From positions 1-64,000 of the forward strand of contig CANQLI010000003.1 in NCBI GenBank assembly GCA_947624675.1: 64,000 nucleotides of DNA, read 5' to 3'. The position numbers and the translations under genes are program-made. This DNA comes from an uncultured Clostridia bacterium (GTDB taxonomy: Bacteria; Bacillota; Clostridia; Oscillospirales; Ruminococcaceae). This document shows, piece after piece, positions 1 to 64,000 of this stretch; the stretch's first letter is position 1, and every line of letters starts with the position of its first letter. Below the pieces are notes generated by a model. It searched no databases, was not told the origin of the DNA, and worked only from the letters and a program-made list of their open reading frames with translations.

Positions 1-69
1 AATCATCGCAACACATGCCTGTCCGCACAAATATTCCGTTGGTTGTTTGATATATTTGATTTCTCTCAT
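1..69 (-). CDS. C39-like cysteine peptidase, N-terminal fragment
   Basis: The 23 N-terminal codons of a gene running leftward out of the window. The peptide begins MREIKYIKQ and contains a CGQACVAMI block. A Gln a few residues before a Cys in a C-G-x-A-C-V-A-M setting is typical of papain-like C39 peptidases, where that Cys is the nucleophile. An AGGAG ribosome binding site lies 3-4 bases upstream of the ATG. The rest is outside the window, so whether it is a bacteriocin-type maturation protease or a stand-alone C39-like domain cannot be told. Confidence 0.55.
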   Translation of the reverse strand, partial: MREIKYIKQPTEYLCGQACVAMI

Positions 70-122
70 TCCAGTCTCCTAACAACTATTTCCGCGCACT
101 AATGCACATAAATCCAATTTCA

Positions 123-1658
123 TCACTCCCACTCCACCGTTCCGGGTGGCTTAGAAGTAATATCGTAAACTACTCTGTTTACATGCTCCACTTCGTTGGT
201 AAGACGGTTTGACACCCGAGCAAGCACATCATACGGAATCCGCGCCCAGTCGGCAGTCATAAAATCGTCTGTTGTTACTGCTCTTATTGCAATAAGATGA
301 TCGTAAGTCCTGTGATCTCCCATAACGCCTACTGTTCTCACATCCGGCAGAACTGCGAAAAACTGGCTCAGATGCTCTTCTTCGCCGCTATTTTTCATTT
401 CGTCACGGAAAACTGCGTCTGCTTCCTGCAAAATCTTTATTTTTTCTTTTGTTATTTCACCGAGAATTCTGACGCCTAATCCTGGCCCCGGAAACGGCTG
501 ACGCCAGACAAGCTCGTGCGGTATCCCAAGCTTTTCGCCGACCTTTCTTACCTCATCTTTAAAGAGGTCGCCTAGCGGCTCTATAATGCCTTCAAATTTA
601 ATATCATCAGGCATCTTGACCTGATTGTGATGCGTTTTTATTGTTGCGGCATCGCCTTTGCCGCTCTCAATTCGGTCGGGATATATTGTTCCCTGTGCAA
701 AAAATCCTCCGTCTGCTTCTTCACGAATCTTGTTCCAGAATACATTATAAAACTCGGTACCTATGATCGTTCGCTTTTGTTCGGGGTCGGTTACTCCCTT
801 GAGCTTTTCAATAAATTCATCAGCGCAGTTTACTCTTACAAACCGCATATCAAAAAGCGAAGTGAAGGTCTTTTCAACAAAATCACCCTCGTCTTTTCTC
901 ATCAGTCCCTGATCGACAAAAACACAGGTAAGCTGCTTTCCGACTGCTCGACTAAGAAGTGCCGCCGCAACAGATGAATCAACTCCTCCCGAAAGACCTA
1001 AAACAACCTTTTGTCCGCCGATCTTTTCCTTAAGCTGAGATACGGTTCTGTCAATAAAATCGTCCATAACCCAGTCTCCGCTGCAACCGCATACATTATA
1101 TAAAAAGTTTTTAAGAATATTTTTACCGTATTCGCTGTGCGTTACCTCAGGGTGAAACTGTACGGCGTATATTTTTTTCTGCTCATTCTCCATTGCCGCA
1201 CAGGGACAGTCGTCTGAAACGGCAGTCACCGAAAAGCCATTCGGTACTTTACTAATGTAGTCAGTATGGCTCATCCAGACTACACTTTGGTCGGGAATAT
1301 CCTTAAAGAGCTTGCTTTCTTTTACAAGTCTGATGTTAATTTTTCCATATTCGCTTTTTTCACAGGCAGAAACCTCTCCGTCCAGCATATATGATATAAG
1401 CTGGCTTCCGTAGCATATTCCGAGTATAGGTATGCCGAGCGACAGTATTTCGCTTGTGTAATGAGGTGAGCTTTCGTCGTAGACGGAGTTAGGACCTCCT
1501 GTAAAAATTATTCCTTTGTACCCCTGTGAGCTTATTTCCGAAAGGGGAGTATTGTAAGCCTTTATCTCAGCATAAACGCTTAAGTCCCTGACTCTTCTGG
1601 CGATAAGCTGATTATACTGTCCGCCAAAGTCGAGCACTAAAATCTTTTCGTTTGCCAT
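123..1658 (-). CDS. guaA: GMP synthase (glutamine-hydrolysing)
   Basis: Converts XMP to GMP with ATP and glutamine in purine biosynthesis; cytosolic. At 511 aa it has the normal length. The N-terminal class I glutamine amidotransferase shows C82 in GICYGSQ and H169/E171 in VQFHPEV, completing the triad. The ATP-pyrophosphatase domain has the PP-loop SGGVDSS at about 223-229. The C-terminal dimerisation domain ends with KPPGTVEWE, the usual GuaA terminus. A GGGAGG site precedes the ATG. It starts 23 bp after the lysA stop on the same strand, so co-transcription from the lysA promoter is likely. No guanine riboswitch is evident upstream. Confidence 0.97.
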
Positions 1659-1681
1659 TTAGCAGCCTCCCGTTAAAAGAA

Positions 1682-2941
1682 TTAGTCAAAAAGTCCTGTG
1701 AAATCAAATGTAGAGAAATAGTCCTCAGGCGTCTCTGCGCGTCTTATCATCTCAACGCTTCCGTCCTCTTTGATAAGAAGTTCAGCGCTTCTGAGCTTTC
1801 CGTTGTAGTTATATCCCATAGAGAATCCGTGTGCTCCCGTGTCGTGGATACAGATGTAATCGCCTATATCTATCTTAGGAAGCATTCTGTCCTTTGCAAA
1901 CTTGTCGTTATTTTCACAAAGTCCGCCGGTTATGTCATACTTGTGGTCGCAGGGTTCATTTTCTTTTCCCAAAACGGTGATATGATGATATGCGTCGTAC
2001 ATTGCGGGACGCATCAGATTTGCCGCACAAGCGTCAAGTCCGATGTATTCCTTATATATATGTTTTTCTCTTATAGCTTTAGCTATGAGATGTCCGTAAG
2101 GCGCAAGCATAAATCTACCAAGCTCTGTGTATATCGCAACATCTCCCATTCCCGCAGGAACCAAAACCTCCTCAAAGGCTTTTCTGACTCCTTCGCCTAT
2201 GACCTCAATATCGTTTGGCTTGTCCTCGGGCTTGTAAGCGATTCCTATACCGCCTGAGAGGTCGATAAACTTTATCTTAACCCCGGTCTTTTGAGAAAGC
2301 TCTACCGCAAGTTCAAACAGGATTTTAGCGAGCATAGGGTAGTAGTCATTAGTAACAGTATTAGAAGCTAAAAACGAGTGTATTCCGAAATACTTTGCAC
2401 CCTTTTCCTTTAAAATTCTGAAGCCTTCGATCATCTGCTCTTTTGTAAGACCATACTTTGCGTCTCCGGGGTTGTCCATTATTTGATTGTGGAGCTTAAA
2501 GTGACCGCCCGGATTATATCTTAAGCATATTGTTTCGGGAATGCCGGTAAGCTTTTCAAGTATCTCGATATGCGTAAAATCATCGAGGTTTATTTGTGCT
2601 CCAAGCTCATAAGCTTTTATAAAATCTTCATCAGGAGTAACATTTGATGAAAACATAATGTCGTCACCGGAAAAACCGCAAGCCTCAGACATAAGAAGCT
2701 CTGTATAAGATGAGCAATCGACGCCGCAGCCTTCTTCCTTTAAGATTTGCAATATCTTAGGTGTGGGGGTCGCTTTTACGGCAAAGTATTCTTTAAAGCC
2801 TTTGTTCCAGGAAAAAGCTTTATTTACCTTTCTCGCATTTTCCCTTATTCCTTTTTCATCATAAATGTGAAACGGAGTAGGGTAAGTTCTTTCGATTTCC
2901 TCTATTTTTTCTTTTGTTACAAACGGTGTCTTCACTTTCAT
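1682..2941 (-). CDS. lysA: Diaminopimelate decarboxylase (PLP, fold III)
   Basis: Decarboxylates meso-diaminopimelate to L-lysine, the last step of lysine synthesis; cytosolic, PLP-dependent. The 419 aa protein has the alanine racemase-type barrel with the PLP lysine K56 in EYFAVKAT. Other family blocks visible are CGVDCSS, SGGIGIAY, the ELGR segment and a C-terminal CENNDKFA stretch that takes the place of the usual CESGD active-site motif. The FGIHSF and HDTGAHGFSMGYNYNG segments are also typical. It is first in a two-gene unit with guaA, preceded by a consensus promoter. Related PLP fold-III decarboxylases such as carboxynorspermidine decarboxylase are possible but fit less well. Confidence 0.85.
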   Translation of the reverse strand: MKVKTPFVTKEKIEEIERTYPTPFHIYDEKGIRENARKVNKAFSWNKGFKEYFAVKATPTPKILQILKEEGCGVDCSSYTELLMSEACGFSGDDIMFSSNVTPDEDFIKAYELGAQINLDDFTHIEILEKLTGIPETICLRYNPGGHFKLHNQIMDNPGDAKYGLTKEQMIEGFRILKEKGAKYFGIHSFLASNTVTNDYYPMLAKILFELAVELSQKTGVKIKFIDLSGGIGIAYKPEDKPNDIEVIGEGVRKAFEEVLVPAGMGDVAIYTELGRFMLAPYGHLIAKAIREKHIYKEYIGLDACAANLMRPAMYDAYHHITVLGKENEPCDHKYDITGGLCENNDKFAKDRMLPKIDIGDYICIHDTGAHGFSMGYNYNGKLRSAELLIKEDGSVEMIRRAETPEDYFSTFDFTGLFD

Positions 2942-3018
2942 TATCCTTTCATATCTAAACTTTGTACATAATTGAACATTGACTTTTACTGAATATACTA
3001 ATTGAAAAATACAAGGTT

Positions 3019-3047
3019 ATTATAACATTTATGTAATTATGTGTCAA
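3019..3047 (-). promoter_or_regulatory. Promoter of lysA-guaA
   Basis: On the minus strand TTGACA (3042-3047) and TATAAT (3019-3024) are separated by exactly 17 bp, a perfect vegetative sigma consensus about 80 bp upstream of the lysA ATG. The rest of the 2942-3264 gap is A+T rich and I see no other feature in it. Confidence 0.85.
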
Positions 3048-3264
3048 GAAATCTGAAAAGCCAAATCACATAAAAGTCATATTATTTATCTGTGAATTAC
3101 TAAATGTCATTTTCAGTCGTGTAAATGACACTATTAGCTTTTTGTGATATTCTGAAAAAAATTCGTTTTATATATTCTGTACAAAAGTTAAACCTCAATT
3201 TTGTACAACCCTACAAATCGCATCAAAACGAGTCCAAAAAAATTCTCACATAGCGAAAGTGCAC

Positions 3265-3292
3265 TTGAAATATTTGTCATAAATGGTATAAT
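3265..3292 (+). promoter_or_regulatory. Promoter of the alpha/beta hydrolase gene
   Basis: TTGAAA (3265-3270), 16 bp spacer, TATAAT (3287-3292), about 30 bp upstream of the hydrolase start. cas3 follows the hydrolase by only 49 bp without a clear promoter of its own, so this promoter may also feed cas3. Confidence 0.75.
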
Positions 3293-3323
3293 AATATAGG
3301 AAAATATGTTAGGAGCGGTTTAT

Positions 3324-4061
3324 ATGAAAGATATAAAGATCAAAGAAATTTCCGTTAAGTATCTGAATAACAGAATATACGGAAAGGCTTTTATACCTGA
3401 GACGGTCGGAAAAAAACTTCCTGCTGTGATACTTTGTCACGGATATAATTCGTCTCACAGCGATTTAAGCGATGTGGCTTTGGCGCTGTCTGAAGCTGGA
3501 GCGTTTGCGTACTGTTTTGATTTCTGCGGCGGTTCAGTGGCTTCAAAAAGCAGCGGCACATCAGTTGAAATGAGTATACAGACTGAGATAAACGATTTAA
3601 GGGCAGTTATAGGTATGATAAAAAATGTTGAGTGTGTCGATAAAAACCGCATTTATCTTTACGGTGAAAGTCAGGGAGGCTTTGTGAGCGCTCTTACTGC
3701 ATCTGATATGCCTGACGATATTGCTGGAATGTTTTTGACCTATCCCGCGTTTTGCATTCCCGATGACTGGAAAGACAAGTCCGGGATAATCAGTGCTGAG
3801 ATAATGGGTATGAAGCTTTCCGATAAATTTTACAAGGAACTACCGCAGTACGATGTCTTTGACCGGATCAAAAGATTTAAGAAAAAGGTGATAATCTCAC
3901 ACGGAACTGCTGACGGTGTCGTGCCTATCAGTTATTCACAGAGGGCTGTAAAGAGCTTTGCGGATGCCGAGCTAGTCATTTATGAGGGAGAGGGTCACGT
4001 CTTTACAGAAAAAGCCCGTCACGACCTTATAAGTCGCGTGTGCAAGATGGTTTGCGGATAA
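3324..4061 (+). CDS. Alpha/beta hydrolase (S33 / dienelactone hydrolase-like)
   Basis: A cytosolic serine hydrolase of unknown substrate, 245 aa. The fold is shown by the oxyanion segment LCHGYNSSHSD, the nucleophile elbow GESQGG (S116), the acid in SHGTADGVVP (D197) and the histidine in YEGEGHVF (H225). I chose the ATG at 3324 because AGGAG lies 8 bp before it; an in-frame ATG at 3306 sits upstream of that site. It has its own promoter and is directly followed by cas3 at a 49 bp distance. Nothing in the sequence links it to CRISPR function beyond possible co-transcription. Confidence 0.8.
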   Translation: MKDIKIKEISVKYLNNRIYGKAFIPETVGKKLPAVILCHGYNSSHSDLSDVALALSEAGAFAYCFDFCGGSVASKSSGTSVEMSIQTEINDLRAVIGMIKNVECVDKNRIYLYGESQGGFVSALTASDMPDDIAGMFLTYPAFCIPDDWKDKSGIISAEIMGMKLSDKFYKELPQYDVFDRIKRFKKKVIISHGTADGVVPISYSQRAVKSFADAELVIYEGEGHVFTEKARHDLISRVCKMVCG

Positions 4062-4110
4062 TCGAAAGCTTTGTGAAATTGACAGCTTTTAATAATAAGG
4101 AGGTATGTAA

Positions 4111-6279
4111 TTGGAATACTATGCACATAAATCAGAGGACGGTAGAACACAAACTGTAAAAGAACATCTTGATTCAGTAGCAAGATTAGCGGAGTCGTTT
4201 TCAGTCCATATGTTTAAAGAATTTGTATTTTCCGCAGGAATGTTTCATGATATCGGAAAATATACCAAAATGTTTCAACGAAGGCTTAATGGTGAAAATA
4301 TTCACTTTGAACACTCTTGCTGCGGTGCTATTGAATGCAGCAAGAAAGTCAGTCCGATAGCTCTTATGCTTGAATACTGTATTATGGGACATCACTCAGG
4401 TCTTCCGGATGGTGGAACAGAAACAGACAGCGCTAGTAAATCTACCCTTTACGGACGCTTAAAGCGTGATAAGTATTATGTTGGAGAGTCTGATTACAGT
4501 GAATACAAAAAAGAAATAAACTTAAGTATTCCAGACGGAACAGCGCTTTTAAATGAGCTTAAAAGGATTTATAGCAATAATGGGAAAGACGAATTCATTG
4601 AAGCGTTTGCATTTTTCACTCGTTATGTTTTCTCGTGCCTTACTGATGCCGACTATCTTGATACCGAGAGATTTTGCAATCCGTTTGTAAACAGAAATCT
4701 TAGTGCGGATTTCTGTAAGGTCAAAGCGTTGGTAGAAGACAATTTTAAACATCTTAAGAAGGATACTCCACTTCGGAAGGCAAGAGGAAGACTTCAGCAT
4801 CAGGCATATCAAAACGCTGAAAAAGCGGCACAGATAAGTATATTAAATATGCCAACAGGAAGCGGTAAAACGCTTTGCAGCTTAAATATAGCTCTAAATA
4901 AGCTCACATCGCCGGGAAGTACAAAAAAGCGGATAATTTATGTTATACCTTACACAAGCGTTATTGAACAGACGGCTCAGACATTTGACGACATATTCGG
5001 AAAATACGCCGATATTTTACAGCATCATTCAGGGTACAGCTATGAAAGTAATAAAGACTATGAGAAGAACGAGCCCACTACTATGGATAAACTGAAAAAA
5101 GCTACCGAAAACTGGGATGCACCTATAATAATTACAACGAGCGTTCAGTTTTTTCAGTCGCTTTACCATTATAAAGGCTCGGGTCTAAGAAAGCTCCATA
5201 ATATGGCGGACAGTATCATTATTTTTGATGAGATACATCTTCTGCCGCTTGAAGTTCTCTTGCCGTGTCTCAGAGGTATAGGATTTATTACAAGATATCT
5301 GAATAGTGAAGCGGTTTTTCTGTCTGCGACAATGCCTGACTATGACAGATTGTTTCAAAAGTATCTTCCTGACTGCACGACCACTAAGCTTATGACTGAT
5401 AGAAAGGATTTCAAGTACTTTAAAAAGTGCAGATACATAAATCTCGGGAAAACTGATCTAGAAAGTATTGCGCTAAAATCTTCTCAGTATCAAAGCAGTC
5501 TGATAGTTGTCAATAAAAGAAAGACCGCAAGAGAGCTATTTAGCAGCCTTACTGGTTTAAAATATCATCTTTCCACATATATGACGCCTGTTGACCGTAC
5601 AAAAATAATTGAAAATATACGCCTGAATCTTGAAAATGTCGATAAAGTTACCGTTGTCTCGACATCTCTTATAGAGGTAGGCGTTGACCTTGATTTCAAT
5701 GCCGTGTTCCGCGAGATGGCAGGACTTGACAACATCCTTCAATCGGGCGGAAGATGTAACCGTGACGGAAGAAGAGAATGTGGAGATGTTTATGTATTCA
5801 AAACGGACGAAAAGCTTAACGGTGATATGCAGAACAGAGTAGATATAGTTAATGATCTTATCAAGAGATACGATGATATTTCTTCGCCTGAATGTATAGA
5901 GGAGTACTACAATCGTTTGTTTGATTTCAATAAGCGGAATATAGACAAAAAGTTACAAGCTAGCGGAATAGACAACATTGAGTTTAAAACATACGCTATG
6001 GATTTTGAATTTATAAAGGATGAGACAATAGGTATAGTTATAAATAACTGTGATGAATCCGAGAAGCTGATACAAAGACTTAAAAACAAAGACTATACGG
6101 TAAGAAGAGAACTTCAGAGATATACAGTTTCTCTGAGGCGCTATGAATTTGAGAATGCACTAAAGCTTGGTATTATTGACGACTTTGGTACCGGAGTGTA
6201 TGTCCTCACAAACAACAAATATTACGACAATAAAACGGGACTTGAAATAGAAAAATTTAATGATTATATTGTTGATTAA
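4111..6279 (+). CDS. cas3: CRISPR-associated nuclease/helicase Cas3 (type I-C)
   Basis: The effector nuclease-helicase recruited by Cascade to degrade target DNA. The 722 aa protein has an N-terminal HD nuclease domain (FHDIGK with H46/D47, EHS around H68, GHHSG at 93-97) followed by an SF2 helicase: Walker A PTGSGKT 248-254, DEIH 373-376, SAT 405-407 and motif VI QSGGRCNRDGR 544-554. All key residues are present, so it looks active. Translation starts at TTG, supported by AAGGAGG 7 bp upstream. It stands first in the canonical I-C order but is separated from cas5c by 228 bp holding a divergent small RNA unit, whose terminator U-tract overlaps the cas3 stop codon. Confidence 0.96.
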   Translation: MEYYAHKSEDGRTQTVKEHLDSVARLAESFSVHMFKEFVFSAGMFHDIGKYTKMFQRRLNGENIHFEHSCCGAIECSKKVSPIALMLEYCIMGHHSGLPDGGTETDSASKSTLYGRLKRDKYYVGESDYSEYKKEINLSIPDGTALLNELKRIYSNNGKDEFIEAFAFFTRYVFSCLTDADYLDTERFCNPFVNRNLSADFCKVKALVEDNFKHLKKDTPLRKARGRLQHQAYQNAEKAAQISILNMPTGSGKTLCSLNIALNKLTSPGSTKKRIIYVIPYTSVIEQTAQTFDDIFGKYADILQHHSGYSYESNKDYEKNEPTTMDKLKKATENWDAPIIITTSVQFFQSLYHYKGSGLRKLHNMADSIIIFDEIHLLPLEVLLPCLRGIGFITRYLNSEAVFLSATMPDYDRLFQKYLPDCTTTKLMTDRKDFKYFKKCRYINLGKTDLESIALKSSQYQSSLIVVNKRKTARELFSSLTGLKYHLSTYMTPVDRTKIIENIRLNLENVDKVTVVSTSLIEVGVDLDFNAVFREMAGLDNILQSGGRCNRDGRRECGDVYVFKTDEKLNGDMQNRVDIVNDLIKRYDDISSPECIEEYYNRLFDFNKRNIDKKLQASGIDNIEFKTYAMDFEFIKDETIGIVINNCDESEKLIQRLKNKDYTVRRELQRYTVSLRRYEFENALKLGIIDDFGTGVYVLTNNKYYDNKTGLEIEKFNDYIVD

Positions 6280-6367
6280 AAAAGTGGGCAGCTATACTGG
6301 GAAGCTGCCCACCAAGTCCTGAGACTATAAGATATTTAATATATTTCAACTCACTGCTTACGCAGAC
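6278..6367 (-). ncRNA. crRNA-like RNA, putative autorepressor of the cas operon (creR-like)
   Basis: Read on the minus strand. A repeat-like element at 6367-6343 holds the stem CTGC-GTAA-GCAG and then TGAGTTGAAAT; its last 12 nt, GTGAGTTGAAAT, equal the 3' end of the array repeat. A 30 nt spacer-like segment follows (6342-6313), then a perfect 10 bp hairpin (6312-6303 with 6293-6284) and six T (6283-6278), an intrinsic terminator. Pseudo-spacer positions 1-17 match the cas5c promoter (6476-6492) at 16 of 17 positions; the mismatch is position 12. The mapped promoter would start the RNA at about 6367. Known crRNA-like regulators (CreA/CreR in other CRISPR types) pair only partly with their target and guide Cascade to repress without cleavage. 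Assignment to type I-C autoregulation is inference. Confidence 0.8.
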
Positions 6368-6373
6368 ATATAT

Positions 6374-6402
6374 ATTATACCATTAAAACTATAAAAAATC
6401 AA
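6374..6402 (-). promoter_or_regulatory. Promoter of the crRNA-like RNA
   Basis: On the minus strand TTGATT (6397-6402), 17 bp spacer, TATAAT (6374-6379) preceded by TGG, an extended -10. A start 7 nt downstream falls on the first base of the repeat-like stem-loop, so the transcript would begin directly with it. Confidence 0.8.
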
Positions 6403-6454
6403 TAGTTGTTAATAATTACCAAAAATAATAGTGGATATTTGTGCAAATAGTAAC

Positions 6455-6492
6455 TTGACAAATGCAAACTTAAGGTATAATATATTTAATAT
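6455..6492 (+). promoter_or_regulatory. cas5c operon promoter overlapping a pseudo-spacer target
   Basis: TTGACA (6455-6460) and TATAAT (6476-6481), 15 bp apart, precede the cas5c ribosome binding site. The segment 6476-6492, TATAATATATTTAATAT, covers the -10 and the probable start point. It matches the complement of the crRNA-like pseudo-spacer at 16/17, including an unbroken 11 nt seed. The three bases flanking the protospacer on its 5' side read CTT on the minus strand, not the TTC usually reported for type I-C. Confidence 0.75.
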
Positions 6493-6507
6493 AAGGGAGG
6501 TGAAATG

Positions 6508-7227
6508 ATGAGTTACGGATTTAAAATTATCGTGGAAGGGGATTATGCTCTATTTACGCGTCCGGATACGAAAGTTGAACGCACTAGTTTTGAGGCTCCT
6601 ACCGTTTCGGCTTTGGAAGGTCTTATTAAATCTGTATATTGGAAGCCGGCGATTAGAATAATTATAGACAAAATAATAGTGTTTAATCCTATTAAGTTTA
6701 TCAATATCAGGCGAAATGAAGTCAAGAGCAAAATTTCTCTTTCGGCGGTAAAATCACAGATGAAAGGAATAGGAAACGCTGAAATTTATACCGATGACGA
6801 TCGAAGTCAGCGTGCCGGAATGATCTTAAAGGATGTAAGATACGGCGTTGAGTTTCATTTTGAACTGACGGGAATTAGATCGGAGCATTCCGATGAATGT
6901 GAAGAAAAGCACTATAACATATTCTTAAGAAGGCTTAAAAACGGTCAGTGTTTTCGTCAGCCGTGCCTTGGGTGCAGAGAATTTTCTGTAAAGAAAATCG
7001 AACTTGTAGAAGATTTTGACTTAAGTGAGATAAGCGAAGAACTAAAAGGCGATATTGATCTTGGATATATGCTTTACGGTATGAGATTCAAAGACGGCGG
7101 TGTTCCGATAAACAACGATTGGGAAAATCCAAAGTTTTCGGATAAAGCCGATGCAGTTTATTACCATCCGCATATGATCGATGGTGTGATTGATATTGCA
7201 AAATACAGGGAGGGGATAATATGTTAA
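6508..7227 (+). CDS. cas5c: Cas5c: crRNA-processing endoribonuclease and Cascade subunit
   Basis: In type I-C systems, which lack Cas6, Cas5c (Cas5d/Csd5 family) cleaves the pre-crRNA repeat and stays bound to the 5' handle in Cascade. About 239 aa, normal for the family. The N-terminal half shows the RAMP pattern (YGFKIIVEGDYALFTRPD, then FEAPTVSALEGLIKSVYW), with the C-terminal FRQPCLGCREF segment typical of I-C Cas5. Two adjacent ATGs exist (6505, 6508); spacing to GGGAGG favours 6508. It heads the cas5c-8c-7c-4-1-2 operon and overlaps cas8c by 7 bp. It would be expected to process the crRNA-like RNA as well if that RNA's shortened stem is recognised. Confidence 0.94.
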   Translation: MSYGFKIIVEGDYALFTRPDTKVERTSFEAPTVSALEGLIKSVYWKPAIRIIIDKIIVFNPIKFINIRRNEVKSKISLSAVKSQMKGIGNAEIYTDDDRSQRAGMILKDVRYGVEFHFELTGIRSEHSDECEEKHYNIFLRRLKNGQCFRQPCLGCREFSVKKIELVEDFDLSEISEELKGDIDLGYMLYGMRFKDGGVPINNDWENPKFSDKADAVYYHPHMIDGVIDIAKYREGIIC

Positions 7228-9068
7228 TTAAGGCTCTGTGCGACTATGCGGACAAGCTTGAAGAAAATCAAAACGGTGACAAGCAGTCCGAGGGCTGGAG
7301 CAAACAGGATGTGCATTTTCAGATAAGGCTTACACCTGACGGAGATATTGAAAGTATTGTTGATGTGCGTAGAGAGGAAAAGACCTATGACAAAAAAGGT
7401 AAGGAAAAGATTCGGTTAGTTCCGATAAAGGTCGTCCTTCCGACAAGAACACAGAAAAGCAGTATATGTTCAAACTTTATTGAACATCGTCCGTATTATA
7501 TCTTTGGACTTTCGTATGACAAAGACGGGTTTTCCGCTGAATCGGAAAATAATCGGGCAAGAAAATCTCACAAAGCATTTGTGGAGCATGAGCTTAAATT
7601 TTTTAATGGTCTTAATTCTGAGATATGTACTGCATACAGAAGGTTTGTACAAAAGTGGAAGCCTGAAGATGAAACGCATAATGAGGCTCTGCTAAAGCTT
7701 GGAAAAGAATATAAAAACGCTTATTTTTGTTTTGGACTTGCAGGTGCAAGAGGAAACCTTGAAGAAGATGAGCAGTTTGTTGAAAAATACAACAATTATA
7801 TTCTCAATCAAAACGATAAAGCTGATTCTGATGACGAGTCAGAGCTTGCCGTTTGTGGAATTCTCGGAGAAAAGCTTCCAATCGCAAGGGTACATAACAA
7901 GATTAAGTTTCCCGGCGGAAATCCGACCGGCTGTGTTCTTGTGGGAATGAAGAAAGCAGCTTATGAGTCTTACGGTAAAACACAGTCGTATAACAGTAAT
8001 ATTTCTGAAAAAGCGATGAAAAAATATACATCTGCTCTGAACACACTTTTGGAAGATAAAAGACACAGGGTAATGTTTGATGAGCTTGTGGTATTGTTTT
8101 TTGCAATGAAGAAAGATGACAGTAAGGAGTGCGAGGCCTTTTCGTTTATGTATTCGTCCTCTGAAGATAAGGCACAGAATATGCTCAGTAGTACATTTAA
8201 TGATGCGTTGGGCGGTGTTACTTCTGATGAAGAGGCTATGCGTAAGCTTGAGGTCGATAAAGATGTTACATTCTATGTGGCGGGGCTGACGCCTAACAGT
8301 TCAAGAATTTGTCAGAAGTTTATCTACCACGATAAATTCGGACACATTTTGCATAATCTTATGCAGCATCAAAGAGACCTTAAGATAGGTACAAAGGAAA
8401 ATAATCAGATTTATTTTTCTTATATTAAAAAGGAACTTATTTCTCCGAATGCGACGAACGCAAAGATACCGCCGCCGCTTATGACAAGCATAATGCTTTC
8501 GGCGATAAACGGCAGCAATTATCCGAGAGAGCTGCTTGAAACGGTAGTGAGAAGGGTAAAGTGCGACAGCGATACGGATAAAAATAAATATGTAAAACTT
8601 AACCGTGTAAGAGCGGGTATTATCAAGGCTTGTCTTAACAGAAAAGCCAGATTATCAGGAAAAGAGGAGGAAATTAAAATGTCACTTAATATGAACAACA
8701 GAGGCCCTGCATATCTTTGCGGAAGACTATTTGCGGTTTATGAGAAGATTCAGACGCTTGCATCGGGCGGAGGACTTAACAGAACAATCGTGGATTCGTA
8801 TTTTGCTTCAGCAAGCACAAGACCGTCAAGAATAATGCCAAAGCTTTCGCATCTTGCACAGGTGCATATGAGAAAACTAGAGGCAAAAGATGTTGAAACT
8901 TATTATGAAATGATAAGCAGCATAATGGACAAGCTTGACAGCGATGTGTTTCCACAGACACTTGATCTTGATTCTCAAGGCGCATTTATAATTGGCTTTT
9001 ATCAGCAAAAAAGATATATCAAATATTTAGAAAAAAATAGAAACGGAAAGGAAGAAAATCATGAATAA
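7221..9068 (+). CDS. cas8c: Cas8c (Csd1), large subunit of type I-C Cascade
   Basis: Large subunit that recognises the PAM and opens target DNA. 615 aa, usual Csd1 length, starting MLIKALCDYADKL, a typical Csd1 N-terminus. The C-terminal quarter from residue 487 (SLNMNNRGPAYLCGRLFAVYEKIQ) is the conserved Csd1 C-terminal block that also serves as the small subunit when translated separately. It overlaps cas5c upstream and cas7c downstream by a few bases, so the operon is translationally coupled. No frameshift is seen. Confidence 0.95.
   Translation: MLIKALCDYADKLEENQNGDKQSEGWSKQDVHFQIRLTPDGDIESIVDVRREEKTYDKKGKEKIRLVPIKVVLPTRTQKSSICSNFIEHRPYYIFGLSYDKDGFSAESENNRARKSHKAFVEHELKFFNGLNSEICTAYRRFVQKWKPEDETHNEALLKLGKEYKNAYFCFGLAGARGNLEEDEQFVEKYNNYILNQNDKADSDDESELAVCGILGEKLPIARVHNKIKFPGGNPTGCVLVGMKKAAYESYGKTQSYNSNISEKAMKKYTSALNTLLEDKRHRVMFDELVVLFFAMKKDDSKECEAFSFMYSSSEDKAQNMLSSTFNDALGGVTSDEEAMRKLEVDKDVTFYVAGLTPNSSRICQKFIYHDKFGHILHNLMQHQRDLKIGTKENNQIYFSYIKKELISPNATNAKIPPPLMTSIMLSAINGSNYPRELLETVVRRVKCDSDTDKNKYVKLNRVRAGIIKACLNRKARLSGKEEEIKMSLNMNNRGPAYLCGRLFAVYEKIQTLASGGGLNRTIVDSYFASASTRPSRIMPKLSHLAQVHMRKLEAKDVETYYEMISSIMDKLDSDVFPQTLDLDSQGAFIIGFYQQKRYIKYLEKNRNGKEENHE
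8679..9068 (+). CDS. cas11c: Cas11c small subunit from an internal start in cas8c
   Basis: Inside cas8c, and in frame with it, an ATG at codon 487 is preceded by AGAGGAGG with an 8 bp spacer, one of the best ribosome binding sites in the locus and in a place where a normal gene does not need one. Translation from it gives a 129 aa helical protein, MSLNMNNRGPAYLCGR onward, sharing the cas8c stop. In other type I-C systems the small subunit Cas11 is known to be made this way. The site itself is seen directly; its use here is inferred. Confidence 0.82.
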   Translation: MSLNMNNRGPAYLCGRLFAVYEKIQTLASGGGLNRTIVDSYFASASTRPSRIMPKLSHLAQVHMRKLEAKDVETYYEMISSIMDKLDSDVFPQTLDLDSQGAFIIGFYQQKRYIKYLEKNRNGKEENHE

Positions 9069-9945
9069 GATGAATGCAATTAAAAACAAGTACGATTTCG
9101 TAATACTATTTGATGTCGAAAACGGAAACCCGAACGGTGATCCCGATTCGGCTAATATGCCGAGGACGGACCCCGAAACATCATATGGTATAGTTACAGA
9201 TGTTTGCTTAAAAAGAAAGATAAGAAATTATGTTGAGCTTACAAGGGAGGGCGAGGGAGGATACAATATTCTCATCAAGGCAGACCGCGCTCTTAACTCG
9301 AAATTCACCGAGGCTTATGATGCACTTGGACTTGAAAAGAAGCAAAAAGGCAAAAATTCTGATGATGTTAAAAAGGCCCAGGAGTATATATGCGATAATT
9401 ATTTTGATGTCCGCACATTCGGAGCGGTAATGAGTACAGGCGACGATCAATGCGGTATAGTAAGAGGACCTGTTCAGATAAATTTTGCAAAGAGCCTTGA
9501 CCCTGTATTCACTCAGGATATAACCGTAACAAGACAGGCAGTGACCACCGAAAAGGATTTTGAAGAAAAGAAAAAAAGTGAGATGGGAAAAAAGAGCTTT
9601 GTATCATACGGACTGTACCGTGCGGAAGGATATGTATCCGCAATGCTTGCGCAAAAGGTAACTGGATTCAGCGAGGATGACCTTGAGCTTTTATGGGAAG
9701 CAATTAAAAATATGTTTGAGAATGATCACAGTGCTGCAAGAGGAAAAATGTGTTTAAGAAAGCTTTATGTTTTCAAACATTCGTCGCCTATCGGAAATGC
9801 TCCTTCACATATTTTATTTGACAAGATAAAGGTTGAGAGAAAAGCTGGAGTTGAGTTCCCGAGAAGCTTTGAAGACTATGAAGTTAGTGTGGATAATAAA
9901 ATGCCGGAGGATGTCGAGCTTAAAGAGCTTATCGACAATATATGA
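9061..9945 (+). CDS. cas7c: Cas7c (Csd2), Cascade backbone subunit
   Basis: Forms the helical filament along the crRNA. 294 aa. The N-terminal NKYDFVILFDVENGNPNGDPDSANMPR segment is the family hallmark (Csd2/Csh2), followed by TDVCLKRKIRNYVE and the later VRTFGAVMSTG and RGPVQINFAKS blocks. It begins 8 bp before the cas8c stop and ends overlapping cas4 by 4 bp. Complete and apparently functional. Confidence 0.96.
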   Translation: MNKMNAIKNKYDFVILFDVENGNPNGDPDSANMPRTDPETSYGIVTDVCLKRKIRNYVELTREGEGGYNILIKADRALNSKFTEAYDALGLEKKQKGKNSDDVKKAQEYICDNYFDVRTFGAVMSTGDDQCGIVRGPVQINFAKSLDPVFTQDITVTRQAVTTEKDFEEKKKSEMGKKSFVSYGLYRAEGYVSAMLAQKVTGFSEDDLELLWEAIKNMFENDHSAARGKMCLRKLYVFKHSSPIGNAPSHILFDKIKVERKAGVEFPRSFEDYEVSVDNKMPEDVELKELIDNI

Positions 9946-10616
9946 CTGATCTTACCGTAAATATCCGCAGTATTCAGCATTATATGTATTGTCCGAGACG
10001 ATATGGACTTCTTGAACTTAACAAGGATTGGGGCGAAAATTATTTTGTAGCAAATGCCGGTATTTTACACGAGCATGTCCACGACAAAAGTCACAACTTT
10101 ACTGACAGTAAAAAAATAGTAAGGAGTGCGGTTGCGCTGTACAATGATGTTGACGAATACGATTTGTACGGCGTTGCCGACTGTATAGAATTTATCCGAT
10201 CTGATACGGGAGTTGAGATCGGTGAGCTTTGCGGAAAATATAATGTCAAAATAGTTGAATATAAACCTAGCTCACCCAGGGGGACTCCTTTTCGGGACAC
10301 TGATGCGATACAGGTATTTGCACAGAAGATATGTGCGGATTATATTTGGGGATGTGACAGCGAGGCGTTTTTATACTATTCTGATACAAGGAAGCGTGTA
10401 GCTCTTCCTTTTTCGGAGGAATTTGAAAAATACGATACACTACTTAAAAAGCTACTTTCAGAAATGCGAGAGGTTATGAGTAAAAATCAGATTCCTCCAA
10501 GAAGGAGAGGGCAAAAATGTTCCGGATGTTCGGTAAAGGATGTTTGTTTTCCTAAGGATAAGAGATTTTGTGTAAGAGAGGAAATAATGTCTATGAAGAG
10601 GGATTGTGACATATGA
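9942..10616 (+). CDS. cas4: Cas4 iron-sulfur nuclease for spacer acquisition
   Basis: RecB-like exonuclease/endonuclease that trims prespacers and selects PAM-bearing ends together with Cas1. 224 aa. C17 in YMYCPRR plus three C-terminal cysteines (CSGC then VCF) form the expected 4Fe-4S ligands. D80 in YGVADC and the VEYK motif (E106, K108) give the PD-(D/E)xK nuclease centre. The ATG overlaps the cas7c stop in ATATGA, and the end overlaps cas1 by 4 bp. All catalytic residues are present. Confidence 0.95.
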   Translation: MTDLTVNIRSIQHYMYCPRRYGLLELNKDWGENYFVANAGILHEHVHDKSHNFTDSKKIVRSAVALYNDVDEYDLYGVADCIEFIRSDTGVEIGELCGKYNVKIVEYKPSSPRGTPFRDTDAIQVFAQKICADYIWGCDSEAFLYYSDTRKRVALPFSEEFEKYDTLLKKLLSEMREVMSKNQIPPRRRGQKCSGCSVKDVCFPKDKRFCVREEIMSMKRDCDI

Positions 10617-11635
10617 GAAAGCTTCTTAATTCATTATACATTCTTGATGAAACAGCTTGGCTGACACTTGACGGTGAAAATATCGTCTGTAAGTGTGAGG
10701 ACAATGAAAAGTTTCGTATGCCGTTTTCAAATATAGAGGATATATATTGCTTTAGCTATTTTGGGTGTTCACCGGCTTTAATGGGAAAATGTGCTGAGTA
10801 TGGTATAAGCTTGAGCTTTTTTTCGCCCGGAGGAAAATTTCTTGCAAGAGTAACAGGCAAGACAAAGGGAAATATTCTTTTAAGGAAAGCACAGTTTGAG
10901 CAATTTGCTTCTCCCAATCTGCTAATGATACAAAATACAGTAGCTGCAAAGCTTTCGAACACAAGACATCTTATAAAGCGATCAATGAGAGATAATCCGC
11001 AACTTGACAGCGATGGTATGCTCAGTAAGTGCATTGAGTATCTTGAAAGCGGAATTGAACATGTATATGAAATGCGTGATACCGAAACAATTATGGGCGT
11101 TGAAGGAAGCTGTGCTAAAGCGTATTTTAATATTTTTGATAGACTGATCCTTCATCAGAAAAAGGATTTTTATTTGACATCACGGACTAAGCGACCGCCG
11201 CTTGACCCGGTTAATGCTGTTTTGTCATTTTTATATACAATTATGACAAGCGCTTATACTTCGGCGCTTGAAAGTGTCGGTCTTGACAGTTGTTATGGCT
11301 TTTATCACGCTTTGCGACCCGGAAGGAGCAGTCTTGCTTGTGATCTTGTAGAAGAGACTAGGTGTATAGTGGAGCGCCTGACAATAACGATGATAAACTT
11401 AAAAAAGCTGAGCATCAAAGATTTTGAAAAACAGGAAAGCGGAGCTGTAATGCTCAACAAAGACGGAAAGAAAAAAGTTCTCACAGCATGGCAGGAGAAA
11501 AAACGAACAACAATTATCCACCCTTATCTTAACGAAAAAATTCCTTTAGGACTTTTACCTTTCGTGCAAAGCGCATTGCTTGCAAAGCATATAAGAGGGG
11601 AAATCAATGAGTATCCGTGTTATTTATTAAAGTAG
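10613..11635 (+). CDS. cas1: Cas1 integrase (type I-C)
   Basis: Metal-dependent integrase that inserts new spacers at the leader end. 340 aa, matching Cas1c. The metal ligands are E164 (GVEGSCAKAYF), H232 (YGFYHALRPGR) and D244/E247 (ACDLVEETR), all intact. The N-terminal beta domain contains the usual SPALMGKCAEYGISLSFFSPGG segment. Translationally coupled to cas4. The large array and a duplicated spacer inside it suggest that the adaptation module has been active. Confidence 0.97.
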   Translation: MRKLLNSLYILDETAWLTLDGENIVCKCEDNEKFRMPFSNIEDIYCFSYFGCSPALMGKCAEYGISLSFFSPGGKFLARVTGKTKGNILLRKAQFEQFASPNLLMIQNTVAAKLSNTRHLIKRSMRDNPQLDSDGMLSKCIEYLESGIEHVYEMRDTETIMGVEGSCAKAYFNIFDRLILHQKKDFYLTSRTKRPPLDPVNAVLSFLYTIMTSAYTSALESVGLDSCYGFYHALRPGRSSLACDLVEETRCIVERLTITMINLKKLSIKDFEKQESGAVMLNKDGKKKVLTAWQEKKRTTIIHPYLNEKIPLGLLPFVQSALLAKHIRGEINEYPCYLLK

Positions 11636-11644
11636 GTGATTCAT

Positions 11645-11935
11645 ATGATGGTGCTTGTGAGTTATGATGTATCGGTAACAGATAACAATGGTAAGAGTCG
11701 ATTGCGAAAGGTTGCAAAAGAATGTACAAATTACGGTCAGCGTGTTCAGAATTCAGTTTTTGAAATAGATGTTGATTATGCAACATTTATTAAGTTCAAA
11801 GACAGGCTGGTAAAGCTTATAGATGAAAGGCACGACAGTTTAAGATTTTATTATCTCGGCAGTAACTGGAAGAGGCGCGTAGAGCATTATGGAGTAAAAG
11901 AAACATATGATACGGAAGGTGTGATAATAGTATAG
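11645..11935 (+). CDS. cas2: Cas2 (adaptation complex subunit)
   Basis: Small ferredoxin-fold protein bridging Cas1 dimers during spacer integration. About 97 aa from the ATG at 11645, which lies 6 bp after AGGTG; a GTG at 11636 directly after the cas1 stop is less likely. The beta strand MMVLVSYDVSV carries the conserved Asp, and the C-terminal half ends in GVIIV. It is the last cas gene, followed by 153 bp of leader. Confidence 0.94.
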   Translation: MMVLVSYDVSVTDNNGKSRLRKVAKECTNYGQRVQNSVFEIDVDYATFIKFKDRLVKLIDERHDSLRFYYLGSNWKRRVEHYGVKETYDTEGVIIV

Positions 11936-12088
11936 TTATAGTATGCGAACGGCAAATGAAATAGAATTCTCGGCACCTTCGCAGTAAATAACGGATTATA
12001 TATGAACATATTATGAATAAAATGTTTATATATTAAATACATTGTCCGCTCACAGTGGGATAGCGGTCCTAAATACACAACATTTAGG
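11936..12088 (+). promoter_or_regulatory. CRISPR leader
   Basis: A+T-rich gene-free stretch between cas2 and the first repeat; the degenerate terminal repeat at the other end of the array confirms that the leader lies here. It contains TATATT-like elements around 12027-12036 but no convincing -35/-10 pair. A small inverted repeat, CCGCT...AGCGG at about 12046-12066, lies just before the first repeat and could be an anchoring or promoter-proximal site (inference). Confidence 0.7.
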
Positions 12089-15000
12089 GTCACGCCCCTC
12101 GTGGGCGTGTGAGTTGAAATTTTCGACCAGTTTGCAATAGCTTTTTTCATGCCGTCACGCCCCTCGTGGGCGTGTGAGTTGAAATTGAAATTTTAGAAAG
12201 AAGGTATAAAACTATGACAAGTCACGCCCCTCGTGGGCGTGTGAGTTGAAATTTTTGCCGCTGTATCCATCTCTCCGCCCAGATTGTCACGCCCCTCGTG
12301 GGCGTGTGAGTTGAAATATCGTCGGTTGACATAGATTCCAGCAGTGGATTGTCACGCCCCTCGTGGGCGTGTGAGTTGAAATTCGTATGCTGACATAAAG
12401 AATATAAATGTAAATTCGTCACGCCCCTCGTGGGCGTGTGAGTTGAAATGATTTCTATTAAGCATAATGGACGGATAATAAATATGTCACGCCCCTCGTG
12501 GGCGTGTGAGTTGAAATTTATTAGAAAAAAGAGAAATAGCAGGAAAACCCGTCACGCCCCTCGTGGGCGTGTGAGTTGAAATTCAAGATTCGTCATTCAA
12601 AATCGGAAAAATTATTGGTCACGCCCCTCGTGGGCGTGTGAGTTGAAATTCTTATCGGGCGGGATTGCTATTCCGCCCGAATAGTCACGCCCCTCGTGGG
12701 CGTGTGAGTTGAAATCGATAATAAATGGGATTTTTGTATCATTGCTAGCGTCACGCCCCTCGTGGGCGTGTGAGTTGAAATAACGCTTGGGCGGCTAGCA
12801 ACACAGTTGTATAAAGTCACGCCCCTCGTGGGCGTGTGAGTTGAAATTCTTTTTCGCTTCCGCTAACTGACTCATTAGGTGTCACGCCCCTCGTGGGCGT
12901 GTGAGTTGAAATTATCTCACCTGTATCCTTGTCAATTGCCTTTAAGGTCACGCCCCTCGTGGGCGTGTGAGTTGAAATCATTATGTTGAATATATGGTGT
13001 TTCGAACAAAAGGTCACGCCCCTCGTGGGCGTGTGAGTTGAAATATTGAAAAACTAAATATGTCAAACAGTTTGCAGAGTCACGCCCCTCGTGGGCGTGT
13101 GAGTTGAAATTATTTATTTTATGGAAGTGATAAAATGTCAAAAAGTCACGCCCCTCGTGGGCGTGTGAGTTGAAATCTTCATTTACTAACGGCTTAACCA
13201 CTTCACTAAGTCACGCCCCTCGTGGGCGTGTGAGTTGAAATTTAACTGTGTAGAATTAGAAACATAATTTGTAATGTCACGCCCCTCGTGGGCGTGTGAG
13301 TTGAAATGTTCTAGTACATATCCGTCACCCCTTAAAAATTTGTCACGCCCCTCGTGGGCGTGTGAGTTGAAATTACGAAAAATAGGATTATCGTAACAAT
13401 CTAATGTAGTCACGCCCCTCGTGGGCGTGTGAGTTGAAATTGTACTGTATTAGAATTGTTACTACCTGCTAATGTCACGCCCCTCGTGGGCGTGTGAGTT
13501 GAAATAGATAACACATATCAACATACAATATATTTTGACGTCACGCCCCTCGTGGGCGTGTGAGTTGAAATCCACTGAAGAAGAGTTAGCAAATTATAAA
13601 TTTCCACGTCACGCCCCTCGTGGGCGTGTGAGTTGAAATACCTACAGTTGAAAAGATGTTCAATCGCCCAGAGTCACGCCCCTCGTGGGCGTGTGAGTTG
13701 AAATGGTGTGCCAACACCGAAGGGCGTGCAAGAAAACCCCGTCACGCCCCTCGTGGGCGTGTGAGTTGAAATTGCTTTTATACTCCAAAAATGCATAATA
13801 CAGCCCCGTCACGCCCCTCGTGGGCGTGTGAGTTGAAATAGGAACTGCGCGATGCTATTCGACAGGGTTAACGGTCACGCCCCTCGTGGGCGTGTGAGTT
13901 GAAATTAAGCGACTATGGGAAAAATATATAAATCCAGACGAGTCACGCCCCTCGTGGGCGTGTGAGTTGAAATTAAGCGACTATGGGAAAAATATATAAA
14001 TCCAGAGTCACGCCCCTCGTGGGCGTGTGAGTTGAAATCTTTGTTTTTGTTATATCGGCGGTTTTCACCGCCGAGTCACGCCCCTCGTGGGCGTGTGAGT
14101 TGAAATGTCGCCGTATACACCGATGACCCGTTTTTGCGTGGTCACGCCCCTCGTGGGCGTGTGAGTTGAAATGGTGTCACCCTCACCTGTACAGATAGCG
14201 ACATGTCGTCACGCCCCTCGTGGGCGTGTGAGTTGAAATATTTTCTGTTGCCTGCCTAACATAACTAGGGGACGCGTCACGCCCCTCGTGGGCGTGTGAG
14301 TTGAAATTTTTTGTGCGGTGGTGCAGACGATTGATGTCCCCGAGTCACGCCCCTCGTGGGCGTGTGAGTTGAAATTTTGGTTAGCTGTTTGCCTATCTGA
14401 TTCACGCCCGTCACGCCCCTCGTGGGCGTGTGAGTTGAAATTGGTCGCCCATCGGCGGATCGTATTTTCGTTTAGTCACGCCCCTCGTGGGCGTGTGAGT
14501 TGAAATTTCGAGTTGGAAACAATCAAAAAACAACATATGCGTCACGCCCCTCGTGGGCGTGTGAGTTGAAATTAAAAATGGTATGTTTAGATTTAAAAAT
14601 TTAGAGTGTCACGCCCCTCGTGGGCGTGTGAGTTGAAATTGGCTTTCTATCCTAAGTTGTCTAAGTCTATTCATAGTCACGCCCCTCGTGGGCGTGTGAG
14701 TTGAAATTTTCTTCGTTGCCGTAGGTTGTGACTGTTTTTTGTCACGCCCCTCGTGGGCGTGTGAGTTGAAATCTGCAGCCCTTGCTATGATTTGTCTGTC
14801 CTTTGCGTCACGCCCCTCGTGGGCGTGTGAGTTGAAATTTGTCAACAACAACTTCTTGCCCTTTTTCACGCTGTCACGCCCCTCGTGGGCGTGTGAGTTG
14901 AAATAGTTTTTCGTTTACCTCTTCGGCGATTTTGTCTGCGGTCACGCCCCTCGTGGGCGTGTGAGTTGAAATCTCCTTTTTCAGTTGTTTCCCAACCTGA

Positions 15001-17168
15001 TTAATACCGTCACGCCCCTCGTGGGCGTGTGAGTTGAAATGGATATTTTATTAAATGCATCTGTTGTTTCCCTATGTCACGCCCCTCGTGGGCGTGTGAG
15101 TTGAAATTATTTTTGCATAATTGATTTCCGCCGTTTCCGCTAAGTCACGCCCCTCGTGGGCGTGTGAGTTGAAATTATTTGCGAAAATTTCAGGTAGAAT
15201 CTGTAAACAGGTCACGCCCCTCGTGGGCGTGTGAGTTGAAATTGCCGGATGTACTAGGCATATCCGGCTGATGGAAGTCACGCCCCTCGTGGGCGTGTGA
15301 GTTGAAATTCGTCTCTATCAGATATCAAATATTCGTCTACTATGTCACGCCCCTCGTGGGCGTGTGAGTTGAAATCAATTGAAAGCCCAAAAGTATTTCG
15401 GACATCTGGTCACGCCCCTCGTGGGCGTGTGAGTTGAAATACGGATGTTGGAGCTACTCTTACTCGTAAAATTGTCACGCCCCTCGTGGGCGTGTGAGTT
15501 GAAATCTTTGGAGATGCGACACTTTACCTTGCCTAACTTGGGTCACGCCCCTCGTGGGCGTGTGAGTTGAAATTATTTTCTAAAAAGTCAAGTGTGATAA
15601 GGATGGAGTCACGCCCCTCGTGGGCGTGTGAGTTGAAATAATTCTTTGTAATCAATCAACTCAGAATAACAATGTCACGCCCCTCGTGGGCGTGTGAGTT
15701 GAAATTTTGTCTATCAGAAAAATACGACCTATTTTTGCCGTCACGCCCCTCGTGGGCGTGTGAGTTGAAATGTCATTTTTTAAAAAAGGAGAATTAAAAG
15801 ATTAAGTCACGCCCCTCGTGGGCGTGTGAGTTGAAATACAAATTACCATCGGCACCCATATAAACCATAAAAGTCACGCCCCTCGTGGGCGTGTGAGTTG
15901 AAATCGTCAACAAACGGCTCATAAGTAGAAAGTGCTCCCCGTCACGCCCCTCGTGGGCGTGTGAGTTGAAATTATGAAGCATTGGGGTACGGTAGTTTCG
16001 GAGAATAGTCACGCCCCTCGTGGGCGTGTGAGTTGAAATTAATACGGGGCTAGAAATGAAAGCAACTAAAGACCGTCACGCCCCTCGTGGGCGTGTGAGT
16101 TGAAATTAAGAGCGATGATGATGTATTGGATGTACTAGAAGTCACGCCCCTCGTGGGCGTGTGAGTTGAAATATGCGTTACCCGTGAACAGGCAGAGAAT
16201 CAACCTGTCACGCCCCTCGTGGGCGTGTGAGTTGAAATCCTCGGCAGGGCGGTAAGAGACAGCAAAAACGCACGTCACGCCCCTCGTGGGCGTGTGAGTT
16301 GAAATTAAGTTTCGCCGTAAAGTATGTGCCTGTTTTTGAGGTCACGCCCCTCGTGGGCGTGTGAGTTGAAATATAGGCAAAAACGGCAGATTTCGGTCTG
16401 AATATGAGGGTCACGCCCCTCGTGGGCGTGTGAGTTGAAATCATTCACGGTGTAGATGCGCTGACCCTGATATAGTCACGCCCCTCGTGGGCGTGTGAGT
16501 TGAAATCCGTGTAATATACGGCGCAGTATCGCCCGAGGCAAGTCACGCCCCTCGTGGGCGTGTGAGTTGAAATTTCGGCAGGCACAAAAATAAAATAGGC
16601 GCAGACGTCACGCCCCTCGTGGGCGTGTGAGTTGAAATTTTTTCTAGCTTCAGATATTTTTAAAAATCCCGGTCACGCCCCTCGTGGGCGTGTGAGTTGA
16701 AATCATAATCTAATTGGTTCTTTTATCTCATTACCACGTCACGCCCCTCGTGGGCGTGTGAGTTGAAATTTATGTACATTCTATCAAAGTCGTAAGGGTA
16801 CATTCGTCACGCCCCTCGTGGGCGTGTGAGTTGAAATGGTAAGCATAGCTGCTGTCATAATTCTGTTGCCACGTCACGCCCCTCGTGGGCGTGTGAGTTG
16901 AAATAGCTTTCCGCTGATTGACCGCTGCGACTGATGGCGTCACGCCCCTCGTGGGCGTGTGAGTTGAAATGGGACTGGCGTCAACAGGAGTAAACCAGAT
17001 TGGGTCACGCCCCTCGTGGGCGTGTGAGTTGAAATTGCCGTTATCTGACCGTTTAACTGCGCTAGCGTTGGTCACGCCCCTCGTGGGCGTGTGAGTTGAA
17101 ATTCAATGCCAAAATGCGCGATATTGTAAACCCACAGTCACGCCCTTTGTGGGCGTGTGAGTTGAAAT
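12089..17168 (+). CRISPR. Type I-C CRISPR array, 77 repeats and 76 spacers
   Basis: A 32 bp repeat begins GTCACGCCCC and ends GTGAGTTGAAAT; its middle forms the stem CACGCCC/GGGCGTG around CTCGT. I counted 77 copies by hand, with spacers mostly 33-37 nt (mean about 34). All copies read as identical except the last (17137-17168), which has T at positions 10 and 12, marking the trailer end. Transcription is therefore left to right. Spacers 28 (13906-13941) and 29 (13974-14006) share their first 33 nt exactly. The GTTGAAAT end becomes the 5' handle of the crRNA after Cas5c cleavage. Short ORFs across the array are translations of the repeat, not genes. Confidence 0.99.
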
Positions 17169-17248
17169 TTTTCATACATATAGCTGTAACTTGCAGGAAA
17201 AATTGCCACATAAAGAATATTCTGCAAGGATGATAAAAGGCTCAAACT

Positions 17249-17386
17249 ATGCTTAAATCCAAAACCTTTATGATATACTTTTATATATTTATATGTAGGA
17301 TCAGTCTTGTGGTATATTCTGATGGTGCAGAGTACATTGCAGAGGTAGGAATGGATTTTAGAATGACGAAAAGTCTGAAAAGTTAA
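17249..17386 (+). pseudogene. Short ORF downstream of the array, possible gene remnant
   Basis: A 45-codon frame, MLKSKTFMIYFYIF onward, ending ...DFRMTKSLKS and stopping 18 bp before the next gene. I see no good ribosome binding site before its ATG, and the second half (from VVYSDGAEYIAEVG) looks more protein-like than the first, so it may be the 3' end of a gene truncated by growth or insertion of the CRISPR locus. The preceding gap (17169-17248) holds only a weak inverted repeat, CTTGCAG at 17190 with CTGCAAG at 17222, and no T-run. I do not recognise the protein. Confidence 0.25.
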
Positions 17387-17404
17387 AGGAAAGGGGCTTT
17401 GTAG

Positions 17405-17629
17405 ATGAAACTTAGATTAAACAGTGAACAGACTAGGCTTATAAATAAAATACTTCCACAGATAGATTTAGATTCCGATTTAACGGATGATGAACTTATT
17501 CTTATGGAAGATGAGTTGGGAGATTATTTGACATTACATTGTTTGGATGAAGATTATGAACCAAATCGTGAAGGCATAGTTTGTGAGGATATTTTAGAAA
17601 TACTTGGTAACATACCGTTAGACGCATAA
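17405..17629 (+). CDS. Small acidic hypothetical protein
   Basis: 74 aa, rich in Asp, Glu and Leu, with the body LDSDLTDDELILMEDELGDYL. No signal peptide or membrane segment. Translation is supported by AAAGGAAAGGGG about 7 bp before the ATG. It lies between the CRISPR array and the rpoB promoter, and a strong terminator follows within 90 bp. The acidic helical composition would suit an antitoxin, anti-factor or immunity-type partner, but no family is recognised, so this is only a possibility. Confidence 0.6.
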   Translation: MKLRLNSEQTRLINKILPQIDLDSDLTDDELILMEDELGDYLTLHCLDEDYEPNREGIVCEDILEILGNIPLDA

Positions 17630-17714
17630 ACCCTTTGACAGAAAAATCAGGAGTAATTTTAAATACCCGACAATTCTAAGTGCATCTATCGGATCCAGTA
17701 AATTATATCGGTAG

Positions 17715-17747
17715 TACCGCTTGTACGATCGTATAGGTGGTATTTTT
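17715..17747 (+). terminator. Intrinsic terminator before the rpoB promoter
   Basis: TACCGC (17715-17720) pairs with GTGGTA (17737-17742), and the stem continues inward through the near-palindrome around TACGATCGTA to a GATC loop, giving 12 mostly contiguous pairs with G-U wobbles, then five T. It isolates rpoB from the CRISPR side. The surrounding 17630-17831 stretch also contains a TTGACA at 17635 with a poor -10, but no ORF. Confidence 0.8.
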
Positions 17748-17831
17748 GTGACTGATTTATCACGCCTTTAGTTGTAATACAAGTTAGAAAAAGCTCAATA
17801 CAAAAAAATCCAAAAAATTTCAAAAAAACGC

Positions 17832-17860
17832 TTGACAAATAATTCTATTTGTACTATAAT
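17832..17860 (+). promoter_or_regulatory. Promoter of rpoB-rpoC
   Basis: TTGACA (17832-17837), 17 bp spacer, TATAAT (17855-17860), a perfect consensus. It leaves a roughly 150 nt untranslated leader before rpoB. I see no clear attenuator in the leader. Confidence 0.9.
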
Positions 17861-18020
17861 ATTATACTGTATCATAATGGAGTTTTGTACCTTTTTAATC
17901 GCAAAATTGAGGAAAAAAGGAAGTGAAAACCGAACGGTTTTTGACCCATTGCAGGTTTTAAAATGTCATTCACGAAATGGTACACCACTGTATTTTTTGT
18001 ATTGAGGAGTGATTGAACCT

Positions 18021-21000
18021 ATGGTAAATGTCAAGGATGTGAAGCTTGGCAAGACAACGCGTAAGAGTTTTGCAAAAATCAATGAAGTATTGGATATGCC
18101 AAACCTGATTGAGGTGCAGAAAAACTCGTACAACTGGTTTATAACCGAGGGCTTGAAAGAGGTGTTTCGGGATATATCAAGTATCACCGACTATAACGGA
18201 ACACTTGAACTCAGCTTTGTAGGATACCGCTTTGATGATAAACCAAAGTATTCGGTAGCTGAGTGTAAGGAGAGAGATGTTACCTATGCAAAGCCACTAA
18301 GGGTTACAGCAAGGCTTAACAACACCGAGACTGGAGAGATCAAGGAAAGCGAAGTTTATATGGGAGACTTCCCGATAATGACCGACAGCGGAACATTTGT
18401 TATAAACGGCGCTGAGCGAGTTATTGTATCGCAGCTTGTTCGTTCGCCGGGTGTTTATTATGCCTGCGATAAGGATAAAACAGGAAAGGATCTTTTCCGC
18501 TCTACCGTTATCCCTAACAGGGGAGCATGGCTTGAGTATGAAATGGATTCTAATGATATTGTATATGTAAGAATAGATAAAAACAGAAAGATACCTCTTA
18601 CTACCTTTATCCGTGCACTTGGAATAGGTACAAATGAGGAAATAGCAGAGGTGTTCGGCGATGACGACAGGATCCGTCAGACTATCGAACAGAAGGATGC
18701 TACCGCGAACAGGGAGGAAGCGCTGTTAGAGGTATATAAAAAGCTTCGTCCCGGAGAGCCGCCAACAGTTGACAGTGCGGTGACACATTTAAATAACCTT
18801 TTCTTTGATGCAAAAAGATATGACCTTTCAAGGTTCGGAAGATATAAATATAATAAAAAGCTCGGACTTGCTTCAAGGCTTTCGGGAAATATCCTGTCAA
18901 GACCTGTCGTGAACCCGTTGACCGGAGAGATTATGGCAGAGCCGGGCGTAACTGTTTCAAATGAGCTTGCTAAGGAGATAGAACAGGCCGGAGTCAATAC
19001 GGCGTATGTCACTGTTGAGGTCAAGGAGGTTCTGACCATTGACGGCGAAACAGTCACAAAGACTGAGGAAAAGGAAGTAAAAATAATATCAAACGGAATG
19101 GTTGATATAAAAGGATATGTCGACTTTGACTGTTCCGAATACGGAGTCAATGAGCTTGTTTCATTTAGCGTCTTAAAGGAAATATTAGAGGCTGCTGACG
19201 GAGACGAGGAGGAGCTTAAGGACTTGATAAAACAAAGGGCTGACGAGCTTGTTCCGAAGCATATAACCGTTGACGATATAATCGCAACTATCTCATACTT
19301 CCTTAATCTTTGTGAGACTGTCGGCACTGTTGACGATATAGATCACCTTGGAAACAGAAGAATAAGAAGTGTCGGAGAGCTTTTACAGAATCAGTTCAGG
19401 ATCGGCTTTACAAGAATGGAAAGAGTTATCCGTGAGAGAATGAATCTTCAGACACAGGATATAGAGGAGATAACCCCTTCCGCACTTATAAATATAAGAC
19501 CGATAACTGCGGCAATAAAGGAGTTTTTCGGTTCATCGCCGCTTTCACAGTTTATGGATCAGAACAATCCTCTCGCAGAGCTTACTCATAAGAGAAGGCT
19601 TTCAGCGCTCGGACCCGGAGGACTTTCAAGAGACCGTGCCGGATTTGAGGTAAGAGATGTTCACTATTCACACTATGGAAGAATGTGTCCTATCGAGACA
19701 CCTGAAGGACCTAACATCGGACTTATCTCGTATCTTGCTTCATTTGCGAGAATAAACGAATACGGTTTTATTGAAGCGCCTTACAGAAAGGTCGATAAGG
19801 AGACCGGAGTAGTTACCGACGAGGTCGTATATATGACAGCCGATGTGGAGGATAACTATATAGTAGCCCAGGCAAACGAGCCGCTTACCGAGGACCACAA
19901 ATTTGCGAGAGCTAAGGTAAACGGAAGACGCCGTGACCAGATCTCCGAGTTTGATGCGTCACAGGTAGATTTTATGGATGTATCTCCGAAGATGGTCGTG
20001 TCGGTTGCGACAGCGCTTATACCGTTTCTTGAAAATGACGACGCGAACCGTGCGCTTATGGGCTCTAATATGCAGCGTCAGGCTGTTCCGCTTTTAAAGA
20101 CGGAGGCTCCTATTGTCGGTACGGGAATGGAGTATAAGGCTTGCCTTGATTCGGGAGTAGCGGTCGTTTCAGATGCGGCGGGCGTAGTTGAAAAGGTAAG
20201 TGCCGATGAGATAGTCGTAAGGGAAAAGGGCGGTAAGCTTCATTCCTATAAGCTTACAAAGTTTAAACGCTCAAATGCCGGAACCTGTACTAATCAAAGA
20301 CCGATAGTTGAGGTCGGCGAAAAAATAAAGGAGCGTCAGATAATTGCCGACGGTCCTGCAACGGCAGATGGAGAGCTTGCTCTCGGTAAAAACGCTCTCA
20401 TAGGCTTTATGACCTGGGAGGGTTATAACTATGAGGACGCCGTACTTTTAAATGAGAATCTTGTAAAAGAGGACAGGTATACTTCTATCCATATTGAGGA
20501 ATATGAAATAGAAGCAAGAGATACAAAGCTTGGTCCGGAAGAGATAACAAGGGACATTCCAAATGTCGGAGAGGATGCGCTTAAGGACCTTGACGAAAAC
20601 GGAATCATCAGAATAGGAGCAGAGGTAAGATCGGGTGATATACTTGTCGGAAAGGTAACGCCAAAGGGCGAGACCGAGCTTACTGCCGAGGAAAGGCTTT
20701 TAAGGGCGATATTCGGTGAAAAGGCAAGAGAGGTAAGGGATAATTCTCTTAAGGTTCCTCACGGAGAGTCGGGAGTTATCATTGATGTAAAGGTATTCAC
20801 CCGTGAAAACTGTGATGAGCTGAGCCCGGGAGTAAATAAGCTTGTAAGGTGTTATATAGCACAGAAGAGAAAAATATCCGTCGGCGATAAAATGGCCGGA
20901 CGCCACGGTAACAAGGGTGTTGTTTCGAGGATACTTCCTCAGGAGGATATGCCGTTTTTAGAGGACGGAACTCCGCTTGACATCGTGCTTAATCCTCTTG

Positions 21001-21785
21001 GTGTTCCTTCCCGTATGAACATCGGACAGGTGCTTGAGGTCCATCTCGGTATGGCGGCAAAAGCGCTTGGCTGGAAGATAATGACGCCGGTATTTGACGG
21101 AGCTCACGAACAGGATATAAGAGATTGCTTTGAGGAGGCAGGTCTGCCGATCGACGGAAAGACCACTCTTTACGACGGAAGAACAGGTGAAAAGTTTGAC
21201 AATCGTGTAACGGTAGGATATATGTACTATCTTAAGCTTCACCACCTTGTTGACGATAAGATCCACGCTCGTTCCGTAGGACCGTATGCCCTTGTTACAC
21301 AGCAGCCTCTGGGAGGTAAGGCGCAGTTCGGCGGACAGAGATTCGGAGAGATGGAGGTATGGGCTTTAGAGGCTTACGGCGCGGCATATACGCTTCAGGA
21401 AATACTGACGGTAAAATCTGATGATACTGTCGGAAGAGTAAAGACCTACGAGGCGATAGTTAAGGGACAGAATGTTCCTAAGCCGGGAATTCCGGAATCC
21501 TTTAAGGTGCTTGTTAAAGAGCTTCAGTCACTGTGCCTTGACATAAAGGTAATGGGAACTGACGGAAAAGAGATCGACTTGAAACAGACGTTTGAAGATG
21601 ACGACGACTTCACTCCGCAGCCAGCTATTGACGATATGGAAATGACCTTGGACGAAAGCGAGCTTGAGGAAGGCTTTTTTGAAGAGGACGAGGACGGAGA
21701 GATGAGCGATATAAGCTTAGGTGACGACTTGGACGACGAGGACTTGTTTATCGGCGATGAGGATATCGACGATTTTGATGAGTGA
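18021..21785 (+). CDS. rpoB: RNA polymerase subunit beta
   Basis: Catalytic-core subunit of RNA polymerase; about 1254 aa. The rifampicin pocket [20 protein letters not shown] and the following [25 protein letters not shown] block are wild-type in appearance. The C-terminal half has the usual [17 protein letters not shown] and [21 protein letters not shown] motifs. The end is a long acidic tail of about 60 residues rich in Asp/Glu. I prefer the ATG at 18021; a GTG at 18009 overlaps the GAGGAG binding site. Own consensus promoter. The usual upstream neighbours rplJ-rplL are absent and replaced by the CRISPR array. Confidence 0.98.
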
Positions 21786-21862
21786 TCCTAAGCGACCGGA
21801 GCCGGAGTCGATTGTTGAATGACGGGGTGACGCCCCTTATTAAAAGGAAGAAGGGTCGAATA

Positions 21863-24800
21863 TTGGAATTTAATACTTTTGCATCAATAAAAATCGGTCT
21901 TGCATCGCCTGAACAGATAAGAGAGTGGTCTTACGGTGCGGTTGAGAGACCGGAAACCATAAATTACAGAACGCAGAAGCCGGAAAAGGACGGACTTTAC
22001 TGTGAAAAGATCTTCGGACCGTCTAAGGACTGGGAATGTCACTGCGGAAAGTATAAGAAGATAAGATTTAAGGGAAAGGTCTGCGAGAGATGCGGAGTTG
22101 AGGTAACAAGAGCAAAGGTAAGGCGTGAAAGAATGGGTCATATCGAGCTTGCAGCGCCTGTTTCTCACATCTGGTACTTTAAAGGAACTCCCTCAAGGAT
22201 CGGTCAGATGCTTGAGGTATCGCAGAAAAGACTTGAAGAGGTACTTTACTTTACAAAGTATATAGTAATTGATCCGGGCAACACAGAGCTTGAAAAGTGT
22301 CAGCTTCTCTCAGAAAAGGATTATACCGATATGAGAGAAAAGTACGAGGACGGCTTTAAGGCAGGTATGGGAGCGGAAGCTATCAAGGAGCTGTTAAGCG
22401 AGATAAACCTAGACGAGCTTTCCGAATCTCTTAAAGATGAGCTTAAGGATCTTCCTGCGGGACAGAAGAGAATAAAGCTTTTAAAAAGGCTTGAGATTGT
22501 TGACGCTTTCAGGACTTCGGGAAACCGTCCGGAATGGATGATACTTGATGTAGTTCCGGTTATCCCGCCGGATCTTAGACCTATGGTAATGCTTGACGGC
22601 GGAAGATACGCAACAAGTGACTTAAACGATCTTTACAGAAGGGTAATTAACAGAAACAACAGACTTAAAAGGATGCTTGAGCTTGACGCTCCCGACATAA
22701 TCGTAAGGAACGAAAAGAGAATGTTACAGGAGGCTGTTGACGCACTTATTGACAACGGAAGACACGGCAGACCGGTAACGGGACCTAACAACAGGGCGTT
22801 TAAGTCTCTGTCGGATATGCTTAAGGGTAAACAGGGACGATTCAGACAGAACCTTCTCGGTAAGCGTGTTGACTATTCAGGCCGTTCGGTTATCGTTGTA
22901 GGACCTGAGCTTAAGATGTATCAGTGCGGACTTCCTAAGGAGATGGCTCTTGAGCTGTTCAAGCCTTTTGTGATGAAGCGGCTTGTTGATACAAATCCGT
23001 CTATAAATATAAAGAGCGCGAGAAAGATGGTAGAACGCGCGCGCCCGGAGGTTTGGGACGCACTTGAAACTGTAATCAAAGGACATCCTGTTCTTTTAAA
23101 CCGTGCGCCTACGCTCCACAGACTTGGAATTCAGGCATTTGAGCCGGTTCTGGTAGAGGGAAGAGCGCTTAAGCTTCACCCGCTCGTTTGTACGGCGTAT
23201 AATGCGGACTTTGACGGAGACCAGATGGCGGTCCATGTACCGCTTTCGTCCGAGGCACAGGCTGAGGCGAGATTCCTTATGCTCGCGGCAAACAACCTCT
23301 TAAAGCCGTCGGACGGAAAGCCTGTTGCAGTTCCTACACAGGATATGATACTCGGTTCTTACTACCTTACAATGGATAAGGACGGCGAGCCGGGAGAGGG
23401 AAAGGTGTTTAAGGATACCGAAGAAGCACTTATGGCTTACGATGCGGGATATGTTTCTCTCCACGCAAAAATAAAGGTAAGAGTTTCAAAGACTATCGGC
23501 ACAAAGGTAGTATCAAAGCTCATTGATGCAACAGTCGGAAGACTTATTTTCAACAGCATAATTCCGCAGGACTTAGGTTTTGTTGACAGAACTAATTCCG
23601 ATAAACAGTTTGACCTTGAAATAACACAAAAGGCTGATAAGAAGCTTCTTTCAAAGATATTTGACAAGTGTATACAGATACACGGAACCTCAAAGACTGC
23701 CGAGGTACTTGATAATGTAAAGTCGCTCGGATATAAATATTCAACTAAGTCAGCTATAACCGTTGCGGTTTGCGATGCGACTATACCGTCGGCTAAGAAG
23801 GATATTATCGAAGCGGCAGACGAGAAGATAAACAAGATCGACAAGCAGTTTAAGAGAGGTTATATCTCGGCTGAGGAAAAGTCTAAGAAGTTCATTGAGA
23901 TATGGAATAACGCGACAGACGAGGTAACCGAAGCTCTAAAAGATGGACTTGACCCGTACAACCCGATAAATATGATGGCTGACTCCGGAGCAAGAGGTAG
24001 TATCAATCAGATAAGACAGCTTGCGGGAATGAGAGGACTTATCGCCAATACATCAGGTTCAACTATTGAGATGCCTATTAAGGCAAACTACCGTGAGGGA
24101 CTTAATGTTCTCGAATATTTTATCTCTTCAAGAGGTGCGAGAAAGGGACTTGCCGATACAGCGCTCAGAACGGCTGACTCGGGTTATCTTACAAGGCGAC
24201 TTGTCGATGTTTCACAGGAGGTCATCATTCATCAGGATGACTGCGGTACGGACGACGGTCTTGAAGTATTTGAGATAAGAAACGGAAACGAAGTAATCGA
24301 GCCGCTTTCCGAAAGACTGGCAGGAAGATTCTTGGTAGACGATCTTATTGATAAGTCAACGGGAGAGGTAGTTATTCCTAAGACCCGTCTTATGACCGAG
24401 GCTGACGCAAAGAGAGCGGTTGAGGTTATGAACTCAAACGGGGATAAGAAGATAAAGATACGCTCTGTTCTTCATTGTAAGTCAAAGGACGGCGTTTGTG
24501 CAAGATGCTACGGCGCTAACCTTGCAAACGGCAAGGTGATCTCAGTCGGAGAGGCTGTCGGAATAATTTCGGCACAGTCTATCGGAGAGCCGGGTACACA
24601 GCTTACGATGAGAACCTTCCATACAGGTGGTATAGCGAACGCTGAGGACATCACACAGGGTCTTCCGAGAGTTGAAGAGCTGTTTGAGTCGAGAAAGCCA
24701 AAGGGAGCTGCGATAATTTCGAGTATTGCCGGTACAGTAAAGATCGAGGATGTCAAAAAGACAAAGCAGATAACTGTAACGAGTACAGACATTGAAAATC

Positions 24801-25429
24801 CTGAGTCGGAAACCTATACAATCCCTTACGGATATAAGATCCGTGTCCACGAAGGCGATGTGATAGAGAGAGGTGAACCGCTAACAGAGGGTTCGCTTAA
24901 CCCTTCGGATATTCTCACCGTAAACGGAGTACAGGCTGTTCAGAACTATATCATCACTGAGGTTCAGAAGACCTATCGCTTACAGGGTGTTGACATCAAC
25001 GACAAGCATATAGAAGTAATAGTTCGTCAGATGATGAGAAAGGTAAAGGTAGAAGATCCGGGAAGCAGCTATCTGCTGCCGGGCGCATTGATGAACAGAA
25101 GCGATATAGATGCTATAAACGCTGAGATACAGATGAAGATCGACGAGGGCGATACCGAGGCTAAGCTCGTAAGCTATGTTCCCGTTTTACAGGGAATCAC
25201 TAAGGCTGCGTCAAACTCTGATTCGTTCCTTTCCGCAGCGTCCTTCCAGGAGACCACAAAGGCTCTTACGGATGCCGCTATAAGAGGAAAGGTGGATAAG
25301 CTTGTGGGTCTTAAGGAAAATGTTATTATAGGTAAGCTAATACCGGCAGGAACGGGAATGGATGTCTATAATAATGTACAGATCGTTAAGAACGAGTCTG
25401 CGCTGGAACACCACGCGGCAAGCATCTAG
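21863..25429 (+). CDS. rpoC: RNA polymerase subunit beta'
   Basis: Catalytic subunit of RNA polymerase; about 1188 aa. The N-terminal zinc ribbon is CHCGK...VCERCG, the active-site Mg loop [13 protein letters not shown] is intact, and a second zinc site is [13 protein letters not shown]. The family N-terminus ([19 protein letters not shown]) points to TTG at 21863 as the start, with GAAGAAGGG upstream; an open frame extends back to a GTG at 21782 overlapping the rpoB stop, but that extension has no family counterpart. Transcribed with rpoB and followed by a terminator. Confidence 0.96.
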
Positions 25430-25444
25430 CATATACGGCTTATT

Positions 25445-25471
25445 AAGGGGGCGCATAGTGCGCTCCCTTTT
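25445..25471 (+). terminator. Terminator after rpoC
   Basis: AAGGGGGCGCA (25445-25455) pairs with TGCGCTCCCTT (25459-25469) with one G-U pair and a TAG loop, then T residues. Confidence 0.88.
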
Positions 25472-25536
25472 AATATGTTTATTGAACAAAATAAGGATAA
25501 GTTTACAAAAAGTTTACAATTATTTTTTTCTTTTCG

Positions 25537-25565
25537 TTGACAAAGGAAGTTTTTAACTGTATAAT
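25537..25565 (+). promoter_or_regulatory. Promoter of rpsL-rpsG-fusA
   Basis: TTGACA (25537-25542), 17 bp, TATAAT (25560-25565), about 55 bp before the rpsL ATG. Together with the rpoC terminator it makes the translation genes a separate unit from rpoBC. Confidence 0.9.
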
Positions 25566-25620
25566 TATTTGTATGCGTGATAATATATTATGCAGAATTT
25601 TTTAGGAAAGGAGAGAGGAT

Positions 25621-26040
25621 ATGCCTACCTTTAACCAGCTGGTACGCAAGGGAAGAGATGTCTTGACCTCAAAATCGACAGCGCCTGCACTTCAGAAGAG
25701 CTTTAATGCGCTTAAGAAACAGCCTGTTGATCAGAGCAGCCCGCAGAAGCGTGGAGTTTGTACGGCAGTAAGAACCGCGACCCCGAAAAAGCCTAACTCT
25801 GCGATGAGAAAGATCGCCAGAGTAAAGCTCACGAACGGTCAGGAGGTTACAGCTTACATTCCGGGCGAGGGTCATAATCTTCAGGAGCACAGTGTCGTAA
25901 TGATCCGTGGCGGAAGAGTTAAGGACCTTCCGGGTGTGCGTTACCACATTATAAGAGGTACACTTGATGCACAGGGCGTTGCCAACAGAATGCAGGCTCG
26001 TTCAAAATACGGTGCCAAGAGACCTAAGGGTTCAAAGTAG
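25621..26040 (+). CDS. rpsL: Ribosomal protein S12
   Basis: Decoding-centre protein of the 30S subunit, 139 aa. Starts [12 protein letters not shown]. The TPKKPNSA loop and the [12 protein letters not shown] segment, the positions where streptomycin resistance usually maps, are wild-type in appearance. The C-terminus is [24 protein letters not shown] stands close to the ATG. Confidence 0.98.
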
Positions 26041-26117
26041 TGATCTTTATACTTTGAACAAGTTTTAAGTAGAACTCAGATAAACCACAGTCATGTGGAG
26101 TATTTAATATAGATTAA

Positions 26118-26169
26118 GTACCTCTGCATTGGACTGACGGGGCTATGGCTGAGGCCATAGAGCGAGTAC
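26118..26169 (+). promoter_or_regulatory. Structured RNA element between rpsL and rpsG
   Basis: The 162 bp intercistronic gap folds on inspection into a 7 bp hairpin, CTATGGC-TGAG-GCCATAG (26143-26160). An outer bulged stem pairs GTA and CTC (26118-26124) with GAGTAC (26164-26169). It lies just upstream of the rpsG ribosome binding site. In E. coli the S7 protein controls its operon by binding the rpsL-rpsG gap; whether this element does the same is inference. Confidence 0.45.
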
Positions 26170-26202
26170 CTATGATATCATTATGTGAAGGAGGGAATTT
26201 AA

Positions 26203-26673
26203 GTGCCAAGAAGAGGTAAAGTTGCTAAGAGAGATGTTCTTTTAGACCCGGTATACAAGTCAAAGCTTGTAACAAGACTTATCAATAATATAATGCTCGA
26301 CGGAAAGAAGGGCGTTGCCCAGAAGATCGTTTACGGAGCGTTTGAAATTGTTGAGGAAAAGACGGGAAAGCCGGCTCTTGAAGCGTTTGAAGAAGCGCTT
26401 GAAAACATTATGCCTAACCTTGAGGTAAAGGCTCGCCGTGTCGGCGGTGCGACATATCAGGTTCCTATGGAGGTTCGTCCCGCAAGGCGTCAGACACTTG
26501 GACTGAGATGGCTTACAAAATACTCAAGAGACAGGCATGAATCTACAATGAAGGAAAAGCTTGCGGCTGAGATAATGGACGCTCTTAACGGCGTCGGCGG
26601 AGCCTGCAAGAAGAGAGACGATACTCATAAGATGGCAGAGGCAAACAAGGCTTTTGCGCATTATCGTTGGTAA
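26203..26673 (+). CDS. rpsG: Ribosomal protein S7
   Basis: Primary 16S-binding protein of the 30S head, 156 aa, [13 protein letters not shown] with the conserved [16 protein letters not shown] block. Start codon GTG at 26203, supported by AAGGAGGG 7 bp upstream. fusA follows 21 bp later. A structured element lies in the gap before it. Confidence 0.98.
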
Positions 26674-26694
26674 TCATAAGTATAGGAGGAAATT

Positions 26695-28773
26695 ATGCCA
26701 AGAGATTGTTCATTGCAGGATACCAGAAATATAGGTATAATGGCTCATATTGACGCAGGTAAAACTACAACTACCGAGCGTATTCTGTTCTATACGGGTA
26801 TTACCCATAAGATCGGTGAGGTCCATGAGGGTGCAGCCACTATGGACTGGATGGAGCAGGAGCAGGAGAGAGGTATCACAATCACCTCGGCTGCTACTAC
26901 CGCGTTCTGGAAGAAGCACAGGATCAATATCATCGACACACCGGGACACGTTGACTTTACGGTCGAGGTCGAGAGATCACTCAGAGTTCTCGACGGTTCT
27001 GTAACGGTGTTGTGTGCAAAGGGCGGAGTTGAGCCGCAGACGGAAACTGTTTGGAGACAGGCTGATAAGTATAAGGTCCCCAGAATGGTTTATGTCAATA
27101 AAATGGATATTATGGGAGCAGATTTTTACAATGTTTTGAAGATGCTCCATGACAGACTTAAAACAAACGCAGTTCCAATTCAGCTTCCTATCGGATCGGA
27201 GGCAGATTTCAAGGGAGTTATCGACCTCCTTGAAATGAAAGCTTATGTCTATTACGATGACCTCGGAAAGGACATTAGAGTCGAGGAGATCCCCGACGAT
27301 ATGAAGGCTAAGGCAGAGGAATACAGAGAAGCTCTTATGGAGCATGTTGCCGAGCAGGACGAGGAGCTGATGGAAAAGTATTTCGGCGGTGAGGAAATCA
27401 CAATCGACGAGATCAAGAAGTGCATAAGGAAGTCCACTATCGCAAACACAATGGTGCCTGTATGCTGCGGAACCTCTTATAAAAATAAGGGTGTTCAGAA
27501 GCTGCTTGACGCAATAGTAGATTATATGCCTTCACCGCTTGATGTTCCGCATATCAAGGGCGTTAACCCAGACACAGGCGAAGAGGAGGAGAGACCTTCT
27601 TCAGATTCTGAGCCGTTTTCAGCTCTTGCATTTAAAATCGCAACAGACCCGTTTGTAGGAAAGCTCTGTTATTTCAGAGTTTATTCTGGAGTTTTGACAA
27701 AGGGCTCCGCTGTTTACAATGCGTCTAAGGATGACCGTGAGAGAATCGGAAGAATACTTCAGATGCACTCAAACGAGAGAAAGGATATAGACGAGGTTTA
27801 CGCAGGAGATATTGCCGCTGCGGTAGGACTTAAAAACACTACAACGGGAGATACTCTCTGTGATGAAAAGCATCCGATAATCCTTGAATCAATGGAGTTC
27901 CCAGAGCCTGTTATCCAGCTCGCTATCGAGCCAAAGACAAAGGCAGGACAGGAAAAAATGGGTATTGCCCTTTCAAAGCTTGCTGAAGAGGACCCGACAT
28001 TCAAGACCTATACAGATGAGGAGACCGGACAGACGATCATCGCAGGAATGGGTGAGCTTCACCTTGAGATAATCGTTGACAGACTTCTTCGTGAGTTTAA
28101 GGTAGAGGCTAATGTAGGTGCACCTCAGGTTGCATATAAGGAAACAATCAAGAGTAATGCCGATGTCGATCACAAGTACGCAAGGCAGTCGGGTGGTAAA
28201 GGACAGTACGGTCACGTTAAGATTCAGGTTGAGCCAAACGAGAGCGGAAAGGGCTATGAGTTTACAAACGCTATCGTCGGCGGAGCTATCCCGAAGGAAT
28301 ACATTCCGGCTGTTGACGCAGGTATCAAGGGCGCTATGGAAGCCGGAGTTCTGGCTGGCTACCCTGTCGTAGATGTAAAAGTAAGACTTTACGACGGATC
28401 GTACCACGAGGTAGACTCTTCGGAAATGGCGTTCAAGATCGCAGGTTCTATGGCTTTCAAGGAGGCTATGAAGAAGGCTAATCCGGTAATACTCGAGCCT
28501 ATAATGAAGGTTACGGTAATCGTTCCTGAGGAGCATATGGGTACGGCGATAGGCGACCTTAACTCACGCCGCGGACAGATACTCGGTCAGGAGATAAGAA
28601 CCGGTACGGCTCAGGTAGAAGCGCTTGTTCCGCTTTCTGAGATGTTCGGTTACTCAAACGACCTTCGTTCAAAGACACAGGGCAGAGGACAATATTCGAT
28701 GGAGCCGCACAGCTACATTGAAGTTCCGAAGTCGATAGCTGAAAAGATAATGTCTAACCGCAGCAAGGATTAA
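26695..28773 (+). CDS. fusA: Elongation factor G
   Basis: Ribosomal translocase GTPase, 692 aa. G1 [14 protein letters not shown]2 [10 protein letters not shown]3 DTPGHVDF and G4 NKMD are all present. Domain IV ([11 protein letters not shown], then the [19 protein letters not shown] loop) and the C-terminal [21 protein letters not shown] are typical of bacterial EF-G. AGGAGG before the ATG. Third gene of the rpsL unit. Confidence 0.98.
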
Positions 28774-28818
28774 AGGGTAAATCCCGATAAATTCTCTGTA
28801 TAAAATTTGTAAAAATGC

Positions 28819-28847
28819 TTGCTTTTTTTACAAATGTTTGTTATAAT
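28819..28847 (+). promoter_or_regulatory. Promoter of tuf
   Basis: TTGCTT (28819-28824), 17 bp, TATAAT (28842-28847), in the 151 bp fusA-tuf gap. It gives tuf an extra promoter beyond read-through from fusA. Confidence 0.75.
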
Positions 28848-28924
28848 GTTTCTTAATAAGGGGTTATTCCCCCGCTACAATTATTATTCTTAGGAAAAAT
28901 TTAATCTAAGGGAGGAAAATTTAA

Positions 28925-30124
28925 ATGGCAAAGGAAAAATTTGAAAGAACTAAACCGCATGTTAACATTGGTACAATCGGACACGTTGACCACGGTAAAA
29001 CAACTCTTACAGCTGCAATCACAAAGGCTCTTGCTCTTAAGGGTCAGGCTAAGTATGAGGCTTACGATATGATTGATAAGGCTCCTGAGGAGAGAGAGCG
29101 TGGTATCACAATCAATACAGCTCACGTTGAGTATGAGACTGATAAGCGTCACTATGCTCATGTTGACTGCCCGGGACACGCTGACTATGTTAAGAACATG
29201 ATCACAGGTGCTGCTCAGATGGACGGAGCTATCCTCGTTGTTGCATCTTCAGACGGTCCTATGGCTCAGACAAGAGAGCACTTGCTGCTTGCTCGTCAGG
29301 TTGGCGTTCCTTATATCGTAGTATTTATGAATAAGGCTGACCAGGTTGACGACGAAGAGCTTCTCGAGCTCGTTGAAATGGACATCAGAGAGCTTCTTAA
29401 CTCATATGATTTCCCCGGCGACGATACACCGATCATCAAGGGTTCTGCACTTGCTGCTCTTGAGGCTCCGGATGATCTTAGCGATCCTGCTTACAAGCCG
29501 ATCCTTGATCTTATGGATGCTGTTGACGAGTATATTCCTACTCCTGACAGAGCTTCTGACCTTCCGTTCCTTATGCCTGTTGAGGACGTATTTACAATCA
29601 CAGGCCGTGGAACAGTTGCTACCGGTAGAGTTGAAAGAGGTCAGCTCAAGACAGGCGACGAGGTTGAGATCATCGGTCTTACCGAGGAGAGAGCTAAGAC
29701 TGTCGTAACAGGTATCGAGATGTTCAGAAAGATCCTTGACTACGCTGAGGCTGGAGATAACATCGGCGCACTTTTAAGAGGTGTTCAGAGAAACGAAATC
29801 GAAAGAGGACAGGTTCTCTGTAAGCCGGGTTCTATCCATCCGCTTACTAAGTTCACAGGTCAGGTTTATGTTCTTAAGAAGGAAGAGGGCGGAAGACACA
29901 CTCCTTTCTTCAACAATTACAGACCGCAGTTCTATTTCAGAACAACAGACGTTACAGGTGTTATTACACTTCCTGCTGACAAGGAGATGTGTATGCCTGG
30001 TGATAACGTTGTTATGGATGTTGAGCTTATCACACCTATCGCTATCGAAGTTGGACTTCGTTTCGCTATCCGTGAGGGTGGAAGAACGGTAGGTTCAGGT
30101 GTTGTAACCGCAACTAAGGACTAA
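28925..30124 (+). CDS. tuf: Elongation factor Tu
   Basis: GTPase that delivers aminoacyl-tRNA; 399 aa. G1 [10 protein letters not shown], the [13 protein letters not shown] switch, G3 DCPGHADY and G4 NKAD, then the beta-barrel domains ending GVVTATKD. Its codon use favours a restricted set (GCT, GTT, CTT, AAG), as expected for a very highly expressed gene. GGGAGG precedes the ATG and a strong terminator follows. Confidence 0.98.
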
Positions 30125-30140
30125 TCTTTGCTTTTGTTGA

Positions 30141-30168
30141 GCCGAGGGATTTTCCCTCGGCTTTTTTT
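30141..30168 (+). terminator. Terminator after tuf
   Basis: GCCGAGGGA (30141-30149), TTT loop, TCCCTCGGC (30153-30161), then seven T. Confidence 0.95.
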
Positions 30169-30179
30169 ATTTCCTCTCC

Positions 30180-30287
30180 CACTAATAGCGCAAAATTCGG
30201 AAAAAATGTACGCAAACGTACATTCTTCATAAAATAAATTATATTTTGTAACAAAATGTTTACAATATTCATAGTTTGTTAATATTT
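30180..30287 (-). repeat. 108 bp dispersed repeat, copy A
   Basis: Read on the minus strand this aligns without gaps over its full 108 nt with 43125-43232 on the plus strand. The two ends are nearly identical (ACAAACTATGAATATT near one end; ATGAAGAATGTACG through TTTTTTCC near the other) and the centre is more diverged. It contains the palindrome AATGTACG-TTTG-CGTACATT followed by T. No ORF of normal size overlaps it. Confidence 0.85.
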
Positions 30288-30325
30288 GACTGTCTTATTT
30301 TTATATCATTGTTCTTTCAAGGCTC

Positions 30326-30388
30326 AACTTACAGTTGAACGCGCTCAACAAATAAGTTATTTACAAAACCTTGGATTTTTGTTTTAAT
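30326..30388 (+). promoter_or_regulatory. Promoter and nested inverted repeat before the ABC exporter operon
   Basis: A promoter-like pair, TTTACA (30360-30365), 17 bp, TTTAAT (30383-30388), precedes the first exporter gene. Directly upstream is a nested inverted repeat: AACTTA (30326-30331) with TAAGTT (30353-30358), enclosing GTTGA (30334-30338) with TCAAC (30345-30349). Its position against the -35 would suit an operator for a drug-responsive repressor (inference; no regulator gene is next to it). Confidence 0.45.
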
Positions 30389-30439
30389 ATTATCATAGGA
30401 GTCGGCTCATACCAAGAGAAACGGGGAGAAAATAAGAAA

Positions 30440-32302
30440 ATGAAGAAAGAGAAAAAGAAAAACAAAAACCGCTTTATCGGTGCTAATATGCTTTATACAT
30501 ACAAGGCTGTCTGGAAAAGCAAAAAATTGTTTGTCATAGCAACATTTCTTGTTTCCATAGCAATAGCTCTACAAGGGTATATTTGGGAGTTTGCTGTCAA
30601 GTTTATAATAGACGATGTTGAGGCGGGCGCACCTCTTGAGAAGCTGTGGCTTACCGTGGCAATAGCGGGAATAGTAACGGTTATTTCTTTTATAATCGTT
30701 GAAATCTATCAGCAGTACGGCAATGTTGTGTTACAGTATGTTCTGTTTCAGTTCAGACGCAAGTATCAGCGCAAGTTTATGAAAATGGATTATGAAAAGC
30801 TTGAAGCCCCCGCTATGCTCGATATGGCTGAAAGAGCCGAAAAGGGCTGTAGCTGGGGCGGAGGATTGATAGGCGCTTATTCAATGTCACAGCCGTTTAT
30901 GTCCAATCTCATAAACTTTGTTATCGCTGCGGTTATTATCGCAACGCTTAATCCGTGGCTTTTGCTGGTGTTTTTGGCAACCGGTGTGCTTAAAGCTGTA
31001 ATGCAGATAAAGACAAAGACCGAGGACAAAAGAGAATGCTGGGACAAAATGGCGCCGTTTTACAGAAGGCTGAGGTATTTAGGACAGGTGCAAAGTGATT
31101 TTTCCTTTGCAAAGGATGTCCGGCTTTTCGGTATGCGAGGCTTTTTAAAGAATAAGCACGAGGGGATAAACAGACTGGCGCACACCTTGTTTATTACGCA
31201 CAAAAACCGCTGGTTAAAGTGGGAGATGAAAAACTATGTTGTATCATTCTTTGAGCATATAATACAGTACGGGTACCTTGTGTATTCGTTTATTTACGGA
31301 GAACTTGAGATAGGAAACTTTGTTCTGTATGCGTCTGTTATGGGAAACTATTCCGGAAGCGTAAGGTATATATTTGACAACATTGCCGAGATAAAATACC
31401 GCTCAATGGAGATAGACGACTACCGCGCTTTTGTGGACGAGGAGGAGCTTTCGGACATAAAGAAAAAAGACTTTCTGCCCTTACCCAAAACGGATAAATA
31501 CAAAATTGAGTTTAAAAATGTGTCCTTTAAGTATAAGGGCGCAAAGGTATATGCGCTTAGGAACATAAACCTCACGCTTGAGACGGGAAAGAGCCTTGCC
31601 GTTGTCGGCTTAAACGGTGCGGGAAAAACGACATTTATAAAGCTTCTATGCCGCCTTTACGATGTTACAGAGGGTGAGATACTGTTAAACGGAGTTAATG
31701 TGCTTAGCTACGACAGAGAGGAATACTTCAAGCTGTTTTCGCCGGTGTTTCAGAATGTCGAGCTGTTTGCTCTTACCTTGGGAGAAAATACGGCGATGAA
31801 GCCGTATTCACAGGTCGATGAGAAAAAAGCGACAGATGCGCTTTGTGATTCCGGGCTTGATAATAAGCTAAACGGGCTCCCAAACAAGCTTAAAACGCAG
31901 GTGCTCAAGAACATATACGATGACGGAACTGACTTTTCCGGCGGTGAGCGGCAAAAGCTTGCGCTTTCCCGTGCGCTTTACAAGGACGCTCCTATTATGC
32001 TGCTTGACGAACCGACGGCGGCGCTCGACCCGATTGCCGAGTATGAGCTTTACAAGTCGTTTGACAGGATAGTCGGCGGAAAAATGGCTGTTTACATATC
32101 TCACAGGCTGTCCTCAACACGCTTTTGCGACTCTATCGCAATGTTTCAAAACGGCGAGCTTATAGAAGAGGGTACTCACACAGAGCTTTTAAGAAAAGGC
32201 GGAGAATATGCAAAGCTGTTTGAGGTTCAGGCACAGTATTATAAGGAGCGGGAAGAAAGAGCCGCCGACGGTATCGAGGAGGTGAGCGCCAATGTCGGGT
32301 AA
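30440..32302 (+). CDS. ABC exporter half-transporter (membrane + ATPase), subunit 1
   Basis: Type IV-fold ABC exporter half: an N-terminal membrane domain with about six helices, then an ATPase domain with Walker A GLNGAGKTT, signature SGGERQKLALSRAL, Walker B IMLLDEPTAALDP and the ISHRLSS H-loop. About 620 aa from the ATG at 30440, preceded by GGGGAG; the frame extends upstream to a TTG but without support. The first residues are strongly basic (KKEKKKNKNR). It overlaps the next gene by 11 bp and forms a heterodimer with it (inference from the pairing). The substrate could be a drug, peptide or lipid; it cannot be told. Confidence 0.88.
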   Translation: MKKEKKKNKNRFIGANMLYTYKAVWKSKKLFVIATFLVSIAIALQGYIWEFAVKFIIDDVEAGAPLEKLWLTVAIAGIVTVISFIIVEIYQQYGNVVLQYVLFQFRRKYQRKFMKMDYEKLEAPAMLDMAERAEKGCSWGGGLIGAYSMSQPFMSNLINFVIAAVIIATLNPWLLLVFLATGVLKAVMQIKTKTEDKRECWDKMAPFYRRLRYLGQVQSDFSFAKDVRLFGMRGFLKNKHEGINRLAHTLFITHKNRWLKWEMKNYVVSFFEHIIQYGYLVYSFIYGELEIGNFVLYASVMGNYSGSVRYIFDNIAEIKYRSMEIDDYRAFVDEEELSDIKKKDFLPLPKTDKYKIEFKNVSFKYKGAKVYALRNINLTLETGKSLAVVGLNGAGKTTFIKLLCRLYDVTEGEILLNGVNVLSYDREEYFKLFSPVFQNVELFALTLGENTAMKPYSQVDEKKATDALCDSGLDNKLNGLPNKLKTQVLKNIYDDGTDFSGGERQKLALSRALYKDAPIMLLDEPTAALDPIAEYELYKSFDRIVGGKMAVYISHRLSSTRFCDSIAMFQNGELIEEGTHTELLRKGGEYAKLFEVQAQYYKEREERAADGIEEVSANVG

Positions 32303-34106
32303 GGTAAAGGAAAACGGCACAAGCTTTAAGACAATGGCGCTAAGCGTTAAGTATTTTTACAAAATAATCTTTAAGAAATTCAAAAGCTATATCGTATACA
32401 ATCTCTTGTCAGCAGTTTTTCAGGCGGCGGCGCCGATTGTGATGATATTTCTGCCAAAGCTCTTGATAGATGAGTTTTTAGGCGGAAGGGATTATGTAAG
32501 AATGGCTGTAATAACGTTTGTTTTAGTGTCGGTTTATGTGATCTTGAATGCTGCGGATTCATTTTGCACTCAGCAGTACCAGAAGGTGGTAGACAGGTTC
32601 AACAGGTATTTTGAAGAGCGCCACAAGCAAAAATGCGCCGAGATGGATTTTGAAAAGACAGAAGACCCCGAGATAATGGACCTTTCACAAAAGGCGCTTA
32701 ACGGGCTTAATTGGTACGGCGGTGTTGACGCTTTTATGAGAAGAGTCTCGACAATAATATCGGGCGTCTTGCAGTTAGTTACCACAGGAGCAATACTTTT
32801 TACAAGCTCTGTATGGGTGATAGCAATAATCGCTGTAACTATAATACTAAACTTCTTTTTAACAAAGCTGAGATCTAAGTTTGATTTTGATCTGACCGGC
32901 GGAACAGATATACTTGATAGAAAGATAGATTACAATTTCTGGCAGACATATGATTTTAAATACGGAAAGGATATCAGGCTTTATTCAGCTTCAAAGATGC
33001 TTGATGAAAACTGCCGCGAGCTTAATGATGAGTATTACAACCTTGAGCTTAAGTACAGAAAAAGAATAATGGGCGCAGGCTGTCTTACAAGCGTTGTAAA
33101 TGTATTTAAGAATGTCGGTATGTACGGAGTTCTCGGAGTTATGGCAATAAAAAAGCTTATTACGCTAGGTAACTTTTCGATGTATACTTCCTCTGCGGTG
33201 ACTATCTCAGATGCTCTTCAGAATATTGTTTCGGAGTTCAGCTGGATGATAGTGACATCTAATTATCTCTACAACTATGTACGGTTTATGGGGATAAACA
33301 CGGATACTGCTTTTGGAAACGACCCTGTCGACTTTGAAAAGGAGCATACTATTGAGTTTAAGAATGTCTGGTTTAAGTACCCGAGAGCAAATGATTATGT
33401 GCTAAAGGGCGTAAACATTAAGCTTAATAAGGGTGAAAAGCTGTCGATAGTCGGCTTAAACGGCGCAGGTAAAACTACCTTTATAAAGCTGCTTTGTCGC
33501 CTCTATAAAGTTGACAAGGGAGAGATACTTATTGACGGCAAGAATATAAACAGCTATGATTTTGACGAATACTCAAAGCTGTTTTCGGTAGTCTTTCAGG
33601 ATTACAAGCTGTTTGCGTTTTCATTCAAGGAGAATATAGCGGTCGACGAAAATCCGGACGAGGAAAGAGTGCTGAGCCTATCCAAAAAAGTAGGTCTTGA
33701 GAAAAAGATAGAGGATATGCCAAACGGAATGGATACGATTATGTTTAAAAACTTTGACGAATCGGGCGTTGAGCCGTCGGGAGGAGAACAGCAGAAGATG
33801 AGTATAGCCCGCGCGTTATATAAGGACGCTCCGATAGTTATTCTTGATGAGCCGACGGCGGCGCTCGACCCGGTAGCAGAATATGAGATATACAGTCAGT
33901 TTAATGACTTGGTTGAAGGTAAGACGGCGGTGTATATTTCACACAGGCTGTCATCCTGTAAGTTTTGTGACAATATAGTGGTATTCAAGGACGGCGTTAT
34001 AAAGGAATACGGCAGCCACGATGAGCTTTTGAGAATAAGCGGCGGCGAGTACAGGAGAATGTTTGACGCACAGGCAAAGTATTATATAAATACCGACGCT
34101 GTGTAA
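32292..34106 (+). CDS. ABC exporter half-transporter, subunit 2
   Basis: Partner of the preceding gene, 604 aa, same architecture: membrane domain, then Walker A GLNGAGKTT, signature PSGGEQQKMSIARAL, Walker B IVILDEPTAALDP and ISHRLSS. The two NBDs share most of their sequence in the core motifs, suggesting an old duplication. The ATG lies within the 3' end of subunit 1, so translation is coupled. Each NBD has a Glu after Walker B, so neither ATP site is obviously degenerate. Confidence 0.88.
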   Translation: MSGKVKENGTSFKTMALSVKYFYKIIFKKFKSYIVYNLLSAVFQAAAPIVMIFLPKLLIDEFLGGRDYVRMAVITFVLVSVYVILNAADSFCTQQYQKVVDRFNRYFEERHKQKCAEMDFEKTEDPEIMDLSQKALNGLNWYGGVDAFMRRVSTIISGVLQLVTTGAILFTSSVWVIAIIAVTIILNFFLTKLRSKFDFDLTGGTDILDRKIDYNFWQTYDFKYGKDIRLYSASKMLDENCRELNDEYYNLELKYRKRIMGAGCLTSVVNVFKNVGMYGVLGVMAIKKLITLGNFSMYTSSAVTISDALQNIVSEFSWMIVTSNYLYNYVRFMGINTDTAFGNDPVDFEKEHTIEFKNVWFKYPRANDYVLKGVNIKLNKGEKLSIVGLNGAGKTTFIKLLCRLYKVDKGEILIDGKNINSYDFDEYSKLFSVVFQDYKLFAFSFKENIAVDENPDEERVLSLSKKVGLEKKIEDMPNGMDTIMFKNFDESGVEPSGGEQQKMSIARALYKDAPIVILDEPTAALDPVAEYEIYSQFNDLVEGKTAVYISHRLSSCKFCDNIVVFKDGVIKEYGSHDELLRISGGEYRRMFDAQAKYYINTDAV

Positions 34107-34133
34107 ATGATCGGTCAAAAGTCTTTAATAAGG

Positions 34134-34175
34134 ATAACCCCGAATGACAAAAAGTCTTCGGGGTTATTGTTTTAT
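34134..34175 (+). terminator. Terminator after the exporter operon, copy 1 of a 30 nt duplicated hairpin
   Basis: ATAACCCCGAA (34134-34144) pairs with TTCGGGGTTAT (34157-34167); inside it GAC pairs with GTC around AAAAA. TGTTTTATT follows. The 30 nt core (34136-34165) recurs identically at 35170-35199. Confidence 0.88.
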
Positions 34176-34185
34176 TCAATAGTGC

Positions 34186-34214
34186 TTGACAAGCAATAAG
34201 GAATATGCTAAACT
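34186..34214 (+). promoter_or_regulatory. Promoter of the vanY-like gene
   Basis: TTGACA (34186-34191), 17 bp, TAAACT (34209-34214), about 90 bp upstream of the ATG. Confidence 0.75.
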
Positions 34215-34303
34215 GTACTATGTAAATAATACAGGATAAAGCTTTAATACTTATCAGGTTAAGCTGTAAAAGAAATTGACGAAAGGGTGAATACGACAGA
34301 ATT

Positions 34304-35239
34304 ATGAAAAAGAAGATAAAGTGGACAGCGCTGTTTTTAGCACTGGTATTATTTGCTGTTGGAATTGTAGCAATCTTAAAAAATTCCCATTATCTATATA
34401 TTTTTGGAGAGTATCTTGGTGTGAATTGTGATGAGGTCGAGCTCAAAAAATCATCACTTGAAAATATGAAGAAAATAGAGCTTAAAGCATTAAAGGCTGA
34501 TGACAGGGTGAAATTTGACCAAAGCTTAATGCTTATAAATTCAGACCACCCTTTAAAGGATGATCACGAACTGTCTTTATCCGAATATAAAGATACCGGT
34601 GTACAGTTAAATAAATGTCTGAATAGTGCATATGGAGAGTTATCTGAAGCTGTTTTTGAAAAAACCGGCAGTAAATTATTTATATCAAGCTCATACAGGA
34701 CTCAGGAGGAGCAGCAGGAATTATATGATGAAGACCCGTCTACCGCAAATATTCCCGGTACGAGTGAACATCAGTCAGGTCTTGGAATTGATGTATATGT
34801 ACAGTATTACGCCGGCTTTGGCTTTATAAAAACGGACGCAGGTCAGTTTATAAATTCAAATTGTTGGAAATATGGATTCATTATAAGGTATCCTTCTTAC
34901 GGTAAAGAAAAAACAGGTATGAAATATGAGCCTTGGCATATTAGATATGTAGGTAAACCTCACGCTAAGGTCATATATAATAATCATCTTACATTGGAAG
35001 AATACATAGAATCGCTTAAGAACGGTGTATGGTATAAGGTAGACGATACTTTAATATCACGGCAAAAGACTGACGAAAACGGAAGGCTATCGCTGCCTGA
35101 CAGCTTTAAGAGCGCAGTTATCTCTCCTGATAATACCGGAAGCTATATCATCACTATCAATAACGCTCAAACCCCGAATGACAAAAAGTCTTCGGGGTTT
35201 AATAATTTTACTGACTTTTTTGAATATCATAACATATAA
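34304..35239 (+). CDS. VanY-type D,D-carboxypeptidase (M15B), membrane-anchored
   Basis: Zinc peptidase that removes the terminal D-Ala from peptidoglycan stem peptides, outside the membrane. 311 aa. An N-terminal membrane anchor spans about 7-25. The M15 site is complete: SSYRTQEEQ (R132), SEHQSGLGIDV (H156, D163) and EPWHIRYVG (E209, H212). The last 23 or so residues are odd: codons 289-299 are encoded by a 30 nt hairpin identical to the terminator that ends the upstream exporter operon. This suggests that the original stop codon was lost and the frame now reads through a former terminator. The ribosome binding site is weak and distant (GAAAGGG). Confidence 0.88.
   Translation: MKKKIKWTALFLALVLFAVGIVAILKNSHYLYIFGEYLGVNCDEVELKKSSLENMKKIELKALKADDRVKFDQSLMLINSDHPLKDDHELSLSEYKDTGVQLNKCLNSAYGELSEAVFEKTGSKLFISSSYRTQEEQQELYDEDPSTANIPGTSEHQSGLGIDVYVQYYAGFGFIKTDAGQFINSNCWKYGFIIRYPSYGKEKTGMKYEPWHIRYVGKPHAKVIYNNHLTLEEYIESLKNGVWYKVDDTLISRQKTDENGRLSLPDSFKSAVISPDNTGSYIITINNAQTPNDKKSSGFNNFTDFFEYHNI
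35170..35199 (+). repeat. Copy 2 of the 30 nt terminator-like hairpin, inside the vanY-like gene
   Basis: AACCCCGAA (35170-35178), TGACAAAAAGTC, TTCGGGGTT (35191-35199): all 30 nt equal 34136-34165. The flanking T-run differs (TAATAATTTT). It lies in frame within the 3' end of the CDS. Confidence 0.95.
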
Positions 35240-35347
35240 CTAAATTGATAGGTGTTTAAAATCATTGTAAAAAATAGGTGTGATGCAGCTTAAAAAGAAG
35301 GATTGATAAATTCTGTCATCAAAGACATAAAAAAACGAAGTAACCAC

Positions 35348-35376
35348 TTGCTTTTACAAAATTTTTGTGATATTAT
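35348..35376 (+). promoter_or_regulatory. Promoter of the potassium uptake genes
   Basis: TTGCTT (35348-35353), 17 bp, TATTAT (35371-35376), about 50 bp upstream of the trkH-like start. No c-di-AMP (ydaO-type) riboswitch is apparent in this short leader. Confidence 0.65.
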
Positions 35377-35425
35377 ATATAATGCTTTATGGATAGACTA
35401 ATTTTATCGGGGAGCTAATAGGTAT

Positions 35426-36763
35426 ATGGCTGGTTTTGTAATAAGAAAAAAACAGCTTTCGTCATTTCAGATAATAATTTTCGGATTTGCAGGCTTGATA
35501 GTTTTTGGAACACTACTTCTTATGCTGCCATTCGCAACAAGGTCCGGAGAGAGCGCTTCATTTATTGATGCTGCGTTTACATCTACCTCAGCCGTCTGTG
35601 TTACAGGGCTTATAGTACATGACACCGCAACATTCTGGTCTCCGTTCGGACAGTTTATAATAATGACGCTTATACAGATAGGCGGTCTTGGGGTAATAAC
35701 CGTTGCAGCAGCGATCGCAAAGATTGCGGGAAGAAGGATAACGCTTATGCAGCGAAGCACAATGCAGGAGGCGATCTCCGCTCCTAAGGTCGGCGGTATA
35801 GTAAGGTTCACGAGCTTTATTGTAAAGGCGGCAGTAATTATTGAGTTTCTGGGAGCGGCGCTTATGTCGCCGGTATTTATACGGGATTTCGGAGTGCTTA
35901 AGGGAATTTGGTATTCAGTATTTCACTCGGTATCCGCCTTTTGTAATGCGGGCTTTGACCTTATGGGAGCAAAAGCTCCGTTTTCCTCACTGACTATTTA
36001 CAACACTGAACCGCTGATAAATATAACTATAATGATGCTTATCGTTATCGGCGGACTTGGTTTTCTGACATGGGATGATATTGCAAAGAACCGCTTTCAT
36101 TTAAGACAGTACAGGATGCAAAGTAAGGTTATTTTGTGTACCACCGCAATACTTATACTGCTTCCGGCGCTATACTTTTTCTTTAGTGAGTTCAGCTCAC
36201 AGCCAATGGGAAGCAGGATATTCAGCTCAATGTTTCAGGCTATAACGCCGAGAACCGCCGGCTTTAATACAGTGGATCTACACCTTGTGTCTGACGCAAG
36301 CATCGGTGTGATGATGGCGCTGATGCTTATCGGAGGTTCTCCGGGATCGACTGCCGGAGGAATGAAAACGACGACCTTTGCTGTGTTGTTTATGACAGCG
36401 GCGGCGGTGTTCAGGAGAAAAGAACACACCAACTGCTTCGGCAGGAGATTGAGCGACAACACGCTTAGAAATGCGGCGGCGATATTTTTGCTTTACATAG
36501 TCTTGTTTCTGACAGGGGCTATGCTGATAAGCGGACTTGAGGGACTTCCGCTAACGCCGTGTCTGTTTGAAACAGCATCAGCGGTCGGAACGGTAGGTCT
36601 GTCTATGGGAATAACAACAAAGCTTTCGGTCATCTCAAGGCTTATTTTGATGGCACTTATGTTTTTCGGAAGAGCAGGAGGACTTACGCTTATTTTTGCG
36701 ACTGTATCGGGAACGAAAAAAAATGTTTCGCTTTTGCCGGAAGAAAGAATAACGGTAGGATAA
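35426..36763 (+). CDS. Trk/Ktr potassium channel subunit (TrkH/KtrB family)
   Basis: Integral membrane K+ translocating subunit, 445 aa, with four pore-like repeats. Filter-like segments are visible: TSTSAVCVTGL, HSVSAFCNAGFDL, AITPRTAGFNT and ETASAVGTVGLS, each with the conserved Gly of the family. The length matches KtrB rather than the longer TrkH. The regulatory RCK subunit follows directly. Promoter and GGGGAG site upstream. Confidence 0.93.
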   Translation: MAGFVIRKKQLSSFQIIIFGFAGLIVFGTLLLMLPFATRSGESASFIDAAFTSTSAVCVTGLIVHDTATFWSPFGQFIIMTLIQIGGLGVITVAAAIAKIAGRRITLMQRSTMQEAISAPKVGGIVRFTSFIVKAAVIIEFLGAALMSPVFIRDFGVLKGIWYSVFHSVSAFCNAGFDLMGAKAPFSSLTIYNTEPLINITIMMLIVIGGLGFLTWDDIAKNRFHLRQYRMQSKVILCTTAILILLPALYFFFSEFSSQPMGSRIFSSMFQAITPRTAGFNTVDLHLVSDASIGVMMALMLIGGSPGSTAGGMKTTTFAVLFMTAAAVFRRKEHTNCFGRRLSDNTLRNAAAIFLLYIVLFLTGAMLISGLEGLPLTPCLFETASAVGTVGLSMGITTKLSVISRLILMALMFFGRAGGLTLIFATVSGTKKNVSLLPEERITVG

Positions 36764-36778
36764 AAGGAGTAGCTAGTG

Positions 36779-37426
36779 ATGAAAACTGTACTTTTGATAG
36801 GACTCGGAAGATTCGGGAGACATATTGCCAGAAATCTAAAGGAGCTTAAACACCAGGTGATGGCGGTGGATATTAAGGAGGACCGTGTGGCGGATACGCT
36901 TCCGTTTGTGACGAGCGCACAGATAGGCGACAGCACAAACAAAGCTTTTCTCGAAACACTTGGTGTAAGGAACTTCGACCTTTGTATCGTCGCGATAGGA
37001 AAGGACTTTCAAAGCTCACTTGAGACTACATCGCTGCTTAAAGAGCTTGGCGCAAAGTATGTAGTTTCGAGAGCTTCAAGGGATGTGCACGCAAAGTTTT
37101 TGAGCCGAAACGGAGCGGATCAGGTCGTTTACCCTGAAAAGCAGCTTGCAAAGTGGGTCGCTATAAGGTACAGCTCCGATCATATTCTGGATTATATAGA
37201 GCTTGACGAAAACCACGCGATACTCGAAGTCGATGTGCCGGATGATTGGGTAGGAAAGACGATAGATCAGATAGATATAAGGCGAAAATACAATATAAAT
37301 ATACTGGCAGTGAAAAAGGACGGAAATATGAGTATAAGCTTTACTCCCGATACCGTTTTGTCAAACGATTATACTTTGTTGGTTTTGGGAGAATATAAGG
37401 TTATGCAGAAGTGCTTTCACACTTAA
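36779..37426 (+). CDS. Trk/Ktr RCK regulatory subunit (TrkA/KtrA family)
   Basis: Cytosolic gating ring of the K+ transporter. About 215 aa: RCK_N Rossmann domain with GLGRFGRHIARNL at the start, binding NAD/ATP, then an RCK_C domain from about residue 135. One RCK unit, as in KtrA, not two as in E. coli TrkA. ATG at 36779, 9 bp after AAGGAG; a GTG directly before it is less likely. Co-transcribed with the channel gene. Confidence 0.93.
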   Translation: MKTVLLIGLGRFGRHIARNLKELKHQVMAVDIKEDRVADTLPFVTSAQIGDSTNKAFLETLGVRNFDLCIVAIGKDFQSSLETTSLLKELGAKYVVSRASRDVHAKFLSRNGADQVVYPEKQLAKWVAIRYSSDHILDYIELDENHAILEVDVPDDWVGKTIDQIDIRRKYNINILAVKKDGNMSISFTPDTVLSNDYTLLVLGEYKVMQKCFHT

Positions 37427-37442
37427 ACCTAAGATAAAATAT

Positions 37443-37482
37443 GGCGATATCCGAGAGAGGCTTCGGGTGTCGCCGTTGTTTT
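37443..37482 (+). terminator. Terminator after the potassium uptake genes
   Basis: GGCGATATCCGA (37443-37454) pairs with TCGGGTGTCGCC (37463-37474) with two G-U pairs, then GTTGTTTT. Confidence 0.8.
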
Positions 37483-37586
37483 GAAAAAATACACAATTTG
37501 AGAGTTTATATAAAAGTCTATATTTGTAACATATGTAAAATAATCAACAAATGAGGATTTTTAGCTATTTTGCATAAAAACATTGC

Positions 37587-37615
37587 TTGACAATTATGCA
37601 ATATTACAGTATAAT
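37587..37615 (+). promoter_or_regulatory. Promoter of glgP
   Basis: TTGACA (37587-37592), 17 bp, TATAAT (37610-37615), perfect consensus about 60 bp before the start. Confidence 0.9.
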
Positions 37616-37674
37616 TATTGTGTTTAAAGAAATATTAGTTTTGGTATAAGATAAATCGTATGGAGGTAAATCAA

Positions 37675-40176
37675 ATGGCAACAGAAAAGAAAGCAACAAA
37701 GACTGAAGCAAACAAGCCGGCAGCAAAAAAAACTGCGCCTGTTAAAGCGTCAAAAGAGCTTAAGCCGATAAAGCCGACTGTAAAGCTTCCTGTAACAGAA
37801 AAGGAGTTTGAAGAACAGCTTATAAATATTCTTGCGGAGGATTACAGACTCACACCCGAAACGGCTTCTGATAAGCATATCTATGAAGCGATCACAAAGA
37901 TAGTTGTAAAAATACTTAAGGATAAAAGAAGACATTTTGTAAATAAGATACATTCAGAGGGTAAAAAACAGGTATATTATTTGTCTATGGAGTTTTTGAT
38001 GGGAAGGTCTTTAAAGACTAACCTGTACAATCTTATGATGAATGATATGGTAAAGAACATCCTTGACAAGTACGGAATAAGCATAGAGGGAATATATGAG
38101 TGCGAGCCCGACGCGGGACTTGGAAACGGAGGCCTTGGACGGCTTGCGGCTTGTTATCTTGACGGATTGGCAACGGACGGATACTCCGGAATGGGATATT
38201 CGATATGCTATGAATTCGGTATCTTTAAACAACAGCTTGAGGACGGATGGCAGACAGAGCTTCCCGACAACTGGCTTCCCGGTGGAAAATCGTGGCTTGT
38301 TGAGAATTATGACAGAGCGATAGAGGTACATTTTGACGGAGAGCTTAATGAATACTGGGATGAACAGTACCACTGTGTAAACCATGTGAATTACACAACG
38401 GTAAATGCCGTACCTGTTGATATGTATGTAGCGGGATATGACAGTGAAGCGGTATCCGTGCTGAGGCTGTGGAGAGCGGTAACTCCGTCATTTGATATGA
38501 ATATGTTCAACAAGGGCGATTATTCAAAGGCTCTTGGACAGAATATTATGGCACAGGCTATATCAAAGGTTTTGTATCCTAACGACAACCACGCAGAGGG
38601 AAAGTCTTTGAGACTTCGCCAGCAGTATTTTATGTGTGCGGCGTCGGTTGGAGATATAGTTGATAAGCATATGAGGACCTACGGAACGCTTGATAATCTG
38701 CATGAAAAGGTTGCTATCCATGTAAACGATACCCACCCGACATTGGCGATAGCGGAGCTTATGAGAATACTTCTTGACGATTGCGGATATTCTTGGAACA
38801 AGGCTTGGCACATTGTGACAAATACCTTTGCTTACACAAACCACACGGTTATGTCAGAGGCTCTTGAAAAGTGGGATTGTAACCTTGTAAGACAGGTTAT
38901 CCCGAGAATATTTTCAATAATTGTCGAGATAAACAACCGCTACTGTAAGGATCTGTTTGAGAGAACGGGCGATGAACAGCGTGTATCGAGAATGTCCATT
39001 ATTCAGAATAATCAGGTCAAGATGGCTAATCTGTGCGTACACGCATCACATTCTGTAAACGGTGTTGCAAAGATACACTCCGAGATAATAAAGCAGGATG
39101 TTTTCCACGACGAGTATCTTGACACTCCGAATAAGTTTAAGAATGTAACAAACGGAATTGCGTTCAGAAGATGGCTGCTTCAGTCGAATCCTGGGCTTAC
39201 AAATCTTTTGAGAGAAAAGATCGGAGATGAATTTTTAAAGGATGCGTCTAATCTCTCAAAGCTGAATATGTTCAGAGATGATGACGAAACGCTTAAGCGT
39301 CTCGGTGAGATAAAGAAAGAGAACAAGGAAAGGTTTGCTAAATATGTAAAGAACCGCTATGACACTGTTTTAAATACCGACTCGATATTTGATGTACAGG
39401 TAAAGCGCCTTCACGAATATAAGCGTCAGCACCTTAATGCGCTCAATATTCTTGCACAGTACAATCATCTTTTACAGGACCCCGACGCAGACTTCACACC
39501 TAAGACATATATCTTTGCCGCAAAGGCAGCTCCGGGATATTATCTTGCTAAGCAGATAATAAAGCTCATCTGGTCGATAGGCGAGGAGCTTAAAAAGAAC
39601 CCGAAGATAAACGAAAAGCTGTCCGTTGTATTTCTTGAGGATTACTGCGTGTCGCTTTCTGAGATACTGATGCCGGCGAGTGAAATATCGGAGCAAATAT
39701 CACTTGCGGGAACAGAAGCGTCAGGTACGGGAAATATGAAGCAGATGCTTAACGGAGCGATAACGCTCGGAACTATGGACGGAGCAAATGTCGAGATACA
39801 CGGCGTTGTGGGCGATGAGAATATAATCACCTTTGGTATGAGTGCCGAGGAGGTAGTTTCAAGAAAGTCGGGCTACAATCCTGAAAAGTATTATTATGAA
39901 AACGGAATAATCCGTGCAGCGATCGACCGAATGACAGGCGGCGTAAACGGAAACTCGTTTGAAGAGGTAGCTAACTCCCTGAAGCACAGCGACCCGTATA
40001 TGGTGCTTGCAGACTTTGATTCATACGCGATAGCACAGAATTATTCGAGCGAGGTATATAAGGATCAGAAGAAGTGGCAGAAGATGAGCCTTGCAAATAT
40101 TGCCGGAGCGGGAATATTCTCAGCGGACCGCTCTGTTGAGGATTACGCAAGAGACATCTGGGGACTTAAGAAGTAA
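37675..40176 (+). CDS. glgP: Glycogen/maltodextrin phosphorylase (GT35)
   Basis: Releases glucose-1-phosphate from alpha-1,4-glucans; PLP-dependent, cytosolic. About 833 aa. Core motifs: YYLSMEFLMGRSL, EPDAGLGNGGLGRLAACYLDG, HVNDTHPTLAI, the KVFLHEYKRQ-like VKRLHEYKRQHLN, and the PLP site EASGTGNMKQMLNG with its lysine. The ATG at 37675 is 8 bp after GGAGG; the upstream in-frame ATG contains that site. The first 35 or so residues are a Lys/Ala/Thr-rich, disordered-looking tail that most bacterial phosphorylases lack. Single-gene unit with its own promoter and terminator; no other glg genes nearby. Confidence 0.96.
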   Translation: MATEKKATKTEANKPAAKKTAPVKASKELKPIKPTVKLPVTEKEFEEQLINILAEDYRLTPETASDKHIYEAITKIVVKILKDKRRHFVNKIHSEGKKQVYYLSMEFLMGRSLKTNLYNLMMNDMVKNILDKYGISIEGIYECEPDAGLGNGGLGRLAACYLDGLATDGYSGMGYSICYEFGIFKQQLEDGWQTELPDNWLPGGKSWLVENYDRAIEVHFDGELNEYWDEQYHCVNHVNYTTVNAVPVDMYVAGYDSEAVSVLRLWRAVTPSFDMNMFNKGDYSKALGQNIMAQAISKVLYPNDNHAEGKSLRLRQQYFMCAASVGDIVDKHMRTYGTLDNLHEKVAIHVNDTHPTLAIAELMRILLDDCGYSWNKAWHIVTNTFAYTNHTVMSEALEKWDCNLVRQVIPRIFSIIVEINNRYCKDLFERTGDEQRVSRMSIIQNNQVKMANLCVHASHSVNGVAKIHSEIIKQDVFHDEYLDTPNKFKNVTNGIAFRRWLLQSNPGLTNLLREKIGDEFLKDASNLSKLNMFRDDDETLKRLGEIKKENKERFAKYVKNRYDTVLNTDSIFDVQVKRLHEYKRQHLNALNILAQYNHLLQDPDADFTPKTYIFAAKAAPGYYLAKQIIKLIWSIGEELKKNPKINEKLSVVFLEDYCVSLSEILMPASEISEQISLAGTEASGTGNMKQMLNGAITLGTMDGANVEIHGVVGDENIITFGMSAEEVVSRKSGYNPEKYYYENGIIRAAIDRMTGGVNGNSFEEVANSLKHSDPYMVLADFDSYAIAQNYSSEVYKDQKKWQKMSLANIAGAGIFSADRSVEDYARDIWGLKK

Positions 40177-40191
40177 TCGTTAAACTATGAG

Positions 40192-40223
40192 AAAAAAGAG
40201 GCGGATATCCGTCTCTTTTTTTT
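40192..40223 (+). terminator. Terminator after glgP
   Basis: AAAAAAGAGGCGGA (40192-40205) pairs with TCCGTCTCTTTTTT, followed by more T; A-rich on the other side, so it may work in both directions. Confidence 0.9.
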
Positions 40224-40257
40224 GCACAGCTTTTTAATGGATATTAAAATAATTTTG

Positions 40258-40286
40258 TTGACATTTTACAATCAATATTGTATAAT
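40258..40286 (+). promoter_or_regulatory. Promoter of the GH5 gene
   Basis: TTGACA (40258-40263), 17 bp, TATAAT (40281-40286), 35 bp before the AGGAGG site. Confidence 0.9.
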
Positions 40287-40333
40287 GAAAATGATAGTTG
40301 ACGGTATGTCAAAATTTTTTAGGAGGAAATAAA

Positions 40334-42184
40334 ATGAACAAGAAATCTTTACACAAAAGACTTTTAAGCGGCATCATAGCAGCGGCATTGACAGCTTCTG
40401 TTGCTTTGACTGGTTCGGTTTTTGCAGCTAATACCGCAGGCGACGGCGCTTCTTATGAAGACTTGAGTCAAAACGAAATAGTTGAGGCAATGGGTCCCGC
40501 TTGGAATTTAGGAAATCAGCTTGAGGCTGTCAGCGGAAATAAGCCTTCGGAAACCGCATGGGGAAATCCGACGATCACTCAAAATACCTTTAAAATGGTA
40601 AAGGACGCAGGCTTTAAAGCTGTAAGAATCCCTGTGTCTTACTTTGCAAGAATAGGAACTGCTCCTAATTACACCATTGAAGCTGATTGGCTTAAGAGAA
40701 TCAAAGAAGTAGTTGATATGGCAATGGCTGAGGGCCTTTATGCTATAATCAATATGCACGGAGACGGATACAACTCAATGGTAAATAACGGCGCGTGGCT
40801 TTTGTGCAATGCTCCGGCAGATGAGCAGCCTGCGATCAAGGCAAAGTATGAAGCCTGCTGGAAGCAGATCGCAACCACATTTAAGGATTACGACGAACAC
40901 CTTATCTTTGAGTCGATGAACGAGGAGTTTGACGGTGAATACAACGATCCAAAGCTTGAATATTATCAGAACATAAATGCTTACAACCAGATTTTTGTGG
41001 ATACTGTCCGTGAGTCTGGAGAAAATAACGCAAAGCGTTGGCTGCTTGTTCCGGGTTGGAACACAGATATAAGCTATACAACAGGAAATTACGGCTTTGA
41101 GATACCGACAGATACAAATAGAGCGTCTTCTATCCCCGCAGATGAGCAGAGGATCATGATCTCCGTTCACTACTATAATCCTTGGGATTTCTGCGGCGAA
41201 GGTAATCGTGATAAAGATGGTAAGTTTACGAGTACTGAGTGGGGAACCGAGGCTGAAATTATGGCACTTGAGGATAATTTTACCGTCTGCTACAATAAGT
41301 TTGTTGCAAAGGGCTATCCGGTAATTGTCGGCGAAACAGGAGCAGTTGACCAGGGCAATCTTGAAAGCAGAGTTAAGTTCTACTCTGAGGTTTGTAAGAA
41401 GGCAAGAAGCAGAGGAATGGTACCTGTTGTATGGGATAACAACGGACACGGTCAGGGACCCGATAAGTTCGGTCTGTTTAACAGAAGCACATTCGAGGTA
41501 ACACAGCCTGAGATAATTGCCGCTATTATGGATGCATATGAGGGAGAGCCGGAGCCGTTCACACCGAGTGTAGCTTATACTAAGGAAGATGCTCTTGCGT
41601 TAATTTATTCGACAGGAAAGAAAGATGCAACACTTCTCGCATCAGGTAAGGCGGGCGACGAGCTTGTGGGAGCTACACAGGTAAGGCTCACATTTGACTG
41701 TGCGTCTGATGTATCATTCAATCAGTATTCAACCATAAATCTAATAGTTGACAGCGAAGGAAAACAGGTTTCTGTCAAGGGATACAGCGATGTTGTGGGA
41801 GCTTTGGGACTTACTGCAACAGCAGATTTGACCTCAGCGCTTAAGAAGGGCGACAGCTATTCAATATCTGTTTATACAGAATCGTGGAGAGACGCTTCGG
41901 ATTATGTATTCCTTATCGGAAAGCTTGAATTTTTAGATGCTAACGGAAATGTTCTTAAGACAGTTGACAAGGATTCATCTACAATTAGTGGCGTACTTGG
42001 AGATATGAACGGTGACGGCAGTATAACAACAGTTGATGTCGGAATTATCAATTCATTTGCAAAGGGTACAAAAGCCCCCACAGATGAACAGATTATGCTG
42101 GCTGATATGGACGAAAACGGACTTGTAACAACAGTTGATGTTGGAATTGCAAACAGTATAGCAAAGGGCAAAGCAGTCGGATAA
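40334..42184 (+). CDS. Secreted GH5 endoglucanase-like enzyme with dockerin
   Basis: Extracellular glycoside hydrolase of a cellulosome-type complex, 616 aa. Signal peptide 1-31 with cleavage after VFA. The GH5 domain spans about 42-402: acid/base E197 in FESMNEEFDG and nucleophile E334 in VIVGETGAVDQG, with WNLGNQLE near the start. Residues 412-548 form a beta-rich module, possibly a carbohydrate-binding domain. The C-terminus (556-613) is a dockerin with two Ca-binding repeats, GDMNGDGSITTVDVG and ADMDENGLVTTVDVG. ATG at 40334, 7 bp after AGGAGG. Probable substrates are beta-1,4-glucan or mannan; the fold alone does not decide. No scaffoldin lies in the window. Confidence 0.93.
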   Translation: MNKKSLHKRLLSGIIAAALTASVALTGSVFAANTAGDGASYEDLSQNEIVEAMGPAWNLGNQLEAVSGNKPSETAWGNPTITQNTFKMVKDAGFKAVRIPVSYFARIGTAPNYTIEADWLKRIKEVVDMAMAEGLYAIINMHGDGYNSMVNNGAWLLCNAPADEQPAIKAKYEACWKQIATTFKDYDEHLIFESMNEEFDGEYNDPKLEYYQNINAYNQIFVDTVRESGENNAKRWLLVPGWNTDISYTTGNYGFEIPTDTNRASSIPADEQRIMISVHYYNPWDFCGEGNRDKDGKFTSTEWGTEAEIMALEDNFTVCYNKFVAKGYPVIVGETGAVDQGNLESRVKFYSEVCKKARSRGMVPVVWDNNGHGQGPDKFGLFNRSTFEVTQPEIIAAIMDAYEGEPEPFTPSVAYTKEDALALIYSTGKKDATLLASGKAGDELVGATQVRLTFDCASDVSFNQYSTINLIVDSEGKQVSVKGYSDVVGALGLTATADLTSALKKGDSYSISVYTESWRDASDYVFLIGKLEFLDANGNVLKTVDKDSSTISGVLGDMNGDGSITTVDVGIINSFAKGTKAPTDEQIMLADMDENGLVTTVDVGIANSIAKGKAVG

Positions 42185-42205
42185 AGACTGAAGCTAAAGT
42201 ATTTT

Positions 42206-42238
42206 AAATTCCCGTAGGTTTCCTGCGGGAATTTTTTT
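42206..42238 (+). terminator. Terminator after the GH5 gene
   Basis: AAATTCCCGTAGG (42206-42218) pairs with CCTGCGGGAATTT (42222-42234), one G-U pair, then more T. Confidence 0.93.
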
Positions 42239-42269
42239 ACGGTAATTTCTGAATCCAAGCAGGAAATTA

Positions 42270-42298
42270 TTGACAAACATACTTACATTAAGTATAAT
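42270..42298 (+). promoter_or_regulatory. Promoter of ispD
   Basis: TTGACA (42270-42275), 17 bp, TATAAT (42293-42298), about 25 bp before the start codon. Confidence 0.9.
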
Positions 42299-42323
42299 GA
42301 ATTCAAAAGTCTGAGGTGATAGG

Positions 42324-43022
42324 ATGAAGAATAATGCAGTAGCCGTGATAGCGGCAGGCGGTATCGGAGCGAGAATGGGTACTGATATTCCGAAGCAGTA
42401 TATAAAGCTGTGCGGAAAGCCGGTCGTAGTACATACTCTGTTAAAATTTCTGCCGCTCGGACTTGACAGGATATTGCTGCTCGTGCCGGGCGAAACAGTG
42501 AAATTTGCGATAGATATGCTAAAGGAGTATTCGGTCAGCGGAGTTGATGTGATAAGGGGTGGACAAACGAGAAACGAAACGATACTCAACGCGGTGAGCT
42601 TTCTTAGACAGAATGGCGAGCTTGATGAGAGTACGATACTTGTAACACACGACAGCGTAAGACCTTTTGTAAGTGAAAGGTGTATACTTGAGAGTATAAA
42701 GACCTGCCGTGAAAAGGGCGCTTGCACAGCGGCAGTCAAAGCAACTGACACTGTCGTAAGGGGAAACAGCGAGGTGCTGGAGCTTTTCGACAGGAGCGAA
42801 ATGCTTCAGGTACAGACGCCGCAGACATTTAACGCCGTAAGGTTTGAGAGCTTATATACATCGCTCGATGAGAAACAGAAGCTTCTTGCCACAGACTGTA
42901 CAAGGCTTTTCACTCTTGCGGGTGATACTGTTTATATTGTAACAGGGGATAAAGAGAATATAAAGCTCACATATAAAAGCGACCTGGCATTTGCCGAGGG
43001 ATATTTAGGGCATTTGCAATAA
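42324..43022 (+). CDS. ispD: 2-C-methyl-D-erythritol 4-phosphate cytidylyltransferase
   Basis: Makes CDP-methylerythritol in the MEP isoprenoid pathway; cytosolic. 232 aa. The nucleotide-binding start AVIAAGGIGARMGTDIPKQY carries the G-G-x-G-x-R-M-G and K-Q-Y residues; HDSVRPFV and QTPQTF are the substrate and catalytic blocks, and GDKENIKLT ends the domain. Single-gene unit with promoter and terminator. A related alternative is the ribitol-phosphate cytidylyltransferase TarI, but no teichoic acid gene is nearby. Confidence 0.88.
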   Translation: MKNNAVAVIAAGGIGARMGTDIPKQYIKLCGKPVVVHTLLKFLPLGLDRILLLVPGETVKFAIDMLKEYSVSGVDVIRGGQTRNETILNAVSFLRQNGELDESTILVTHDSVRPFVSERCILESIKTCREKGACTAAVKATDTVVRGNSEVLELFDRSEMLQVQTPQTFNAVRFESLYTSLDEKQKLLATDCTRLFTLAGDTVYIVTGDKENIKLTYKSDLAFAEGYLGHLQ

Positions 43023-43086
43023 GTCATATTGCGTTTTATAGAATTAAATATTAAAGTATAATTTGATGAAATGAATATTATTTTTG

Positions 43087-43119
43087 AGCATCTGCGTCTT
43101 GCAGATGCTTATTTTTTTA
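43087..43119 (+). terminator. Terminator after ispD
   Basis: AGCATCTGC (43087-43095), GTCTT loop, GCAGATGCT (43101-43109), then TATTTTTTT. Confidence 0.93.
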
Positions 43120-43124
43120 CCGTT

Positions 43125-43232
43125 AAATATGAACAAACTATGAATATTATGAATTTTTCGTAAATAAACTGTATTTATTTTATGAAGAATGTACGTTTGC
43201 GTACATTTTTTCCTGATTTTGCGCTGTTAGTG
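43125..43232 (+). repeat. 108 bp dispersed repeat, copy B
   Basis: Same 108 nt unit as 30180-30287 but in the opposite orientation. It contains AATGTACG-TTTG-CGTACATT and then TTTTCC. In both copies an ATG near the middle (43182 here) opens the peptide MKNVRLRTFFP, and two of the differences in that part are at third codon positions. A 63-codon frame from that ATG runs to 43373 through the structured leader of the phage-like genes; I doubt that it is a gene. Confidence 0.85.
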
Positions 43233-43269
43233 AAGGGCGTTAAAAACGACTTCAAAAACTTTTCTTTGA

Positions 43270-43309
43270 TCGGCAAAACGGGTATAGCCGAAGGAGAAAA
43301 GAATACCCG
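43270..43309 (+). promoter_or_regulatory. Predicted H-type RNA pseudoknot in the leader of the phage-like operon
   Basis: Stem 1: TCGGC (43270-43274) with GCCGA (43287-43291). Stem 2: CGGGTAT (43279-43285), lying in the loop of stem 1, with ATACCCG (43303-43309). Connecting loops are AAAA, a single A, and an 11 nt A-rich strand that includes AGGAG. All 12 pairs are Watson-Crick. It ends 20 nt before the AGGAGG site of the first phage-like gene. It matches no riboswitch class that I recognise. Confidence 0.5.
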
Positions 43310-43341
43310 AGAGAAACAAAAATATTTTAGGAGGAATGAAA

Positions 43342-43698
43342 TTGCGAAAATTTTCAATGAGGAGAGTTCTTAACACAAGCGCAAAGGACCTTGCAAAGTA
43401 CGGACTTTATAAAATAATCTCGTCATCACAAAACGACCTTGCCGCGCTTTCCTCACAGGATCTAAGCAAAACAAGCGGTAACGAGCTGTTTAATTTAAGC
43501 GAGCTTAAAATGACAGACAAGTCCTGCGATGTTAAAAGCTTTGACAAGATAAAGGCGATAGAGTTGATGATAGAGCTTGCGAAGCTTGAGCGGGAGGAGT
43601 CGGAAAATGACGACAGCTTTTTCAAGAGCTTTATGAAGACCTGCGAGGATATGAGAGATAAGGATATGGGCGTTAAGGAAGTGGATGCGCTTGAGTAA
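43342..43698 (+). CDS. Putative terminase small subunit
   Basis: 118 aa from a TTG start that is 7 bp after AGGAGG; the ATG at 43336 is only 1 bp from that site. No motif identifies it. The position directly before, and overlapping by 14 bp, a large terminase gene, together with a helical, charged C-terminal half (ELMIELAKLEREESEND), fits a small terminase subunit that binds pac/cos DNA. The assignment is from context only. Confidence 0.45.
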   Translation: MRKFSMRRVLNTSAKDLAKYGLYKIISSSQNDLAALSSQDLSKTSGNELFNLSELKMTDKSCDVKSFDKIKAIELMIELAKLEREESENDDSFFKSFMKTCEDMRDKDMGVKEVDALE

Positions 43699-44950
43699 AA
43701 TGTCACAAAAACAGCTTCTTGTTATGCGGTGGTGGACGCCGGGAATGTTTGAGAAGCGTGACGGTATAATCTGCGACGGAGCGGTGAGGTCGGGAAAGAC
43801 CTACGCTATGTCACATTCGTTCATACTCTGGTCGATGGCTAACTTTACAGGTGCTGACTTTGCGTTTTGCGGAAAAACAATATCCTCTTTAAGGAGAAAC
43901 CTGATAGAGCCGCTTAAAAAGAGCCTTTACAGGGAAAACTTCGGCGTTGAGGATTTAAAGAGCAAGAACTATATAGTAGTCAGAAAAGGAAGAATAAAGA
44001 ACCGCTATTATCTTTTCGGAGGAAAGGACGAAGGCTCAGCATCACTTATACAGGGATTGACGCTTTCGGGAGTTATGCTTGACGAGGTAGCGCTTATGCC
44101 CAGGAGCTTTGTAGAACAAGCTGTCGCGCGATGCTCGACAGAAGGCTCAAAGCTATGGTTCAACTGTAATCCGGACAATCCGTATCACTGGTTCAAAAGG
44201 GAGTGGATAGACAAAGCTGACAAAAAGAATCTTTTATATTTAAGGTTTACTTTAGACGACAACCCAAGCCTCTCTGAGTCGATAGTAAACAGATATAAAA
44301 GTCTTTTCAGCGGAGCGTTTTACGACAGATTCGTACTCGGAAAATGGTCGAGCGCTTACGGGCTTGTATATCCCGACTTTATGACAGCAGTAACTGACGA
44401 GCCGCCGGGTGAGATAGAGAAATATGTTGTATCCTGCGACTACGGAACGGTAAACCCGAGCTCATTCGGGCTCTGGGGAAGAGAAAAAAGCGGCGTCTGG
44501 AAGAGGATAAGCGAATATTACTTTGATTCCTCAAGAGAGGGATATTTAAAGACTGATGAGGAGCATTACCGCTCGCTTGAGAAATTTCTGGGCGCTGTCG
44601 AGCCGGAATGTGTGATAATAGACCCTTCTGCGGCATCGTTTATAGAGTGCATCAACAGACACGGAAGATATAAGACCGTAAGAGCTAAAAACGATGTCGT
44701 ATCGGGAATAAGACAGGTAAGCGATGCGATAAAGCTGAAAAAGATAAGTATCTGTTCCTCGTGTGAGGATTCTATAAGAGAATCCACCCTCTACCGCTGG
44801 GATGAAAAAAGCGGAAAAGACGCTCCCATAAAGGAAAATGACCACGCAATGGATGACATCAGATATTTTGTTTCGACCTATTTGTCGGCGCATACGGAAG
44901 ACTTCTTCTGTATGCCGCTCGGCAGAATAAAACAAGAAAGGGAGTGTTAG
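43685..44950 (+). CDS. Phage terminase large subunit (PBSX/terminase-6 type)
   Basis: DNA-packaging ATPase-nuclease, 421 aa. Walker A GAVRSGKT (32-39), Walker B VMLDE (D133/E134), coupling segment WFNCNPDNPYHWF, and an RNase H-like nuclease with CDYGT (D252), IIDPSAASF and a C-terminal NDHAMDDIRY acid. Complete and without frameshift. Overlaps the preceding gene and the portal gene, the latter by 7 bp. Confidence 0.9.
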   Translation: MRLSKMSQKQLLVMRWWTPGMFEKRDGIICDGAVRSGKTYAMSHSFILWSMANFTGADFAFCGKTISSLRRNLIEPLKKSLYRENFGVEDLKSKNYIVVRKGRIKNRYYLFGGKDEGSASLIQGLTLSGVMLDEVALMPRSFVEQAVARCSTEGSKLWFNCNPDNPYHWFKREWIDKADKKNLLYLRFTLDDNPSLSESIVNRYKSLFSGAFYDRFVLGKWSSAYGLVYPDFMTAVTDEPPGEIEKYVVSCDYGTVNPSSFGLWGREKSGVWKRISEYYFDSSREGYLKTDEEHYRSLEKFLGAVEPECVIIDPSAASFIECINRHGRYKTVRAKNDVVSGIRQVSDAIKLKKISICSSCEDSIRESTLYRWDEKSGKDAPIKENDHAMDDIRYFVSTYLSAHTEDFFCMPLGRIKQEREC

Positions 44951-46098
44951 AAATAAGATTTAAAAAATCAGGAATAAGAAATAAGAGCGCTATACCGGCG
45001 GCATTTTCAAACCGCCGTGAGGGAAATACGACAGGACTTTTGACGCCGAACAGCTTTGAATATGAGCTTTATGAAGCGTTAAGGGCAAGCGTCCCGATAA
45101 TTGACGCCTGTGTTCTTAAGATAGTGAGGTTAACGGGCGGCTTTAAGCTCATAGCCGAGAATGAAAAGTATCAAAAGGAGCTTGAGACATTCAGAGAGAC
45201 CGTGCCTGTCGGTCTTAGTGGAGAATCGCTAAACGAGTTTATCGACATTCACTTAGACTCTATGCTGACATACGGCAGGGGAATAGGCGAGATACTGATA
45301 GACGACGGGTGTGTAATAGGTCTTTACAACGCAGACCCGACGCTTTTTAAAGTCTCAAGAGGAAACGATCCGTGCGACAGACGCTTTTACGCAAGAGGAG
45401 TAAATGAGGATGTGCCTATTGAAAACCCGGAGAGAGTTTTGTTTTCCTGTCTTAATCCTAATCCAAAAAATCCGTTTGGCGTATCGGTTTTCAGGGGGCT
45501 TCCGTCCTTGGCGGGAGTGCTTATGAAGATATACAGGTCGATAGGACAAAACTTTGAAAGAATCGGAAATGTCCGTTATGCTGTGACCTATAAGCCGCAA
45601 AGCGATTCCGATCTTGCTTTTGCGAAGGAGCGAGCGATGCAGATAGCAGACGCCTGGAGCGAGGGAATGACCTCGACACGAAGCGGTAATGTAAAAGATT
45701 TTGTTGCTGTCGGAGATGTAGATATAAAGGTCATAGGCGCCGACAATCAGCTTATCGACACCGAGATACCCGTCCGCCAGCTTTTGGAGCAGATGATATC
45801 AAAGCTTTCCGTTCCGCCGTTTTTGCTCGGTCTTAACTGGAGCTCAACAGAGCGTATGAGCACACAGCAATGTGACATTCTCACAAGTGAGCTAGAGTAT
45901 CTCAGGCGGATCCTCACGCCGGTAATAACAAAGATAGCGAACACATTTCTTCGTTCTATCGGTGCAGACTGTAAGGCATATGTCGAATGGGAGAATGTAA
46001 ATCTTCTCGATGAGACTGAGCTTGCTAAGGCGAGACTTTATAACGCTCAGGCAAAACAGCTTGAAATCTTAAACGAAAGGGAGGAGCAGATTGGATAG
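44944..46098 (+). CDS. Phage portal protein
   Basis: Dodecameric gate at the capsid vertex through which DNA enters. 384 aa from GTG. Typical features are the FEYELYEALRASVPIIDACVLKI opening, the LTYGRGIGEILID sheet, NPFGVSVFRGL, and the C-terminal helical FLLGLNWSSTERMSTQQ stretch that resembles the stem/crown of SPP1- or HK97-type portals. It starts within the terminase stop region and overlaps the next gene. Confidence 0.82.
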   Translation: MLEIRFKKSGIRNKSAIPAAFSNRREGNTTGLLTPNSFEYELYEALRASVPIIDACVLKIVRLTGGFKLIAENEKYQKELETFRETVPVGLSGESLNEFIDIHLDSMLTYGRGIGEILIDDGCVIGLYNADPTLFKVSRGNDPCDRRFYARGVNEDVPIENPERVLFSCLNPNPKNPFGVSVFRGLPSLAGVLMKIYRSIGQNFERIGNVRYAVTYKPQSDSDLAFAKERAMQIADAWSEGMTSTRSGNVKDFVAVGDVDIKVIGADNQLIDTEIPVRQLLEQMISKLSVPPFLLGLNWSSTERMSTQQCDILTSELEYLRRILTPVITKIANTFLRSIGADCKAYVEWENVNLLDETELAKARLYNAQAKQLEILNEREEQIG

Positions 46099-46945
46099 CT
46101 TTACTCTTGACAAAAATGAGCTTGAAAAAATAAACAGGCTTACAAGAAGGCGTTTTGAACCCGAAGAGCTTTACGCATTTCCGATAGTTTTGTGTGACAA
46201 CGAAACCGATAGAGACGGTGAAAGGTTCTCGGTAAATGCGCTTAAAACACTGGCAAAGCTCTTTATCGGAAAGACCGGTATATTTGACCACGATCCAAAG
46301 GGCCGTAATCAGACAGCGAGGATATACGACACCAAAGTCGTAACGGACAGCGCCTTAAAAACCTCCTTCGGCGAGCCTTACACATCTCTTGTGGGTTACG
46401 CTTATATGGTTCGGACAGAAAAAAATACCGACCTTATAAAGGAGATAGATGCCGGGATAAAAAAAGAGGTATCCGTAAGCTGTGCCGTTAAGAAGAAAAT
46501 TTGCAGTATATGCGGCAGAGATAAGCAGTCAAAGGGCTGTTCCCACCGTCCGGGAAAGGTTTACAGCTCAGAGCTGTGTACGCTGATACTGGACGATGTG
46601 TACGACGCATATGAGTTTTCGTTTGTGGCGATCCCCGCTCAGCCAAAGGCGGGCGTTAAAAAGACCTTTAACTGTCCGCCGGTCGCTAAACAGAATTATC
46701 CGGACAGCGACGAAACTCTTAACATTCTTACAAAAAGGCTTAAAAGACAGGCATCAGCCGCGATAATGATGGAGATGCCGCTTGTACCCGGCTCGGTAGT
46801 GAAAAAGTTTATTGACAGACTAAGCTGTGACGAGCTTGATGAGCTTATTTGTGAAATAACAAAAAACCACCGCAGAGTAAGCTTTCTCGAAGAAATTTCA
46901 GATAAGGAAAAAAGCTGCGGTAAAACACAAAATTTTAAAATGTAA
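46091..46945 (+). CDS. Phage head protein, protease- or scaffold-like
   Basis: 284 aa, TTG start with GGGAGGAG upstream. Between portal and capsid, the place of the prohead protease or scaffold. The N-terminal half (FPIVLCDNETDRDGERFSVNAL, then GIFDHDP and SVSCAVKKKICSICGRD) resembles prohead-protease-associated proteins of Firmicutes phages, and the Cys/His cluster CSICGRDKQSKGCSH could bind zinc. A classical S78 protease His-Ser pair cannot be assigned with confidence. Confidence 0.5.
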   Translation: MDSFTLDKNELEKINRLTRRRFEPEELYAFPIVLCDNETDRDGERFSVNALKTLAKLFIGKTGIFDHDPKGRNQTARIYDTKVVTDSALKTSFGEPYTSLVGYAYMVRTEKNTDLIKEIDAGIKKEVSVSCAVKKKICSICGRDKQSKGCSHRPGKVYSSELCTLILDDVYDAYEFSFVAIPAQPKAGVKKTFNCPPVAKQNYPDSDETLNILTKRLKRQASAAIMMEMPLVPGSVVKKFIDRLSCDELDELICEITKNHRRVSFLEEISDKEKSCGKTQNFKM

Positions 46946-46959
46946 AAGGAGAAAATATT

Positions 46960-47949
46960 ATGTATAACGAAATCAAACTTGAAAAAACACTTTATAACAT
47001 TTCCGGTAAAAGCTTTACACAGGCTCTTTCGGAGCTTGACCCTGACGATATTTACAAGGGAACAGAGCTTGAGGGGCTTGACGCTTATGAAAGACAGCTC
47101 AAGAGATTTGACATCAAAATAAACGGCAGCAACTGTGACACGGTAGATAGGTTTTTTGCCACTGCGGATTCTGCGATACTCTTCCCGGAATTCGTAAGAC
47201 GGCAAGTGCTTCTCGGCTTTAACGAGGCATTTTCTCTCGGTCAGTTTGCGGCGTCGATAGTTGTCAATGACGATTCCTGTTTCTCATCGCTGTCTGTTAC
47301 TGTAAACACGGGCGGAAATACCGTTGCGGAAGGAACAAACCTCCCGACCATAACAGTTAAAACAAAGGCTTCTGATTCCGCGTCAAAGATCGGAAGGGTA
47401 ATGGAGATAACCTACGAGGTACTGAGAAAGAAGAGGATAGACACCTTTGCGGTGATTTTAAAACAGCTCGGCGCAACGATCGCGAGAAGCGCAAACGACA
47501 AGCTCACAACAGATGTGATAGATAGTGTTACCACCGAGGTGGAGACAACGAAACAGACATTTAATTACTCGACTCTCGTTGAGCTTTGGCAGAGTATGGA
47601 GGGCTTTGAAATGGATACTATCCTCTGTTCAAAGGAGAGATTCGGAAAGATACTTCAGTTTGACGAGATGAAGAACCTTGTCGCAACGGGCATCTCAGCC
47701 GAAAACTCTACTATCGTCACACCTTTCGGCGTAACTGTCAAGGCAGTAGCAGGTATGACCTCCAAGAAGATAATCGGACTTTCGAGCAAGTACGCTTATG
47801 AGATAGTCTACGGTTCTGATATGGTCGTCGATATCGGAAAGCTCATAAGCACTCAGTATGACCAGATCGGCTCGTCTATAATGCTCGGGATCTCAAGATT
47901 TAACGACAATGCGGTAGGAATAATCAGCATTACCGACGATGAGGAGTAG
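46960..47949 (+). CDS. Phage major capsid protein (HK97 fold, likely)
   Basis: 329 aa. The central part reads like an HK97-fold subunit: an alpha/beta segment with ASKIGRVMEITYEVLRK followed by a helix-rich region (LGATIARSANDKLTTDVIDS) and the P-domain-like LSSKYAYEIVYGSDMVVDIG, ending with a conserved-looking ISRFNDNAVGIISI strand. Strong AAAGGAG site. The order terminase-portal-protease-like-capsid supports the call. Confidence 0.8.
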   Translation: MYNEIKLEKTLYNISGKSFTQALSELDPDDIYKGTELEGLDAYERQLKRFDIKINGSNCDTVDRFFATADSAILFPEFVRRQVLLGFNEAFSLGQFAASIVVNDDSCFSSLSVTVNTGGNTVAEGTNLPTITVKTKASDSASKIGRVMEITYEVLRKKRIDTFAVILKQLGATIARSANDKLTTDVIDSVTTEVETTKQTFNYSTLVELWQSMEGFEMDTILCSKERFGKILQFDEMKNLVATGISAENSTIVTPFGVTVKAVAGMTSKKIIGLSSKYAYEIVYGSDMVVDIGKLISTQYDQIGSSIMLGISRFNDNAVGIISITDDEE

Positions 47950-47960
47950 AGGCGAAGGCA

Positions 47961-48332
47961 ATGCTCAATACGGATAACATCATAACGCTTTTTTGTAAGC
48001 TTTCAAATCTTTCTTCGTCTTCAAAGGATCAATATGTTTATCTCATAAACAACGCAAATTACTGCGTGAGTCAAAGGCTTTTAAAGCCTTTGGCTCAATA
48101 TACGCTGGACGAGGTCGATAGGCTTGAGTACGCAGCAGCCTGTATCGCTTTTTATGATTACACGGCGGTCGAGCTCGCAAAGGAAAGGACCTATATCGCA
48201 AGCACAGGAAAATTTGTCGAGGACATCGGCGATATGCCAAGATTAAGGGCGGCGGCGCTTTTAAAAAAAGGCGCCTTAGATGCGATAAGCGATCTGGTTG
48301 AGGATGACGGCTTTCTGTTTGTAAACATTTAA
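47961..48332 (+). CDS. Putative phage head-tail connector protein
   Basis: 123 aa, mostly helical, directly after the capsid gene. Small helical proteins at this place are usually gp6/gp15-like adaptors that dock on the portal. No motif allows a firm call. GAGGCGAAGG precedes the ATG. Confidence 0.5.
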   Translation: MLNTDNIITLFCKLSNLSSSSKDQYVYLINNANYCVSQRLLKPLAQYTLDEVDRLEYAAACIAFYDYTAVELAKERTYIASTGKFVEDIGDMPRLRAAALLKKGALDAISDLVEDDGFLFVNI

Positions 48333-48345
48333 AGGAGGAAAAAAC

Positions 48346-48744
48346 TTGATCCTTACAATAATGGATACTATCTTTTATCTTCTCGGAGATCTTGGCGTTT
48401 TTAATTTTAAAGCTTACAGCTCTATGGGCGAACAGCAGCGTAAGCTTGGTAAGTTCTGCACGGTTATGCCGACAAAAACAAACCGTTTGGCAAGAGCCGC
48501 AAAAAGTAACGGCTCGGCTGTCTGGGAGTGTGAGACAGAGCTGCTTCTTTCGGTGTATTATCCCGAAAATATTTCTGTCGAACAGATATACAGCGAAAGC
48601 GAAACGATAGAAAAAAAGCTCCTCAATTATTACAGCCTGAACACGACCTCCGTTATAATTAAGGGAATAAGCTATGACGGTCATTTAAAAATGCGTAAAA
48701 GAGACTTTCTGATCTCCATAATTTCAATACAGGAGGAACAATAA
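48346..48744 (+). CDS. Phage protein, possible tail terminator/completion
   Basis: 132 aa from TTG, with GGAGG upstream. Alpha/beta composition with alternating strands (CETELLLSVYYPE, VIIKGISYDG, DFLISIISIQEE), as in tail-completion proteins of the gpU/gp17 type. Context-based; unrecognised by motif. Confidence 0.4.
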   Translation: MILTIMDTIFYLLGDLGVFNFKAYSSMGEQQRKLGKFCTVMPTKTNRLARAAKSNGSAVWECETELLLSVYYPENISVEQIYSESETIEKKLLNYYSLNTTSVIIKGISYDGHLKMRKRDFLISIISIQEEQ

Positions 48745-48748
48745 AAAT

Positions 48749-49102
48749 ATGGATATAACAAAATTTTCTATTGACGCAACGATACGAGGCATAAGACTTA
48801 TATGTGAAGAGTTCACAATAAAAGGCGAAAGTGTCGTTGAACAGATAAACACCGCCTCAAACGGTATAATCACCAAAAAACAGGGCATTAAGAGGCGTGT
48901 TATAATTCTTAAAGGTAAGGTATTGTCAACAGACTATATCTCGCTTATGAATACTCTTGATACGGGTCTGGGCGGTCCGATATCTGTATATGTCGGAAAC
49001 AACAGCTATCCTCACGCTCAGATATACAACTACTCTGTAAATTTAAAAGCGGGGGATAAGCTCGCCGATCTCTGTATCGAGCTTTATGAGGACAATGAGT
49101 GA
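48749..49102 (+). CDS. Phage-like small beta protein
   Basis: 117 aa. Beta-rich, with RRVIILKGKVLSTDYISLMNTLD in the middle and a C-terminal DLCIELYEDNE. It may be a tail or baseplate component given its place before the hub-like gene, but it lacks the length and pattern of a tail-tube protein that I can recognise. AGGAGG 12 bp upstream. Confidence 0.4.
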   Translation: MDITKFSIDATIRGIRLICEEFTIKGESVVEQINTASNGIITKKQGIKRRVIILKGKVLSTDYISLMNTLDTGLGGPISVYVGNNSYPHAQIYNYSVNLKAGDKLADLCIELYEDNE

Positions 49103-50057
49103 GATATCTGTAAAAATTTACGACGCCGCAAGCGGAAGCTTTGTCGAAAGCTATGACATTATATCCTTAAGCTTTACTAAAGAAAGGTATACGCCGTTTA
49201 CCTCGGCACGAATCAACCTTGTATGCGACAAAGCAGTCGATGACGCTTATGAGGTCGTTATAACTGTAAACTCAAAGACCATCCATCGTGGGATAGCCGA
49301 TAAAACAGTTTCAAGAAAGCTGTCCGACGGGCTTTATCACACAAATATCTATTCAAGAGGATATACCGCTGCTCTCGGTGTCAACCAACCCGTTCCTAAG
49401 ATAAACAGCGGAGTAAACTTAAATGGTATTCTTACCGCTAATGAGATCACGCTTCCTTTCGTTACCTGTCAGGACAGCACAAAAACTGTAAACTATGTTT
49501 ATGTTCTCGATAAGGACACCTTATGGGACGCTGTTGTCGCTTACTCGGTAAAAGCCTATTCAAGCTATCCGTATATCAGAGGATCAAACACTATAATGGT
49601 CACTCCTCCCGATTCACCCGAAAGCTTTGAGTACAGCGATAATGTCTTAGAGCTTATAAGCGGCGTAAATCTTACAAATCTAGTTTCTAAAATCAGTATG
49701 AAGGATTATGACGGAAACTACAACTCTTATGAGCTTGTCAACAGTTACGCTGTCAGCAGAAGAGTTATAAGACAAACAAAGATAAATCTCGATGAACAGT
49801 GGCTCTCAGAACCCGATACCGCGCTGAAAAAGCGAATTTATTACTCCAACCGTTCGGCAAAATTTAAGGGAGTAAAGCTTTATGGCTACAACGGCGAGGA
49901 CCTCTTTGACAAGTTCACCGTTATAGATCAGAATGTAAAACAGATTGAAAACAGGGATATTCATAAAATTGAGATCACCGCCGATAAAAGAGGTGTATTT
50001 ACAACCCTTTACTCCTATTACGACAGCTACTCGGGCGATATTGTTCAAGAGGCATAA
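49095..50057 (+). CDS. Baseplate hub-like phage protein (XkdQ/gpD-like)
   Basis: About 320 aa, overlapping the previous gene by 8 bp; two in-frame ATGs (49086, 49095). N-terminal beta repeats (SVKIYDAASG, SLSFTKERYTPFTSARINLVCD) and the SRKLSDGLYHTNIYSRGYTAAL segment resemble XkdQ/gpD-type hub proteins of contractile tails. It ends the cluster; no sheath, tube, tape measure or fibre gene follows, only a terminator. Confidence 0.55.
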   Translation: MSEISVKIYDAASGSFVESYDIISLSFTKERYTPFTSARINLVCDKAVDDAYEVVITVNSKTIHRGIADKTVSRKLSDGLYHTNIYSRGYTAALGVNQPVPKINSGVNLNGILTANEITLPFVTCQDSTKTVNYVYVLDKDTLWDAVVAYSVKAYSSYPYIRGSNTIMVTPPDSPESFEYSDNVLELISGVNLTNLVSKISMKDYDGNYNSYELVNSYAVSRRVIRQTKINLDEQWLSEPDTALKKRIYYSNRSAKFKGVKLYGYNGEDLFDKFTVIDQNVKQIENRDIHKIEITADKRGVFTTLYSYYDSYSGDIVQEA

Positions 50058-50151
50058 TTCCAAAAACAATACAATGCTTTGTCTGTCACTATAAATTTGA
50101 GTGAGACTCTATCTGATAGTACAAAACACAAAGCCGGGGTCTTAGTGCAGG

Positions 50152-50194
50152 AAAAGCGATAAAGAACATATGTTTTATATGGCATCGCTTTTTA
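50152..50194 (+). terminator. Terminator after the phage-like operon
   Basis: AAAAGCGAT (50152-50160) pairs with ATCGCTTTT after a loop of about 25 nt that itself contains CATATG, then T and A residues. The 50058-50323 gap holds nothing else beside this and the next promoter. Confidence 0.7.
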
Positions 50195-50237
50195 AAAAAT
50201 TTCACCTAACTTTCACCTTTATTCGTCATCAGTTTAC

Positions 50238-50266
50238 TTGACAATACTTTCCTGTGATGATAAAAT
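50238..50266 (+). promoter_or_regulatory. Promoter of the MacB-type ABC gene
   Basis: TTGACA (50238-50243), 17 bp, TAAAAT (50261-50266). Confidence 0.85.
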
Positions 50267-50323
50267 TTCTAGTGTATAAATTTTATTGTAAGACAGCTTA
50301 TTTATTTTGAAAGGGTGAATCAA

Positions 50324-53300
50324 ATGCTTGAGCTAAAAGGCATTGTAAAGGATTATCCGACAGGTGTTGAAACTGTTCACGCCTTAAAGGGAATTGACCT
50401 TAAGTTCAGAGAAAGTGAGTTCGTTTCCGTCTTGGGTCCGTCGGGCTGCGGTAAAACAACTATGCTTAACATCATCGGCGGGCTTGACCAGTACACCGAG
50501 GGCGACCTTATCATAAACGGAAAGTCAACAAAGGATTTTAAAAACAGAGATTGGGACTCGTACAGAAACCATTCGGTCGGGTTCGTTTTTCAGAGCTATA
50601 ACCTTATCCCTCATCAGACTGTGCTTCAGAATGTTGAGCTTGCTCTTACGCTTTCGGGTGTTTCAAAGACTGAGCGGAGAAAGCGTGCAAAGGAAGCTCT
50701 TGAAATGGTGGGGCTTAAATCTCAGATGAATAAAAAGCCAAGCGAGATGTCCGGCGGTCAGATGCAGCGCGTAGCTATCGCAAGAGCTATTGTAAACAAT
50801 CCCGAGATAGTTCTTGCCGATGAACCTACCGGTGCGCTCGATACCGAGACAAGCGTTCAGGTTATGGATATTTTAAAAGAAATATCAAAGGACAGACTTG
50901 TTGTTATGGTAACTCATAACCCCGAGCTTGCAAACAAGTATTCCACGAGAATAATCAATATGCTCGACGGAGTTATAACAGGGGATTCTAAAGCTATTAC
51001 GGATGAGGAGCTTGAAAGCGAAAGACAAAAGGACAGCCTCAGGCAAGAGAAAAATCAAAAGGTCAAAAAGCCGTCTATGTCGTTTGCGACATCATTCGGA
51101 CTTTCCCTTAAAAATCTGTTTACAAAAAAGGGAAGAACGGCTTTAACATCTTTTGCGGGAAGTATAGGAATAATAGGTATTGCGCTTATTCTCGCCGTTT
51201 CTCAGGGTACGACCGCATATATAGATACTTTACAGGAGGATACCCTTTCTTCATATCCGCTCACCATAGAGGATCAGAATATTAACCTCTCTTCGGTAAT
51301 GCAGATATTTATGAATCGTAGCGAATCAGACAAAAAGCACGTAAATGACGCCGTTTATAAAAGATCTATGATATACGATATGATGAATTCTCTTAACAAC
51401 CTTGAGGCGGAGGAAAATGACCTTAAGTCCTTTAAGAAGTTTATCGAGGACGAAAGAGATAAAACCAACGGAAAGCTCGGTCTTGATACTGCTATAAGCG
51501 GGGTTCAGTATTCGTATGACCTTGATCTTAATGTATATACAAAAAACCCTGACGGCAATGTGATCAAAAGCGATACCCACGAGCTTATGCAGGGCTTTAT
51601 AAATGAATATATGGGTATAGATATGTCGACATTTACACAGATGGGAGAAAGCTCTTCCTCAAGCGGTGTTATGTCGATGATGACCTCAATGTCGCCGATG
51701 ACATCTTCATCACAAAGGCTATGGCAGGAGATGCTCCCGGGAGACGACGGAAAAATTATAAGCCCTCTTCTTGAAAAACAGTATGATCTCGTTTACGGTT
51801 CGTGGCCAAACAGCTATGATGAGATAGTTTTGGTAGTGGACGAAAACAACGAGCTTGACGATCTCACGCTCTATGCTCTCGGACTTGAAAAGGAAGAGGA
51901 TATAGACGCAATTATGAATGCGGCTATGACGGGGACTCAGCTTGAGATGAAATCTCAGAGCTGGTCGTATAAAGAGATATGTGATATGACATACAGGGTG
52001 GCGCTTAACGCAAACAGGTACACCTTTGATGAGGCGACCGGCACATACAGCGATCTGAGCCTTACTGACGCTGGACTAAATTATATTTATGACAACGGTA
52101 TTGATCTTAAAGTAACCGGAATCATCAAAAAAAATGCCGATACCGAACAGGGAATGCTCACAGGCTCGATAGCATACACAAGTGCGCTTACCGAGCATAT
52201 CATTGAAAACTCAAAAGACCTTCCCGCTGTAAAGGCGCAGCTTAAACAAAAGGACACCGATATTTTTACCGGAAAGCCTTTTAAAACAAATACGGGCGAG
52301 CTTACTGATGAGCAGAAGCAGACAGAGCTTTTAAAGTATCTCACATCACTCAATGAAAGTGAAAAGGCTGAGGCATATATCAAGATAATGGGAATACCCT
52401 CTGAACAGCAGATAACAGAAATGGTGAACAAGAGTATGGAAGGTATGACAAGAGAGAAAATTGAGGAAACTATGCTTAAAGCCCTTACCTCTCAGATGGG
52501 AATGCGCGAAAACGATGTTAAAAGCTACATCGATAAAATGGAGGACGAAGAGCTTCAGGCGATTTATATGCAGATGGTATCCCGACAGGCGGAAAGCCAG
52601 TATGCTAAACAGGTAAGCGAACAGCTTTCGTCAAAATCTCCGGCGGAACTCGCCAAAGCCCTTGATGCTTCTGTAAACGGTTATACAAAGGAGCAGGCTG
52701 CTGAGTATTATGACAGCATTATGGAGTTTTCTGACTCTACCTATGAGGACAATCTTAAAAAGCTCGGAGTTGTCGATATAGACTCTCCTTCGGCAATAAA
52801 TCTGTATTCATCCTCATTTGAGGACAAGGACAAGATTGAAGCGGCAATTTCCGAATACAATGAGGGCGTTGACGAGGTCTCACAGATAAAGTACACCGAC
52901 TATGTCGGACTTATGATGTCATCGGTAACTTCGATAATAAATGCTATAACCTATGTTCTTATTGCATTTGTTGCTGTGTCCCTCATAGTTTCTTCGATTA
53001 TGATAGGAGTTATAACACTTATATCTGTTCAGGAGAGAACTAAGGAAATAGGAATACTTCGTGCAATAGGTGCTTCTAAGAAAAATGTATCCAGAATGTT
53101 TAATGCCGAAACGATCATTATCGGCTTTACTTCGGGTGCGCTCGGTGTGCTTATAACCTATCTGCTGTGCATACCGATAAATATAGTCCTTCACAAGCTT
53201 ACTGATATAAACAGCTTGAGCGCTATGCTCCCGATACCCGCAGCAGTTATCCTTATCCTTATAAGCATTCTCCTTACTCTTGTCGCCGGAATAATCCCGT

Positions 53301-53350
53301 CAAGAAGCGCTGCTAAAAAGGATCCTGTTGTTGCCCTAAGAACTGAGTAG
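50324..53350 (+). CDS. MacB-type ABC protein: ATPase fused to FtsX-like permease
   Basis: About 1008 aa. N-terminal ATPase (residues 1-225 or so): Walker A GPSGCGKTT, signature MSGGQMQRVAIARA, Walker B VLADEPTGALD. A first membrane helix follows (about 275-300, GSIGIIGIALILAVSQG). Next comes a very large extracytoplasmic domain of roughly 550 residues, helical and rich in Glu/Ser/Met (SSSSSGVMSMMTSMSPMTSSS). Three C-terminal helices end with the FtsX signature TKEIGILRAIGASKKNV. The architecture is that of mechanotransmission transporters that act on peptides or cell-envelope partners. The outer domain is longer than in typical MacB. ATG at 50324 after AAAGGG. Confidence 0.9.
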   Translation: MLELKGIVKDYPTGVETVHALKGIDLKFRESEFVSVLGPSGCGKTTMLNIIGGLDQYTEGDLIINGKSTKDFKNRDWDSYRNHSVGFVFQSYNLIPHQTVLQNVELALTLSGVSKTERRKRAKEALEMVGLKSQMNKKPSEMSGGQMQRVAIARAIVNNPEIVLADEPTGALDTETSVQVMDILKEISKDRLVVMVTHNPELANKYSTRIINMLDGVITGDSKAITDEELESERQKDSLRQEKNQKVKKPSMSFATSFGLSLKNLFTKKGRTALTSFAGSIGIIGIALILAVSQGTTAYIDTLQEDTLSSYPLTIEDQNINLSSVMQIFMNRSESDKKHVNDAVYKRSMIYDMMNSLNNLEAEENDLKSFKKFIEDERDKTNGKLGLDTAISGVQYSYDLDLNVYTKNPDGNVIKSDTHELMQGFINEYMGIDMSTFTQMGESSSSSGVMSMMTSMSPMTSSSQRLWQEMLPGDDGKIISPLLEKQYDLVYGSWPNSYDEIVLVVDENNELDDLTLYALGLEKEEDIDAIMNAAMTGTQLEMKSQSWSYKEICDMTYRVALNANRYTFDEATGTYSDLSLTDAGLNYIYDNGIDLKVTGIIKKNADTEQGMLTGSIAYTSALTEHIIENSKDLPAVKAQLKQKDTDIFTGKPFKTNTGELTDEQKQTELLKYLTSLNESEKAEAYIKIMGIPSEQQITEMVNKSMEGMTREKIEETMLKALTSQMGMRENDVKSYIDKMEDEELQAIYMQMVSRQAESQYAKQVSEQLSSKSPAELAKALDASVNGYTKEQAAEYYDSIMEFSDSTYEDNLKKLGVVDIDSPSAINLYSSSFEDKDKIEAAISEYNEGVDEVSQIKYTDYVGLMMSSVTSIINAITYVLIAFVAVSLIVSSIMIGVITLISVQERTKEIGILRAIGASKKNVSRMFNAETIIIGFTSGALGVLITYLLCIPINIVLHKLTDINSLSAMLPIPAAVILILISILLTLVAGIIPSRSAAKKDPVVALRTE

Positions 53351-53371
53351 CATTACAAATTACTGATTTAT

Positions 53372-53450
53372 AAGAAGTCTTATGTTATAACTGAGCACAG
53401 ATTTTCCCGCCTCTTTGGCGGCGGCTTAAAAACATAAGACTTCTTTTGTT
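53372..53450 (+). terminator. Terminator after the MacB-type gene
   Basis: AAGAAGTCTTATGTT (53372-53386) and AACATAAGACTTCTT (53431-53445) form a perfect 15 bp stem; an inner hairpin, CCGCC-TCTTT-GGCGG, lies in the loop. TTTG follows. Confidence 0.85.
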
Positions 53451-53463
53451 TATCATTATACTG

Positions 53464-53492
53464 TTGCATAATTTTACCGTTTGTGATAAAAT
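53464..53492 (+). promoter_or_regulatory. Promoter of the DUF815 gene
   Basis: TTGCAT (53464-53469), 17 bp, TAAAAT (53487-53492), about 30 bp before the ATG. Confidence 0.65.
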
Positions 53493-53523
53493 TAAATAAA
53501 CTTCTTTCGGAGATGATAAACAG

Positions 53524-54825
53524 ATGAACCATATTACTTCAAAGCTTTTGATATTTGCGCCCGAAGAAGGCTCAGTCTTAGCGGAGCTTTCAAAAATTTT
53601 TAAGGACTATGAGGAGGGAACAGCCTCAAAGGATTCGCTTATTTCACGCACATATACTCAGATAAGGCGGATACTTAATATCGCTACCGACTACGGCTTT
53701 GACAAAAATCTCTGGCAAAACTACCTTACATTTCTCCTTATTACAAATGAAAACCCCTTCAGCATAACCTGTGAGAAAACAGGCGCTAAGGAGGGGAGTG
53801 TAAACGATTTCGCGGTAAGTGACTGTGCCGCATTCAAAGAGCTTTTTGACTATGATTTTTCACAGCTTGAAAATGATCTCGGAATAGACTGCTTCAATAA
53901 GATAACAAACTATAAGGCTATTGTGAAAAAAGAGCTTATGTATAACAAAAGCGTCAGCGAAAAGGTACTTTCATTAAGCGAAAGCCTTTCAAAATCTTCA
54001 GACGGCAAAGAGTTTTTTTTACACCTAACCGATTTCTACAAGGCTTATGGCGTAGGAATGTTCGGGCTTAACAAGGCTTTCAGGATAAAAAGCAATTCTG
54101 ACGGCGTAGAGTTTCTCCCGATAAACAATATGGAGCAGGTAACGCTTAACGACCTTGTCGGGTATGAGTATCAAAAGGAGCTGCTTGTAAAAAACACGCT
54201 CGCATTCGCCGAGGGAAAAACCGCAAATAATGTACTTCTTTACGGCGACAGCGGAACGGGAAAATCTACAAGCATCAAGGCGATAGTCAATGAGTTTTAC
54301 CCTATGGGGCTGAGAATGATAGAAATATATAAGCATCAATTCAAAGACCTGTCTAATGTTATAGCCGCAATTAAAAAGAGAAATTACAGGTTTATAATTT
54401 ATATGGACGATCTATCCTTTGAGGAAAACGAGACGGAGTACAAGTTCTTAAAGGCTGTTATCGAGGGTGGCGTCGAAACCAGACCCGATAATATTCTTAT
54501 TTATGCCACATCTAACAGGCGGCATCTTATTAAGGAAACCTGGAACGATCGAAATGATATGGAGCACAGCGGAGGTATCCATCGCTCTGACACAGTTGAA
54601 GAAAAGCTCTCTTTGGTGAACAGATTCGGTGTTAAAATTAACTATCTTAAGCCGTCAAGGGCTGAGTATCACGATATTGTTATTTCTCTTGCCAGGAGAA
54701 ACGGTATCAGACTTCCCGACGAGGAACTGAAACTGGCTGCCGACAGGTGGGAGATGAGCCACGGCGGAATTTCCGGAAGGACCGCTCAGCAGCTGATAAA
54801 TGATATTTTATCAGGTGACAAATAA
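53524..54825 (+). CDS. DUF815-family AAA+ ATPase
   Basis: 433 aa. A roughly 190-residue helical N-terminal half is followed by an AAA-type domain: LNDLVGYEYQKELLVKNT lead-in, Walker A LLYGDSGTGKS, Walker B IIYMDDLSFE, sensor-1 ILIYATSNRRHLI, and a lid helix region to the end. This matches the DUF815 family, whose role is not established. It is a single-gene unit, convergent with the asparaginase gene across a bidirectional terminator. Confidence 0.82.
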   Translation: MNHITSKLLIFAPEEGSVLAELSKIFKDYEEGTASKDSLISRTYTQIRRILNIATDYGFDKNLWQNYLTFLLITNENPFSITCEKTGAKEGSVNDFAVSDCAAFKELFDYDFSQLENDLGIDCFNKITNYKAIVKKELMYNKSVSEKVLSLSESLSKSSDGKEFFLHLTDFYKAYGVGMFGLNKAFRIKSNSDGVEFLPINNMEQVTLNDLVGYEYQKELLVKNTLAFAEGKTANNVLLYGDSGTGKSTSIKAIVNEFYPMGLRMIEIYKHQFKDLSNVIAAIKKRNYRFIIYMDDLSFEENETEYKFLKAVIEGGVETRPDNILIYATSNRRHLIKETWNDRNDMEHSGGIHRSDTVEEKLSLVNRFGVKINYLKPSRAEYHDIVISLARRNGIRLPDEELKLAADRWEMSHGGISGRTAQQLINDILSGDK

Positions 54826-54859
54826 CGCATTTTTCAGTTTAGCTATGTTTGTAAAAAGT

Positions 54860-54889
54860 AAAACGGCGCATAAAATAAAGCGCCGTTTT
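54860..54889. terminator. Bidirectional terminator between convergent genes
   Basis: AAAACGGCGC (54860-54869) and GCGCCGTTTT (54880-54889) form a perfect 10 bp stem with A and T flanks on each side. Confidence 0.9.
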
Positions 54890-54903
54890 GTCGTTTATAA
54901 ATC

Positions 54904-55785
54904 TCAAAGCTCTATTCCCAAAGATAGTGCGGCATATGCCGTTTCAAGCGTCAAATCATATAAAAACTTAACGCCGATATCACGAAGCTGTTTTGTTGTT
55001 TCGTAAATGTCATTTCCGCTTATAAGCGAGGCTGCATATACCTTTGCGCCGTTTTCTGATGCTCTCTCACACAGCTTTTTTACGCAGTTGAAATCTGAAG
55101 TTCCGCCGTGGTAAAGCTCGATAAGCACGCAGTCGACAGCTTTTAAATCTACAAATCCGTAGTCCGCTCCGACATAGCTTTTTAACAATATCACTTTCTT
55201 TGTAAATCCTCTGTATTCATCCAAATAAACGGGCTTTGATACAAGCGAGTAAAAATCACTTCCGAGTATATCAGACTGAATTATCTGATAGCCCTTGTGC
55301 AAAACCGGGTCTTTACCCTGATTTTTATACGGTACATATACGCCGGAATACTTTTTGCTAAGCGCGGCATCTGCCGCTGTTTTCATATTGATAAGCCCGT
55401 TTGCGGTTTTATCGCCGATGACCTTGTCGGACGATATTACAAAGATAGGTACCGATGAGTTTTTAAAAACTATCGAGAGCATATTTGAAAAGTACGCCAG
55501 CGTATCGCTGCCGTGCGCTATGAACACAGCGCCGTAGCCTGACAGATCCTTGCTTTTTATAGCCTTTACTATTTTGTCCCAGTCGTACAGGGTTATATTT
55601 TCGCTGAGCTTATTGAGAAGATAATCACACTCAAATGTGAGCTTATCTTCATATTCGGGATAGGCGCTTATAAACGCATTTACAATTCGGCTGTCTGTCC
55701 CGACATTGTGAGATACAGGAGATATGCTTCCGAGACTTACCGCAGAGGATATTGTCCCTCCGGTAAAAAGCATAAGTATTTTCAT
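54904..55785 (-). CDS. L-asparaginase family protein
   Basis: Hydrolyses asparagine to aspartate and ammonia. 293 aa, somewhat shorter than the usual 320-340. The first catalytic Thr is in FTGGTIS and the second in AHGSDTL, the two asparaginase signatures. No signal peptide, so cytosolic (type I-like). The C-terminal domain is compact (YAASLISGNDIYETTKQLRDIG). Alternatively an amidase of the same fold with another substrate. Single gene, divergent from purA. Confidence 0.85.
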   Translation of the reverse strand: MKILMLFTGGTISSAVSLGSISPVSHNVGTDSRIVNAFISAYPEYEDKLTFECDYLLNKLSENITLYDWDKIVKAIKSKDLSGYGAVFIAHGSDTLAYFSNMLSIVFKNSSVPIFVISSDKVIGDKTANGLINMKTAADAALSKKYSGVYVPYKNQGKDPVLHKGYQIIQSDILGSDFYSLVSKPVYLDEYRGFTKKVILLKSYVGADYGFVDLKAVDCVLIELYHGGTSDFNCVKKLCERASENGAKVYAASLISGNDIYETTKQLRDIGVKFLYDLTLETAYAALSLGIEL

Positions 55786-55886
55786 AGATGTATTTCCTTT
55801 CTTGAATCGGTACTATAAAAATAGTTTACCAAAGTGAAACTAAGATGTCAAATAAAATAATTTTTTGATAAATAGCGTTTTGTTCC

Positions 55887-55915
55887 TTTACAAGACAGTT
55901 TTTTTATGGTATACT
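55887..55915 (+). promoter_or_regulatory. Promoter of purA
   Basis: TTTACA (55887-55892), 17 bp, TATACT (55910-55915) preceded by TGG (extended -10). Confidence 0.75.
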
Positions 55916-55960
55916 TTACTATGTGATTTTTTTCACACTTTAAACATGGAGGAAAAAATA

Positions 55961-57235
55961 ATGGTAAAAGCTATTGTAGGCGCTAACTGGGGCGATGAGG
56001 GAAAAGGAAAGATGACTGATATGCTCGCCTGTGACGCTGATGTTGTCATCAGATTTCAGGGCGGTGCTAACGCAGGTCACACCATTGTAAACGATTACGG
56101 TAAATTTGCACTTCACACCCTTCCGAGCGGAGTTTTTAACTCTGATACCGTCAACATCATCGGAAACGGTGTTGCACTGAACATACCTGTTTTCTTTAAC
56201 GAGCTAAAAGAAATCGTTGACAGGGGAGTTCCTCAGCCGAAGATACTTATTTCCGACCGCTGTCAGATCGTTATGCCTTATCATATCGCTTTTGATGAGT
56301 ATGAAGAGGAAAGACTCGGAAAGTCGTCATTTGGTTCTACAAAATCAGGGATCGCGCCGTTTTATTCGGATAAATATGCTAAAATCGGTTTTCAGGTTCA
56401 GGAGCTTTTTGATGAGGAATCTTTAAAGGCACATCTTGAAAGAATAGCTCCGCAGAAAAATGTTATCTTAAAGCATCTTTACAATAAGCCGGAGCTTGAT
56501 ATAGATAAGCTTATGGATACCTTGAGAGAATACAGGGAAATTGTTAAGAATTATGTCTGTGATGTGTCACTGTATCTTGACAAGGCGATTAAAGACGGAA
56601 AAAACATTTTACTTGAGGGACAGCTCGGAACTCTTAAGGACCCAGATCACGGTATCTATCCTATGGTAACATCGTCCTCGACCCTTGCCGCATACGGCGC
56701 TATCGGTACGGGGATCCCGCCGTATGAGATCAAAAAGGTTATTACCGTTTGTAAGGCTTACTCATCTGCGGTCGGCGCAGGAGCTTTTGTTTCAGAGATC
56801 TTCGGAGATGAAGCCGACGAGTTAAGACGCCGAGGCGGAGACGGCGGCGAGTATGGCGCGACAACCGGAAGACCGAGGAGAATGGGCTGGTTCGACTGTG
56901 TAGCGTCAAAATACGGGTGCAGACTTCAGGGAACAACAGATGTCGCATTTACCGTTTTAGATGTTCTCGGATATTTGGAAAAAATACCCGTGTGCGTAGG
57001 ATATGAGATAGACGGAGAGGTTACGACTGAATTTCCGACTACTGTAAAGCTTGAAAAGGCTAAGCCTGTTTATGAGGTGCTGGACGGTTGGATGTGCGAC
57101 ATAAGAGGTATCAAAAACTATGATGAGCTTCCGGAAAACTGCCGCAAATACATAGAGTTTTGCGAAAGCCGGATAGGGTATCCGATAACATATGTGTCTA
57201 ACGGACCTAAGAGAAGCGATATAATCAAAAGATAA
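55961..57235 (+). CDS. purA: Adenylosuccinate synthetase
   Basis: GTP-dependent synthesis of adenylosuccinate from IMP and aspartate, the first committed step to AMP. About 424 aa. GDEGKGK (12-18) with catalytic D13, GGANAGHT with H41, GSTKSGIAP, and the TGRPRRMGW block. The start at 55961 is set by GGAGG 9 bp upstream and by family N-termini (MVKAIVGANWGDEGKGK); the frame is open for 32 more codons upstream through the promoter, which is not coding. Confidence 0.97.
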   Translation: MVKAIVGANWGDEGKGKMTDMLACDADVVIRFQGGANAGHTIVNDYGKFALHTLPSGVFNSDTVNIIGNGVALNIPVFFNELKEIVDRGVPQPKILISDRCQIVMPYHIAFDEYEEERLGKSSFGSTKSGIAPFYSDKYAKIGFQVQELFDEESLKAHLERIAPQKNVILKHLYNKPELDIDKLMDTLREYREIVKNYVCDVSLYLDKAIKDGKNILLEGQLGTLKDPDHGIYPMVTSSSTLAAYGAIGTGIPPYEIKKVITVCKAYSSAVGAGAFVSEIFGDEADELRRRGGDGGEYGATTGRPRRMGWFDCVASKYGCRLQGTTDVAFTVLDVLGYLEKIPVCVGYEIDGEVTTEFPTTVKLEKAKPVYEVLDGWMCDIRGIKNYDELPENCRKYIEFCESRIGYPITYVSNGPKRSDIIKR

Positions 57236-57347
57236 GAAGTGTAAATATTTAATGCTGCTTTGCATCTTATGTGCAGGGCAGTTTTTCTTGACATATCGTT
57301 TTATGGGGAGTAAAATATTTTTAGAACAGATCTAAGGAGTGTCAGGT

Positions 57348-57749
57348 ATGCCTGCGAATTATAATAAAAAGCCTGCGGTAAAAACTGCGGCAAGAAAAAA
57401 TACATCGGTTAAAAAGTCAGCCTCGTCTGTGAAAAAGCCCCCTCAAAGACAAACGGCACAAAAGACTGTAATGAAAAGGTCGGAGCCGATAGTTTTAGCG
57501 AGAGCGAACAGACAGGAAAACTGGAAGCCGCTCGCAAAAGCTCAGCCGAAACCGGCAACCTCGGTAAAAAGCCGTCAGGCGGGAAACAATCAAAAGGGGA
57601 ATATAAAACCTAAGTCCAAAAATAAAAAGAAGGACAGTATGACAGACACTAAGCTTATAAAGATAACGGTGGGCTGTATATTTGCGGCGATTTTTCTCAT
57701 TTTTCTTTTAGTTTTTATTTTTAACGCTCTGGAGTTAAAGCTGTGGTAA
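57348..57749 (+). CDS. Basic, low-complexity protein with a C-terminal membrane helix
   Basis: 133 aa from the ATG at 57348, which is 8 bp after AAGGAG. The first 100 residues are Lys/Ala/Pro/Gln/Ser-rich and probably disordered (about a quarter Lys/Arg). Residues about 105-128 form one strong transmembrane helix (LIKITVGCIFAAIFLIFLLVFIFNA) ending in a very short tail. This is a tail-anchored, cytosol-facing basic protein; it could interact with nucleic acid or acidic lipids. No family recognised. It lies between purA and a bidirectional terminator. Confidence 0.7.
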   Translation: MPANYNKKPAVKTAARKNTSVKKSASSVKKPPQRQTAQKTVMKRSEPIVLARANRQENWKPLAKAQPKPATSVKSRQAGNNQKGNIKPKSKNKKKDSMTDTKLIKITVGCIFAAIFLIFLLVFIFNALELKLW

Positions 57750-57752
57750 TAA

Positions 57753-57785
57753 AAAAGACTGGTACTGTTTAGCGCCAGTCTTTTT
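57753..57785. terminator. Bidirectional terminator between convergent genes
   Basis: AAAAGACTGG (57753-57762) pairs with CCAGTCTTTT (57775-57784), with A-rich and T-rich flanks. Confidence 0.88.
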
Positions 57786-57799
57786 GTTTTCAGGACTTA

Positions 57800-58426
57800 T
57801 TATAATAAGAGCTTTATTTTTTTTGAAAGCTCAAGAACCTTTTTTGCGGTTTCTGTAACCATATCGTCGGTCACAAGTCCGAATGAATTATTATCCGAAT
57901 CGGCAAAGGTTTCACTCACAATAAGGTCACGGCAGCGGTCGGCATCATCGGCAGATACCGTGAGAGAGCAGTCTGCTTTAGCGTTCTTCAAAAGAGGTCT
58001 TATCTCGTTTTTCCAGACATCTTTTTTTACTGAAACAGAATCGTAAAAGCTCAGCTCATTCCACTTTTTTGTGTTGAGCTCATTATCCGCAATACCCTTG
58101 TCGGACATTTTCTTAAAAAGCAGCGGCTGTGCCGTAAGGTCCCAAGCTATATCGGTAAGGATATGAACTAAATATCCGCAGAAGTAATCGTAACAGACTG
58201 AAAGAAGCTCACTGTTCTCTTCCTTATAGACGGCTACATTATTTATCCACTTCTGATAGTCGGTATCTCTTAAATGTGCTTTGTACCTGACTTCCTTAGA
58301 CGCTTTTCCGTCAAGGTTTACCGCGTCAGGAGCCACACAACCCAGATAAAATTTCCCGATGTCAGATATTTTAAACGCATCTTTTACAGAGTGTGCCACC
58401 AAAAGATGTACCATACTCGAGGGCAT
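57800..58426 (-). CDS. Zinc-dependent phospholipase C-like family protein
   Basis: 208 aa. The N-terminus SSMVHLLVAHSV, then FYLGCVAPDAV, HLRDTDY and YFCGYLVHILTDIAWD give the spaced His/Asp pattern of the zinc-dependent phospholipase C / S1-P1-like superfamily as found in many cytosolic Firmicutes proteins. No signal peptide, so secretion is unlikely and the true substrate is unknown. The ATG directly follows the ricT stop, with GGAGG inside the end of ricT, so it is the last gene of the minus-strand cluster. Confidence 0.65.
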   Translation of the reverse strand: MPSSMVHLLVAHSVKDAFKISDIGKFYLGCVAPDAVNLDGKASKEVRYKAHLRDTDYQKWINNVAVYKEENSELLSVCYDYFCGYLVHILTDIAWDLTAQPLLFKKMSDKGIADNELNTKKWNELSFYDSVSVKKDVWKNEIRPLLKNAKADCSLTVSADDADRCRDLIVSETFADSDNNSFGLVTDDMVTETAKKVLELSKKIKLLL

Positions 58427-59290
58427 TTACTTATCCTCCAGTTCCTTAAGAGCGTTTATCTCATCTTTATTTATCGATATTTTTGAATCCTTTAAAAGCG
58501 TTACATCGTCTTTCAGATAGGTGTTTACAGCGTCTGTCTCGGTATTCTTTACACGAAGCTTTCCTGTAAGAAGGTTTACTTCTTCAACAATACCTCTGCC
58601 CTCCGGCGTCTTTACCAAAGCGCCGGCTTTTGGCGTAACCTTCAAAAGCTCCTCGTAGTTTTCCTGTTCGTACTTAAGACAGCACATAAGTCTTCCGCAG
58701 GAACCGCTTATCTTTGCGGGGTTTAAGGAAAGGCTCTGTTCCTTTGCCATCCTTATCGACACGGGCTGAAAATCTCCGAGAAATGTGTTGCAGCAAAAGC
58801 GCCTTCCGCATACACCAAGTCCGCCTAAAAGCTTTGCTTCATCGCGCACTCCTACCTGTCTAAGCTCGATCCTGGTTCTGAAAACGCTTGCTAAGTCCTT
58901 TACAAGCTCTCTGAAATCGACCCTTCCTTCAGATGTGAAGTAAAACAGTATCTTACTCTTGTCAAAGGTGTATTCAACATCTATAAGATTCATATTGAGC
59001 CCGTGATTTTTGATCTTTTCTTCACATATTTTAAAGGCTTCTTTTTCTTTTTCTTCCTTAGCTTCGATATCCTTGAGGTCCTGTAATGTAGCCATTCTTA
59101 TTACTCCTTTAAGAGGCGAGTTTATCTCTTCTTCGGATATTTCTTTTGTTTCCATAGCTACCTCTCCGCACTCAATACCTCTTGTAGTTTCAACGATAAC
59201 CTTGTCGCCGGGCTTAAGTTTAAGCCCGTTCGGCGAGAAGTAATATATTTTACCGGCAATTTTAAATTTTACACCAATTATTTCAGCCAT
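58427..59290 (-). CDS. ricT: PSP1-domain protein RicT/YaaT
   Basis: In Bacillus this protein is part of the RicA-RicF-RicT (Y-) complex that works with RNase Y in mRNA maturation and affects sporulation. About 287 aa. The PSP1 core shows CGRRFCCNTFLGDFQPVSIRMAK and SGSCGRLMCCLKYEQENYEEL, whose cysteines bind Fe-S clusters in the family. The start is uncertain: MAEIIGVKF at 59290 fits the family, but AAGGAG (59307-59312) is nearer to GTG at 59302, and an ATG at 59326 overlaps holB. It follows holB directly, as in B. subtilis. Confidence 0.88.
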   Translation of the reverse strand: MAEIIGVKFKIAGKIYYFSPNGLKLKPGDKVIVETTRGIECGEVAMETKEISEEEINSPLKGVIRMATLQDLKDIEAKEEKEKEAFKICEEKIKNHGLNMNLIDVEYTFDKSKILFYFTSEGRVDFRELVKDLASVFRTRIELRQVGVRDEAKLLGGLGVCGRRFCCNTFLGDFQPVSIRMAKEQSLSLNPAKISGSCGRLMCCLKYEQENYEELLKVTPKAGALVKTPEGRGIVEEVNLLTGKLRVKNTETDAVNTYLKDDVTLLKDSKISINKDEINALKELEDK

Positions 59291-59319
59291 TTTATTTTTC
59301 ACCATTCTCCTTATATATT

Positions 59320-60297
59320 TTACCAAAGTCTTGTCGTTTCAGCGGCAAGTACCGCTGTCAAAACATTTAGATTAGCGTAGTTCTGAATCCTGTCCTTTGC
59401 GCCTGCAAGCGTGTCGTAAAGCTCTGCGATCCTTTTAGAAAAAGTGATATCGGAAAGTCTTTTCGCGCCTTCATTATAAGCGCAAGGATAAACTTCGGCT
59501 CCTGTTGAATATTCCACAGCAGACGACAGTATCTCCATTATCAGGTCGATAACATTCTGAGCAGTTTCACGGTCGGTAAGCTGTGAATACGCTTTTAAAA
59601 GCTCGTATTCATTTTTTGATACCGCCGCATCTATGATAGTTCTTGCTATAACGACCGCATCAAAAAGATCGCCGCCGTTTAAATATTCAAGCTGTTTTCC
59701 GATATTTCCGGGAAAAGCCGACTGTGAATCAGATGACTTTACTTCGTCGAATCCGTTTTCAATTATCGCCGCTTCGGCTTGTTTTTGGGAAACTCTAGAC
59801 ATTTCAAACGAGAACACTCGGGAAAGTACCGTTTCCAAAACGCTCTGTTTATTGTCGGCTGTTAAAATGAAAACCGTTTCCCCGGGCGGTTCCTCAAACA
59901 CCTTTAAAAGAGCGTTCTGACATTCGGCATTAAGCTTTTGTGCATCGTCTATTATGTAGATTTTTTTCCCTGATTCATTAGGTGGGATATAAGCGTCGGA
60001 AACTATCGGGCGAATATCCTCCTTTACTCTGTAAAGTCCTGACTTTGACGACGGCGTAACATATATTACATCCGGGTGATTAGAGTGAAGTATCATCCGA
60101 CAGCTCCTGCATTCGGAACACGGTGAGCCGGAATGCTTTTCACAGTTTAGTGATGCTGCGATATATTTAGCCATCTCGCTTTTTCCAAGACCCTTTTCCC
60201 CGTAGATAAGTATTGACGGTATCATTCGTCCCTTTATTATCATAGATGAAAGCTTATTCTTTATATATTCATTTCCGTATATCCTGAAACGCTCCAT
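59320..60297 (-). CDS. holB: DNA polymerase III delta' subunit
   Basis: Clamp-loader subunit, 325 aa. AAA+ fold with Walker A YGEKGLGKS (33-40), zinc cysteines in CEKHSGSPCSECRSC, IIDDAQKLN, LLKVFEEPP, and the SRV variant of the SRC arginine-finger motif (VLSRVFSF). Located between the decarboxylase-like gene and ricT, the B. subtilis yaaO-...-holB-yaaT order, but the usual tmk, yaaQ and yaaR genes are missing between them. Confidence 0.93.
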   Translation of the reverse strand: MERFRIYGNEYIKNKLSSMIIKGRMIPSILIYGEKGLGKSEMAKYIAASLNCEKHSGSPCSECRSCRMILHSNHPDVIYVTPSSKSGLYRVKEDIRPIVSDAYIPPNESGKKIYIIDDAQKLNAECQNALLKVFEEPPGETVFILTADNKQSVLETVLSRVFSFEMSRVSQKQAEAAIIENGFDEVKSSDSQSAFPGNIGKQLEYLNGGDLFDAVVIARTIIDAAVSKNEYELLKAYSQLTDRETAQNVIDLIMEILSSAVEYSTGAEVYPCAYNEGAKRLSDITFSKRIAELYDTLAGAKDRIQNYANLNVLTAVLAAETTRLW

Positions 60298-60333
60298 AAA
60301 TTGTTCCTTTCGTCTTTTGATAACAGGTTAATT

Positions 60334-61656
60334 TTATTTTACCACATTTACAGTCGAAATTCCATACCTTTTTAGAATTTTTACAGAGTTTTTATCAAAA
60401 ACTTCTCCGCTTACTACGATCGGTATACATGGCGGGCATATCACTTTTGTCGCCGAGCATATCCTGCCGACGGAGAATTCAGTTGGAATTTCTTCATCGT
60501 CAGAAAAAAACGCTTCCGTTATACTCATTTTTACCTGAGCCGGCATAAGCTTAAAGACCATTTTTTCAACTGACAGACCGCACTTTAATTTTGCGGCATA
60601 ACAAAAGGCATTTTTTAATCTTAACAGATCAGCTTCTGTATTATAAGCCGAAAGCATCAGAACAACTGCACTCCTGTCAGAATATTCGACTGAGATCTTA
60701 TTTTCTTCAAGGCTTTTTACCAATACTTCTGAGGTTATTGACGAAAGGTAAGTATCTATCGTTATTTTAAAAGGCTCCTTTGAAATGTCATAAAACCCGA
60801 GAAGAGATATTTCTTTCTTAAATTCAATAAACCGCTCCTCGGCTGAAAATATGTTTTCCTTTTCGGATAAAAATTTATTTGCCATATCAAGTGAAGCCAT
60901 TATAAGATATGATGGAGAGGTGGTCGCAAACACGCTCATAACGCTCTTTGAAATATTCAAAAACCGCTTGTCAGCATTTTTGGAAATATGAAGATATGCG
61001 CCTCCCGTCAGCACAGGAAGAGTTTTATGCGCTGAATCACAGCACATATCCGCTCCGAGAGTTATCGGGTGTGTATCTCTTTTTAAAAACTTAAGATATG
61101 CTCCGTGCGCATTGTCTACGATAAGATACGCTCCGTTTGCTTTACAGACCTTTGATATTGCTTTTATATCCAGAATGTTTCCCAGATAATCGGGACTTGT
61201 TATATAAACCGCTTTACAGCCTGTTTTTAAAAGAGCCTCATCAATATCCTCCGCCGTGTATTCACCGCTGCTTATATCCGATACTTCTGATTTTGGATAA
61301 AGCCAGCAAACCTCTGTCTCAAGCAGCGCACAGGCGTTTACAAATGAGATATGTGAATTTCTTGGCGAAAGTATTTTGTTTACACCGATTTTTTTTAACA
61401 TAGCTATCATTGTCTTTATACAGAGAGATGAGCCCTCGGTCGAGTATAAGGTCATAGCCGTTTCATATAAAGCTGAGGCATTTTTTTCACTTTCTTTTAT
61501 TATGCCGCCGGGTGAAAAAAGAAAATCCGCACCGCTTATTTCTGTTATATCATAGCCTGTCGGTATCTCTATAAGTCCCTTATGTCCCGGCATATGCAGC
61601 CTTAATATATCTTCATTATCATACTTTCTTAAAAAATCCACTATCGGTGTTTTCAT
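60334..61656 (-). CDS. Orn/Lys/Arg decarboxylase family PLP enzyme (YaaO/SpeA-like)
   Basis: 440 aa, PLP-dependent fold I. HMPGHKG near the start and GADFLFSPGG are hallmarks of the family; the PLP lysine lies in DSAHKTLPVLTGGAYL, with VDNAHGAYL supplying the Asp that contacts the pyridine nitrogen. The shorter C-terminal domain fits the small Gram-positive type. The reaction is probably arginine or lysine decarboxylation to a polyamine; the sequence does not decide which. Upstream of holB in the same direction. Confidence 0.88.
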   Translation of the reverse strand: MKTPIVDFLRKYDNEDILRLHMPGHKGLIEIPTGYDITEISGADFLFSPGGIIKESEKNASALYETAMTLYSTEGSSLCIKTMIAMLKKIGVNKILSPRNSHISFVNACALLETEVCWLYPKSEVSDISSGEYTAEDIDEALLKTGCKAVYITSPDYLGNILDIKAISKVCKANGAYLIVDNAHGAYLKFLKRDTHPITLGADMCCDSAHKTLPVLTGGAYLHISKNADKRFLNISKSVMSVFATTSPSYLIMASLDMANKFLSEKENIFSAEERFIEFKKEISLLGFYDISKEPFKITIDTYLSSITSEVLVKSLEENKISVEYSDRSAVVLMLSAYNTEADLLRLKNAFCYAAKLKCGLSVEKMVFKLMPAQVKMSITEAFFSDDEEIPTEFSVGRICSATKVICPPCIPIVVSGEVFDKNSVKILKRYGISTVNVVK

Positions 61657-61679
61657 ATTTGTACCTCTCAGATAGTAAT

Positions 61680-61961
61680 TTAAATATACTTTAACAAACG
61701 AAAAATTTTTTTCTTCGCTCGGATTATAGTCCTTGATACTGTTGAAGGATCAACCTCAAAATGTTTAGCTATCTGTTTAATTTTCATATTATACTTATAA
61801 TATAAAATGATATAGCTTTTTTGTGTTTTTGTCAAATCATTGTCAATAACATTATACAGCGCTATTAAAATACGCTTCTTTTTGTCCCCACCATCAGTTT
61901 CATCTTTTAGAAGTTCTTCGGTCTTAGCTATGATGTCAAGGGGAAGAAACACCCTCTTCAT
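61680..61961 (-). CDS. Small HTH protein resembling sigma region 4
   Basis: About 93 aa. The C-terminal half (DLTKTQKSYIILYYKYNMKIKQIAKHFEVDPSTVSRTIIRAKKKIFRLL) is a sigma-70 region 4-like helix-turn-helix; there is no region 2, so it is not a full sigma factor. The ATG shares its A with the TGA of the preceding coiled-coil gene, so the two are coupled. The split pair (coiled coil plus HTH) recalls phage late regulators of the DUF1492/ArpU type, where both parts are fused. Role inferred: DNA-binding regulator. Confidence 0.7.
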   Translation of the reverse strand: MKRVFLPLDIIAKTEELLKDETDGGDKKKRILIALYNVIDNDLTKTQKSYIILYYKYNMKIKQIAKHFEVDPSTVSRTIIRAKKKIFRLLKYI

Positions 61962-62212
61962 CAGCACACCTCTTTTAAAATCTCATCAACGAGTTCGCTT
62001 AAGTCATCGTCCTTAAGATAATTTCTTATAAGCCCCGCATCTCTTATAAGCTCGCTATACTCTGTGTCAAGCAGTTCTATACGCTTGGTTATGCTCTTTA
62101 TCTCGTCGACATCCCGCATAAACGATCTTTTTACCTTTAGCTCATCAATATAACTGTGAAGTCTTCTCGCTTCGCTCAGGTATTCTAAATAAAGCTTTTT
62201 CAATTTCCTCAT
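61961..62212 (-). CDS. Small coiled-coil protein
   Basis: 83 aa, almost wholly helical with heptad character (LYLEYLSEARRLHSYIDEL, IKSITKRIELLDTEYSELI). No catalytic motif. First gene of the minus-strand cluster and translationally coupled to the HTH gene. It may dimerise or serve as a partner of the HTH protein (inference). Confidence 0.65.
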   Translation of the reverse strand: MRKLKKLYLEYLSEARRLHSYIDELKVKRSFMRDVDEIKSITKRIELLDTEYSELIRDAGLIRNYLKDDDLSELVDEILKEVC

Positions 62213-62279
62213 TTCCTTTCAGATTTTAGTAACACCGGTGCTAAATAACATTGTGAAACAAATGTTCTTTACAATTACT

Positions 62280-62307
62280 ATGATAATCATTTTTCCGTTT
62301 TTGTCAA
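62280..62307 (-). promoter_or_regulatory. Promoter of the minus-strand cluster
   Basis: On the minus strand TTGACA (62302-62307), 16 bp, TATCAT (62280-62285), about 70 bp upstream of the coiled-coil gene. Confidence 0.65.
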
Positions 62308-62358
62308 GTGGTTTTTGAAAAAATTTTCTTTTGCGGGAATTTTTTTGTACTAGATGTA

Positions 62359-62387
62359 TTGACAACGGGCTTTTTATCTGTTATAAT
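62359..62387 (+). promoter_or_regulatory. Promoter of the DUF896 gene
   Basis: TTGACA (62359-62364), 17 bp, TATAAT (62382-62387), divergent from the minus-strand promoter. Confidence 0.88.
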
Positions 62388-62448
62388 AAGCTTCAGTGAT
62401 CGTTTTTTGTGATCATTTTGATTTTTATGTGACTTTTTAGGGGCGGTT

Positions 62449-62658
62449 ATGGAAAAAAAGAAGCTTGACCGTATTTCAGAGCTTGCGAGAATTAGTAAAG
62501 AGAGAGAACTTAGCAAGGCTGAAAAGGAAGAACAAAGGATTTTAAGAGACGAATACAGAAAGGGCTTTGTAAGTTGCCTTACAAGTCAGCTTGACCACAC
62601 TAAAATTATAAATCCGGACGGTACCGTTATAAATGTCCGTGATCTTAAAAAGCGCTAG
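62449..62658 (+). CDS. DUF896 family protein (YnzC-like)
   Basis: 69 aa. The sequence ISELARISKERELSKAEKEEQ...LRDEYRKGFVSCLTSQLDHTKIINPDG is the complete DUF896 pattern: a two-helix hairpin with a short tail. Members are found in most Firmicutes and in Bacillus include SOS-linked YneB-operon proteins; the molecular role is not known. Own consensus promoter. Confidence 0.88.
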   Translation: MEKKKLDRISELARISKERELSKAEKEEQRILRDEYRKGFVSCLTSQLDHTKIINPDGTVINVRDLKKR

Positions 62659-62690
62659 GGCTGACCGTTATTTGTCTTTTACTTACATTG

Positions 62691-62733
62691 CCTAATCTTA
62701 ACAAAGCGATGCTTTATGAAAGGTTAGGTTTTT
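62691..62733 (+). terminator. Terminator/attenuator hairpin abutting the WYL regulator start
   Basis: CCTAATCTT (62691-62699) pairs with AAGGTTAGG (62720-62728), one G-U pair, enclosing AAAGC-GAT-GCTTT (62703-62715), then five T. The T-run ends 3 bp before the WYL start codon, and the 3' arm of the stem is the only candidate ribosome binding site. Confidence 0.75.
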
Positions 62734-62736
62734 ATT

Positions 62737-63732
62737 ATGGCAGGAATGTCTAAACAGAAGCAGAAGCTTTTGATACTCAAGGAGCTTCTTGAAAACGAGA
62801 CGGACGATAATCATTCACTTACTGTTGCACAGATAATCAGCAGACTTGAAAGTATGGGGCTTAAGGCTGAAAGAAAAACTGTGTATGATGATATTGCTAC
62901 ACTTCAGGATTTTGGTGTTGATATATGCTGTCAAAAGGACGGTCATTCCAACGCTTACTCCATAATCTCAAGGGATTTTGAGCTCGAGGAGCTGTGCGTT
63001 TTGGTGGATGCGGTATCGTCTTGTAGATTTCTCACTATAAAGAAGTCAAATGAGCTTATCAACAAGATCAAAAAGCTCACCTCAAAATATCTTTCCGAAG
63101 GGCTTAAGAGAAGTATCTACATAGAAAACAGACCGCGTAGCTCAAACGAAACGGTTTACTATAACATAAATAACATTCACAAGGCGATGAACGAAAAGAA
63201 AAAGATAAGCTTTAAATACTTTACTTACAATGAACGCTGTAAGGAGGTCTTTAAGCGCGGAGCGGGCAACTATATCGTTTCGCCGCTTCATCTCGTTTGG
63301 GAAAATGACAACTACTACTTTATCGCTCACAGCACCGAGGATGATGAGAGCATCATAAAGACATACCGTGTTGACAGAATGAAGGATGTAAGGGTACTGG
63401 ATGATGCGGTCGACAGTCTTTCCGGCGATGAGATACAGTTTGCAAAAAGCCTTAGAGCGACTTTTTCTATGTACGGGGGAATAGAGGAGGAGATAACCCT
63501 CTGTGTAAAGCCGAATGTATTTAACGCTATTATAGATAAATTCGGAAAGGGAGTTCATTTTACCCCGTCAATAAACGGCTGTTATAATGTTAAGCTTACA
63601 GTCAACATAAGTCCTACTTTCTGGGGATGGCTTTTTGGTTTCGGACAGGACGCCAAGGTAATAGCACCTAAATCTGTTGTAAATGAGGCGAAGGCTCAGA
63701 TAATGATGCTGAGCGAGAATTATGATAAATAA
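62737..63732 (+). CDS. WYL-domain transcriptional regulator
   Basis: 331 aa. N-terminal HTH_11/DeoR-type winged helix (KLLILKELLENETDDNHSLTVAQIISRLESMG, then RKTVYDDIATLQDFGVDI), a helical linker, then a WYL domain (about 145-220; NEKKKISFKYFTY, SPLHLVWENDNYYFIAH, YRVDRMKDVRVLD) and a WCX-type C-terminus. WYL regulators often sense nucleic acid ligands and control defence or DNA-damage genes, but here the neighbour is a ClC channel. A second ATG at 62746 (MSKQKQ) is an alternative start. No promoter is seen between the hairpin and the gene. Confidence 0.88.
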   Translation: MAGMSKQKQKLLILKELLENETDDNHSLTVAQIISRLESMGLKAERKTVYDDIATLQDFGVDICCQKDGHSNAYSIISRDFELEELCVLVDAVSSCRFLTIKKSNELINKIKKLTSKYLSEGLKRSIYIENRPRSSNETVYYNINNIHKAMNEKKKISFKYFTYNERCKEVFKRGAGNYIVSPLHLVWENDNYYFIAHSTEDDESIIKTYRVDRMKDVRVLDDAVDSLSGDEIQFAKSLRATFSMYGGIEEEITLCVKPNVFNAIIDKFGKGVHFTPSINGCYNVKLTVNISPTFWGWLFGFGQDAKVIAPKSVVNEAKAQIMMLSENYDK

Positions 63733-64000
63733 GTTTACCATACATCTTAAAAAGACTTTTAACTACCGAAGCATACTCTTGCTTCGGTTTTTAAAATGGA
63801 TAATAATCAGTGTATTTGTCGGCGCCTGTATGAGCGTTATCGGCTTTCTGTTCCATATAATGCTCAGCTCGGTGACAGATTTTCGCTCTAATCACAGTTT
63901 CGTCATTTATTTTCTTCCCGTTGCCGGTCTTTTTATTGTTTTTTGCTACAAGGCTCTCGGATTTTATCACGACAAGGGAACTAATCTTGTTTTGCTTGCT
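63722..64000 (+). CDS. ClC-type chloride channel/antiporter, N-terminal part
   Basis: 93 codons, running off the window. The ATG lies 8 bp before the WYL stop in another frame. The sequence MINKFTIHLKKTF is followed by two membrane helices (LKWIIISVFVGACMSVIGFLFHIML and FVIYFLPVAGLFIVFCYKALG) in the pattern of the first helices of ClC proteins, including the G-x-x-x-x-x-F-H spacing. The selectivity motifs are beyond the window. Confidence 0.65.
   Translation, partial: MINKFTIHLKKTFNYRSILLLRFLKWIIISVFVGACMSVIGFLFHIMLSSVTDFRSNHSFVIYFLPVAGLFIVFCYKALGFYHDKGTNLVLLA

Follow-up and report, generated by a model that had tools for sequence, protein, structure and literature searches.

The locus described here raises the question of why a CRISPR-Cas system would keep a solitary piece of its own repeat outside the array, in the gap between cas3 and cas5c and on the strand opposite to the cas genes. 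The locus lies in a stretch of 64,000 nucleotides of genomic DNA (hereafter, the window) from an uncultured Clostridia bacterium. Its genes encode Cas3, Cas5c, Cas8c, Cas7, Cas4, Cas1c and Cas2 and are accompanied by a CRISPR array, which places the system in type I-C (Table 1). On the plus strand, the final 12 nt of the array repeat are found in 77 copies, which are those of the array; the minus strand has a single copy, in the gap. When the array was compared with phages, one record was returned, with a 67% match over several pieces, and this record looks like another array; four spacer starts of 22 nt had no match in viral contigs. An earlier note, made from the sequence of this DNA, had proposed that the solitary copy is part of an antisense crRNA-like RNA with which the system regulates itself.

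Table 1. Features of the type I-C locus and of the crRNA-like element in the window
Feature	Position	Strand	Remarks
cas3 (Cas3' helicase and Cas3'' HD)	4111..6279	+	upstream of the targeted promoter
Intrinsic terminator	6278..6313	-	11-bp stem, 9-nt loop, T run
Pseudo-spacer, 29 nt	6314..6342	-	guide part, 6342-6326, matches the cas5c promoter
11-nt Cas5c handle, TGAGTTGAAAT	6343..6353	-	exact copy of the array repeat's 3' end
Hairpin CTGC-GTAA-GCAG	6354..6365	-	adjoins the handle on its upstream side; predicted Cas5c processing site
Predicted promoter of the crRNA-like RNA	6374..6402	-	TTGATT-17-TATAAT, TG-extended; from promoter scan and sequence
Predicted cas5c promoter	6455..6483	+	TTGACA-17-TAATAT or TTGACA-15-TATAAT, two promoter predictions
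Target, covering the cas5c -10 and predicted transcription start	6476..6492	+ (target strand)	16/17 paired
PAM CTT on the non-target strand (AAG on +)	6493..6495	-	first bases of the Shine-Dalgarno-like AAGGGAGG
cas5c-cas8c-cas7-cas4-cas1-cas2	6505..11935	+	predicted to be under the targeted promoter
CRISPR array	12089..17168	+	77 repeats, spacers of 33-37 nt

The element has the layout of a crRNA-like unit with a repeat remnant, placed outside the array and beside the cas genes. The boxes of its predicted promoter, TTGATT (6402-6397) and TATAAT (6379-6374), are separated by 17 nt, and TGG precedes the latter, forming an extended -10. A small hairpin (6365-6354) occupies the place of the longer stem of the array repeat and leads into the handle (6353-6343). 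The promoter, the stem-loop with its GTAA loop and the exact 3' end of the repeat had all been recognized in the earlier note and are present as it described them. It had also given the pseudo-spacer 30 nt; the pseudo-spacer exists and is 29 nt long (6342-6314). The intrinsic terminator that it placed next is likewise found (6313-6278). Its last stem pair is G-U, and the first T of its six-T run lies inside that pair; the terminator scan made no call because its loop limit was 8 and this loop has 9 nt. The RNA of the element folds with -28.3 kcal/mol (z = -2.82), and 3 of 200 shuffles were as good. In the window, the unit consists of one repeat remnant and a terminator and does not have the mini-CRISPR form, in which a spacer lies between two repeats.

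The beginning of the pseudo-spacer points to a specific site. Guide nucleotides 1-17, compared with the strand opposite 6476-6492, match at 16 of 17 positions, and the sole mismatch is at guide position 12, so the similarity to the cas5c promoter on which the original proposal was built is borne out. The pairing spans about half of an array spacer, as had also been pointed out. On both strands of the 64-kb window, only one additional site reaches at least 14/17 (14/17, at 15332). In the whole 2.08-Mb genome, a single site has a YTY PAM and at most one mismatch at the 15 positions that are not multiples of six, and this site is the cas5c promoter; a reversed-pattern control found 0 sites genome-wide.

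The targeted promoter runs directly into the Shine-Dalgarno-like site and the start of cas5c, and six-frame translation of 6400-6504 revealed no toxin-like ORF between the element and cas5c. Both observations argue against a CreA-type antitoxin, that is, an RNA that keeps a toxin repressed and renders the cell dependent on CRISPR. Such an RNA would follow the same logic (CreTA), and an 85-aa ORF does lie behind the target of one distant relative (L132), but we consider this explanation of the window element extremely unlikely.

We then have the relatives of this locus as a second source of evidence. A Cas5c scan of genome contigs gave at least 80 loci; within the genus, Cas5c was matched in 4 of 15 genomes. 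Among the 78 listed loci with both genes, 52 have a cas3-cas5c gap of 14-58 nt, 11 have one of 67-161 nt and 15 have one of 200-416 nt; 14 of these last 15 gaps hold a handle (the exception is L013). Handles of the form TGAGT[TA]GAAA[TC] were sought up to 3.2 kb upstream of cas5c in 82 loci, namely 80 listed relatives, L084 and the window; L001, L082 and L083 were omitted as duplicates of the window, L002 and L003. Among the matches listed, 37 of the 82 loci have at least one ectopic handle, with 41 handles in total. Five of the 41 were removed before counting, after the match results described below had been seen: second repeats in L028 (at 1089) and L037 (at 5586), a handle inside cas3 of L066 (at 2856) and two in L067. 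None of the five matches a target. The 36 elements kept fall into 11 that are antisense in the gap (including the window), 4 that are sense in the gap (L076-L079) and 21 upstream of cas3 on either strand.

Promoters scoring at least 10.5 on the scale of our script precede the handle in L002, L003, L005, L008, L012, L017, L019 and L020, and weaker ones (scores of 7.5 and 9.5) do so in L018 and L033. Judged by eye, window-type elements end in a terminator-like hairpin about 20-30 nt past the handle. Also by eye, a second repeat-like hairpin is seen 21 nt past the handle (24 nt in L035) in L021, L023-L026, L028, L032, L034, L035 and L037, and these ten loci were read, by the same inspection, as mini-CRISPRs with a short spacer.

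Occurrence of the element is patchy. When a generic handle and at most two mismatches were required, 31 of the 70 loci with complete upstream DNA had an element among the matches listed; it was absent by this criterion from the other 39 (a set that includes L079, L076, L077, L063 and L074) and is therefore dispensable. A quick Cas5c tree with 80 rows mostly kept the position types apart, at a cost of 21 or more state changes, and close kin differ: L008 has an element and its sister L004 does not. Two loci with an element, L033 (Lachnospiraceae bacterium A4) and L052 (Mordavella massiliensis An420c), bear strain names and probably come from cultured bacteria. A link between the element and cas4-cas1-cas2 was also considered and rejected as too weak, all three genes being present in 30 of 31 loci with the element vs 24 of 28 without it (loci with more than 5.6 kb downstream).

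For each ectopic handle, both strands were searched up to 500 nt away without a PAM filter, and the best site was taken as its target and scored at 15 of the positions 1-17, with multiples of six left out. Among the loci listed, a target with at most two mismatches was found for 31 of the 41 handles; the 36 kept handles had no mismatch in 20 cases, one in 9, two in 2 and three to five in 5. At most one mismatch was thus seen for 29 of 36 kept handles vs 0 of 1140 swapped pseudo-spacers (26 of the 1140 had two mismatches; pairs with at least 12 identical positions were excluded). Shuffled spacers (n = 720) gave no perfect match, 3 with one mismatch and 17 with two. All 31 targets are upstream of cas5c or cas3, 12-342 nt before a gene start extrapolated from tblastn, and 21 are within 60 nt of it. 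The PAM, which had not been used in the search, is CTT in 19, CTC in 9 and TTC in 3 of the 31, and the protospacer strand is antisense to the operon in all of them except L033.

In 14 of 31 loci, the target shares bases with the best predicted -10; elsewhere it lies up to 23 nt beyond this box or upstream of it, the promoter predictions themselves being uncertain. In the window, L002, L003, L012 and L017, the far end of the target is the first base of the predicted -10. For the window this box is TATAAT at 15-nt spacing, and the alternative TAATAT, two bases on, is within the target as well. Some elements are less regular: within 500 nt of the handle, L079 has no convincing target and neither of the two ectopic repeats of L067 has one; in L076 and L077 positions 1 and 2 are mismatched and pairing starts at position 3, and in L063 and L074 it reaches about position 13.

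To see how pairing is distributed along the guide, all 17 positions were also given equal weight, and matches were recounted with each position left out in turn. With equal weights, 33 of 36 handles have at most four mismatches, and of 64 mismatches, 45 are at positions 6 and 12 and 8 at position 17. In the leave-one-out count, the match is 12/34 at position 6, 9/34 at position 12 and 25/33 at position 17, and from 29/33 to 33/33 at the remaining positions; past position 17 the rate is at most 11/31. Skipping the multiples of six yields 20 loci with no mismatch, vs 1-2 loci for any other phase. Pairing is nearly invariant at positions 1-5, 7-11 and 13-16 and at background level at 6, 12 and beyond 17. 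In class 1 CRISPR complexes, every sixth guide nucleotide is flipped out (PMC11127173), and because of this the six-base pattern, beside a YTY PAM, can be taken as the mark of a Cascade-type hybrid. The mismatch at position 12 in the window had been ascribed to this effect beforehand, and the same rule is now seen in unrelated spacers.

Guides and targets also change together. Free drift of the pseudo-spacer relative to the promoter, which the earlier note had named as the pattern that would speak against its proposal, is not observed: when the 11 gap-antisense loci are compared pairwise (the pairs are not mutually independent), the spacers differ 325 times at paired positions, and the promoter mirrors 285 of these differences, vs 2 of 77 at positions 6 and 12. 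L002, the nearest relative, differs at three paired positions (1, 7 and 8), each time with a mirrored change in the target; L003 differs at two, one of them mirrored.

These observations bear on two simpler explanations. The first is that the RNA acts as an ordinary cis-antisense RNA, pairing with read-through mRNA from cas3 to cas5c, and that its repeat-like handle is incidental. Any transcript continuing from cas3 into cas5c would indeed be antisense to the element, and the plus-strand hairpin behind cas3 has no T run following it. The conserved complement, however, lies around the -10 and for the most part precedes the predicted transcription start, and other clades carry the element on the sense strand or ahead of cas3. 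Nor does an RNA-RNA duplex need the exact handle, the YTY PAM and the six-base mismatch period that are conserved here; the six-base pattern is not expected of a duplex formed without a Cascade-type complex. We regard this explanation as very improbable. The second, a degenerate relic of a repeat and spacer near the operon, we find scarcely credible: the handle is exact although its stem has become a different hairpin, a promoter and a terminator have been kept, guide and target co-vary, and none of the 1140 swapped pseudo-spacers finds a site with at most one mismatch. That ectopic repeats are known to degenerate (PMC9458426) and that only the final 12 nt of the repeat remain are the points in its favor.

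The same arrangement is found beyond the near relatives. Of 398 genomes sampled from the phylum, 110 have a match to Cas5d (TIGR01876). The DNA upstream of 100 such matches was taken and 200 handle-like sites were tested, of which 10 had at most two mismatches. Seven of these are credible candidate elements in distant I-C loci (L122, L126, L132, L184, L188, L189 and L199), with TTC, TTT or CTT as PAM; the handle TGGATTGAAAT/C is found in five of them. Six of the seven have a mismatch at position 6 and/or 12 and a match that fades near position 17, and L189 matches at all 17 positions. The other three of the ten sites were set aside; L135 and L140 look like duplicated repeat-spacer units, and one site (L135) has no suitable PAM. 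A random-position control gave 3 of 6000 with at most one mismatch and a YTY PAM. Together, the swaps, shuffles, random positions and phase controls rule out chance as the cause of the matches.

No element was seen in 12 plasmid-borne I-C loci (10 from outside Bacillota; L217 and L227 from Bacillota) in a limited scan, in which L217, L220 and L225 had no annotated cas3-cas5c part, L219 was unannotated and the repeat end of L226 was invisible to the handle pattern. The few hits in these loci were rejected as duplicated repeat units or as sites with two mismatches and no YTY PAM. Within Clostridia, the group to which this evidence belongs, the pairing rule is well supported by the sequences compared.

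Taken as a whole, the data make it highly probable that the element is a CreR-type, Cascade-guided autorepressor of the type I-C system. The element's own promoter, in the cas3-cas5c gap, would produce a crRNA-like RNA antisense to the cas operon, and transcription would stop at the element's own terminator. Cleavage by Cas5c at the foot of the small hairpin would produce the normal 11-nt handle, so that the processed RNA could be loaded into type I-C Cascade as a crRNA would be. Guide nucleotides 1-17 would then bring Cascade to the cas5c promoter, with a CTT PAM, a perfect seed and positions 6 and 12 unread, and a short R-loop over the -10 and start region would block RNA polymerase. A 17-nt R-loop is probably too short for recruitment of Cas3, and cleavage would not follow. 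In type I-B, spacers of 21-24 nt repressed a gene strongly and spacers of 20 nt less so; spacers of 20-24 nt caused no primed adaptation, and up to 24 bp were judged safe with active Cas3 (PMC10989794). The type I-C PAM in B. halodurans is NTTC (PMC6546366), from which the CTT of the window differs, a point that counts against autorepression. The irregular elements, the loci that have none (the plasmid-borne ones of the limited scan included) and the targets that do not overlap a predicted -10 count against it as well.

Under autorepression, abundant Cascade would lower expression of the cas5c-cas8c-cas7-cas4-cas1-cas2 operon. When Cascade is taken up by other crRNAs or inhibited by anti-CRISPRs, the operon would be released, by analogy with CreR (PMC12737573, PMC13131331), and the system might in this way sense its crRNA load. 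Bound Cascade could also act other than as a simple repressor, either by activation or as a roadblock to cas3 read-through that sets the Cas3:Cascade ratio. The targets of L078, L126 and L132 are, by eye, upstream of the -35, where activation is conceivable, and cas3 of the window is outside the targeted promoter. The R-loop predicted for the window and its nearest kin would lie over the -10 itself, where initiation should be blocked, and we consider these modes unlikely.

Autorepression by guide RNAs of this kind may well be widespread in Clostridia I-C systems and repeatedly rebuilt there. A strict rule (YTY PAM, pairing at 1-5, 7-11 and 13-17, then a stop) would let a cutting-competent Cascade bind its own genome uncut, and in the lineage of the window Cascade and the adaptation genes would be governed apart from cas3. 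We somewhat favor this broader picture as a whole. With autorepression in the window, type I-C, which is among the commonest subtypes, would join the CRISPR systems that repress themselves, and the sharpness of the rule makes such RNAs findable by computation. The natural covariation further indicates which parts of the guide Cascade relies on for binding in living cells, positions 6 and 12 not being among them and nothing being kept past 17, and which PAMs accompany binding without self-destruction. Two predictions follow: anti-CRISPRs or a high crRNA load should raise Cas expression in these bacteria, and cas3 should be controllable separately from Cascade.

Several known RNAs resemble the element in part. 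The long-form tracrRNA of type II-A, a natural single guide, autorepresses Cas9; the window element would have in common with it the RNA-guided autorepression of a cas promoter through a truncated match, but the RNA and the effector (tracrRNA and Cas9) are unrelated. The scaRNA of Francisella novicida (type II) shares a degenerate repeat, a 15-bp match and, probably, transcriptional repression, but targets lipoprotein genes and uses Cas9 (PMC9458426). CreA of CreTA (type I-B and others; PMC9458426) resembles it in having a degenerate repeat and pseudo-spacer, short pairing to a promoter and, probably, in using Cascade as repressor; the window differs in that no toxin RNA or gene is linked to the element and its target is the cas operon itself, the targeted promoter leading into cas5c.

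The closest relative is CreR, reported from types I-B, I-E and V-A (PMC13131331) or from "Type I and Type V-A" (PMC12737573). In the searched literature on CreR and cas autoregulation, the primary CreR paper aside, titles and abstract openings present no I-C case, one relevant paper mentioning I-C in another context, and the suggestion that a type I-C example may be new fits the list of types given in the former review (PMC13131331). CreR and the window element are both crRNA-like RNAs with partial complementarity to a cas promoter, beside a PAM (CTT in the window) and with no toxin gene coupled to the window element, and effector-guided autorepression is probably common to both. The differences concern the type, which is I-C with predicted processing by Cas5c, and the form: CreR is termed a mini-CRISPR RNA in one review (PMC12948488), with two repeats, whereas the window element combines one 11-nt handle with a hairpin of its own and a terminator. 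It also differs in lying inside the operon in antisense orientation, in targeting the promoter of the effector and adaptation genes rather than that of cas3, and in belonging to a system whose 6-nt pairing phase can be read from natural covariation.

Among the crRNA-like elements lying between cas3 and cas5c (L005 and L019, among others), the hairpin 5' of the handle, i.e., of the copied 3' end of the CRISPR repeat, varies in sequence from locus to locus (CTAC-AATA-GTAG in L005), and the handle is nearly invariant despite the changing hairpin. These elements conserve the presence of a stem and not the stem sequence of the repeat. In three related type I-C loci (L076, L077 and L078), the unit is located on the sense strand, approximately 85-90 nt 5' of cas5c, and is presumably placed inside the 5' leader of the cas5c mRNA; the repressor would therefore be excised from its own repressed message. 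The sites matched by the pseudo-spacers of these units apparently lie 5' of the -35 element (judged by eye).

Coordinates of the features discussed, within each locus's own sequence
Feature	Locus	Position	Strand	Remark
Hairpin and handle	L005	6343 upwards		
Hairpin and handle	L019	7811 upwards		
crRNA-like unit	L076	7913	+	predicted from sequence
crRNA-like unit	L077	3022	+	predicted from sequence
crRNA-like unit	L078	3102	+	predicted from sequence
Two ectopic TGAGTTGAAAT repeat ends	L067	5352 and 5418		5' of cas3
85-aa open reading frame	L132	171-428		3' of targeted site, between target and element
Array spacers 28 and 29	window	13906-14006		identical 33-nt sequence in both

The element is absent from four of five type I-C loci (L004, L010, L015, L017 and L080) in which tblastn did not find cas1 and cas2 3' of cas7, and cas4 was found by tblastn in L010 only; L080 is distant, and tblastn may overlook its genes. 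The ectopic repeat ends of L067, spaced by 66 nt, are of another type than its own array (GGGAGTAGAAAT), and no target was found within 500 nt of them on either strand.

In the array of the window, spacers 28 and 29 (36 and 33 nt long) are a tandem duplication. The open reading frame in L132 could represent a CRISPR-repressed gene other than cas.
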